Under the pieces are notes generated by a model, which was not told where the DNA came from, made no database searches, and saw nothing but the letters and a program-made list of their open reading frames with translations. A stretch of 36,593 nt of DNA, taken from positions 1 to 36,593 of IMG/VR virus record IMGVR_UViG_3300035701_000134; one strand, 5' to 3'. The stretch's first letter is position 1; each line of letters begins with the position of its first letter. The position numbers and the translations under genes are program-made. This document shows positions 1 through 36,593 of this stretch, one piece after another. Source of the stretch: a virus.

Positions 1-57
1 ATGACAACTGACTCTTCTTCCTCCTTTCTTTGCTATAGGTGGCCGGGGACTGACTAA
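1..57 (+). CDS. 3' end of the zinc-finger-like gene that starts at 36068 (across the circular junction)
   Basis: The first 19 codons, ending in TAA at 55-57, duplicate the last codons of the gene at 36068-36523. The first ATG in the window is an internal methionine of that protein, not a start. On the circle there is only one copy. Confidence 0.85.
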   Translation: MTTDSSSSFLCYRWPGTD

Positions 58-68
58 CCTCGGCCACC
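38..68 (+). other. 8-bp stem-loop spanning a stop codon
   Basis: GGTGGCCG (38-45) pairs perfectly with CGGCCACC (61-68) around a 15-nt loop that holds the TAA stop. There is no T-run after it, so it is probably an RNA structure between two genes of one transcript rather than an intrinsic terminator. Confidence 0.5.
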
Positions 69-101
69 AACTATACCCTAGAAAGGATTGAAAGGAGAAC
101 T

Positions 102-335
102 ATGAATGTACTAGAAATGGAAGCTAACTATGGAGATATTTTAGTAAGGTTTTCTTCTTACTACAAATACAACTTCGCCTTTAAGGGGCAAGGATTCACT
201 GTTTATGCTGGTGGTGACAAGGATGATATTTACCGCTTCTCAGTAGAACCCAACAAGGATTACAAGATACGGGACTTACCTGTTTGTAAGATATACAAAG
301 GTGAACAGATTACTCCAATTTATGAAGAGTTGTAA
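102..335 (+). CDS. Small hypothetical early protein, 77 aa
   Basis: The start ATG is preceded by a good ribosome site (AAAGGAG at 91-97). The product is a small, mostly polar protein with several aromatic residues (FSSYYKYNFAF) and no motif I recognise. It lies in a tightly packed rightward run of small early genes, ten bases before the next start. The next gene has nearly the same leader (GGGAGAACTATG here GGAGAACTATG), so the ribosome-binding cassette appears duplicated. Function unknown. Confidence 0.7.
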   Translation: MNVLEMEANYGDILVRFSSYYKYNFAFKGQGFTVYAGGDKDDIYRFSVEPNKDYKIRDLPVCKIYKGEQITPIYEEL

Positions 336-345
336 AGGGAGAACT

Positions 346-651
346 ATGGAAGAAGAAAGAGTAAAAGAAGAGATAGCAAGATGGCTCTATGAGGGAGACA
401 CCTCTGCAGGATTGTCTGACAATGAATGGGTGCAATGGAAAACCGACCATCTGAGAGGTTATACCTACAAGCTAGAACTTGCCGACCAAATCCTCTCTAT
501 TAAGGGCATCAGAATAGAGAGTGATGACCAGGGCTTGCCTTCGGTTCGAAATGCCGTTAATAAAAGCTATAACGATTATATGTTAGGACAAGAGGATATG
601 CTCAAGGCAGGCTTTGTTAAGTGCCAGGCGAGACCGAGGAATGACAATTAA
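346..651 (+). CDS. Hypothetical early protein, 101 aa
   Basis: The frame is open from 301, but the ATG at 346 is chosen because AAAGGGAG lies just upstream and the earlier ATG would overlap the previous gene without a ribosome site. The product is charged and probably helical, with an acidic N-terminus (MEEERVKEEIARWLYEG) and no recognised domain. It is followed after 22 bases by the radical-SAM-like gene. Function unknown. Confidence 0.7.
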   Translation: MEEERVKEEIARWLYEGDTSAGLSDNEWVQWKTDHLRGYTYKLELADQILSIKGIRIESDDQGLPSVRNAVNKSYNDYMLGQEDMLKAGFVKCQARPRNDN

Positions 652-666
652 CCATCTTTGAGGGGA
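651..666 (+). repeat. Direct repeat A, left copy (16 bp)
   Basis: ACCATCTTTGAGGGGA occurs here, directly before the radical-SAM-like gene, and again at 1444-1459, where it encodes that gene's last codons (PSLRG). The pair flanks the gene. Confidence 0.85.
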
Positions 667-673
667 GGAACTT

Positions 674-1462
674 ATGCCAAAGACGAAAATTGAGTGGTGC
701 GATTATACGATTAACCCTGTCAAAGGGCTTTGCCCAATGGCGTGTTCTTACTGCTATGCTAGGCGGATGTATAAGCGGTTCAATTGGAATCCTGAGATAA
801 GGTACAACCCAAAAGTCATGCTGGAATCCGCTACGCTTCCTGGTGGGTCAAGGGTGTTTGTCGGAAGCACGATGGAACTATTCGGCAAGCACATTAAGGA
901 TGCCTGGCTAAAGGACACTTTCTATATAGCAAAACGCTGTCCTTGGATAACCTTCATCTTCCTCACCAAGCAACCACAGAACCTAATCAAGTTTAGCCCC
1001 TTCCCTGAGAATTGCTGGGTGGGAGTAAGTTGTCCAGACGCTAATGCACTGTACTATGCTATCCCTTGGCTGGATGAGATTAAGGCGAGCAGGAAATTTA
1101 TATCCTTTGAGCCACTTCTAGCATCTATGTGGGGTGATTGTCTCAGTCTTGCGGTCACGATTGTTCAATGGCTCATCATCGGGGCTTGCACTGGCACAAA
1201 GGACGAAGTGGCTAGTCTCTGTTCTCAGTATCCGGGCATTGGTTGGCAGCATCTAAAGGGCAACAAGTTTGTGGCGATGCCAAGAATCGAATGGATACGA
1301 GAGATTGTCGAGGCTGCGGATAGAGCAGGAACCCCGGTGTTTCTGAAGGATAATTTGAAGCCTTTGCTCGTGACGTATAAAGACGGCGGTGAATATGCAC
1401 CATTGTGGGCTAATGGTGGTTATGGAACTCTCAGGCAGGAGCTACCATCTTTGAGGGGATAG
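674..1462 (+). CDS. Phage Gp37/Gp68-family (DUF5131) radical-SAM-like protein, 262 aa
   Basis: The N-terminus has the family signature: an IEWCDYTINP block followed by GLCPMACSYCYARR, giving C20-x3-C24-x2-C27, the three-cysteine pattern that binds a [4Fe-4S] cluster in radical SAM enzymes. Later blocks fit a TIM-barrel-like protein: IFLTKQPQNL, CWVGVSCPD, KFISFEPLL and QWLIIGACTG, with a C-terminal PVFLKDNL. This family (Pfam DUF5131) is widespread in phages and its reaction is unknown. The length is normal. The start has a strong ribosome site (GAGGGGAGG). The gene is bounded by 16-bp direct repeats at 651 and 1444, suggesting acquisition as a cassette. Family assignment is confident; biochemical role is not. 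Confidence 0.88.
   Translation: MPKTKIEWCDYTINPVKGLCPMACSYCYARRMYKRFNWNPEIRYNPKVMLESATLPGGSRVFVGSTMELFGKHIKDAWLKDTFYIAKRCPWITFIFLTKQPQNLIKFSPFPENCWVGVSCPDANALYYAIPWLDEIKASRKFISFEPLLASMWGDCLSLAVTIVQWLIIGACTGTKDEVASLCSQYPGIGWQHLKGNKFVAMPRIEWIREIVEAADRAGTPVFLKDNLKPLLVTYKDGGEYAPLWANGGYGTLRQELPSLRG
1444..1459 (+). repeat. Direct repeat A, right copy (16 bp)
   Basis: Exact second copy of the 651-666 sequence, lying within the last codons of the radical-SAM-like gene. Confidence 0.85.
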
Positions 1463-1497
1463 GATGAAGGCTTATCAGGAGAAGTGAGTAATAATAT

Positions 1498-1800
1498 ATG
1501 AATGATATGAAAATAACGTTCAAAATCCCTAAGCATTTATGGGCTGCCGTTATAGCTCACAACTTGCCAGCATTACAGGCTGCAATACAAAAAGAAGGAG
1601 AGGATTCAATGTGTAAACACGATTGGTTAGAAAAGCCAGATTACAACGAAAAGTGGTGTTGTAGATGTGGTAAGGAAGAGATGCTTATTACCCGTAAGGA
1701 ATTGCTGGCTATGCCAATAGAGAAAAAAAGAGACATATTGGCCAAACAATCAGCCGAGTTTGTAAAGAAACATCCCGACTATTTCAAAGACTTGTTATGA
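1498..1800 (+). CDS. Small zinc-ribbon-like protein, 100 aa (or 63 aa from 1609)
   Basis: The open frame begins at 1498, but the ribosome site there is poor. An in-frame ATG at 1609 has a strong site (AAGGAGAGG) and would give a 63-residue product. The region from 1609 has C-x-H near its start, then WCCRCGKEE, a pattern seen in small phage zinc-binding proteins. The C-terminus is helical and lysine-rich. It sits between cassette-like leaders: ATGAAGGCT plus AGGAGAAG occurs upstream at 1464 and again downstream at 1850. Function unknown. Confidence 0.6.
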   Translation: MNDMKITFKIPKHLWAAVIAHNLPALQAAIQKEGEDSMCKHDWLEKPDYNEKWCCRCGKEEMLITRKELLAMPIEKKRDILAKQSAEFVKKHPDYFKDLL

Positions 1801-1810
1801 AATAGCGGTG

Positions 1811-1841
1811 CTGTTCCCAAGAAGTAATGGAGCTATGACAG
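1811..1841 (+). repeat. Direct repeat B, left copy (31 bp, one mismatch)
   Basis: This matches 2140-2170 at 30 of 31 positions (CCC here, CTC there). The pair flanks the gene at 1872-2138. It contains the motif TGGAGCTATGA, which recurs at 4072 and 4243 just before other small genes, so the repeat includes a translation-initiation element. Confidence 0.85.
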
Positions 1842-1871
1842 AAATGAGTATGAAGGCTAAGGAGAAGGAAT

Positions 1872-2138
1872 ATGGCGAATGATTTAATTATAAATATCTA
1901 TGGGCAAGAGGCTTGGCATACAGACGCTAAAATCGTTGCAAGCAAGGAAGGGTTATTGCTTCTAAGGCAAAGTATTGATAAAGCCTTAAAAGAGGGAGTG
2001 GCAACCATTGGATTAGGTTATCCCCCGCTTTATGCTTCAGATGGCGAGGGGTATTTATTGGGTATCATCACCTTAGATGGTTGGGATGATAAACGCTGGA
2101 GAGCCCACAAGCCCGACTATCGCTGCTTAGAGCATTAA
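1872..2138 (+). CDS. Hypothetical protein, 88 aa
   Basis: The ATG follows AAGGAGAAGG. The product is an alpha/beta-looking small protein (IINIYGQEAWHTDAKIVASKEGLLLLRQSIDKAL, then YPPLYASDGEGYLLGIITLDGW). No family recognised with confidence. A 15-codon upstream mini-frame (MTEMSMKAKEKEYGE, from 1836) overlaps the start and may be a vestigial tail or a coupling leader. The gene is flanked by 31-bp direct repeats. Confidence 0.7.
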   Translation: MANDLIINIYGQEAWHTDAKIVASKEGLLLLRQSIDKALKEGVATIGLGYPPLYASDGEGYLLGIITLDGWDDKRWRAHKPDYRCLEH

Positions 2139-2139
2139 A

Positions 2140-2170
2140 CTGTTCTCAAGAAGTAATGGAGCTATGACAG
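2140..2170 (+). repeat. Direct repeat B, right copy
   Basis: Second copy of the 1811-1841 repeat. It overlaps the left copy of repeat C, so cassette boundaries are nested here. Confidence 0.85.
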
Positions 2171-2178
2171 GAGAGAGG
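2163..2178 (+). repeat. Direct repeat C, left copy (16 bp)
   Basis: TATGACAGGAGAGAGG occurs here as the methyltransferase leader and exactly again at 2942-2957, where it encodes the enzyme's last residues (MTGER). A 7-codon mini-frame (MTGERNE, 2164-2187) ends by ATGA overlap with the methyltransferase start, consistent with a remnant gene tail. Confidence 0.85.
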
Positions 2179-2183
2179 AATGA

Positions 2184-2966
2184 ATGAAACACCTGGACTT
2201 GTTTTCGGGGATCGGCGGTTTTGCTTTAGCCTGTCAGTGGGCAGGGATAGAAACGATAGGCTTTGTGGAGATAGACAAGTATTGCCAGAAGGTTTTAAGA
2301 AGACACTGGCCGAATGTGCCAATAGTGGAGGATATTAGAGATGTCAAAGAAGATACATTCCCAAGACCAGTTGACCTTATTACAGGGGGATTCCCTTGCC
2401 AAGACATTTCTAATGCAAACACAACAACGACCCCTCAAGGATTAGAGGGAGAAAGGTCAGGATTATGGAATGAGTATAAGAGACTGGTTTCTACAATACG
2501 ACCCAAATACATCGTCGTGGAGAACACCTCAGCTTTGCTTTTCAGGGGACTTGCAAGAGTTCTCGGAGACCTTTGTGAGATTGGGTATGATGCGGAGTGG
2601 AAAGTTATATCGGCTCAAGAAGTCGGAGCCCCACATAAGAGAGAAAGGGTGTGGGTCGTGGCCTACCCCAGAGGCCAGCTTGGGGTTAATAGGGTCATAT
2701 TCTCCGAAGACAGCCCAAAGGTTAATGTCTGGGACAAGGATAAGGAAAAGTGGGGCATCAATCGGAACTTCTCTAAAATGGGAACCGAGGTTGTATCCCG
2801 ATTGGATACTGAGTGGGCGGAAGGGAACTGTAATCCCGACCTTTTGCGAATATCTTATGGGATTCCCAACCAACTGGACAGACTTAAATGTTTAGGAAAT
2901 GCAATCGTGCCACAGATAGCTTATGAGATTATCAAGGTGATTATGACAGGAGAGAGGTATGGCTAG
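2184..2966 (+). CDS. C5-cytosine DNA methyltransferase, 260 aa
   Basis: The conserved C5-methyltransferase motifs appear in order: motif I HLDLFSGIGGFALA, motif IV GGFPCQDIS with the catalytic cysteine after the proline, motif VI VVENTSAL, motif VIII GAPHKRERVWVVA, and motifs IX-X DRLKCLGNAIVPQ. It transfers a methyl group from SAM to cytosine C5 in DNA, probably protecting phage DNA from restriction. At 260 residues it is short, because the target-recognition region between motifs VIII and IX is small. No partner restriction gene is present, so it is an orphan. Much of the second half (2470-2895) is also open in another frame that resembles a separate phage family. The gene is bounded by 16-bp direct repeats and its end overlaps the next gene. 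Confidence 0.92.
   Translation: MKHLDLFSGIGGFALACQWAGIETIGFVEIDKYCQKVLRRHWPNVPIVEDIRDVKEDTFPRPVDLITGGFPCQDISNANTTTTPQGLEGERSGLWNEYKRLVSTIRPKYIVVENTSALLFRGLARVLGDLCEIGYDAEWKVISAQEVGAPHKRERVWVVAYPRGQLGVNRVIFSEDSPKVNVWDKDKEKWGINRNFSKMGTEVVSRLDTEWAEGNCNPDLLRISYGIPNQLDRLKCLGNAIVPQIAYEIIKVIMTGERYG
2470..2895 (+). CDS. Overlapping frame within the methyltransferase gene, resembles a phage methyltransferase-associated family, 141 aa
   Basis: This frame is open for 141 codons entirely inside the methyltransferase gene. It starts with an ATG that has AGGA seven bases upstream. Its text contains blocks I know from many phage proteins annotated as methyltransferase-associated: TSSWRTPQLCFSGDL, FSETFVRLGMMRSG, GCGSWPTPEAS and a C-terminal EYLMGFPTNWTDL. 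The methyltransferase frame over the same bases carries canonical motifs VI, VIII and IX-X. Either both frames are translated or this family originates from shadow frames of such genes. The resemblance is from memory, not a search. Confidence 0.4.
   Translation: MSIRDWFLQYDPNTSSWRTPQLCFSGDLQEFSETFVRLGMMRSGKLYRLKKSEPHIREKGCGSWPTPEASLGLIGSYSPKTAQRLMSGTRIRKSGASIGTSLKWEPRLYPDWILSGRKGTVIPTFCEYLMGFPTNWTDLNV
2942..2957 (+). repeat. Direct repeat C, right copy
   Basis: Exact second copy of 2163-2178. It lies at the 3' end of the methyltransferase and also supplies the GGAGAGAGG ribosome site of the next gene. Confidence 0.85.
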
Positions 2967-3669
2967 AGGACGATTTGTAAGTAAGGCGATCAGCCTGGAT
3001 GAGAAGGTAGATGCCCTCTCGGATGATACCGCTAGGTTACTTTTCACCTGGCTGATCCCCCACCTAGACTGCGAGGGCCGAGTGTTCGGGGATGCCCAGA
3101 CAGTCAAGAGTATCGTCTTCCCCCGGCGGAACATTTCCCCCCAAAAAGTCGAGAAATATCTCAAGGAATTCGAAACCCATGAGCTAATTTGTCGTTATTC
3201 TGTCAACGGAAATCAATATTTATGGATGCCAAACTTTGAAAAACATCAGCCAGGGTTGCGAAAAGATAAGGAAGCTCAATCTCAAATCCCCCCGTTTACT
3301 CCAGAGTTAAGACGGAGTGAAGACGGAAATGGTCTAACGCAAGTTAAAGTTAAAGATAAAGTACAAGTTAAAGAAGAAGTTAAAGAAGAAGTTACCCCCC
3401 TTAATCCCCCCACCGGTTCCCTGTTTGATCCATTAACAGAAAAAACACTAAAGGATTACGAAGACACTATCGTTCTGCCGGGAACTCTACTTAGTGCCGA
3501 AATGAAGGCCGAATTACTCCAGGCTTGTCAGACCTTCAGCCCGGCGGTCGTGAGCGAGGCCATTAAAGAAGCAGTCAAGCAGAATCAAAAAACATGGAGA
3601 TACATTCGCGGGATTCTCAATAACTGGCAAAGGGATAACAAGGGTGAGATGGGCACTGAAACGCAGTGA
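2959..3669 (+). CDS. DnaD-like phage replication initiator, 236 aa
   Basis: The N-terminal half looks like the winged-helix module of phage replication proteins: an early DTARLLFTWLIPHLDCEGRV block and YLWMPNFEKHQ around residue 95. The C-terminal part (about 190-230) has the DnaD/DnaB_2 hallmark YIRGILNNW within a helical domain. Between them is a low-complexity linker rich in KV and KEE. Such proteins open the phage origin and recruit the host helicase. The linker DNA contains repeated GTTAAAG, a possible origin as in lambda O. The start overlaps the methyltransferase stop, so translation is coupled. No phage helicase or polymerase was found. Confidence 0.75.
   Translation: MARGRFVSKAISLDEKVDALSDDTARLLFTWLIPHLDCEGRVFGDAQTVKSIVFPRRNISPQKVEKYLKEFETHELICRYSVNGNQYLWMPNFEKHQPGLRKDKEAQSQIPPFTPELRRSEDGNGLTQVKVKDKVQVKEEVKEEVTPLNPPTGSLFDPLTEKTLKDYEDTIVLPGTLLSAEMKAELLQACQTFSPAVVSEAIKEAVKQNQKTWRYIRGILNNWQRDNKGEMGTETQ
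3343..3394 (+). repeat. GTTAAAG direct repeats inside the initiator gene, possible origin
   Basis: GTTAAAG starts at 3343, 3349, 3367 and 3379, with a partial GTTA at 3391, so the spacing is always a multiple of six. The tract is AT-rich and lies in the linker-coding part of the DnaD-like gene. Lambdoid phages place iterons inside their initiator gene. The periodicity could also reflect only the KV/KE coding repeats. Confidence 0.4.
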
Positions 3670-3711
3670 AAGAACAAAGACAAAGACATAATCAACCGAC
3701 TAAGGAGGAAC

Positions 3712-4032
3712 ATGGAGAAGCCACCGATATTAAGTGATGAGATGATAGATAGGCTATGCCGAATTGAAACTAGGGTTGCGCCAGATGTAGTGGTAGAGAC
3801 GTTCATCCCTAATCCACTTGGTCGGGACATAGCCCAAGCCCAACTCGATGCCGATGTAGCTTATTATGAGCCTCTAATCCAGCAGGCAAATGAGGTAGCG
3901 AGGGAGATGATAAAAGATATAGAAAGCTGGAAATATGTACCTGTGGGTACTGAATGGCAAGCTTCTGTAAATAACTTTGTTGATAATCTCGTAGTGGCTC
4001 TGAAGTCCAAATATGGAGGGCAACGGAAATGA
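3712..4032 (+). CDS. Hypothetical protein, 106 aa
   Basis: A strong ribosome site (TAAGGAGGAAC) fixes the start. The product is soluble, acidic and mainly helical (VAYYEPLIQQANEVAREMIKDIESW in the middle, AL-rich C-terminus). No recognised domain. It lies 42 bases after the replication initiator in the same direction and is probably cotranscribed. Function unknown. Confidence 0.7.
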   Translation: MEKPPILSDEMIDRLCRIETRVAPDVVVETFIPNPLGRDIAQAQLDADVAYYEPLIQQANEVAREMIKDIESWKYVPVGTEWQASVNNFVDNLVVALKSKYGGQRK

Positions 4033-4079
4033 GAACATCGGATACGGGTTTGAGTTTAGCAGTTAGATGATATGGAGCT

Positions 4080-4235
4080 ATGAAACCTAAACCACTTTGT
4101 ATTAAACCGCCTTGGGTGGAGTGTCCTAAAACAAAGGCTACCAAGGAGTCGCATTTAATTTGCACCTATAAGAGTTTTTGCCAATATCAATCGCCACAGA
4201 GACCTTACAATCGCAAAGTAAAATGGGATGGTTAG
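4080..4235 (+). CDS. Small Cys-rich protein, 51 aa
   Basis: This short frame starts at the ATG in the recurring TGGAGCTATGA element. It encodes a basic protein with four cysteines in two pairs (LCIKPPWVEC and ICTYKSFC), a plausible zinc site. The next gene starts 18 bases after its stop with a similar leader. Probably a real small early gene, function unknown. Confidence 0.5.
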   Translation: MKPKPLCIKPPWVECPKTKATKESHLICTYKSFCQYQSPQRPYNRKVKWDG

Positions 4236-4252
4236 GAAGTTCTGGAGCTATG

Positions 4253-4417
4253 ATGAAGACTAAACTGAGGGCTCGAAACGACATCATCCGGGACATAGCG
4301 CGGGTGTGTGGGGCTTGTCCGCATGGGCAGGGCAAAGGCCAGGGCTTGGTCTGCACCCGGAAGCGGTCCTGCCCGCGAAAGAAAGTCAAGAAGTGGCTTA
4401 AGGAACTTGATGACTGA
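4253..4417 (+). CDS. Small basic zinc-finger-like protein, 54 aa
   Basis: The start at 4253 is chosen because GGAG lies five bases upstream; the frame also has an ATG at 4250. The product carries four cysteines (CGAC, then LVC and SC) and a strongly basic C-terminus (CPRKKVKKWLKELDD), suggesting a zinc-stabilised nucleic-acid-binding protein. It overlaps the following gene by eight bases. Confidence 0.6.
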   Translation: MKTKLRARNDIIRDIARVCGACPHGQGKGQGLVCTRKRSCPRKKVKKWLKELDD

Positions 4418-4871
4418 AATGGACACGGCAGATATATTAGCTCAAGTTATTCAAAAGCAAGCTAAAGAGCTGGAAATAGAGTATGAAAATAATTATCGGC
4501 AAGATGAGACTTGCGTCAAACTCAATGAGAGAATTCACGACCTGTTACAGAAGCTAAAAGACACTGAGGAGAAACTAAGACTGGCTACTTGCCTCGAAGG
4601 TAATACGGTGCGAATTCAGCAACTAAATGACCTATCACAGCAGTTATCGGACTGGAGGGCTCGGGTACTTGACCTAGAGAAGGACGCGAAGTTCTGGAAA
4701 TCCTGTGCCAGTAGTGCCAATCACCTCAACAAGGAACTGGAAAAGGAAAACAAGAGATTAACTGAACGCTGCAAATTACTTGCAGCCGAACTCAAGCCAT
4801 ATCGCGAGACAAAACTAAGGAATGCCACCACCAAGATACAGATGGAAAGTGCTGGGCGAGCTCGGTGCTAA
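4410..4871 (+). CDS. Coiled-coil protein, 153 aa
   Basis: The frame is open from 4308, but the ATG at 4410 has AAGGA upstream and overlaps the previous stop region in the manner of coupled phage genes. Nearly the whole protein is predicted coiled coil by heptad pattern (NERIHDLLQKLKDTEEKLRL, then LNKELEKENKRLTERCKLLAAEL). Coiled coils of this type are common in phage early proteins and do not identify a function. The stop is followed immediately by the next ATG. Confidence 0.65.
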   Translation: MTEMDTADILAQVIQKQAKELEIEYENNYRQDETCVKLNERIHDLLQKLKDTEEKLRLATCLEGNTVRIQQLNDLSQQLSDWRARVLDLEKDAKFWKSCASSANHLNKELEKENKRLTERCKLLAAELKPYRETKLRNATTKIQMESAGRARC

Positions 4872-5066
4872 ATGACTGACGGCGTAATAGACTGCAGGCT
4901 AACCAAGGCCCAGAAAGCCCTACTGGACTGGGGCTTGAAACACCCCCATAGCAGGATCAAAGAACTCGAATTCGTGGACGGCCAGCCTATGAAGATTGTC
5001 GTAGTCACTGAAGATGGGCTTGGCACAGAGATGGTGCGATTTGATAAAATGGTAAAAGGAGGGTAA
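4872..5066 (+). CDS. Hypothetical protein, 64 aa
   Basis: The ATG directly abuts the stop of the previous gene (TAAATG), so translation is probably by reinitiation, with no good ribosome site of its own. The product has a helical N-terminus (LTKAQKALLDWGLKHPHSRI) and a beta-like C-terminus (MKIVVVTEDG). No family recognised. Confidence 0.6.
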   Translation: MTDGVIDCRLTKAQKALLDWGLKHPHSRIKELEFVDGQPMKIVVVTEDGLGTEMVRFDKMVKGG

Positions 5067-5417
5067 ATGGATGTGAGTTCTGAATATGTGAAGATGTGCG
5101 AGAAGGCGGTGGAGATACAGGCCCTAGCCCCAAAACCAACTATCTTAGGTGGTAACTTTTGGCACTACCCGGAAGGGGCAACAGGAGCGCCTATCGTCTG
5201 GCTACCTCGCCAAGACCAGTTGCAGGCGATGGTGCATCCAAGCGATTGTACCTATGCTATATCATATTGCTTGCTAGATAACTTTATTCATTGGTATCAA
5301 GCACGATGCTACGACGAACTAGCTATGATTTATTCAATGGAGCAACTCTGGCTGGCTTTCGTGTATAAACAGAAATACAACAAGGTCTGGGGTGGTAAGG
5401 AATGGATAACAAGTTAA
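5067..5417 (+). CDS. Hypothetical protein, 116 aa, last gene of the early unit
   Basis: AAAGGAGGG precedes the start, which follows the previous stop directly. The protein is rich in aromatic residues and has a block FWHYPEGATGAPIVWLPRQDQLQAM, followed by a helical part. I know similar early phage proteins but no assigned function. It ends 31 bases before a strong intrinsic terminator, so it closes the transcription unit that begins at 32.26 kb. Confidence 0.7.
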   Translation: MDVSSEYVKMCEKAVEIQALAPKPTILGGNFWHYPEGATGAPIVWLPRQDQLQAMVHPSDCTYAISYCLLDNFIHWYQARCYDELAMIYSMEQLWLAFVYKQKYNKVWGGKEWITS

Positions 5418-5448
5418 GCTAGCTTAGCTGACCAGCATAGGAACTGGA

Positions 5449-5487
5449 GGCGAGTTCAGGGAGAAATCCCGGGCTCGCCTTTTTTTT
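5449..5487 (+). terminator. Strong rho-independent terminator ending the early unit
   Basis: GGCGAGTTC pairs with GGGCTCGCC and the stem continues as GGGA/TCCC around a GAAA loop, about 13 pairs with one bulge. Eight consecutive Ts follow at 5480-5487. Confidence 0.9.
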
Positions 5488-5493
5488 ATTCCG

Positions 5494-5700
5494 ATGGCGA
5501 CGTTTTGGCAGATTCTAAGCACTGAGAACAGGAACAAGCTGGCCGGGTTCTATGAGCAGAGCTTTGGCCAGCCATTCCTGCCACCTGAGAGGCATGAGGA
5601 ACGGGTCCGGCTCCAGGGGAAGCTCGAAAGCCTAAATGAGATAAGTAGGTTGATGCAAGAGCCCCCGAATTATCCCATTGATGCAGAGGGGAGGAAATGA
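5494..5700 (+). CDS. Hypothetical protein, 68 aa
   Basis: The frame opens only six bases after the T-run of the terminator and has no visible ribosome site, so its start is uncertain. It is supported by the ATGA overlap with the following gene and by protein-like composition (FWQILSTENRNKLAGFYEQSFGQPFLPP, then LESLNEISRLMQE). The helical sequence has no recognised domain. It would need read-through or an unseen promoter. It precedes the Cys-rich putative regulator. Confidence 0.5.
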   Translation: MATFWQILSTENRNKLAGFYEQSFGQPFLPPERHEERVRLQGKLESLNEISRLMQEPPNYPIDAEGRK

Positions 5701-6143
5701 CTGGCGACTGCCGGCACTGCAGGGATTGGAGAATGTGCGTAGGCAAAGAAGTCTTTCTATATAGCGAGATACGTTTCTGCACTCATCAGATGATATGGCT
5801 GATTACCAATCTTGGGATGCTAGAACAAGGGGACTGGCCAGACCAGGCTGATGATAGTTCCCCTAGTCGAATCAGTGCCGAAGCTAGTTTTACTAAGGCA
5901 GTGGAAATGGCTGCGGAAACCAAGACTCGCCTGGATTCACTTCCGAAATATGCCCGGGACCATTTACGCGACTTGATTGACGCAGGCATAGAGATAGACA
6001 ACATGAGTTACACGCCACGCATGGCACTCTATTACATCTCAGGCCAGAGAAAGGACATGAATTTCACCAAATGGTGCTGGCAGCGACGGCATCGCAAAAG
6101 TGAGGATAAAACATCTTCACAAATAGCAAAGATGTCACCTTGA
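5697..6143 (+). CDS. Cys-rich protein, possible late regulator, 148 aa
   Basis: The N-terminus has CRHCRDWRMC and, further on, RFCTHQ, giving four cysteines that could bind zinc. The rest is helical. It starts by ATGA overlap with the previous gene; GGGAGG just upstream is a good ribosome site. It lies immediately upstream of a possible promoter followed by two terminators. That is where lambdoid Q antiterminators and RinA/ArpU-type late activators are found, so a late-control role is a reasonable inference from position only. I see no sequence match to Q or RinA. Confidence 0.6.
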   Translation: MTGDCRHCRDWRMCVGKEVFLYSEIRFCTHQMIWLITNLGMLEQGDWPDQADDSSPSRISAEASFTKAVEMAAETKTRLDSLPKYARDHLRDLIDAGIEIDNMSYTPRMALYYISGQRKDMNFTKWCWQRRHRKSEDKTSSQIAKMSP

Positions 6144-6168
6144 CAAAGCATTTCAGACGTGCTAACCT
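6140..6168 (+). promoter_or_regulatory. Possible late promoter
   Basis: TTGACA (6140-6145), overlapping the stop codon of the upstream gene, is followed after 17 bases by TAACCT (6163-6168). The -35 is perfect and the -10 weak (three of six). A weak -10 fits a promoter needing an activator. Two terminators lie within 125 bases downstream. Confidence 0.4.
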
Positions 6169-6197
6169 AGCTGTTAAGCGTCTAGAACTATGCTTAG

Positions 6198-6218
6198 AGC
6201 CCGTGAAAGCGGGCTTTT
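6198..6218 (+). terminator. Intrinsic terminator 1 of the late leader
   Basis: AGCCCG pairs with CGGGCT around TGAAAG, followed by four Ts. It lies about 25 bases after the expected start of the possible promoter. Confidence 0.7.
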
Positions 6219-6226
6219 GCATTAGC

Positions 6227-6240
6227 GCGTCGCGGGTAGG
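6227..6240 (+). repeat. 14-bp direct repeat, left copy
   Basis: GCGTCGCGGGTAGG occurs here and exactly at 6949-6962. In both places the following bases can form a tRNA-like D-arm. Confidence 0.85.
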
Positions 6241-6266
6241 ACACGCGGTCAAGTCGCCAGCCTCAT
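6231..6266 (+). pseudogene. tRNA-Met(CAT)-like 5' half
   Basis: The sequence reads as a tRNA up to the anticodon: acceptor 5' strand CGCGGGT, then AG, a D-arm with stem GAC/GTC and a canonical loop with A14 and GG18-19, a G, then CCAGC and CTCAT with U33 and anticodon CAT at 6264-6266. After the anticodon the match stops: GGGCC cannot pair with CCAGC, and the sequence passes into a terminator. It is therefore not an intact tRNA. A matching 3' part lies at 7351-7386. Interpretation by eye. Confidence 0.45.
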
Positions 6267-6270
6267 TTGG

Positions 6271-6292
6271 GCCACCTTTCGGGGTGGCTTTT
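6271..6292 (+). terminator. Intrinsic terminator 2 of the late leader
   Basis: GCCACC pairs with GGTGGC around TTTCGG and is followed by TTTT. It is the second terminator-like hairpin between the possible promoter and the holin-like gene. Confidence 0.7.
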
Positions 6293-6371
6293 CCATTATA
6301 GGCACTTATTGGAGCACGATTTCGACTCGTCAGTCGCATCATGTCTCCAAATACAATACACGGAGGTGAAA

Positions 6372-6668
6372 ATGGATTTCTCTCTATTATGGCTAACACT
6401 CGCAGCGTTTTTCGGTGGTATTCTGGCAGCGGTCCTCGGATGGATTGAATCCCATGGGGCCTTTGAGGGCCGTAAGTTCTTCGCAAGCATCATCCGGGCT
6501 TTTGTGGCTGCGGTGGTAGCTGCCCTGGCTTATCCATACATAGGGCCAATCACTATACCAGTCCTGCTCGGTGCACTCCTGGCTGGTGCTGGTGTTGATG
6601 TCTTAGGCCATCGGTTAGCCGGAACTGGCACCACGACTGGCAATACTACAACCAGTCCCCCGAAGTAA
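6372..6668 (+). CDS. Holin-like membrane protein, 98 aa
   Basis: The start is set by GGAGGTG upstream; the frame extends further but without a ribosome site. The product has about three hydrophobic segments (LLWLTLAAFFGGILAAVLGW, IIRAFVAAVVAALAYPYIG, ITIPVLLGALLAGAGVDVL) and a polar tail rich in T, G and N. Size and topology fit phage holins, which permeabilise the inner membrane at lysis. No endolysin gene is recognisable beside it, so the call rests on topology and position before the packaging genes. Confidence 0.55.
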   Translation: MDFSLLWLTLAAFFGGILAAVLGWIESHGAFEGRKFFASIIRAFVAAVVAALAYPYIGPITIPVLLGALLAGAGVDVLGHRLAGTGTTTGNTTTSPPK

Positions 6669-6670
6669 TA

Positions 6671-6690
6671 ACTTATTTGCTCCAATAAGT
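6671..6690 (+). other. Short AT-rich inverted repeat
   Basis: ACTTATT pairs with AATAAGT around TGCTCC just after the holin-like stop. There is no clear T-run, so it is a weak hairpin of uncertain role. Confidence 0.3.
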
Positions 6691-6752
6691 GCTATGGCTA
6701 TTTGATTAACATGAGAAACGGGTTTTTCTGCTGGCTGAATATCAAAGAGTTT

Positions 6753-6974
6753 ATGAACACCTACCAGGAATTCCATGCCTTCGTCGAAGGGTTCTCGGAG
6801 AGCTTTTGCTTTTGGAGAGCGAACGTTGATCCCTCTGAAGAGTTGCTGAACGACATCAAGAACGAGCATCACTACTACGTTTTCGGCCGGGTAGTAGGGT
6901 TTATCGGCCTCGTTATGTTTGGAGTAGGCATAGTTAAGATATTGCGAAGCGTCGCGGGTAGGGCAAAAAGTTAA
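6753..6974 (+). CDS. Small single-span membrane protein, 73 aa
   Basis: The frame is open from 6702 with ATGs at 6711 and 6753; 6753 is preferred because AAAGAG lies just upstream. The protein has a soluble N-terminus (MNTYQEFHAFVEGFSESFCFW) and one transmembrane segment (VVGFIGLVMFGVGIVKIL). Its last codons (SVAGRAKS) are encoded by the 14-bp repeat GCGTCGCGGGTAGG and its flank. It could be a lysis accessory protein next to the holin-like gene, but nothing specific shows this. It ends one base from the convergent HNH gene. Confidence 0.45.
   Translation: MNTYQEFHAFVEGFSESFCFWRANVDPSEELLNDIKNEHHYYVFGRVVGFIGLVMFGVGIVKILRSVAGRAKS
6949..6962 (+). repeat. 14-bp direct repeat, right copy
   Basis: Exact second copy of 6227-6240. 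From 6953, CGCGGGT AG GGC, a short loop and GCT give another, poorer tRNA 5'-end-like pattern without a GG in the D-loop. The minus-strand HNH gene ends at 6976, immediately after it. Confidence 0.8.
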
Positions 6975-6975
6975 G

Positions 6976-7314
6976 CTATAGAAAATCAGGATGATGAAGT
7001 TTGCGGTGACAATTTGCACAAAGCACAGTACATTTGGAAATTTCTGCTAATATGCGTTTACGGCCCCATCCCTTGTTACTAATATCAGCAATATTGGTGG
7101 ATTTATCTGTACCATTATGATGGAAGTCTAGAGTTGCCGGATGGCCTTCGCCACATTGGCTGCAACTGAGCTTGAGGCCTCTTATATAATCCCTGATTCT
7201 TATTTTATTTCTCCGTGCAGCTTCTTTGTGGCGTTCGCAATTGTGGGGATACCAAACATTGCGCATATACTCGCGATGCTTCCGCCTTCTAACTTCAGGG
7301 TCTTTATACGGCAT
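6976..7314 (-). CDS. HNH endonuclease, 112 aa (minus strand)
   Basis: The C-terminal half carries a zinc-bound HNH nuclease: C51-x2-C54, LDFHH at 63-66 and C99-x2-C102-H103. The N-terminal half is basic and helical (RRRKHREYMRNVWYPHNCERHKEAARR). Such small enzymes nick or cut DNA and are often free-standing homing endonucleases in phages. It is the only clear gene on this strand. A promoter is visible at 7323-7351, with the start codon only eight bases after the -10 box. tRNA-like sequences lie on both sides of it, suggesting it moved in as a unit. Confidence 0.85.
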   Translation of the reverse strand: MPYKDPEVRRRKHREYMRNVWYPHNCERHKEAARRNKIRIRDYIRGLKLSCSQCGEGHPATLDFHHNGTDKSTNIADISNKGWGRKRILAEISKCTVLCANCHRKLHHPDFL

Positions 7315-7322
7315 TCGTCATT

Positions 7323-7351
7323 ATGATACCCGAAATAGCAAAATAAGTCAA
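7323..7351 (-). promoter_or_regulatory. Minus-strand sigma70-type promoter for the HNH gene
   Basis: On the minus strand TTGACT (7351-7346) and TATCAT (7328-7323) are separated by 17 bases. The ATG at 7314 is only eight bases past the -10 box, so the mRNA would be nearly leaderless unless an internal start is used. Confidence 0.55.
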
Positions 7352-7386
7352 GATGCGACCCGGTGCGATTCCGGGACCCGCCACCA
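7351..7386 (+). pseudogene. tRNA 3' part with T-arm, acceptor strand and CCA
   Basis: CCCGG (7359-7363), a seven-base loop TGCGATT and CCGGG (7371-7375) form a perfect T-arm. ACCCGCC, A and CCA follow, the correct length for an acceptor 3' strand, discriminator and CCA end. No GGCGGGT acceptor partner exists within about 80 bases upstream. The 5' half at 6231 would pair at six of seven positions. It could be a degraded phage tRNA or a tRNA-end attachment site, although no integrase is present. Confidence 0.5.
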
Positions 7387-7401
7387 TTTATCAAGGAGAA
7401 C

Positions 7402-7509
7402 ATGAAGAAAGCTGACAGAATCTTACTAATCATAATCGGAGTACTGATGGCCACCTTAATCGCAGTCTGGGTCTGGGTCGCCACGGCTTTCCAGGGGGTA
7501 TGCCCATGA
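7402..7509 (+). CDS. Very small membrane protein, 35 aa
   Basis: The start follows CAAGGAGAAC. The product has a basic N-terminus (MKKADR) followed by one hydrophobic segment (ILLIIIGVLMATLIAVWVWVA) and ends in GVCP. It overlaps the next tiny gene by ATGA. Its position between the lysis-like region and the packaging genes and its single span suggest a small lysis or membrane accessory protein, without proof. Confidence 0.55.
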   Translation: MKKADRILLIIIGVLMATLIAVWVWVATAFQGVCP

Positions 7510-7586
7510 AATTCGAGGATAACTTTACCTGGACTGAGGAACACTTTACCTGGAGTGACCAGAATACCACCTTAGAGGCGCCATGA
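7506..7586 (+). CDS. 26-aa peptide gene bridging two overlaps
   Basis: The frame starts by ATGA overlap with the preceding gene and ends by ATGA overlap with the next. It encodes an acidic, aromatic peptide with an internal near-repeat (NFTWTEE and HFTWSDQ). The double overlap suggests real translation by coupling. Confidence 0.45.
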   Translation: MKFEDNFTWTEEHFTWSDQNTTLEAP

Positions 7587-7942
7587 GCGAGGAAGTAACA
7601 AAGTATCCTCGGGGACACCACCCTAACTCACTGAACGCCATAAAGCGAGGCGGCTTCAAGCCGGGGCAATCAGGCAATCCCAAAGGACGGCCCAAGGGCA
7701 TACACTATGTCAGCGAGGCTCTGAGGGAACTTCTAAAGGACCCAGAAGTGGCTAAGGACCTCGCTCAGGAGTTAATGAAGAGAGCCAAGAAACGTGACAG
7801 CGCCATGGATATCCTGTTGGACAGGACAGAGGGCAAGGTCACTCAGCCCATCGGAATAGACCCGACAATGCCAGTGGTCATTGACAGGATAGTGGCCCAC
7901 ATTGCAGAGGACAAGCAGAATGGCAATAGCTCAGGAACTTAG
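7583..7942 (+). CDS. terS: DUF5681-type protein, probable terminase small subunit, 119 aa
   Basis: The N-terminus holds the DUF5681 signature FKPGQSGNPKGRPKG (about residues 31-45). A helical region follows (SEALRELLKDPEVAKDLAQELMKRA) and then an acidic tail. DUF5681 proteins lie next to terminase large subunits in many phages and are commonly taken as small terminases that recognise the packaging site. This gene overlaps the start of TerL. Family call is confident; the DNA-binding role is inferred from position. Confidence 0.75.
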   Translation: MSEEVTKYPRGHHPNSLNAIKRGGFKPGQSGNPKGRPKGIHYVSEALRELLKDPEVAKDLAQELMKRAKKRDSAMDILLDRTEGKVTQPIGIDPTMPVVIDRIVAHIAEDKQNGNSSGT

Positions 7943-9203
7943 GCCATACAGGGAAGTCATAGACAATGAGATACACCTTAACTTCCACTCCGGCCAGTCG
8001 AGGACATGGCAGAGCCAGAGACGCTTTGTTGCCATGCAGGCCGGCACCCAGGCAGGGAAAACGGTTTTTGGCCCAGATTGGCTCTACCGGGAGATAAAGG
8101 AACGTGGTGAAGGTGACTATCTGGCCGTCACTTCCACATTCCCGCTGCTCGAGCTCAAGATGCTGCCCGAGTTCCTGACTTTATTTGTTGAGCTGTTACA
8201 CCTGGGCAGTTACTCAGATTACAAAAAGGCTTTCACCTTTCATAATGGCAAGACCAGGGTGATATTCGGCAGTGCCACAAATCCTGAGTCTCTGGAGTCG
8301 GCCACGGCAAAGGCAGCCTGGCTTGATGAACCGGGGCAAAAGCAGTTCAGGCGGGACACATGGGAAGCCGTGCAAAGGCGTCTTTCCATCCATCAGGGAA
8401 GAGCTCTATTCACGACATCGCTCTATTGCCTGGGCTGGTTTAAGACTGAGGTTTATGACCTGTGGGAGGCGGGCGACCCTGATTACGACGTTATTATATT
8501 CGACTCCACAATGAACCCGGCTTTCCCGAAGGCTGAGTTTGAAAGAGTCCGCGGCAGACTTCCGGCGTGGAAGTTCAACATGCTCTACCGTGGGAGATAT
8601 GACACACCGGAAGGGCTAATCTACTCCTCGTTTGACCCCAAGCACTGCCTGAAGGGGCGGTTCGAGATACCTAAGAACTGGCTAATCTACTCAGGACACG
8701 ACTTCGGGGCTGCCAACCCGGCGGCGATCTTCTTTGCTGAGGACCCGGGCACCGGGCTTCTATGGGCTTTCCACGAATACCTGCCGGGGCCCGGGAAGTC
8801 TATAGCAGAGCATGTGGCTGAGTTCAAGAGGATAACTGAGGGCTATAACGTGGTCAAGAGAGTGGGGGGCAGCCACCAGGAAGAGGAAATCAGGCAGGCG
8901 TATGACGCCCATGGCTGGCCAATCAGTGAGCCGCCTGAAATGAACCGCAGGGTAGAGACCCAAATCGCTAAGGTTTTCGCCTGGCACAAGCTCAACAGAA
9001 TCATGGTATTCAAGGATCTGCTGGGGTACCTCGACGAAAAGCAATCCTTTTCCAGAAAGCTGGACGATAGATACCGGCCGACCGACGAGATAGAGGACGA
9101 AGCACGTTATCACCTGCTGGCGGGGGAACGCTATATCATAGCGGACCTGGCCGAGCCAGACAGGATGGAGAATAAGCAAGAGGGGGAAGCCTGGCAATTC
9201 TAA
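7920..9203 (+). CDS. terL: Terminase large subunit (TerL), 427 aa
   Basis: The packaging motor ATPase and nuclease. Walker A GTQAGKT lies at residues 42-48, and Walker B with catalytic acid in AAWLDEP. The C-terminal nuclease begins with YSGHDFGAANPAA, giving the first metal-binding aspartate of the RNase H-like fold. The linker contains YRGRYDTPEGLIY. The frame is open from 7902, but 7920 gives the usual N-terminus. It overlaps the small-subunit gene by 23 bases. It hydrolyses ATP to pump DNA through the portal and cuts concatemers. Length and motif order indicate an intact protein. Confidence 0.93.
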   Translation: MAIAQELRPYREVIDNEIHLNFHSGQSRTWQSQRRFVAMQAGTQAGKTVFGPDWLYREIKERGEGDYLAVTSTFPLLELKMLPEFLTLFVELLHLGSYSDYKKAFTFHNGKTRVIFGSATNPESLESATAKAAWLDEPGQKQFRRDTWEAVQRRLSIHQGRALFTTSLYCLGWFKTEVYDLWEAGDPDYDVIIFDSTMNPAFPKAEFERVRGRLPAWKFNMLYRGRYDTPEGLIYSSFDPKHCLKGRFEIPKNWLIYSGHDFGAANPAAIFFAEDPGTGLLWAFHEYLPGPGKSIAEHVAEFKRITEGYNVVKRVGGSHQEEEIRQAYDAHGWPISEPPEMNRRVETQIAKVFAWHKLNRIMVFKDLLGYLDEKQSFSRKLDDRYRPTDEIEDEARYHLLAGERYIIADLAEPDRMENKQEGEAWQF

Positions 9204-9213
9204 GGAGGGCAAT

Positions 9214-9474
9214 ATGCAAGATGGCTTACAGGCAATGGTAGCAAGAATTGACGAAAGAACAGAGCATATACAGGAAGATGTGAAGGACTTGAAAGTCGGG
9301 CTTGCGAAGGTGGTAGAGACTGTCAACGGGCATAGCACACAGTTAGCAGCTATTGACGAAAAGGTCAAGAGCTCGAATAACGGCCTGAGTAAAAGGCAAA
9401 CGGTAGGGATTGGTGGTGCTGCCGGGGTTATTGCCTCTATCCTTGTGGCCATTATCGAATACTTCAGGCATTAA
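9214..9474 (+). CDS. Coiled-coil protein with C-terminal membrane anchor (XhlA-like), 86 aa
   Basis: A strong AAGGAGGG site precedes the start. Residues 1-55 form a coiled coil (RIDERTEHIQEDVKDLKVGLAKVVETVNGH); residues about 65-82 form one hydrophobic span (TVGIGGAAGVIASILVAIIEYF). This is the layout of XhlA-type haemolysin/lysis accessory proteins and similar phage proteins. It sits between TerL and portal. A lysis role is possible but not shown. Confidence 0.65.
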   Translation: MQDGLQAMVARIDERTEHIQEDVKDLKVGLAKVVETVNGHSTQLAAIDEKVKSSNNGLSKRQTVGIGGAAGVIASILVAIIEYFRH

Positions 9475-9483
9475 GGAGCAACT

Positions 9484-11271
9484 ATGGCAGACACAATGAG
9501 CGACGAATACAAGGTATTTGACGATAAGCGGACGGCTCTGAAGCCCATACATGACCGTCAGGACGTGGACGAGGCCCTTTATTACCTCAAGCCCTACAAG
9601 ATGATGTCCCTGGAGGACCCCCGGAAGGAAATGCCGGACGTCGTCAATGTGACCCTGAACGATTGCCTGCTCTACGCCGTGAAAACCATCTCTATCCTGG
9701 GCGGAGCCAGTATGCAGGCCGTGATTGAGGGGCATAAGTTGACCGACAAGCAGGGCAGCCTGATTGAGCAGTTCCTGGAAGACCTTTACTACACGATAGA
9801 TGAATGGCTGGAGAACAGAGGAATATGGGGATTGGGCGCCTTTGTTGACGAGCAGATTATGCTTCGAGGACATGTCGGGGCCCGGCCGTGCCTGAGAATA
9901 GGCGAAGACGGCAGCCTGGTGCCCGATGTCACCCCTCTGGACACCCGATTCTTTGCCCCTGAGCTGGGGACCACGGGAATTGTCTGGGGGGCTCCCTGGT
10001 TTAGCCAGACGAAAGAGGAAATAGAGCGGGAGTATAACAAGCCGGGCGATAACCCGCCGCGTGTCGAGGGCAGTGACAATGAAGTTGTGGACTTCTGGAA
10101 CTCTGAGGAGAACAAAGTCTTTGTGCAGAAGCAGGTGGTCCGACGTGTGCCCAATACCTACGGATATCCGCCGTTCATTTATGCGGTCGTTCATGCCGGC
10201 TCCATGTTTTACAGCAAGGACGCCGTAGAGCACCGCGGGGAAAGCATACTGTGGGCCAACCGCAGCCTGTGGCACGAGAAAAACAGCGCTGCCACTATCC
10301 TGAAGACGCTGACAGTGCAGGGACTGTTTGCTGCCCTGCAGTATGAAACTGCCAAGCCGGGCCAAGCCCCAAAGCCTAAGAAGTCTCCCTATGCGCCAAG
10401 GACCATTCACCCTGTCGAGAAAGGCGGCGGCTTCAGGGCCATGCCGGTTACCGACATTAAGAGAGCTACTACGCTGTTTTACTCCATCCTGGAAGCCGAC
10501 CTGCAGCGGGGCAGCTTGGCAGCCATTGACTACGGGACGTTGAACTTTCCGCTGTCATCGCTGGCCCTGGCCAAGCTGACGGGTTCAAGGAATGACATAT
10601 TCCTGCCCCGGGTGAACACAAAGGCCACCTTCTACCAGGCGCTTAGCCGAATGATGATCAAGCAATGTATAGCACTCGACCAGCCGATAATGCTCGGGCA
10701 AAGAGGCAGCGAGAATGAGTATAGGCCGGCTGATCTGGCTGGTGACTACACCATTAAATACCGGTTCTTTACTGAGTCGGCAGAGCAACGGATAGCCGAT
10801 TTAACCATGGCCAAGGATGCAAGTCTGTTCTACTCTAGAGAAACTATAAGACGAGAATATCTGAAGGACAAGGACCCGGACGGGGAAGAGATCAAGAAGA
10901 AATCGGAGGAAGCAGAGAGAGTAGACGAAGTCGTGTTCCTATACAGGAGAGCACGAAAGCTGATCGAACCTGTCAAGCAAAACGAGAAAGTACCTTTCCA
11001 GAACAAGGTCGAGGCTTTCCTGTTAGGGCAGAGAATAGCAACCATCCTGACACAACGAAGAAGCATGGGGCAGTTGAGCCCGCTGGAGACCAGTGGCTTC
11101 CCCGAGGTCCAGGCGGCGCGCGGCCGGCAGTCCGAACCGGCGCCGGCCAGTGAGCAAGGGACTGGTGGAGCTGAGGGTGGGGCCAGCGCAGGCAAGGTCG
11201 CACAGAGGCCATCGATGCTCACCAGAGGCGCTACTGCCGAAGAAGATGCCGAGGAGGGCGAATATGCCTGA
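9484..11271 (+). CDS. Portal (head-tail connector) protein, 595 aa
   Basis: Placed directly after TerL, with a size near the usual range for podovirus portals (500-700). The sequence has portal-like features: the early region has YYLKPYKMMSLEDPRKEMPDVV and a helical stretch with LIEQFLEDLYYTIDEWLENRGIWGLGAFV. The middle has TPLDTRFFAPELG and IVWGAPWFSQTKEEIEREY, then YGYPPFIYAVVHAGSMFYSKDAVEHRGES. The C-terminus is a disordered tail rich in G, A, S and E. The portal dodecamer forms the DNA channel at one head vertex. The call rests on these patterns and on gene order. Its stop overlaps the next small gene. Confidence 0.8.
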   Translation: MADTMSDEYKVFDDKRTALKPIHDRQDVDEALYYLKPYKMMSLEDPRKEMPDVVNVTLNDCLLYAVKTISILGGASMQAVIEGHKLTDKQGSLIEQFLEDLYYTIDEWLENRGIWGLGAFVDEQIMLRGHVGARPCLRIGEDGSLVPDVTPLDTRFFAPELGTTGIVWGAPWFSQTKEEIEREYNKPGDNPPRVEGSDNEVVDFWNSEENKVFVQKQVVRRVPNTYGYPPFIYAVVHAGSMFYSKDAVEHRGESILWANRSLWHEKNSAATILKTLTVQGLFAALQYETAKPGQAPKPKKSPYAPRTIHPVEKGGGFRAMPVTDIKRATTLFYSILEADLQRGSLAAIDYGTLNFPLSSLALAKLTGSRNDIFLPRVNTKATFYQALSRMMIKQCIALDQPIMLGQRGSENEYRPADLAGDYTIKYRFFTESAEQRIADLTMAKDASLFYSRETIRREYLKDKDPDGEEIKKKSEEAERVDEVVFLYRRARKLIEPVKQNEKVPFQNKVEAFLLGQRIATILTQRRSMGQLSPLETSGFPEVQAARGRQSEPAPASEQGTGGAEGGASAGKVAQRPSMLTRGATAEEDAEEGEYA

Positions 11272-11425
11272 CAACAAACTAGGCTTTGACTTCACCATAG
11301 AAGACCTCGACCGCATGGTTATTGAGGCTGCCAGGGGCGAAGGCAACAATCAAAACCAGGCAAAAGGCACAAAGCCAAACGCCATAAAGGAACTCATAGC
11401 AAAGGCTAAGTTAGGGAAGAAATGA
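11264..11425 (+). CDS. Small hypothetical protein, 53 aa
   Basis: GAGGAGGG precedes the ATG, which overlaps the portal stop region. The end overlaps the giant gene's start by ATGA. The protein has an acidic N-terminus (LGFDFTIEDLDRMVIEAARGE) and a lysine-rich C-terminus (IKELIAKAKLGKK). The double overlap makes translation likely; it may serve to couple portal and giant protein synthesis. Function unknown. Confidence 0.6.
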   Translation: MPDNKLGFDFTIEDLDRMVIEAARGEGNNQNQAKGTKPNAIKELIAKAKLGKK

Positions 11426-14400
11426 TAGGTTTAGACGAAGCACAACTATTAAAGCAGTTTCGGGAGGCCAAAGACGTAGAGATTGAACGCCTCTTGAGCC
11501 AGTATAGCACTTCGTTAAGTGACGTGCGCGAGATGTACCCGCAATTAACAGGGGCTATCTCACAGAGGCAACTTACGACTGCCTTCCCAACTCAACCTTT
11601 ATTCTTTACTCCAAGCGAAGCTATGGAAATGGGGCTTTCATTACAGGAAGGCTGGATGTTGAAGATGACACCGACTGAGGGGGGCTATACGTCCAGCTTC
11701 ATTACGCCCTCTAAGTGGGAGGTCACGGAGGACGATTTCTATGTTTCACCAACTGGTGAAAGATACTCAAAGGCTGACATGGAAGCTCTCCTGGCGGTCC
11801 CGACTGGAGAATATACGGAGATTTCGGTAGCCACAACAATAGACGACTTAACAGAGGAAGGGAAAATTCAATATCAGGAGTATCAGTCTTCCGGCGGGCA
11901 ACTAGATGTCGTAGGGTGGCTGAATTTAAGGGAAGCACAGCAAGTCGAAACAGAGCAAGTCTTCGGCAAGGTGTTTCCTGAACAGACTACAGATGAAGTC
12001 TTAAACTACATGGCGACTGACCCCACAGGATTCCTTGCGGATATACGAGAAATAGGCCCAACTGAGGACGTGATAACGCTGCTCAAGTCGCTTGAATTTC
12101 AAGATGAGCAAGGGAATCCCTACCATCTTACCGATGAGGAAATACAGGAGTTATTCGGCACGACCCCTGTGCCAGAGTATATTCCTGAAAGTGCGTGGAA
12201 AGACTTTAAGGATTCGTTACTGGCTGGTGCTGTGGGGACGATACAGAATATAGAGACGTGGCTATTGACGCAACCTGTCACTAAGCCGACGGCTGAGAAT
12301 GTGCAGGCATGGGCGACGCGCACAACTGCGATTGCGCCTGAATTTCTGGGGCAGTATCTTGAAACAACAGCTCAAGCGCACTATGAAGAGGCTTTAAGGC
12401 AAACAGCAGAGGCATATATACGCAGAAGGCAACAGCAACAGCAATACTGGATTGACCATCCTGAGTTAGTGCCGAATCCCGAATATCTACAGAACCCATT
12501 TAAGAAGCCCAGTTTATTTCTAACGCCTGGCTATTGGACTTATAGCATTGGTAGTAGCCTGGCTTACTCACTTGCTGTTATGGGGACTATCGTCGCGGTG
12601 AGTGCCGTTGCTACTCCCTTTGCTGGGATACCCGCAGGTGTGTTGGTGGCTGCAATGCCTGAAGCTGGCAATATGCTTGACCAGTTGATAAGTATGGGCG
12701 TGCCGGTAGCGGAGGCGAGGCAAAAGGCTCTACTTGGGGGCCTCATTGCTGGCGGGGTTGAGGCGGTTTCAGATATACCATTCATAGGACTGGTATTTAA
12801 GCCACTCAGGCCAGTTATACAACCCTTAATAAACACAATAAAGAAAATAACGACAAACGCTCTCGCCAAAGCTGTGATTACTGGCCTAACGATTCCACAA
12901 ATTGAGGGATTAGAGGAAGTAGTGACTCAGTTAGCACAAAACGCCATTCTCAAACACTATGACGCAACTCAATCTCTCTTAGAAGGCGTGAGCCAGGCTT
13001 ATATTCAGGCAACGATAGCGTCTTTACCTTTCGGTGCTATCGGTGGCATGGCATCATACCGAACCTTCAGGAGTAGTTTATCTACCGAGACAGGGACACA
13101 GCTTGATGGCCTGGTAGATAAACTCCAGAAGCAAGGTTTGACCGAGGAACAGGCTCAGGTACAGGCGGTCAATGAACTGGCACGGACTCCCGAAATAGAG
13201 CCTGACCTTTCGAAAGCGATTGAGGCTGCACAACAGGAATACCTCGAATCCCAGGGTGTTTCTTCTGTGGAGGAATTGATACCTGACCAGGGAATTGCAG
13301 GGGATATTCTTAATGAGATGAGGATTGCGGAGGAGATTGGAAGGGGAGTTACAATCTCAGATGTTACCCCTAAAGGATTTGGCGTTGAGGAAGGCGGTGA
13401 GGTTGTTTCTCCTAAAGTCCAGAAACGTGCAGGGGAGACACTTGACGAAGCTATTGCTAGGGAAGTCGGGTATCAAATAGACAATGGGCGGGTGAAGTTG
13501 GCTGAAGATAGAGATGGTTGGAAGGCCACCATTGTTGGTGTCGCTGATGATAAACCTCATGTAATCAGGGCATATAGCAAGCAACAGGTACTAAACGAAG
13601 TATGGAAATACCTTAACCCAGACTATGTGGAAGCTAAAGCAGTAACCCCTACTGCAACCGCAGAGAAAATTACTGCACCTGAAGTTGCAAAGGGGCAAAT
13701 TGTCAAAGTTCCTTATGGAACACAGGCTTATCAAGTTCTACTGAAAGACAAAATATCTGTTGCTGAATTACAAGCAAAGATAGATTGGAATAAAAAACAG
13801 GAACAGAATTGGCTCAGTAAAGTTGCTGAGATGGGTGATGTGGCTCAAGAACAAGCCAATACATACCGCAAGGGTATTGATTCAATGGAATCCCTATTAC
13901 CTAAAGGTGTTATCCCTGAAGTTAGTGGGGTCGTCCCACAGGCTGGTATAGCTAAAATAAACATATTAAGCGAGGATAAGTCTCTATTGAATGAGATTTC
14001 TCCCTCAATACTAGATTTTATTAGCAAAATGGCTGATGCTGGTTATACGGTCAACCTTGTTCCCCGTGTCAAAGGAATTAAATATGCGTATGTAAGTAGA
14101 GGAATGGAGGAACGTCCCTTTGACATTTTTATTAATATCCAAAAGGGAGAGATAAACGAAAGTCTAATTCACGAAGCATTACATCAGATTGGAGATGGAA
14201 AATGGAATTCTCCTCTGGCAAAGGCGATGCGGACAGAATGGGAAACTTTCTTGAAGAAATCTCCTGCCGAAAGTAAAGCAATGGGATTTACTGACCCAAT
14301 GTGGAATGTAAGAAAGAAACGGGGAGAGTTGTTATCAGAATTGGGAGAACAATACATTGCTACTCCTGAAGAATTGAAAAACAATATGCCTTCGGTTTAT

Positions 14401-17400
14401 GACTTCTTTAACAAATATATTAAGAGAACACTCCCCACTGCCGAAGCTGGTATGCCAGAGGCAGGGCTTCAGCCTTCTATGCTAGAGGAAGTCCCGGCGA
14501 AGGAAGTTATCCCTGCGCCATCTGGAAAACTCGTTCAGGCTCGCATGGACGACTATTTGAGGTTAAGAGAATACAACAAACAAGCCGTAACGGACAGAAT
14601 CGCCGAGATTAAGAAGTCCTTAGAGACGAAGGGGAGACTACCCGCAGGACAGGGAACGAAGGGCGATTTACGACTCGAACTTGCGAGATTAGATGCACAG
14701 CAAGAACTCGATGCCGTAAAGAGTATCGAGGACTTGGATTTGCTAATCAGGACTGTTGAGAAGGAATTAGGCCGCCGCTCTTTGCCGGGTCAGGGTGAGT
14801 GGGCGAGGTCAGGGATAGAGTTAGCAAGGCATCCAAGAAAGCCCAATCTATTCCCAGAGTACACATCAAGGCAACTAGACGAGATGCGGAATGTCTATCT
14901 ACAGGCGAGGGGGAAAATAGAACCCGCAACCGCAACTGTCAAGGCTGAGGATATACCAAGCGATATGCCGGCATTGACTAACACGCAACTGACTCCGGCA
15001 CAGGTAGAGAAAACCATCGAGCTATTCAAGCAAGCCGTAATCGCTCCCAATGCGGAAATGCAAAGAGCGGCAGCGATTGAGTTAAGAAAACATGTCCTTG
15101 CTCAGAGGGCAAAGTCAGCCAGTGAAAGTGCCGAGGCTATGATAGTCGAAGGTGCGAATCCTGAAGAGGCTATCAGGATGGCCGAGCAGATGTTTATGAC
15201 TGGTAAACTCCCTGACCTTACTACTGACTACTTTGACGACCTCACTCAGGAGATGCGGAATGTCCTCTTTGCCAAAGTTTATAACTACTGGAAAGACAAA
15301 AGCTGGTTTGAACTTATATCAACCTTTGATGCACTTACGAACACTTTAGCGGGCAAGTCTATCCCCAGAGTAAAGGGGATTGGAAGTAAATACTTCCCGA
15401 ACGGCGGTTCGGCATGGGATAGGTTAGCCAGGGTCTTTGTTGGTGACATAGAAGTCCTGAATGCGCTCGACCAGGGCAAATCTTTGAGAGACGTCATTCA
15501 GGGTGTGCTACTGGAGTCTGGTAGGGGCGTGGTGACGCTGAACCAGGAAACCATCAACTGGCTAAAGGAATTAAGCACTATCAGCGAAGAGGACAAATTA
15601 CTATTAACAAAGCCTTTATCAGAACTCACTGAGGAAGATGTCAGGAGAATTGCCACAAGTTGGTTCTGGAGTCGCCAGAATGAACTTAACACACTTCTGG
15701 CCGCAGGAACTATCACACGTAGCGAGTATCAACTTGAATTAGCCATAGCAAAAGACAGGGTTTTCCCTCATAAACCAATGGGGGCGGCTACTACTTATCC
15801 AACCGGTGTTGCGGGGCAGCCACGCCTGGGTGAAGGTTATACTCCAATAGAGGGAATACCAGAAACCAGAACGGCAGAGGAATTAAGGTTAGCCAAGTTC
15901 GAGCTCGAAAAGAAGCAGAGAGAAGCAACGACAGAACCAACCGTGACACCCCCTCCGTCTGAATGGGCTGCATATAACGAAGCCTTTAAGGAAATGCCCT
16001 TACTTACTCTGAGGGAAAAGGGTACTATCGTACGAACTCTCAAATCTGTGGGGTTAGGAGTAATAGACATAGGCAATGCTATGAGGGCATTGAAAGCCTC
16101 TATTGACCAATCATTCTCAAGGACTACCAAGATGCTTGTTCCTGGGCATCCCGTCTTATGGTATAGGGCAGAAATAGAGGCATGGACTTCAACGTTTAGT
16201 CAGCAAAGGGCTGAGGCAAATTGGCAACGAATTATTAAAGACCCCCGGTTCGACCTCTATGAGGAGATACGGCAAAAGACTGGCCAGGACCCGTTGCGTA
16301 TCTTTGAAGTACCCAAAGGGACTGCACAATGGCGAGCTGCTGAGGAATATGGGTATTTAACTGAAGAGAGGGCTATCCCTAGATTTGTGGCAAAGATAGC
16401 TCCTATTAAAATGTCTGGTCGGGGCTTTACTACTGGTTGTAACGTCATGGTTTGGGGGGCATGGAATAAATACTATGACGCTACAATGAGAATAGCAGAC
16501 CGCATAGCCTCTGGCGACATAAAACTACCAGAGGGTGAGGCGCTTAGTATTTATCAGGAAATGGCTGATTATCAGAAATATCTTGCCGATGCTGTCCAGA
16601 GAGCGAGTCTGGGCAAGGCTTCAGGAATGGCTCCAGCATTAGGGGCGACCTTCTTCGCGATACGGTCTAAACTGGCAAGATTACTCTTTCCAAGGCATCT
16701 TGTGTCTTCCAATCCTAGGGTAAGAGCACAGGCATGGAAGGACTTTAGCCTCTTTGTCGGCGCAAACTCTGGTTTGGTTATGCTGGGTTTTTGGCTTGGT
16801 TTGTGGGACGTGGAACGAGACCCCCGCAACGCCGAGGTTATGAGCATCAGAATCGGCAACATGAGGATAGACCCTTGGGCTGGTTACAGGCAATTCCTTG
16901 TTCTTTACTCGCGCCTTATCAGCGGAACGGGTATATCATCAGTCACAGGACAGGAATATGAGGTCAACCCGATAGCAGCACTTACCAGCTTTTTCAGGGG
17001 TTCATTAGCGCCACTCACAAGTGCTTTACTTGACTTCTGGACTGGTAAGGACTTCTTAGGAGAAAAGATTGACATAGACAATCCTAAACAGTGGCTTGAT
17101 AGGATAGCTCCTTTTGCTATACAGGATATATACGAGGCGTTTCTGGATGACTGGCAACATGGCTTGATTGCGATTATACCTGCAATAATGGGTGAGGGTG
17201 TACAAACCTATACCGGAGACTGGGGGGAGAACTGGAAGAAACTAGGTTTACCCAAGTATCCCGAAAACACAGGGTATGGAATCTATGAGCCAGTCTATGA
17301 TCTCACTGACTTCTGGGCTGATACGGCTTCCCAATTCAGAGGAGTAGACCCTGCCACGCTTACGGCGAGCAAGGGCTTTCCTGAGTATGTGAGGTCAATC

Positions 17401-18744
17401 GCTACAGCCTTACAGATTATAGACCAACTAGACACATTGCCGAACAAGCGTCTTGCCTCTCTTAATGCCGATCCTGAAAAGGGCACGACCTTCATGCAGT
17501 ATTACCAGATGTGGCAGGATAGGCAGAAGATCGTTGCTTCTGGTGATACGGAGAAACTAAAAACCTTTGACGCTGACGAAAGAACCCGGAACGCCTACCT
17601 GGGCAACATCACCCAAGCTCAATACGCTCTCTTAGTCGAGTATCACTCTCTTCCTGAGTCTGAAAAGGCAGACTTTCTAGGGAGACACCCCGAACTTTAC
17701 ATCAATCCTAGAGAGGAATGGTTAAGGACACACCCCGAAGAGAACGCACTCTTAGCATTATGGGGCAAGGCTGACGTTTACACTTCTGAGGCGTTGAGCC
17801 AGATATCTACATTGACTAAACAACTAGACATTCCTGAAAACGCTCTGGTAATGAAAGACCTCGATCCCGTGACGGAATTGAAACTCAAGAACCAGCATTT
17901 ATCTGACCTGCTTGATGCCTACGGAGGGCTAGACGACACCTTAAAGGGGCCCGACGGCCTGACGGCCAGGGACAGGGCGATCAAGGGATTATACGCCGAT
18001 AATCCTGAGTTCAGGGGCGACCAACGGAGGATCGAGGCTATAGATGTGGGGACGAAAGATAATCCTACTATTGAAAGTATGATTGAAGGCTGGGTAGAGA
18101 GAGGTCAAGTCGCAGACGAGTTCGGGTCAAGCAGTGCGGAAATGAAACTCTGGCTCATAGACAACAAGGAAGTCCACCAGTGGGCTTTAGAGAACGGACT
18201 TTTAAGCGATACCGGCGAGGACTGGAACGAGAACATCCTGAGGCTCGAAGTCAATTATCGAGAGGACTTTGAGAAGTATGCCGATTATGGAAATGAGAAA
18301 TCTCCTCTTTACATTGCCAACGACACGGCAAGAGCGGACGCAAGGGAAGCGATGATCTTTTCCAACGATAAGATGACTTCCTTCGGAGTAGCTTATTACA
18401 CGATAAACGCGCTTCAAAAGAATCTTCCTGAAAACCTTGTTACGACTTACGTTGGCTACTATGGGATAAGGAAGAAGGAAGGCGTGGATTACTCGAAAAC
18501 TGGCTGGTATGACGATGACTGGTACTTAATCGAAAACAAAAACTTCTACGACACGATGCTAAGTTTAGGACTCTGGCAATCACGAGACTTTTCCAAAGTC
18601 CCAACAAGACAGGTTTACAGCTTGTATCAGACATATCTAGGCAAGGAAACAGGAACACCCAGACTGGACTTCAGGGCACAACATCTTGAGCTGGACGCCT
18701 GGCTGGTTCTAGCCAAGGGTTACACACCTGTAGGTAATAGATAG
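11422..18744 (+). CDS. Giant multidomain virion-associated protein with a zincin motif, 2,440 aa
   Basis: This one gene takes 20% of the genome. Residues 337-341 are a glutamine run. Residues about 374-500 hold hydrophobic helices with Gly/Ala-rich turns (SIGSSLAYSLAVMGTIVAV, GLIAGGVEAVSDIPFIGLVF) and an EGLEEVV block typical of large phage ejection or polyvalent proteins. Residues 917-921 are HEALH, a zinc-metallopeptidase HExxH signature. A hydrophobic stretch recurs near 1777-1795, with a following region (GSLAPLTSALLDFWTGKDFLGE near 1875) like the C-terminal parts of such proteins. The end is helical and polar. It overlaps the gene before it and lies between portal and scaffold. Likely roles are an internal or DNA-ejection protein, with possible protease activity; both are inferred. 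Confidence 0.7.
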   Translation: MIGLDEAQLLKQFREAKDVEIERLLSQYSTSLSDVREMYPQLTGAISQRQLTTAFPTQPLFFTPSEAMEMGLSLQEGWMLKMTPTEGGYTSSFITPSKWEVTEDDFYVSPTGERYSKADMEALLAVPTGEYTEISVATTIDDLTEEGKIQYQEYQSSGGQLDVVGWLNLREAQQVETEQVFGKVFPEQTTDEVLNYMATDPTGFLADIREIGPTEDVITLLKSLEFQDEQGNPYHLTDEEIQELFGTTPVPEYIPESAWKDFKDSLLAGAVGTIQNIETWLLTQPVTKPTAENVQAWATRTTAIAPEFLGQYLETTAQAHYEEALRQTAEAYIRRRQQQQQYWIDHPELVPNPEYLQNPFKKPSLFLTPGYWTYSIGSSLAYSLAVMGTIVAVSAVATPFAGIPAGVLVAAMPEAGNMLDQLISMGVPVAEARQKALLGGLIAGGVEAVSDIPFIGLVFKPLRPVIQPLINTIKKITTNALAKAVITGLTIPQIEGLEEVVTQLAQNAILKHYDATQSLLEGVSQAYIQATIASLPFGAIGGMASYRTFRSSLSTETGTQLDGLVDKLQKQGLTEEQAQVQAVNELARTPEIEPDLSKAIEAAQQEYLESQGVSSVEELIPDQGIAGDILNEMRIAEEIGRGVTISDVTPKGFGVEEGGEVVSPKVQKRAGETLDEAIAREVGYQIDNGRVKLAEDRDGWKATIVGVADDKPHVIRAYSKQQVLNEVWKYLNPDYVEAKAVTPTATAEKITAPEVAKGQIVKVPYGTQAYQVLLKDKISVAELQAKIDWNKKQEQNWLSKVAEMGDVAQEQANTYRKGIDSMESLLPKGVIPEVSGVVPQAGIAKINILSEDKSLLNEISPSILDFISKMADAGYTVNLVPRVKGIKYAYVSRGMEERPFDIFINIQKGEINESLIHEALHQIGDGKWNSPLAKAMRTEWETFLKKSPAESKAMGFTDPMWNVRKKRGELLSELGEQYIATPEELKNNMPSVYDFFNKYIKRTLPTAEAGMPEAGLQPSMLEEVPAKEVIPAPSGKLVQARMDDYLRLREYNKQAVTDRIAEIKKSLETKGRLPAGQGTKGDLRLELARLDAQQELDAVKSIEDLDLLIRTVEKELGRRSLPGQGEWARSGIELARHPRKPNLFPEYTSRQLDEMRNVYLQARGKIEPATATVKAEDIPSDMPALTNTQLTPAQVEKTIELFKQAVIAPNAEMQRAAAIELRKHVLAQRAKSASESAEAMIVEGANPEEAIRMAEQMFMTGKLPDLTTDYFDDLTQEMRNVLFAKVYNYWKDKSWFELISTFDALTNTLAGKSIPRVKGIGSKYFPNGGSAWDRLARVFVGDIEVLNALDQGKSLRDVIQGVLLESGRGVVTLNQETINWLKELSTISEEDKLLLTKPLSELTEEDVRRIATSWFWSRQNELNTLLAAGTITRSEYQLELAIAKDRVFPHKPMGAATTYPTGVAGQPRLGEGYTPIEGIPETRTAEELRLAKFELEKKQREATTEPTVTPPPSEWAAYNEAFKEMPLLTLREKGTIVRTLKSVGLGVIDIGNAMRALKASIDQSFSRTTKMLVPGHPVLWYRAEIEAWTSTFSQQRAEANWQRIIKDPRFDLYEEIRQKTGQDPLRIFEVPKGTAQWRAAEEYGYLTEERAIPRFVAKIAPIKMSGRGFTTGCNVMVWGAWNKYYDATMRIADRIASGDIKLPEGEALSIYQEMADYQKYLADAVQRASLGKASGMAPALGATFFAIRSKLARLLFPRHLVSSNPRVRAQAWKDFSLFVGANSGLVMLGFWLGLWDVERDPRNAEVMSIRIGNMRIDPWAGYRQFLVLYSRLISGTGISSVTGQEYEVNPIAALTSFFRGSLAPLTSALLDFWTGKDFLGEKIDIDNPKQWLDRIAPFAIQDIYEAFLDDWQHGLIAIIPAIMGEGVQTYTGDWGENWKKLGLPKYPENTGYGIYEPVYDLTDFWADTASQFRGVDPATLTASKGFPEYVRSIATALQIIDQLDTLPNKRLASLNADPEKGTTFMQYYQMWQDRQKIVASGDTEKLKTFDADERTRNAYLGNITQAQYALLVEYHSLPESEKADFLGRHPELYINPREEWLRTHPEENALLALWGKADVYTSEALSQISTLTKQLDIPENALVMKDLDPVTELKLKNQHLSDLLDAYGGLDDTLKGPDGLTARDRAIKGLYADNPEFRGDQRRIEAIDVGTKDNPTIESMIEGWVERGQVADEFGSSSAEMKLWLIDNKEVHQWALENGLLSDTGEDWNENILRLEVNYREDFEKYADYGNEKSPLYIANDTARADAREAMIFSNDKMTSFGVAYYTINALQKNLPENLVTTYVGYYGIRKKEGVDYSKTGWYDDDWYLIENKNFYDTMLSLGLWQSRDFSKVPTRQVYSLYQTYLGKETGTPRLDFRAQHLELDAWLVLAKGYTPVGNR

Positions 18745-18755
18745 GTGTAGTTAGA

Positions 18756-18875
18756 ATGAAATTTACACCATCACCTACAAAGATAGTGAGGGTCATCAAC
18801 AAAGAGGGGAATATCAAACTCGTGCCTATAAATAGGGCGCAAAGACGGAGACTGGGGATAGGAAAAGTTAAATAA
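18756..18875 (+). CDS. Small basic protein, 39 aa
   Basis: A short frame between the giant gene and the HEAIH gene; its TAA is followed directly by the next ATG. The product is very basic (INRAQRRRLGIGKVK at the end) and could bind nucleic acid or proteins. The ribosome site is weak, so confidence is limited. Confidence 0.45.
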   Translation: MKFTPSPTKIVRVINKEGNIKLVPINRAQRRRLGIGKVK

Positions 18876-19223
18876 ATGAACAAGGATTTTGCTTTATTCC
18901 AGAGTGAGTTCAAGAAGTGGCAGAAACTATTTGGCTTAAACGGCTATAGGGTTTACTTCAAGCATGAGCCTATAGAGGAGCATTTTGCTGAGATTGAAGT
19001 TGACCAAGGGAACATGGCAGCCCTTGTAAGGCTGAATAGCAACCTGCCTGATAAGGACAAGCCCTACAAGGATATTAAGCAGAGTGCCAAGCACGAGGCG
19101 ATACATTTATTGGTGAGCAGGTTAGAGAAGAATGGGCGGTGTCGGTACATATCATCGGGCGAAATGTACGAAGCTACTGAAGAATTGGTATTTAGGTTAG
19201 AGAATCTAATCCCTTCATCATAA
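18876..19223 (+). CDS. Small HExxH (zincin-like) protein, 115 aa
   Basis: Residues 73-77 read HEAIH, followed some 25 residues later by an acidic helix (MYEATEELVFRLENLI) that could give the third zinc ligand. The N-terminus is alpha/beta-like (FQSEFKKWQKLFGLNGYRVYFKHEPIEEHFAEIEV). This is the layout of minimal zinc-dependent metalloproteases and of several phage protein families with that fold. It stands just upstream of scaffold and coat, the usual position of a head maturation protease, while no serine-type prohead protease is recognisable. The activity is inferred from the motif only. Confidence 0.6.
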   Translation: MNKDFALFQSEFKKWQKLFGLNGYRVYFKHEPIEEHFAEIEVDQGNMAALVRLNSNLPDKDKPYKDIKQSAKHEAIHLLVSRLEKNGRCRYISSGEMYEATEELVFRLENLIPSS

Positions 19224-19238
19224 AGGGTCGTTGGGAAA

Positions 19239-19296
19239 GCCACCGCCTTAAAGGGTGGCACAGCTCCAGAAAATCTTTACATTCTGGGGCATTTTT
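19239..19296 (+). terminator. Tandem hairpins with T-run before the scaffold gene
   Basis: The first hairpin is GCCACC/GGTGGC (19239-19244 and 19254-19259). The second is GCTCCAGAA/TTCTGGGGC (19263-19271 and 19282-19290) followed by ATTTTT. The second is a convincing intrinsic terminator. It lies just before the strong AAGGAGGT of the scaffold gene and could adjust capsid gene expression. Confidence 0.7.
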
Positions 19297-19312
19297 ATTT
19301 AAGGAGGTACAA

Positions 19313-20038
19313 GTGGACGAAACCAAAGGAAACCCAGGGGACTCTCTTCAGGAACCTGGACAGGCTTCTAAGGTTGCCGAAGGGATTACTTCAAAACAAG
19401 CTAGAACTTACACAGAAGAGGAGCTGCAAAAGGCGAAGAGCGATGCTCTTGCTGCTGCGGGCAGGGATGCCAAATCGCTATCTGAAAAGGAATCTGCTCT
19501 TAAAGTCGACCGTGAGGCTATTGAGGCTGAAAAGACTAAGATAGCCGACTGGCAAAGGCAAAGAGATGAAACTGAACTAGCGGAAGCGAGGCGAGACCCT
19601 GACAAGCTGTCTGCCTGGCAAAAGAAGCAGACTGAAAAGACGCGGGATGCTGAATTTGCCAAGCGTGAGCAAGACGTTAAAAAGCGGGAGCAAGACCTTG
19701 CTCGGCGAGAGGCTGAACAGGAGGCGACGGTCAGGGCCACGCAAGAGGCTCAACTGGGAATGAAGGTCTACGAAATCGCAGCGAAGTATGATCTCAACCC
19801 GGAAGAGCTGAGAAAGGACATGAAGGACCTTAACCTGACCACGCTGGAACAGCTGGAAAAATACGCCAAGCGCATGAGCACCACGGGACAACGACCACCC
19901 GGGGGCGAAGGCGCCAAGGTGACAACCGCTCCTATAACTGTGTCGACTTCTGGCGGTGGGAAGCTGACTCAGGAGCAGTTGGATAAACTGCCGATGAATG
20001 AATATGCTGACTACCGGAAAAAACAAACTCCTCAATAA
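19313..20038 (+). CDS. Capsid scaffold protein, 241 aa (GTG start)
   Basis: The GTG at 19313 is used because AAGGAGGT lies at 19301-19308. The protein is a long charged coiled coil (residues about 40-150: EKESALKVDREAIEAEKTKIADWQRQRDE and KREQDVKKREQDLARREAEQE) with a C-terminal disordered region and a short terminal helix (LTQEQLDKLPMNEYADYRKKQ). That architecture and a place directly before the coat gene are typical of P22- and T7-type scaffolds, whose C-terminal helix binds coat. The role is to direct procapsid assembly and leave before or during packaging. Confidence 0.8.
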   Translation: MDETKGNPGDSLQEPGQASKVAEGITSKQARTYTEEELQKAKSDALAAAGRDAKSLSEKESALKVDREAIEAEKTKIADWQRQRDETELAEARRDPDKLSAWQKKQTEKTRDAEFAKREQDVKKREQDLARREAEQEATVRATQEAQLGMKVYEIAAKYDLNPEELRKDMKDLNLTTLEQLEKYAKRMSTTGQRPPGGEGAKVTTAPITVSTSGGGKLTQEQLDKLPMNEYADYRKKQTPQ

Positions 20039-20042
20039 TCTA

Positions 20043-20060
20043 AACGGGGAAATCCCCGTT
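20043..20060 (+). promoter_or_regulatory. RBS-adjacent hairpin before the coat gene
   Basis: AACGGGG (20043-20049) pairs with CCCCGTT (20054-20060) around AAAT; the ribosome site GGAGG follows directly at 20061. It could tune or protect coat mRNA. Confidence 0.5.
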
Positions 20061-20070
20061 GGAGGAAAAC

Positions 20071-21186
20071 ATGACTCAGACATTACTTACACCCAGCATC
20101 ATTGCTAAAGAAGCATTGCTGGCACTCGAAAACAATTTGGTGATGGCTAACCTGGTTCACCGGGCCTACTCCCCTGAATTTCAGAGCAAGGCCGGGGCAA
20201 CCGTGACAATCAGGAAGCCCGCCACCTTCGCTGCTTCAGCGTTCTCAACGACTGTGGCTGCGCAGGAAGTCGTGGAATCGAGCGTTCAGGTAGTTCTGGA
20301 CAAGTTCTACGATATTTCTGCTGCCATTACATCACAGCAACTCAGCCTTGAGGTTGCCGATTTCCGAACCCAGGTGCTCGACCCGATGATGAGGGCACAC
20401 GCTCAGAACGTGGACTACCAGATATTCCAGGCTGTCTATAAGACCTTCGCCGGCCACACAAGAGCTACTGCTACTACGGCAGTTATTGGCGACCTGGTCA
20501 ACCTGGTAGCTCAGTTGGACCTTCAGAAAGTCCCACCGAGCGAGAGGCGGGTTGTCTTGAACCCGATAACCTATGCCAGATATGCTCCGCTCGATGCCGT
20601 TCTGCATGCCGACAAGAGGGGGTCACCACTCACCATCAACGAATACTCCATCGGCAGAATGTTCGGCGCAGACTGGTATATGGACCAGAACGTACCGACG
20701 TACACCAGCTTAGTCCTGGACGCTGCTGGTGCCATGAGTGGAGCTGCTGCTGCCGGTGCGACTGCTGCGACTATCTCTGCTTTGACCGATACAGAAGTTG
20801 TGGCTGCCGGCGATGTGTTCAAGGTGGTAGGCAGCGACAAGGGCTACCTCATCGTAACCGGGGGCACTGTAGGGTCAACAGTGTGCGTGATTACCTTCAG
20901 TCCTGGGTTTGATGCTGCCATTGCTAACACTGCCGTGGTTACATTCCAGAAGACCAGCAAGAACAACCTGGCCTTCCACAAGAACGCCATTGCCCTGGTC
21001 AGTGCGCCTCTTGCGCCTTACCTGGGTGGTGTAAATTCCAGCGTTGAAACATACAAGGGCATTTCCTGTCGTGTTGCCTTCGATGGCGACACATCCGCTA
21101 AGACCAACCGAATATCGGTTGATATGCTCTTCGGTGTCAAGACTCTGGACAAGGAACTAGGCGCCAGATTCTTCGACTACGGATAA
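20071..21186 (+). CDS. P22-type major coat protein, 371 aa
   Basis: The start follows GGAGGAAAAC. The sequence has the P22 coat (gp5-like, HK97-fold) pattern: an N-terminal helix region (TQTLLTPSIIAKEALLALENNLVMANLVHRAYS), then KAGATVTIRKPATFAA, a long helix (LDPMMRAHAQNVDYQIFQAVYK), the RRVVLNPITYARYAPLDAVLHADKRG block, and IGRMFGADWYMDQNVPTYT. Residues about 230-300 form a beta-rich inserted domain (VVAAGDVFKVVGSDKGYLIV), corresponding to the I-domain of this family. The end is the usual MLFGVKTLDKELGARFF. It forms the icosahedral head. The preceding scaffold gene fits this family. Confidence 0.9.
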   Translation: MTQTLLTPSIIAKEALLALENNLVMANLVHRAYSPEFQSKAGATVTIRKPATFAASAFSTTVAAQEVVESSVQVVLDKFYDISAAITSQQLSLEVADFRTQVLDPMMRAHAQNVDYQIFQAVYKTFAGHTRATATTAVIGDLVNLVAQLDLQKVPPSERRVVLNPITYARYAPLDAVLHADKRGSPLTINEYSIGRMFGADWYMDQNVPTYTSLVLDAAGAMSGAAAAGATAATISALTDTEVVAAGDVFKVVGSDKGYLIVTGGTVGSTVCVITFSPGFDAAIANTAVVTFQKTSKNNLAFHKNAIALVSAPLAPYLGGVNSSVETYKGISCRVAFDGDTSAKTNRISVDMLFGVKTLDKELGARFFDYG

Positions 21187-21207
21187 ACGAATTGATCTGG
21201 CTAATTA

Positions 21208-21235
21208 AGAGAGGGGGGCATAAGCTCCCCTCTCT
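21208..21235 (+). other. Strong hairpin after the coat gene, no T-run
   Basis: Twelve pairs (AGAGAGGGG/CCCCTCTCT extended inward with one G-T pair) close an ATAA loop. No T-run follows. It probably protects the coat mRNA 3' end or acts as a weak terminator before the next gene. Confidence 0.6.
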
Positions 21236-21250
21236 CAGTAAAGGAGGTTT

Positions 21251-22846
21251 ATGCGCGTCCTGATAACAGGAAATTCGCCCTTCTGCTCTACTGGATATGG
21301 CATCCAAGCAGCTAGGCTCGCCTTATGTCTTAAGGAAATGGGGCATGAGCCAGCCATCTTCGCTTATTTCGGGTTAGGTGGAAACTTGATTCAATGGAAT
21401 GGCATACCTATTTATCCCAATAATAATGACGACTACGGAGTGAAGTATGCCGAGAGAATCTACCAGCACTTCAAAGCCGACATCTTGATTACGTTGGTGG
21501 ACATCTGGATATTGAAAGACCTCCCAACGACAATGAAGTGGTTTCCCTGGACTCCTGTTGACCATGAACCCATGCCACCGAGGGTTTACCAGGTCCTTCA
21601 TAACCACCAGGGAATTTACAAGCCGATAGCCATGTCCCAATACGGCAAGAAAGAGATGGAACGGTTAGGGATAGACTCCTTTTATGTTCCCCACATGATA
21701 GATTGCGATGCCTTCCGTCCTGACGAAGAGATCAGAAAAGAGCATCGGAAACTACTCGGCTGGACTGACAAGTTTGTTATCGGCTCAGTCGGCACGAACG
21801 TCAGGGAGAGAAAGAACTGGACGGCCATGTTTCTGGCTCTTCAGAAGTTCCGCAGATCGCATGATGACGTTCTCATGTATTGCCACACAGACGCTTTTGA
21901 GTCAAGAGGGCGAGACCTGGAAGCACTACGACAAAGTTTGATGATTCAGGACATTACCTTCTTCCCCGGAATAACCGAAATGAAGGTAGAGGGGATCACC
22001 GAAGAGACGATGAACAATATGTACAACAGTCTCGATGTTTATTTACATCCTTCTAAGGGCGAAGGGTTCGGAATACCCATCATCGAGGCCCAAAGTTGTG
22101 GTGTGCCGGTGATCGTTTCAAACAATACGGCTCAACCTGAACTATGCGGCGGAGGCTGGATATTGAAGGACCTGCGCCCGGAATGGGACGAGCAGAGTTC
22201 CTGGGAAGGCGCGGCTAATCCAGATGAGATTTTAGAATACCTTGAACAAGCCTACCAGGAAAAGAAGTCGGGGAAATTGGAAGAGAGAAAGGTAGCAGCC
22301 CGCGAAAAGGCTCTCGAATACGACTACCGAATAGTCATGGAGAAATACTGGAAACCGACCTTAATCGAAATTGAGAGGCTGCTTAAAGTCGCAACAGAAC
22401 CAGATGCCCACCTGAGAACATGGACTCCTCAAAATTGGGAAGCAATAAGGGACAAGGATTACAGGCAATCCCTCATTCCGCCTCTATGCGAACCTAAGAA
22501 GGTAATTGATATAGGCTGCGGGCCGAAAAGTCCCTGGCGAAAATACCTTGAACCTCTAGGGGAGTATACCGGCATAGACATTCAAGGCGGGGATGGTGTT
22601 ATTCAGATGGATGCCCAGAACCTCAAATTCCCCGATAAAGAGTTCGGGTTTGCCTGGTGCTGTGATGTCCTGGAGCACGTAGATAACCCTGAAAGGGTCG
22701 TCAGAGAGGCAAGAAGGGTCGCCAAGCATGGTGCCATAGTGTTCTGCACTCCCAATGCCAAAGAGTTCAAGATAGACCCGAGCCACAAGGTTGTAACACT
22801 CAAACACGCACTTACAAAAGCCGGCCACGGCTTAATAACGTGGTAA
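21251..22846 (+). CDS. Glycosyltransferase (GT4-like)-SAM methyltransferase fusion, 531 aa
   Basis: Residues 1-390 are a GT-B-fold glycosyltransferase: N-terminal RVLITGNSPFCSTGYGIQAARLA, nucleotide-binding FVIGSVGTNVRERKNW, and the retaining EX7E motif at E271/E279 (EGFGIPIIE). Residues about 415-510 are a class I methyltransferase: VIDIGCGPKSPW (from 418), YTGIDIQGGDG, DKEFGFAWCCDVLEHVDNPERVVREA. The gene sits between coat and adaptor genes with a strong AAAGGAGG. It may glycosylate and methylate virion proteins or phage DNA, or alter host surface sugars; the sequence does not decide. The methyltransferase part ends soon after its last recognisable strand. Confidence 0.85.
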   Translation: MRVLITGNSPFCSTGYGIQAARLALCLKEMGHEPAIFAYFGLGGNLIQWNGIPIYPNNNDDYGVKYAERIYQHFKADILITLVDIWILKDLPTTMKWFPWTPVDHEPMPPRVYQVLHNHQGIYKPIAMSQYGKKEMERLGIDSFYVPHMIDCDAFRPDEEIRKEHRKLLGWTDKFVIGSVGTNVRERKNWTAMFLALQKFRRSHDDVLMYCHTDAFESRGRDLEALRQSLMIQDITFFPGITEMKVEGITEETMNNMYNSLDVYLHPSKGEGFGIPIIEAQSCGVPVIVSNNTAQPELCGGGWILKDLRPEWDEQSSWEGAANPDEILEYLEQAYQEKKSGKLEERKVAAREKALEYDYRIVMEKYWKPTLIEIERLLKVATEPDAHLRTWTPQNWEAIRDKDYRQSLIPPLCEPKKVIDIGCGPKSPWRKYLEPLGEYTGIDIQGGDGVIQMDAQNLKFPDKEFGFAWCCDVLEHVDNPERVVREARRVAKHGAIVFCTPNAKEFKIDPSHKVVTLKHALTKAGHGLITW

Positions 22847-22857
22847 GGAGGTGAACG

Positions 22858-23031
22858 TTGCCAGCATCCAGTGAATCTCAAAAAACCTTAGCATGTATGG
22901 CCCTGGCCTACAAGAAACACGGGGAAAGCGCCATCAAGAGCGTGAAGGACAAACAGGCCGTCATCAAGATGGCAAACTCAATGACTGAGGAAGAGCTGAA
23001 GGATTACTGCCTGCAGCCGGTGAAGGGGTGA
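22858..23031 (+). CDS. DUF3008-like small protein, 57 aa (TTG start)
   Basis: AAGGAGGT at 22845-22852 points to the TTG at 22858. The product begins PASSESQKTLACMALAYKKHG and ends in MANSMTEEELKDYC, the pattern of small phage proteins (DUF3008-like) found near head genes. Role unknown. The next gene starts four bases after its stop. Confidence 0.6.
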   Translation: MPASSESQKTLACMALAYKKHGESAIKSVKDKQAVIKMANSMTEEELKDYCLQPVKG

Positions 23032-23034
23032 GCC

Positions 23035-23610
23035 ATGGTAAAGAATATATCATCTATCCGAGCGACAGTGAGGCAATTACTCCGAGACGAGTATTTATCA
23101 GGCAGTCCATTTGAGTTTGACGATGAGGAACTTAATATTCATATCGGGGAGGTACTGATCGAGGTCTCACAACGGAGTCCTTATGAGGCCAGGGAAACAA
23201 AGGTGAGCACTGGCACAAAGGAAGTGGACATTAGCTCTATCACTGATTTATTCGAGGTAGTAGAGGTGGAATATCCCATAGGCAGCGACCCTCAAGATTT
23301 TCCAAACTTTACTATCTTTGGGAACACTTTACGTATCGAAGACACCACGCCAACTTCAGGAGCTAACATCTACCTGTATTGTAACAAGGTTCACCAATTA
23401 ACCGAATCTAGCTCCACACTGAGCCCCGACCTCGCAAAAGTCGTAGTTGAGGGGACTGTCGTTAAGGCTGCCCTGGCGTGGCTCAACAAGATGCGCGAGC
23501 AAATAGTGCCAAACTCCATCAGGCTGTACCAAACTTGGATAAACACTCAGTACATTATTTATCAAAGGAATCTCGAATACATAACCAAACCAAAGGTTTG
23601 GAAATACTAA
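23035..23610 (+). CDS. Head-tail adaptor-like protein, 191 aa
   Basis: Order and pattern suggest an adaptor that joins portal to tail. It has helical ends (ISSIRATVRQLLRDEYL; a C-terminal helix with YQTWINTQYIIYQRNLEYI) and a beta-rich middle (NFTIFGNTLRIEDTTPTSGANIYLYCNKVHQL). Proteins with this layout follow coat genes in phages with P22-type coat. The exact family was not recognised. Start is by the ATG after GGGGTGAGCC; the ribosome site is modest. Confidence 0.6.
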   Translation: MVKNISSIRATVRQLLRDEYLSGSPFEFDDEELNIHIGEVLIEVSQRSPYEARETKVSTGTKEVDISSITDLFEVVEVEYPIGSDPQDFPNFTIFGNTLRIEDTTPTSGANIYLYCNKVHQLTESSSTLSPDLAKVVVEGTVVKAALAWLNKMREQIVPNSIRLYQTWINTQYIIYQRNLEYITKPKVWKY

Positions 23611-23623
23611 AGGAGGTAAAACC

Positions 23624-24145
23624 ATGAACAAGCGATTACTCACTCTTTGGCATCTGTTGGTTATGACCCTTGTAATGCCCTTGTTTGGGGTAGTAGGTTG
23701 GACTAACAGAGGAAAATGGAAGGCACTGGATTGGCTTTTCAGGAACACCACTGAGGTAACGAACTTCTATGTGGCGCTGGTGACATCGGCAGTAGCGCCC
23801 GGGCCCACTACAAATCTAATGAGCGACCTAACGGAGATTGCTGCTGGCAACGGCTACACCAGTGGTGGGTTTTCGCTGACGCCAGGTGCTACAGACTTCG
23901 ACTACATCAATGAAGATGACACCAACCATTTGGGGAAAATCCAGATTAAGGATGTCGTCTGGAATGCTACAGGGACGCTTCCAGCATCAGGAAATGGCGC
24001 CAGGTATGCGGTATTAACCGATGACAATGCCACAGTGGCTAACCGTCTGGTTCTGGCATACTGGGATTTGGTGTCAGACAGAAGCGTGTCTTCGGGGCAA
24101 ACTCTAACTCTTCAAGATTTGGAACTGCGTTTGAGTGATGCCTAA
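23624..24145 (+). CDS. Virion/tail protein with hydrophobic N-terminus, 173 aa
   Basis: AAAGGAGGT precedes the ATG. The first 25 residues are hydrophobic (RLLTLWHLLVMTLVMPLFGVVGW), like a signal or anchor, which is odd for a virion protein. The rest is a beta-rich structural domain with TEVTNFYVALVTSAVAPGPTTNLMSDLTEIAAGNGYTSGG and a C-terminal TLQDLELRLSDA, a form common in phage tail genes. A duplicated 3' end lies just after the stop. Confidence 0.65.
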   Translation: MNKRLLTLWHLLVMTLVMPLFGVVGWTNRGKWKALDWLFRNTTEVTNFYVALVTSAVAPGPTTNLMSDLTEIAAGNGYTSGGFSLTPGATDFDYINEDDTNHLGKIQIKDVVWNATGTLPASGNGARYAVLTDDNATVANRLVLAYWDLVSDRSVSSGQTLTLQDLELRLSDA

Positions 24146-24152
24146 GGACTGC

Positions 24153-24176
24153 GAGCTGCGTTTGACAGAGTCCTAA
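24153..24176 (+). pseudogene. Duplicated 3'-end fragment of the preceding gene
   Basis: This matches 24122-24145 at 19 of 24 positions, offset by 31 bases, and would read ELRLTES-stop against ELRLSDA-stop. It is out of frame with the gene and looks like the leftover tail of a lost paralogue or a small tandem duplication. Confidence 0.5.
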
Positions 24177-24185
24177 TAGTTAAGC

Positions 24186-24213
24186 AGGGGCAGGGTAACA
24201 CCTGCCCTTGTTT
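24186..24213 (+). terminator. Intrinsic terminator-like hairpin before the LamG adhesin
   Basis: GGGCAGG (24188-24194) pairs with CCTGCCC (24101-24107 of the same block, that is 24201-24207), extended by two further pairs, followed by TTGTTTG. The T-tract is interrupted, so it is moderate. Confidence 0.55.
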
Positions 24214-24226
24214 GTAAGGAGTATTT

Positions 24227-26221
24227 ATGGCATGGCTTTCAGGTTGGACTAAACGAGTAAAATTCACAACTGACCAGACGGATATAGATGCTGATTTAAC
24301 CAATTTTCCTATTCTGGCTTATTTGAGTGCTAACTCAGCTTCAGCGAAAGGTGTGACGCTCACCCCAGAAGCAACCAATCCTGTGTTGACGGCAGTTGAG
24401 ACATGGGAAGGCACTGCTGTTATAGAGTCCAGCTTAATAATGGATGGTAGTCAATGTGATATGTGGTATCGTGGATACAATGCTGGAGTATCAAAAATAG
24501 GATACGCCTATGCCACAGACTCCAAATGTGCCGTGTGGACTAAATATCCCAGTAATCCCCTAACGGACATTCCCACAAATTATCAACTGCCTTATGTTCT
24601 GAAATCAGGCTCAACCTACTATATGTTTGTACTAAATGGTGCTGCCAATGGGGATATCTATTTATATAGCAGCACGAACAAAACAAGCTGGACAGTAATG
24701 AACAGTGGTAACCCTGTTTTTACTCATTCGGGTACTGCCACAGATTGGTATCACCTTGTCTATAACGTAGGAGTGACAATCGTTGGGAGCACTTGGCATA
24801 TGCTCATTGAGGGTCGGGCAGATAGTGGAGCATATTCTACGAAGTTTCAGATTGGTTATTCATACTCCAACTTAACTGACCTTAATTGGAACACCCATCT
24901 CTCCACACTACCTGTTATTCCTACATCTGGAAACCCTGACCTAATTTATGTGCCAGATAGGAATAGCCTTTTAAGCATACATGGCGAAGATTCTGGTACA
25001 TACTGGACGATTGTGGCCGATTATGCAAGTCTTTCAGATGACCTTACCCTTGCAGCAAGCTGGCATAGAAGTTCCAATTTTTCGATTTCCGCAACCAATA
25101 TCCATGTGTGTGACCCCCACCTTTGTGTTACGAATTTTACAAAAGACTATAACCTCGTAATATCCTATGGCTATAATCAAGTTTCTATTTACCAATGCTA
25201 TTCAAATCTTAGCTTAAATAGTTTCTTTGATAAGATTAAGGGTGGTTATGACCTGTCCTGTGTTTTTGATGAACTGGCAAGCGATGCCAACCGAAAGAAG
25301 ATTGCAGTTACGACCTCTGATGGCACGACTCAGTGCTATGTAGAGATAGAGAAGTGGGATGATGCTAACGAGCAGGCTTGGCTCTGGGTAAAAGCTCCTT
25401 CTCTGAGTGGGACAGTAGATACTGACCTTTACCTTTACTATGACTCCACTCATGCCGACAATGACACTTATGTAGGCGACCCCAATTCTACTCCTGCCGA
25501 GAATGTTTGGGATTCTAACTTCCAGTTTGTCTCGCACATGGCAGATGGAGCAAGCACAAGCGCAATCTATGATAGTACCTCTAACAATAACGATGGCACA
25601 AAGAAGGGTGCTGCTGAACCAGCGGTAACAACGAGTGGGAAAGTGGCTGATGCACAGGACTTTGATGGAAGTAATGACTATGTGTTGATGTCAAACAACG
25701 TTGCCCTCACTTCGGGGGCAACACTAGAACTGTTGGTTAATTATGCTACCTATACAAAGGCTTGCTTTATTTCAAAGAGAGATGGGGTTAGTAAAAGCGA
25801 TTGGCAACTATATATTACGAGTGACACTAATTATCTATCAGTTATCTTCTGGGGATTAACAACTATCATACTACAAATATCCGCAGCTACAGCAGGAATT
25901 TCCGCAGGGAACTGGTATCATATCGCTGCAAGGTATGATGGTTCTACAATTAAACTCTTTGTAAATGGTGTACAGAAAGGCACAGTCAATACTTCAGGGA
26001 CTATTACTAATGACGATATAGATACCCGATTAGGGCATGACTGGTATAGTATATTTTTTGATGGTATTGAGGATGAAGTTCGTATCTCCAATACAGGACG
26101 TGCTGTAGCTTGGCTTAAAGCCACCTATGAAACCGAAAGAGACCATCTGCTGGATTGGGGAAGCGAGGAGTACGTGGTTCCCCCGTTTAGAAATTATTAT
26201 CCACACATTTTAGCTCACTAA
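24227..26221 (+). CDS. Tail adhesin: DUF2341 split by a beta-propeller, plus LamG, 664 aa
   Basis: Residues 1-40 match the start of a DUF2341 domain (WTKRVKFTTDQTDIDADLTNFPILAYLS). Residues about 50-330 have repeated beta-sheet blades with W/Y-rich motifs (MWYRGYNAGVSKIGYAYATDS, GSTYYMFVLNGAANGDIYLYSS), like a GH43/GH32-type five-bladed propeller. From about 340 the DUF2341 text resumes (DLSCVFDELASDANRKK, WVKAPSLSGTVDTDLYLYYD). Residues about 470-620 are a LamG/concanavalin lectin (AQDFDGSNDYV, GNWYHIAARYDGSTIKLFVNG). It probably binds host surface glycans. Whether the propeller is catalytic is unclear. Confidence 0.8.
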   Translation: MAWLSGWTKRVKFTTDQTDIDADLTNFPILAYLSANSASAKGVTLTPEATNPVLTAVETWEGTAVIESSLIMDGSQCDMWYRGYNAGVSKIGYAYATDSKCAVWTKYPSNPLTDIPTNYQLPYVLKSGSTYYMFVLNGAANGDIYLYSSTNKTSWTVMNSGNPVFTHSGTATDWYHLVYNVGVTIVGSTWHMLIEGRADSGAYSTKFQIGYSYSNLTDLNWNTHLSTLPVIPTSGNPDLIYVPDRNSLLSIHGEDSGTYWTIVADYASLSDDLTLAASWHRSSNFSISATNIHVCDPHLCVTNFTKDYNLVISYGYNQVSIYQCYSNLSLNSFFDKIKGGYDLSCVFDELASDANRKKIAVTTSDGTTQCYVEIEKWDDANEQAWLWVKAPSLSGTVDTDLYLYYDSTHADNDTYVGDPNSTPAENVWDSNFQFVSHMADGASTSAIYDSTSNNNDGTKKGAAEPAVTTSGKVADAQDFDGSNDYVLMSNNVALTSGATLELLVNYATYTKACFISKRDGVSKSDWQLYITSDTNYLSVIFWGLTTIILQISAATAGISAGNWYHIAARYDGSTIKLFVNGVQKGTVNTSGTITNDDIDTRLGHDWYSIFFDGIEDEVRISNTGRAVAWLKATYETERDHLLDWGSEEYVVPPFRNYYPHILAH

Positions 26222-26233
26222 AGGAGGTGAACT

Positions 26234-26734
26234 ATGGGAAGAATTTATAATATCGTGTCGAGCAACGCAACATTGGTAACAGCAGTCAATGTCCTGGTCG
26301 GTATTTACCCAGTTGCCACACCGCCTGCTGCTGGCTCTGTGCTTGCAATTAGAAGGGTAGAGATTACTCAAAACGCTAATGCCACGTCCGCACAGGTGCG
26401 GGCTGCCTTATCACTTAGAACTGGGGGCAACCTGACTGTTGCTACTGTCACCCCAGTACCGAGAAAGTATGGGGGGGCTGCCTCTGCTATTGCTGGAATA
26501 GCGGGAACATTAGCTGCTGGCAAGTGTGGAATTACAGGCTCGGCTGATGCTACCCCGACTTATGTTGATTATGCGTCGGCTGCCTTTAACGCACTTAACG
26601 GCTGGTTGTGGATTCCAGTACCCGAAGAAATCCCGTATGTTACGGGTGCAGTAGCATTTATAGTGAGGTTCTTAGCTGACCCTGGCACTCCAACAGGTTG
26701 GAATTGCACAGTAACCTTTGAAGAAATCTACTAG
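26234..26734 (+). CDS. Virion structural protein, 166 aa
   Basis: AAAGGAGGTG precedes the ATG. The protein is beta-rich and Gly/Ala-rich, with a block ALSLRTGGNLTVATVTPVPR and an end WIPVPEEIPYVTGAVAFIVRFLADPGTPTGWNCTVTFEEIY. Domains of that type are common in phage tail and baseplate genes, so a structural role is likely. Precise function unknown. Confidence 0.65.
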   Translation: MGRIYNIVSSNATLVTAVNVLVGIYPVATPPAAGSVLAIRRVEITQNANATSAQVRAALSLRTGGNLTVATVTPVPRKYGGAASAIAGIAGTLAAGKCGITGSADATPTYVDYASAAFNALNGWLWIPVPEEIPYVTGAVAFIVRFLADPGTPTGWNCTVTFEEIY

Positions 26735-26744
26735 GAGGTTATAG

Positions 26745-27851
26745 ATGCCTATCTGGAGACAACCGCCTCAGCCACAGCAGTCTAGGTCGCGGGTAATTGA
26801 AGAGGTATTAGGCTCGGTTTCCATCACGCCCTCACCAGGTCAAGCCATAGCGTCGGTGGTTGCCCCAGTAGCCTTAGTAGAAGGTTCAGTCAGCATTACG
26901 CCCTCACCTGCTCAGGCCATAGCTTCAGTTGTCGCACCGACGGCCATTACTGAAAGAGCTATCACAACATCAGCGCTTTATGGGGTGGCTACATACGGGA
27001 ACGCAGTGTATGGAGTTGTGGAAGAAGAAGGGCTGGCTGTCACTCCTATACACATTCAGGCAAAGGCTTCTGTTGTAGCGCCCACAGTCATAAAGGGCTC
27101 GGTTAGTATCACCCCGGCATACGCTCAGGCCAAAGCCCAAGTGGTTCAACCTACAGTTAAGCTAGGAAACATAACTTACGCTCCGACCTTTATTCGTGCC
27201 ATAGCAAAGGCTCTTGACCCGACTGTAGCTCTTGGGGCGGTGAAGCCTGGTCCTGCTAGTGCCAAAGCTGCCGGCGCAAACCCTGTAATTGTTCTAAGCT
27301 CAATATCAATAACGCCCACAGCTATTCACGCCATAGCACAGGTCGTCCCGCCGATCGTAGGGGTTGAAACTCCAGTATATGTTACTCCTGACCCCGCAAG
27401 CTCACTAGCCGGTGTCGTGGCGCCTACGGTAGTCTGTGGAGCTATTGTTATAATTCCTAGCCCTCTTTCAGCTATTGTGTCAGTGATAGCGCCAACTGTC
27501 AGGCAAGGTAACATCTATCTCACTCCTCAGTATGCCAAAGCCTTAGCGAAAATCACTGCACCGACAGTGATTCAGGCATCGCTTACCATAGCCCCGGAGT
27601 CCGTAAAAGCCATCAGTCGCGGGCAGAATCCTAGCGTTATTCTGGCATCAATGACCATAAGCCCTGCATTTGTGAGGGCACTTGCCGGGGTGATCAACCC
27701 TACGGTGTTTCAAGCCTGGATAGGCAAGAAGCTGCAGGTCACAGTAATCACTACCACAGCCCGCCAGGTAGATATTCTGACTACTCAGAAGCGCCGGGGA
27801 GATGTGGTTACAACGCAGAAACGAAATGTCACAGTCGTAACAGGAGAGTAA
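26745..27851 (+). CDS. Repeat-built virion protein (about twelve 23-residue units), 368 aa
   Basis: About twelve units of about 23 residues follow the pattern G-x-[VI]-x-[IV]-[TA]-P-x-x-x-x-A-x-A-x-x-x-x-P-T-V, for example GSVSITPSPAQAIASVVAPT and GNIYLTPQYAKALAKITAPT. One insertion between units 2 and 3 carries LYGVATYGNAVYGV. The C-terminus has three shorter repeats ending in TTxKR-like strings. The regular beta/helix alternation suggests an elongated fibrous or sheath-like structure on the tail. I do not recognise the repeat as a named family. It lies among tail genes with a good ribosome site (AGGAGG). Confidence 0.7.
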   Translation: MPIWRQPPQPQQSRSRVIEEVLGSVSITPSPGQAIASVVAPVALVEGSVSITPSPAQAIASVVAPTAITERAITTSALYGVATYGNAVYGVVEEEGLAVTPIHIQAKASVVAPTVIKGSVSITPAYAQAKAQVVQPTVKLGNITYAPTFIRAIAKALDPTVALGAVKPGPASAKAAGANPVIVLSSISITPTAIHAIAQVVPPIVGVETPVYVTPDPASSLAGVVAPTVVCGAIVIIPSPLSAIVSVIAPTVRQGNIYLTPQYAKALAKITAPTVIQASLTIAPESVKAISRGQNPSVILASMTISPAFVRALAGVINPTVFQAWIGKKLQVTVITTTARQVDILTTQKRRGDVVTTQKRNVTVVTGE

Positions 27852-27852
27852 T

Positions 27853-28569
27853 ATGCTGAAAGTGAAGAACTTTGCAATATCCGAGTTAGCGTCCGGGGTT
27901 GATGCTGTAGTTACTACATGGGTGCTGAAGACAGGTGACGGAGCTAAGTTTCCGACCTCTGGCGACTTCCATGTGGCTTGCGAAACAGAGGTAGCTCTCT
28001 GCACCGCCCGGAGTGGAGACTCGCTGACAGTTACTAGATGGCAAGACAATACAACTGCTGCTGCTCATAGCGCAGGTAGGTTGGTGGGCTTGGTATTATC
28101 GGCGGGGACAGTAGAGGAGGTTCAGGCTCATCTTCCCCTGACTGCAGCTCACGGAGCAACCGGGGCGGTAGTCGGAACAACCAACGCTCAAACCATCACT
28201 AATAAAAGGATACAGCCAAGAGTTGACCCTGCCACTAGCGGGAATCTTACGCCTGATGTTTCTCAATATGATTTCTATACAAGAACACAGGCCGCCGGGT
28301 CTATAACTTTTGGTGTCCCTACTGGAACGCCGGTTAATGGGGAAGTCATAACATTCAGAATCAAGAACACTAGTAACTCAGCCGTTATATCGTTTACCTG
28401 GAATAGTATCTATAGACCCATAGTGGCGACAGCGCTGCCTCCTAGCCTGGGCTACAGTGTCACTGCTGGCTATATTAGTGTTGCCCACTATGGATTCAAG
28501 TATAACGCTGCTGATACTAAGTGGGAGTATATCGCTGTAGCTTCCAGGGTTGGGTTTAGTCCAGCTTAA
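27853..28569 (+). CDS. Tail fibre/baseplate-type protein, 238 aa
   Basis: The ATG is one base after the previous stop and has AGGAG upstream. The protein begins with a block frequent in phage tail genes (ISELASGVDAVVTTWVLKTGDGAKFPTSGDFHVA and SGDSLTVTRWQDNTTAAAHSAG), then a spacer with VVGTTNAQTITNKRI, typical before fibre domains. The C-terminal domain is beta-rich (SITFGVPTGTPVNGEVITFRIKNTSNSAVISFTW). A receptor-binding or fibre role is likely. Confidence 0.7.
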   Translation: MLKVKNFAISELASGVDAVVTTWVLKTGDGAKFPTSGDFHVACETEVALCTARSGDSLTVTRWQDNTTAAAHSAGRLVGLVLSAGTVEEVQAHLPLTAAHGATGAVVGTTNAQTITNKRIQPRVDPATSGNLTPDVSQYDFYTRTQAAGSITFGVPTGTPVNGEVITFRIKNTSNSAVISFTWNSIYRPIVATALPPSLGYSVTAGYISVAHYGFKYNAADTKWEYIAVASRVGFSPA

Positions 28570-28576
28570 GGAGAAT

Positions 28577-29125
28577 ATGCCTGAAGTTATTTTTGAGCCG
28601 AACAGCGACATCTATACAGTGGACTGGGGCAAAACTGGTGGCAGTCTTTATTATGCCCATCTTAATTATGATGGAGACGAGAAGTTTATCTATACTACAC
28701 ACCAGTCGGCACAGTGGCGTGATATTCGCTTCGGTATAGATATGGCTGGCTTTGATGGCACAGATAAGAGCATCAACTTTGTTCAAGTGCAGTTCAGATG
28801 CTTTGGATCGCCAGGGGCTTATGTAAAAGCGATTGTGCGAACTGGGCTTTTCGGGCACGCCCCCTGGTTCACTGCCTACCGCTCTAGCCGCGACCTGACT
28901 TTAGATTGGGTTGCCTACAATGAGATATGGATTCCGAATCCTGCTTCTAGTGAAGACTGGCAGTGGATAGACATAGCTCAGGTGCAAATAGGAATATCAG
29001 GCTATCCATACTACGACGCCCAAATGGGTGACTGGATGTCACCATGCTGCAGCAGAATGAAACTGCTAGTCAACTACAATGATTGGCTAACTCCTCCACC
29101 AGAACTTAGTGGGTTTCTCTTTTAA
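28577..29125 (+). CDS. Virion structural protein, jelly-roll-like, 182 aa
   Basis: AAGGAG precedes the ATG; the frame is open slightly upstream without a ribosome site. The sequence is beta-rich and aromatic (YAHLNYDGDEKFIYTTHQSAQWRDIRFGIDM and FVQVQFRCFGSPGAYVKAIVRTG), suggestive of a jelly-roll carbohydrate-binding module, with WIPNPASSEDWQWIDIAQVQIGI. The family is not named with confidence. It lies within the tail gene cluster. Confidence 0.6.
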   Translation: MPEVIFEPNSDIYTVDWGKTGGSLYYAHLNYDGDEKFIYTTHQSAQWRDIRFGIDMAGFDGTDKSINFVQVQFRCFGSPGAYVKAIVRTGLFGHAPWFTAYRSSRDLTLDWVAYNEIWIPNPASSEDWQWIDIAQVQIGISGYPYYDAQMGDWMSPCCSRMKLLVNYNDWLTPPPELSGFLF

Positions 29126-29134
29126 GGAGGCTAA

Positions 29135-29449
29135 ATGGACATAGAAACTATTACTAGGTACATTGCAAGGGCAACTGTAAGGACTGTAGTATTTGTCCGT
29201 GACGATGATAGGGCATTGGTTGACCCGACCTCAATCTTCATTACATGGACAGACCCGAATGATTTGAAAGTGGTTGACCAGGAGAATATCATTTCAAGTG
29301 GTCGTCTATCACAGGGCATCTATGAGCACTACTATAGAACTACAATTAACTCACCGAAGGGGTATTGGCGAGGCTTAGCGGAAATCATTGATGGGTCTGG
29401 CCCTACAGCGGTAAACACCCCTATGAGTTTTAGCGTTGAAGTGGCATGA
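29135..29449 (+). CDS. Ig-like beta-sandwich tail protein, 104 aa
   Basis: AAGGAGG lies eight bases before the ATG. The text follows a common phage pattern: VVFVRDDDRALVDPTSIFITWTDPNDLKVVD, then GIYEHYYRTTINSPKGYWRGLAEIIDG and a final MSFSVEV. Single beta-sandwich domains like this decorate tail tips or fibres. Role inferred. Confidence 0.65.
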   Translation: MDIETITRYIARATVRTVVFVRDDDRALVDPTSIFITWTDPNDLKVVDQENIISSGRLSQGIYEHYYRTTINSPKGYWRGLAEIIDGSGPTAVNTPMSFSVEVA

Positions 29450-29537
29450 CGGTATTGAGTTTATTTAACGCGGAATTCCCTCTGGCAATAAGGGCATATT
29501 ATTTTTATAGAACGGCAAAATATCCAAGGGGGAAACT

Positions 29538-31769
29538 ATGAGAACACTGACAAGCACTCTACTTGCAGCCCAACAAGCGGTTACTAAAAACCCTCTCTAT
29601 CGCATCGTCTTAACAAAGGGGGCGACGACCTACACCTACGAAAAGGACAGGATTTTACCCTCAAAGCATGACGAAGAGATGTATTCTCAGAAGGGTGAGG
29701 TCGTCCTTGACAACGCCGATGGTGAGCTCAATGACCTGGACTTGAAAGGGTATGACGCGGTTATCTCCTACGGGTTCGGAAGTGAGTATTCGGCGGCGGC
29801 GGCTCTTTCCGCCATAGACCAGCAGTTTGACTCTACCCCAGATAAATTAAACTGCACCCTTTTCCTGGAGGGGATTCCTAACTTAATGGCGCAAGACGAG
29901 GCATCTGAGAACTATATCCCTGACGATGAGGATACCAAGACAGTTAAAGACCTTGTGAACGCTATTGCTGGGGCGACTTTAGACTGTTTCGACCACTGTA
30001 AGGCTTATCAGGTAGTCTGGGATGTCGGCTATGACACGCTGGCAGATACCTACAAGTCAAAGGATGGATTCAGGGTTTATACTGGGGGCTCAAGGCTGGC
30101 TGCATTAAGACGGGTGCTCGACTTCACGGCAAATGTTCCGAGATTTCGGGCTGATGGGAAGATTCACATTCTGAAACCTGTGACCACCGGCACGGCCTAC
30201 GACTCTGAATATAGTCTTGCCAAAGGTTCTCATACCTTTTTCCATAAGGCCTATAAAAACAGCCTCGTGTTCCCGAATAGGATAGTCATTACAAGCCGCC
30301 CAGATGATGACCCTCAGTATTCGGGTTCGGCCCAAATTGACGGCTATAGTTCTCTACCAGACAGTGTAAAGAAAACCAAATATATTCAAGCTAGATTAGA
30401 AAGCAACGCCCAGGCTGAGGATATAGCTGAGGCGTTGATTGCAAAAGCCGAGATGGGATGCTCCCGGGGACACGCGGAAGTCCCGTTGAATTGCGGTGCG
30501 GAAGTCTTTGACTATGTGAAAGTCACCGATTCCAGGCAGGGAGATACACGAACAGGGAATTTAGGTTACGTTCACCGAAGGTTCGGGCAAGACAAGTGGA
30601 CAATGACCTTCGGGTTTGGAAACTGGTTTGAGTGGCTCAAGTATCAGAAGATGCTCAAGGAGCTGGAGACTTACACCGGGCAATACTTCGAGCGTTTGAG
30701 CGTTGACAACCTTTACGCAAAGCACATCTACGCCGACAGTTTAGACATGGTGTGGATAGACCCTGAAGGGAACATTGATTTAGATAAAATCGGGGATACC
30801 CTCGACCACTTACCAGACGGTGAAATCTATGCCAGAGTTAAGTCTCTACATCTGGACGCCGGGCAAATCAAGTTAGACGAACATGTCTGGTACAAGGCTG
30901 GCTATGACCCTTCAACCAAGTGGACTGGTAGCGACTTGGACGATTTGCCAGACGGTGTAGTCTACCAAAGAGTTAAGAGCGCAGCTCTAACGGCTGATGG
31001 GTTAGTCATTCTTGACCAGGTAGTAGCCGGCACTTACGGACTCGTTATGGCAACCGATATTTCCGCAGGGCATATCCTACTTTCGACTGTGGTTCAATCA
31101 TCTAGCTACCAAACCGCCACAAGCGCACAGAAAACCGCCTGGACTGCCAAACCTAACACGATGGATCAGGTCGGCGAGGGGACAGCATACCAGCGAGTCA
31201 AAACCACTGAGATAGATTCCGGCAGAATCAAGTTGACGGCTGCGAATTACTACTCTACAAAATACAGTGGCAAATGGTATTACGAGGGCAGTTCCTCTGC
31301 AGGTGTGTCCCTTGAAGCTGGAGTGGGAATCAACATTTGGGGCCGGAATAATGCCTTGACTACGAGGGCAACTGAGACAGACACAATTCAGTGCTATGTC
31401 GGCTCGGACGGTGCGATTTATGCGGGGGCGGGAGCTGTCAAGCTCAACAGTACCGGGGTCACAATCACTGGGGAATATCTAAAATTTGATTTGGCTGGTA
31501 CAACGAGAGGGAAGATATATGTCAATGCCTCGCATTTGGTGCTTGCGCCTACAACAGGGTGGGGGATTTCCTTGGTGACAGACTACAACATAATGATGAC
31601 GGCCCCTGGGGTTAGTCTGGCAGCCTGCAACTCTATGATTCTACCACAACGAAGTACTGCCCCAACCTCTCCTGCAGAAGGGACGGTGTATTACAATACT
31701 ACTAACGGGTTGGTCTATCTCTACACTACATGGAATGGGCCTGCTTGGAAGATTGTTAGCTTATCATAA
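29538..31769 (+). CDS. Large tail/baseplate hub-fibre protein, 743 aa
   Basis: Residues 1-390 form a hub-like region seen in other phage tail proteins: NPLYRIVLTKGATTYTYEKDRIL, YSQKGEVVLDNADGELNDLDLKGYDAVISYGF, then WTMTFGFGNWFEWLK. Residues about 400-560 contain repeats around DGEIYARVKSLHLDAGQIKLDE, DGVVYQRVKSAALTADG and GTAYQRVKTTEIDSGRIKL. The C-terminus is a trimeric-fibre-like tail (LNSTGVTITGEYLKF and APTSPAEGTVYYNTTNGLVYLYT). It likely joins tail tip and fibre. AAGGGGGAAA is a fair ribosome site; 88 noncoding bases precede it without a clear terminator. Confidence 0.75.
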   Translation: MRTLTSTLLAAQQAVTKNPLYRIVLTKGATTYTYEKDRILPSKHDEEMYSQKGEVVLDNADGELNDLDLKGYDAVISYGFGSEYSAAAALSAIDQQFDSTPDKLNCTLFLEGIPNLMAQDEASENYIPDDEDTKTVKDLVNAIAGATLDCFDHCKAYQVVWDVGYDTLADTYKSKDGFRVYTGGSRLAALRRVLDFTANVPRFRADGKIHILKPVTTGTAYDSEYSLAKGSHTFFHKAYKNSLVFPNRIVITSRPDDDPQYSGSAQIDGYSSLPDSVKKTKYIQARLESNAQAEDIAEALIAKAEMGCSRGHAEVPLNCGAEVFDYVKVTDSRQGDTRTGNLGYVHRRFGQDKWTMTFGFGNWFEWLKYQKMLKELETYTGQYFERLSVDNLYAKHIYADSLDMVWIDPEGNIDLDKIGDTLDHLPDGEIYARVKSLHLDAGQIKLDEHVWYKAGYDPSTKWTGSDLDDLPDGVVYQRVKSAALTADGLVILDQVVAGTYGLVMATDISAGHILLSTVVQSSSYQTATSAQKTAWTAKPNTMDQVGEGTAYQRVKTTEIDSGRIKLTAANYYSTKYSGKWYYEGSSSAGVSLEAGVGINIWGRNNALTTRATETDTIQCYVGSDGAIYAGAGAVKLNSTGVTITGEYLKFDLAGTTRGKIYVNASHLVLAPTTGWGISLVTDYNIMMTAPGVSLAACNSMILPQRSTAPTSPAEGTVYYNTTNGLVYLYTTWNGPAWKIVSLS

Positions 31770-31777
31770 GGAGGCAC

Positions 31778-31969
31778 ATGGACATAGCAAAGGAAAAGGC
31801 AGACCTCGAAAAGAGGCAAAAGGAAACCGTAGAGAGGATGAACAAGAACATCTCTCAGTGCCAGCAACTAGAGGCCGAGATGAAGGAATTAGTGAGGGAG
31901 GCAGAACGCCTGAATGGTGAGGCTCGACTGCTTCATAGACTGGACGGCGACAAACCTAAGCCTGATTAA
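31778..31969 (+). CDS. Small coiled-coil protein, 63 aa
   Basis: AAGGAGGC lies just before the ATG. The whole protein is a charged helix with heptads (EKADLEKRQKETVERMNKNISQCQQLEAEMKELVREAERLNGEARLLHRL) ending in a short polar tail. It is the last gene of the late unit, just before two hairpins and a terminator. Function unknown; possibly a chaperone or spacer for the preceding fibre. Confidence 0.65.
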   Translation: MDIAKEKADLEKRQKETVERMNKNISQCQQLEAEMKELVREAERLNGEARLLHRLDGDKPKPD

Positions 31970-31986
31970 GCCAGCATAGCGTTGAG

Positions 31987-32004
31987 AGGGGCAACCTTGC
32001 CCCT
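31987..32004 (+). other. Hairpin in the late 3' leader
   Basis: AGGGGCA pairs with TGCCCCT around AACCT-like loop bases. No T-run follows. It precedes the main terminator and probably protects the mRNA end. Confidence 0.5.
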
Positions 32005-32069
32005 TAAAGCTGTCTGGCATAGAAAGATACCCGAAACAAGCTAACCTCGCCATATATTGTGACCTTAAA

Positions 32070-32096
32070 CCCCCGGGAAACCGGGGGAGTCTTTTT
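32070..32096 (+). terminator. Intrinsic terminator ending the late unit
   Basis: CCCCCGG (32070-32076) pairs with CCGGGGG (32081-32087) around GAAA, then AGTC and five Ts. A strong terminator separating the late genes from the early promoter 140 bases downstream. Confidence 0.9.
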
Positions 32097-32188
32097 CATT
32101 TCAGACCGAGTCTTTCAACCGGGCTGAACCGTTCATGTGCTTTCAGGGCTCGTTTCTCCTGGTGGGCCTTGACATAATTCTCCACCAT
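32096..32188 (-). CDS. Possible 30-aa minus-strand peptide
   Basis: On the minus strand an ATG frame of 30 codons reads as a helical basic peptide (KAHQEKRALKAHERFSPVERLGLK). The same frame stays open further upstream, across the early promoter. The ribosome site is weak. It could be a remnant of a host or phage gene; reported only because the interval holds no other gene. Confidence 0.22.
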   Translation of the reverse strand: MVENYVKAHQEKRALKAHERFSPVERLGLK

Positions 32189-32238
32189 AGCTTCCGAAAT
32201 TTTCTTTATTTGTATTGGATTTACGTTTGAAGGGGGGC

Positions 32239-32267
32239 TTGACAAACTTTCAAGGGGACTGTAGAAT
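32239..32267 (+). promoter_or_regulatory. Early promoter (sigma70 consensus)
   Basis: TTGACA (32239-32244) and TAGAAT (32262-32267) are separated by exactly 17 bases. It stands after the late terminator and before the HTH/HNH gene, and all genes from here to 5.4 kb point the same way. It is the best promoter in the window. Confidence 0.85.
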
Positions 32268-32280
32268 ACCTACAGTAGGT
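32259..32280 (+). promoter_or_regulatory. Overlapping palindromes at the early promoter (operator candidate)
   Basis: CTGTAG-AATAC-CTACAG (32259-32275) overlaps the -10 box. ACCTAC-A-GTAGGT (32268-32280) overlaps its right arm. Three half-sites make two alternative inverted repeats, as expected for repressor binding across the -10 and start site. Confidence 0.6.
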
Positions 32281-32283
32281 AAA

Positions 32284-32856
32284 ATGAATAGAAAGGAAAA
32301 CATGCTTCGCTTGAAGCAACAAGGTTACTCTTACCAAGCAATCGGAGCCTTATATGGCATGAGTAGGCAACGAATACATCAAATTATTAGTGGATATGAT
32401 AGGAACAACAATGGCAATAGAGTATATGGCTGGTATAAGAAGATTCACAATTCCATTACGAGTAGAGACGACAACAAATGCCAGAAATGTGAGGCAGATA
32501 CCAATTTGGTTGTCCATCACATTGATGGCAATGATAAGAATAATAGTTTTCTTAATCTAATTACACTTTGCAATAACTGCCATTTGGATTTACATAGACC
32601 TGCGGGCTGGGTTACTTCCCGTTCCAACCCTACCAATAGATCTCCAACAAATACTAAAAGGGGGAAAATGCCCAACAGACCTAAAACAGAACGGAATCAG
32701 AAGATACTTGTCTTATGGAACGACGGCAAGGGCTGGCGGCAGAAGTCAATAGCCCGGATGTACAAGATGTCAGAGAGCGCAGTTCAAATGGTAATTGCGA
32801 GGGCAAAGGTTACACCAGCGAAAGCCGTGAGCGAAATACAAGAGGGGGCTGTTTGA
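32284..32856 (+). CDS. HTH-HNH-HTH protein, 190 aa
   Basis: The frame opens at 32215, but that lies upstream of the promoter; 32284 is the first ATG after it and 32302 has a better ribosome site (AAAGGA). Residues 7-36 form a helix-turn-helix (LKQQGYSYQAIGALYGMSRQRIHQII). Residues 66-105 form a zinc HNH nuclease (C66-x2-C69, VVHHIDGN, LCNNCH). A second HTH (KSIARMYKMSESAVQMVIAR) is at the C-terminus. An internal ATG at 32668 with AGGGGG upstream could start a separate 62-residue HTH protein. First gene after the operator-bearing promoter, so it may also regulate it. Confidence 0.75.
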   Translation: MNRKENMLRLKQQGYSYQAIGALYGMSRQRIHQIISGYDRNNNGNRVYGWYKKIHNSITSRDDNKCQKCEADTNLVVHHIDGNDKNNSFLNLITLCNNCHLDLHRPAGWVTSRSNPTNRSPTNTKRGKMPNRPKTERNQKILVLWNDGKGWRQKSIARMYKMSESAVQMVIARAKVTPAKAVSEIQEGAV

Positions 32857-32865
32857 GCAGCCCCC
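32844..32865 (+). other. Hairpin spanning the HNH stop codon
   Basis: GGGGGCTG pairs perfectly with CAGCCCCC around TTTGAG, which includes the TGA stop. No T-run follows; AAAGGAGG comes directly after. It may partly attenuate transcription or stabilise mRNA. Confidence 0.55.
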
Positions 32866-32882
32866 GAAAGGAGGAAAGGAGA

Positions 32883-32999
32883 TTGAATAGAGTCATTATA
32901 ACACTACAAGGAAAAGCAAAGCAAGTATTCAAGCTCTTCGATGCCTACTGTAAGCAAAGAGGCAATATCAGGATTGAAGAGTTGGGGAGAGAGAAATGA
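32883..32999 (+). CDS. Small basic protein, 38 aa (TTG start)
   Basis: AAAGGAGG at 32867-32874 lies eight bases before the TTG. The product (NRVIITLQGKAKQVFKLFDAYCKQ) is helical and basic and ends by ATGA overlap with the next gene. The larger frame that includes it begins inside the HNH gene and is rejected. Confidence 0.55.
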   Translation: MNRVIITLQGKAKQVFKLFDAYCKQRGNIRIEELGREK

Positions 33000-33676
33000 A
33001 AGGCTACCGTTTCGTAACAGATGACCTCAAAAGTGAGCACGGAGACACTCAATGGATGATTGGCAAGTGGCAAAAGTGCAAAGGCAAGTTGTCCCTTTGT
33101 CACAATGGTTTTCATGCCAGTCAAAAGCCGATTGATAGTCTTAATTATATCTTCGGCACTCGTTGGTTTGAGTGTGAGGCACAAGGGGAGATTCTAAAAG
33201 ACACGGATAAAGTCTGCGCCTCTGAAATGAGGATAGTCAAGGAAATTCCCAATAAAGTAATCCAGCAATTTGCCATAGATTGTGCATGGAGGGTATTGCA
33301 TATATTCGAGGAGAGATACCCAGATGATAAGCGACCCCGACAGGCAATAGAGGCAGCAAGGGCATATCTCAAATTCCCAACACAAGAGAACCTAGCTATC
33401 ACGGCTGCCGCTGGGGATGCCGCTAGTGCTGCCGCTAGTGCTGCCGCTGGGGATGCCGCTAGTGCTGCCGCTAGTGCTGCCGCTTGGGCTGCCGCTAGGG
33501 CTGCCGCTGGGGCTGCCGCTAGGGATGCCGCTTGGGCTGCCGCTAGGGCTGCCGCTAGTGCTGCCGCTTGGGCTGCCGAACGGAAATGGCAAAACAGACA
33601 TCTACAAAATCTTATTAGGAATGAAAAGGCGGCTCTCGCCAAAGCCGAAGGGAGGGAAGATGGCAACAGAAGTTAA
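32996..33676 (+). CDS. DUF7666-like protein with alanine repeat tract, 226 aa
   Basis: Residues 1-85 fit DUF7666: YRFVTDDLKSEHG, CHNGFHASQKPIDSLNYIFG, WFECEAQGEI and a following SEMRIVKEI. Residues about 137-195 are an almost pure alanine tract with D, S, W, R and G at intervals, encoded by 14 tandem 12-bp units. The tail is basic and helical (WQNRHLQNLIRNEKAALAKAEGR). Such DUF7666 proteins with alanine tails occur in phages; function unknown. The start overlaps the preceding stop (ATGA). The gene's end overlaps the next gene's start. Confidence 0.7.
   Translation: MKGYRFVTDDLKSEHGDTQWMIGKWQKCKGKLSLCHNGFHASQKPIDSLNYIFGTRWFECEAQGEILKDTDKVCASEMRIVKEIPNKVIQQFAIDCAWRVLHIFEERYPDDKRPRQAIEAARAYLKFPTQENLAITAAAGDAASAAASAAAGDAASAAASAAAWAAARAAAGAAARDAAWAAARAAASAAAWAAERKWQNRHLQNLIRNEKAALAKAEGREDGNRS
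33404..33571 (+). repeat. 12-bp tandem repeat, 14 units
   Basis: Units follow GCTGCCGCTNNN with GATGCCGCTNNN variants, where NNN is AGT, GGG, AGG or TGG. The unit is in phase with codons and encodes A-A-A-x or D-A-A-x. Repeat count is likely to vary between isolates by slippage. Confidence 0.9.
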
Positions 33677-33875
33677 GGACGAAACCTTAACGGCAGAGAA
33701 TGTCCAGGTAAATATCAAGACTCTACACATCGCGCTGGGTTCATATTCATTTTCTCCCAAAGATATAGCGCGGATGAGTATTGTAAAGGCGGTGAGGGAC
33801 AATCTCTCCCCAGAGGACAAAGAGAAACTGGAAGAGTACGAGAGCAGGGAGAACCCCTGTGAGGAGGAACGATGA
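33660..33875 (+). CDS. Hypothetical protein, 71 aa
   Basis: The ATG at 33660 has AGGGAGG upstream and overlaps the previous gene by 17 bases. Its frame is open far upstream through the alanine repeat, which is an artefact. The product is alpha/beta-looking (VQVNIKTLHIALGSYSFSPKDIARMSIVKAVRDNL, then acidic LSPEDKEKLEEYESRENPCEEE). Unknown function. It ends by ATGA overlap with the next gene. Confidence 0.6.
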   Translation: MATEVKDETLTAENVQVNIKTLHIALGSYSFSPKDIARMSIVKAVRDNLSPEDKEKLEEYESRENPCEEER

Positions 33876-34048
33876 ACTACGAATGTCTCGCGTGCGGAGC
33901 AAGATTCAATGAGATGGACCAGACGAACCACGACTACAAGAACGGGATTTGCCCTTGCTGTGGCCACAATGACATCAAGCCTATTGATTTCCTTATTGAA
34001 AAGGAACTCGCAGACTTGAGGGCTATGCGAGAGGCAAGCCGAGTATAA
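33872..34048 (+). CDS. Small zinc-ribbon protein, 58 aa
   Basis: The start overlaps the previous stop and follows GAGGAGG. Two CxxC-type knuckles at C5/C8 (YECLACGARF) and C27/C30 (GICPCCGHND) make a likely zinc ribbon, followed by a helix (IEKELADLRAMREASRV). It may bind nucleic acid or a host protein. Confidence 0.65.
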   Translation: MNYECLACGARFNEMDQTNHDYKNGICPCCGHNDIKPIDFLIEKELADLRAMREASRV

Positions 34049-34060
34049 AGGAGAAAACAG

Positions 34061-34255
34061 ATGATGTTCGAGAACATAGAGGAACTGCTGATGACGACAG
34101 ATTGCCGTGTCGTATCAGCTAATGAGGAACGCTGGCTCTGTTGGGATGATGGCGCTAAGACCTGGTGCGTGATGGAACGGAAGCGCTATGCCAAAAAGAG
34201 CAAGCCTCTCTACCAGGGCAATGACCTCAGAGAAGCAATGCAATTTCTAAGGTAA
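34061..34255 (+). CDS. Hypothetical protein, 64 aa
   Basis: AAAGGAG lies upstream of paired ATGs at 34061 and 34064. The product contains VSANEERWLCWDDGAKTWCVMERKR, an alternating aromatic pattern of a small beta-domain, then a helix with LREAMQFL. Unknown function; it directly precedes the recombination pair. Confidence 0.65.
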   Translation: MMFENIEELLMTTDCRVVSANEERWLCWDDGAKTWCVMERKRYAKKSKPLYQGNDLREAMQFLR

Positions 34256-34269
34256 AGGAGGTAATGTAA

Positions 34270-35142
34270 ATGTCACAAGAAGGAAGAGAGTTAATCAAAC
34301 CAGGCGAGACTCAAGACATATTTGAGTCTCCGCTTGCGGTGATAGCCGATGCCGGGATTGTGGCTATTGCTGAGCAAGCCGAAAGGCGCATTGACGCTTT
34401 CAACAAGATCAAGAAGTTTGCGCTCAAGTCCACTAACCGCCAGGATTGGGTCAACGAAGGTGGCAAGCCGTATCTCCAGGACTCCGGGGCGAACAAGATC
34501 GCAAGGGCTTTCGGCGTGTCCTGGAGATTATCACCGCCAGAGATACAGAATCTCGATGGTGGCCATTACCTTATCACTGTCAAAGGCGAGTTTGCTATAG
34601 GTGGCGCTGTGATCCAAGCTGTAGGCGCTCGCGCCAGCAATGATCCGTTCTTCACTGACCGCTACCAGGGCGAAGGGGAGAAGAGACACAGGGTAACAAT
34701 GCCAGGCAGTGAGGTAGACCGGGGTGATGTCATCAAGTCTGCCGTGTCCAACTGCACAGGCAATGGAGTCAAGAAGCTCCTGGGTTTAATGAATATGACC
34801 TGGCAGGATCTTGAGGACTATGGCGCAATCAAGCAAGCCGATGTTCAGGGATTCCAATTCAAGAGCAAAGCGCCGACTCAGGCTGGGAAGCCAGCCGCGA
34901 AGCCAGCCGACAATGCAGTGCCAGCCGATCCCGGTGCGCTAGCCACAGAGCCACAGGTCAAGGCTATCCATGCCATACTCCGGGAGAGGCTGAAGATCAC
35001 TGACGAATTGGCCAAGATGCAGAAGGTGGCCCAGATTCTAGCCCTCAAGGAAGTGCCAACTTCTCTGACCAAGCTCTCAAAGGCCGATGCTAGTAAGGTC
35101 ATTGAGGCCTTGAACAAGGAAGTCGCCGGGGGTGAGGAATGA
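34270..35142 (+). CDS. Phage recombination-associated (annealing-type) protein, 290 aa
   Basis: AAAGGAGGT fixes the start. The N-terminal part has a pattern I know from phage proteins encoded next to exonucleases: RIDAFNKIKKFALKSTNRQDWVNEGGKPYLQDSGANKIARAFGVSW, then a beta-rich region (HYLITVKGEFAIGGAVIQAVG) and NCTGNGVKKLLGL. The C-terminus after a proline/alanine linker is a small helical domain (ATEPQVKAIHAILRERLKI, SKADASKVIEALNKE) common in phage DNA-metabolism proteins. Overlap with the nuclease gene supports a pair like Redbeta/exo. The annealing role is inferred, with no sequence match to Redbeta, RecT or Erf. Confidence 0.6.
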   Translation: MSQEGRELIKPGETQDIFESPLAVIADAGIVAIAEQAERRIDAFNKIKKFALKSTNRQDWVNEGGKPYLQDSGANKIARAFGVSWRLSPPEIQNLDGGHYLITVKGEFAIGGAVIQAVGARASNDPFFTDRYQGEGEKRHRVTMPGSEVDRGDVIKSAVSNCTGNGVKKLLGLMNMTWQDLEDYGAIKQADVQGFQFKSKAPTQAGKPAAKPADNAVPADPGALATEPQVKAIHAILRERLKITDELAKMQKVAQILALKEVPTSLTKLSKADASKVIEALNKEVAGGEE

Positions 35143-36068
35143 TAGTCGAGAAGATTTTAGAAGCTAAGGCAGCCAAGATAAAACAGTGGCCAGTGACGGC
35201 CAACCGAGCGAGCGAGCTCGGGCATGAATGTTTGCGCTACCTGGTATTGAACAGAACCCGGTGGCAGGAGAAAACTCTACACGATGCCCGATTACAGATG
35301 ATCTTCGACATGGGGAGAATGGTTGAGGACATGGTTTTCCAAGACCTCAGAGAAGCTGGGTTTACCATAATAGAGCAACAGCGCCCCTTCTCCTGGCAGA
35401 AGTATCAAATCACCGGGACGATAGATTTCAAGTTAGCCATAGACGGCCATGTTTACCCGACAGAAGTGAAGTCGGCAGCACCTCATGCCTTTGAGTCTAT
35501 CAACTCTGTCCAGGATATGCTCAAGCATAAGTGGGCGTACATGAGGCGGTATCCCGCGCAGCTCACCCTTTACTTACTGATGGACAACAAGGACAAAGGG
35601 GTTTTCCTGTTCAAGAATAAATCTACTGGCGAAGTCAAAGAGGTGTGGCTTGACCTGGACTATGACTTTGGGGAAAGCCTGATAAAGAAAGCTGAGGCCG
35701 TCAATAAGCATGTGGCCGAAGAGACCCTGCCTGACCCGATGGAGTACAACGAAGACATCTGCCAGGACTGCGGGTTTGTCCATATCTGTCTGCCCGACAG
35801 GATCGGCAAGGAAGTCGAAATCTCTGACAACACCGAACTCTTGGAACTGGTTATGCGCTATCACACACTCAAGCCCGGCGCCAAGGAATATGACGACGTA
35901 AACGACAGGATCAACAAGCTCGTCGAGGGCAGGGAGAAAATCCTGGTAGGAGACTATTTCATCGAAGGGAAATGGATTGATAGAACGTCATACGAAGTGC
36001 CCCCGGAGATTAAGCAGCAGTACAAGACGACAACGCCTTGCTGGAAAAAGAACATCGTGAAGGTGTAA
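35139..36068 (+). CDS. PD-(D/E)XK nuclease with Fe-S cysteines (Cas4/AddB-like), 309 aa
   Basis: The catalytic core is D96 in GTIDF, E109 and K111 in PTEVKSA, the PD-(D/E)XK pattern. Four cysteines match the Cas4/AddB iron-sulphur arrangement: C31 near the N-terminus (GHECLRYL) and C208-x2-C211-x5-C217 (CQDCGFVHIC). Members resect DNA ends, generally 5' to 3', in recombination or are used in spacer acquisition. Here it overlaps the annealing-type gene by ATGA, supporting an exonuclease-annealase pair. No CRISPR genes are near. Residues 150-190 add a region (YMRRYPAQLTLYLLMDNKDKGVFLFKNKST) typical of the family. Confidence 0.82.
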   Translation: MIVEKILEAKAAKIKQWPVTANRASELGHECLRYLVLNRTRWQEKTLHDARLQMIFDMGRMVEDMVFQDLREAGFTIIEQQRPFSWQKYQITGTIDFKLAIDGHVYPTEVKSAAPHAFESINSVQDMLKHKWAYMRRYPAQLTLYLLMDNKDKGVFLFKNKSTGEVKEVWLDLDYDFGESLIKKAEAVNKHVAEETLPDPMEYNEDICQDCGFVHICLPDRIGKEVEISDNTELLELVMRYHTLKPGAKEYDDVNDRINKLVEGREKILVGDYFIEGKWIDRTSYEVPPEIKQQYKTTTPCWKKNIVKV

Positions 36069-36523
36069 TGGACATTAAGACATTAGAGGAACGGCGGGTA
36101 ATGAGGGCAGGGCCGTGCAAGGTGACAGATATTCCTTGCTCTAATTGTGGCCGGCCGCTTATCAAGGACGAGTTCGTTCTTGGCTTCAGGTTGATGTGCG
36201 ATAACCACGAATGTTCACTCTTCAGGGAGGGCCAGGGGATAGAGCTGAAAGAGATCATAAAGCCTAAGAAGGCACGTAAGTTTACACTCAATGACGAACG
36301 ATACAACGAGCAACGGAGGGCGAACTACCAAGAATTATGTGCTCTTGGTGTCAAGACTGTCTTAACCCGAGCTTTAACTGGTAATAAGCAGACGGAGCGG
36401 GTTAGGCGAATGTTCAAGAGAGGCTTATCCGCCGAGTTCGTTAACAAGGCACTGGCAGGAAATACCATGACAACTGACTCTTCTTCCTCCTTTCTTTGCT
36501 ATAGGTGGCCGGGGACTGACTAA
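36068..36523 (+). CDS. Zinc-finger-like hypothetical protein, 151 aa
   Basis: The ATG at 36068 has GAAGGTG before it; the frame is open a little earlier, inside the nuclease gene. Cysteines (GPCKVTDIPCSNCGRPL and LMCDNHECSLF) suggest a zinc finger in the N-terminal half. The C-terminal half is helical and basic (YNEQRRANYQELCALGVKTVL, RVRRMFKRGLS). It may bind DNA. The gene crosses the circular junction: its end is repeated at 1-57. Confidence 0.65.
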   Translation: MDIKTLEERRVMRAGPCKVTDIPCSNCGRPLIKDEFVLGFRLMCDNHECSLFREGQGIELKEIIKPKKARKFTLNDERYNEQRRANYQELCALGVKTVLTRALTGNKQTERVRRMFKRGLSAEFVNKALAGNTMTTDSSSSFLCYRWPGTD

Positions 36524-36593
36524 CCTCGGCCACCAACTATACCCTAGAAAGGATTGAAAGGAGAACTATGAATGTACTAGAAATGGAAGCTAA
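36467..36593. repeat. Right copy of 127-bp exact terminal repeat
   Basis: Identical to bases 1-127. Removing one copy gives a closed circle of 36,466 bp. The copy ends inside the first codons of the gene that starts at 102. Confidence 0.95.

Follow-up and report, generated by a model that had tools for sequence, protein, structure and literature searches.

A phage cytosine methyltransferase gene that probably encodes two interlocked subunits

A cytosine methyltransferase gene in a 36.6-kb phage record, which also contains terminase and replication-initiation genes, is overlapped on the same strand by a second long open reading frame (ORF), shifted by +1. Are two proteins encoded on these bases and, if so, what is the second one? 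Here, the window is the whole 36,593-nucleotide stretch analysed, and alpha and beta denote the frame-0 and +1-frame products of the methyltransferase gene at 2184-2966. Alpha (plus strand, 260 aa) carries the catalytic domain of C5-cytosine DNA methyltransferases, matching PF00145 at 2.1e-44 and PHROG_363 at 1.2e-76. Beta lies at 2470-2895 (plus strand, 141 aa) and matches the PHROG_1008 family (8.8e-17). A previous sequence-only reading had pointed to this ORF of 141 codons opened by AGGA plus ATG, and the AGGA, a possible ribosome-binding site, was confirmed at 2459-2462 (plus strand), seven bases before the ATG at 2470. The +1 blocks that it quoted are present in the translation, and GIPNQLDRL in frame 0 is indeed aligned base for base with MGFPTNWTDL. 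In the stretch that leads from the preceding +1 stop to the conserved region, ATG 2470 is the sole ATG, GTG or TTG in the window, and the +1 frame is without stops from 2446 to 2892 (149 codons). We also observed, in two intergenic gaps, the 23-bp sequence AAGAAGTAATGGAGCTATGACAG repeated perfectly (1819-1841 and 2148-2170; 0 expected); its second copy is directly 5' of the methyltransferase gene.

Openness and selection in the two frames

The open +1 frame was compared with a null model in which synonymous codons were shuffled within each gene, so that protein and codon usage were kept. The sample comprised 135 non-redundant, divergent methyltransferase genes, recruited partly by the +1 family and partly by the methyltransferase alone. 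The longest +1 run in the window, 149 codons, was compared with a shuffle mean of 59 (p=0.003), and over the 135 genes the longest run was 225 codons versus 107 in shuffles. The same pattern as in the whole set was seen in the methyltransferase-recruited subset (211 versus 95 expected), and the +2 control was at chance level (60 versus 64). Stops in the +1 frame were close to zero per column over reference codons 91-230, except in one 10-codon bin, and were common on both sides.

Synonymous sites were constrained in the same part of the gene. Among the relatives, the ratio of 4-fold third-base identity to expectation was 1.05 at codons 1-60, 1.9 at codons 96-170 and 2.2 at codons 216-245, with 1.11 at 241-250 and about 1.05 at 251-260, and it peaked at 3.3 (0.904 identity) opposite LNPxWVEWLMGFP. 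The excess of 4-fold conservation is thus 1.9-3.3-fold across most of the overlap, though not all of it, and about 1.05 outside. For the window against its 134 relatives, 4-fold identity in the overlap was 0.604 versus 0.286 in shuffles, a value reached by 0/300 of them; outside the overlap it equalled the shuffles. The window +1 translation also scored 216.6 bits on a +1 profile built from other genes (154.7 for the top of 100 shuffles), but this test was judged insufficient alone and was not relied on, because the +2 frame scores above shuffles too.

Selection was then assigned to frames by a two-frame dN/dS analysis of 43 pairs of related genes, 75-97% identical, in which each possible change was classed in both frames; the pairs are partly non-independent, and no close relative of the window is among them. 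At codons 1-50, frame 0 was strongly conserved (w=0.05) and the +1 frame unconstrained. Both frames were constrained at codons 96-165 (w0=0.20 for frame 0, w1=0.38 for the +1 frame). In the region of the target-recognition domain (TRD), codons 166-210, frame 0 was neutral (w=1.06, 0.86-1.34) and the +1 frame was under selection (w=0.33, 0.19-0.49). Around motif IX, codons 211-236, frame 0 was weakly constrained (w0=0.68; w1=0.21), and from codon 237 onward constraint lay on frame 0 (w0=0.10; +1 w=0.63). In these close pairs constraint therefore passes along the gene from frame 0 to both frames, to the +1 frame and back to frame 0. Codon-position divergence behaved in a similar order: frame-0 third positions were most variable up to about codon 120, first positions at 151-225, and third positions again from about 226.

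These values map onto the window as follows, all on the plus strand. Alpha codons 1-165, with catalytic motifs I-VIII, span 2184-2678 and are constrained in frame 0. The N-terminal cassette of beta, YDPxxSSWRT..GMMRSG..SWPTPEAS, lies at 2497-2679 over alpha motifs VI-VIII, in the stretch where both frames are constrained and the 4-fold ratio is 1.9. The interval between motifs VIII and X, 2679-2891, contains the TRD position and motif IX, both selected in the +1 frame, and frame 0 forms an open, mostly neutral bridge. Past the overlap, alpha carries motif X (LGNAIVPQ) and a C-terminal helix at 2892-2963, where the +1 frame is unconstrained. Since frame 0 is neutral or nearly so between motifs VIII and X, it looks like a passenger there. 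Overprinting, which had been offered as an alternative to dual coding, thus describes one part of the overlap: the beta N-terminal region over motifs VI-VIII is the overprinted part, and in the stretch from VIII to X it is frame 0 that appears to be carried along.

Could the open frame and its similarity be by-products of codon usage and methyltransferase conservation, with no second product at all? Some +1 motifs do derive from frame-0 motifs (DFPARTS from GGFPCQDIS, WPTP from VAYP), and the behaviour of the +2 frame in the profile tests is in line with this explanation. However, it is extremely unlikely in view of the openness, the 4-fold constraint, the frame-specific dN/dS, the flip in codon positions and the +1 ORFs that extend past the frame-0 stop in some loci. 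Chance or composition as the source of the open +1 frame was ruled out by the shuffles and the 4-fold constraint. Taken together, the +1 matches, the synonymous-site constraint and the two-frame dN/dS strongly support the dual coding suggested by the sequence-only reading, and we regard dual coding of this methyltransferase gene as near certain.

Position of motif IX in three gene layouts

The sequence-only reading had placed motifs VI, VIII and IX-X in frame 0. Motifs VI, VIII and X are indeed present in frame 0 of the window, but motif IX is not, and its conserved form lies in the +1 frame. Motif IX was detected in the +1 frame only in 282 loci, in frame 0 only in 22 and in both frames in 0; the loci outside these sets either encode enzymes of standard or truncated form or escaped the search pattern.

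Three layouts were distinguished in bacterial loci. In type A, which includes the window and also bacterial loci, beta lies within alpha and motif X is in frame 0. In type B, found in many actinobacteria, the +1 cassette is kept, and LMGLPxGW and GNGVVP are in frame 0. In type C (Streptomyces, Catenulispora, Thermosynechococcus), frame 0 ends past motif VIII, and the +1 ORF runs beyond the frame-0 stop through LMGxPxGW (motif IX) and GNxVxP (motif X). The +1 codons past the frame-0 stop have a normal coding signature in the type C pair L221-L223 (0.09, 0.08, 0.37). Two viral loci, L153 and L158, have motif IX shifted to frame 0 with the cassette still in +1, and Streptomyces sp. LBL (L221, 2637-4994) carries a tandem of two type C alpha/beta pairs.

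The segment LNPxWVEWLMGFPxGWT was assigned to motif IX because it stands directly before motif X, in the same frame, in types B and C. In the window it corresponds to VIPTFCEYLMGFPTNWTDL at 2830-2886 (plus strand; family consensus LNPxWVEWLMGFPxGWTDL). Over this segment, the +1 family of type A matched the frame-0 proteins of type B by profile at E=2e-9. A profile of the IX-X segment found three sequences in PDB, all of them C5 methyltransferases and singly weak (E 0.03-0.49), and Pfam searches with +1 ORFs running past frame 0 gave only one weak collinear match (PF00145 277-320, E 0.33). The identification of the +1 C-terminus as methyltransferase motif IX is well supported.

Two polypeptides or one

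Structure prediction separated the same regions of alpha. The AlphaFold model of window alpha has a pLDDT of 82, mostly 92-98 over residues 1-165 with two blocks near 80, 47-66 across most of 171-240, and 91-96 beyond 241 (96 and 91 for motif X and the C-terminal helix). Its best Foldseek match in PDB is M.HhaI, over 166 columns only (E 6e-16); M.HaeIII matches at E 7e-15. The catalytic domain of alpha is like that of these two enzymes; unlike alpha, each of them includes the TRD and motif IX in its single chain. A TRD and motif IX in one frame before motif X, as in a single-chain enzyme, were not found in window frame 0, where IX is absent and the TRD region is neutral and predicted to be disordered. 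Beta modelled alone gave low confidence (pLDDT 64, pTM 0.32), too poor for a structure search, as might be expected for an obligate partner.

We propose, with a probability of about 0.78, that the same bases encode the two subunits of a C5-cytosine DNA methyltransferase made up of two polypeptides, as in M.EcoHK31I. Frame 0 would give alpha, with the catalytic and AdoMet-binding motifs I-VIII, a disordered and mostly neutral bridge, and motif X. The +1 frame would give beta, initiated within the gene (at ATG 2470 in the window) and consisting, in order, of the N-terminal region over motifs VI-VIII, the position of the single-chain TRD, and motif IX. Alpha and beta would assemble into the active enzyme, with the DNA target chosen by beta, and frame 0 between motifs VIII and X would stay open chiefly in order to reach motif X. 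Types A, B and C would then be frame-swapped forms of one enzyme. We infer that beta is translated as a separate polypeptide with its own start, binds alpha and holds the target-recognition domain; most likely it supplies the DNA-recognition half of the enzyme.

The beta start bears on a different explanation, in which programmed frameshifting yields one chain reading 0, +1 and 0, or a fusion of the alpha N-terminus with beta. Among the relatives, a search for a conserved beta start codon found none; internal initiation is therefore putative, and the variation in start sites, like the switch of the selected segments from 0 to +1 to 0, speaks for frameshifting. The constraint on both frames at codons 96-165 would not be accounted for by one shift close to motif VIII, though, and synonymous conservation is at baseline past codon 240, with no sign of a return slip site. 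Moreover, some loci have a beta ATG with an SD four bases 3' of the alpha ATG. We consider frameshifting improbable. A version with two shifts, to +1 near motif VIII and back to 0 before motif X, would produce a full-length methyltransferase beside the nested beta and is highly improbable, as is its corollary that the middle third of a single methyltransferase would be encoded in the other frame.

Alternatively, the +1 protein might be an independent factor, for example an anti-restriction or regulatory protein, overlapping a complete single-chain methyltransferase. Beta does have its own conserved N-terminal cassette, has no match in Pfam or PDB, and its start and SD in the window are plausible. 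Against this stand the motif IX at its C-terminus, which, wherever it was detected, was confined to a single frame of the locus, the neutrality of frame 0 just where a single-chain enzyme needs its TRD, and the presence of motif X within the +1 ORF as well in some bacteria, so that we find an independent factor unlikely and keep the two-subunit enzyme as the preferred reading.

Two-polypeptide enzymes of this group provide the closest comparison. The small ORF of M.EcoHK31I is nested in the large gene in a different frame, and the window ORF at 2470-2895 is likewise nested in the +1 frame of 2184-2966, as it is in the relatives. By description, the large polypeptide of M.EcoHK31I contains motifs I-VIII and X, and motif IX occurs in its small polypeptide alone (PMC3404938), the same arrangement as the large and small frames of the window. 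The TRD of M.EcoHK31I (YGGCCR) is predicted in the large subunit (PMC3404938), but in the genes studied here it is the small frame that is under selection in the TRD region; M.EcoHK31I also differs from the window gene in being part of a restriction-modification system, and it could not be identified on any of the enterobacterial plasmids that were inspected. In M.AquI, alpha ends after VIII and the small subunit contains motifs IX-X (PMC3404938). Loci of Streptomyces, Catenulispora and Thermosynechococcus are similar, with alpha stopping after VIII and IX-X in beta. This split was found in relatives L206, L208, L221 and L223 and not in the window, whose motif X belongs to alpha and whose beta ORF is wholly enclosed by alpha. 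The ShiLan domain, an HNH endonuclease out of frame inside a phage methylase, is also a second frame within a phage DNA methylase gene (PMC11855218); unlike window beta, it is an inserted mobile HNH gene and not native C5 methyltransferase core (PMC11855218).

Distribution and annotation in phages

PHROG_1008 was matched by all 118 of the 118 related +1 proteins scanned. It gave no match to the window frame 0, and its label, 'DNA methyltransferase', is silent on a nested second frame. The window +1 protein matched 85 phage records by tblastn, and the hidden +1 frame is conserved in hundreds of phages. Among 12 phage loci inspected, the +1 homologue was intact in the +1 frame of the methyltransferase in 10; in the other two, Mycobacterium phages Llama and AlpineSix (L005, L010), a shared indel breaks both frames. 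This indel, near 2540-2570, joins the beta N-terminus to the alpha C-terminus, and both products look disrupted. The phage family to which the sequence-only reading linked the +1 blocks, as one annotated near methyltransferases, exists as PHROG_1008, but it overlaps a methyltransferase rather than merely neighbouring one: with the exception of the indel loci, in every family-matching locus examined, the family member overlaps a methyltransferase and lies in +1 with respect to motifs VI-VIII. A search of phages, plasmids, viral contigs and bacterial genomes for beta genes standing alone gave none in the loci that were checked, as would suit an obligate partner. The +1 homologue was absent from four plasmid methyltransferases of standard type, and the +1 frames of full-length standard enzymes in the bacterial genomes searched were short.

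Some members are longer. In L171 (3044-5947) the +1 ORF (968 aa) leads without a frame change into a TOPRIM/DnaB-like primase-helicase and may be a natural beta fusion. In L023 (2854-6000) it extends over 1049 aa and weakly matches a Dam-like adenine methyltransferase (E 0.0035). In L025 (2893-3675), where the TRD is long, the +1 frame contains several repeats of a PTPxAxD unit; other long members have similar repeats, which suggest that the recognition region grows by repeat units.

Misannotation, also raised by the sequence-only reading, does occur. In Stenotrophomonas phage SOVA965 (L011), only the +1 frame (2384-2884) is annotated, as 'DNA-cytosine methyltransferase', and the real frame-0 gene (2182-2904) is left unannotated. 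In phage records generally, genes like that of the window appear as a single methyltransferase or with the wrong frame annotated, and no earlier description in phages was found in the literature searched.

Overall, the gene annotated as one protein probably encodes two interlocked subunits, and nested alpha/beta C5 methyltransferases are likely to occur widely in phages, where annotation has mostly failed to recognise them. If this is true, many phage C5 methyltransferases would be nested heterodimers whose recognition domain is missing from the annotated protein, and cloning or prediction from frame 0 alone would miss it. The locus also offers a same-strand gene overlap that is long and deeply conserved, in which the point where selection is handed over between frames can be measured, and it is well suited to work on overlapping genes and split enzymes.
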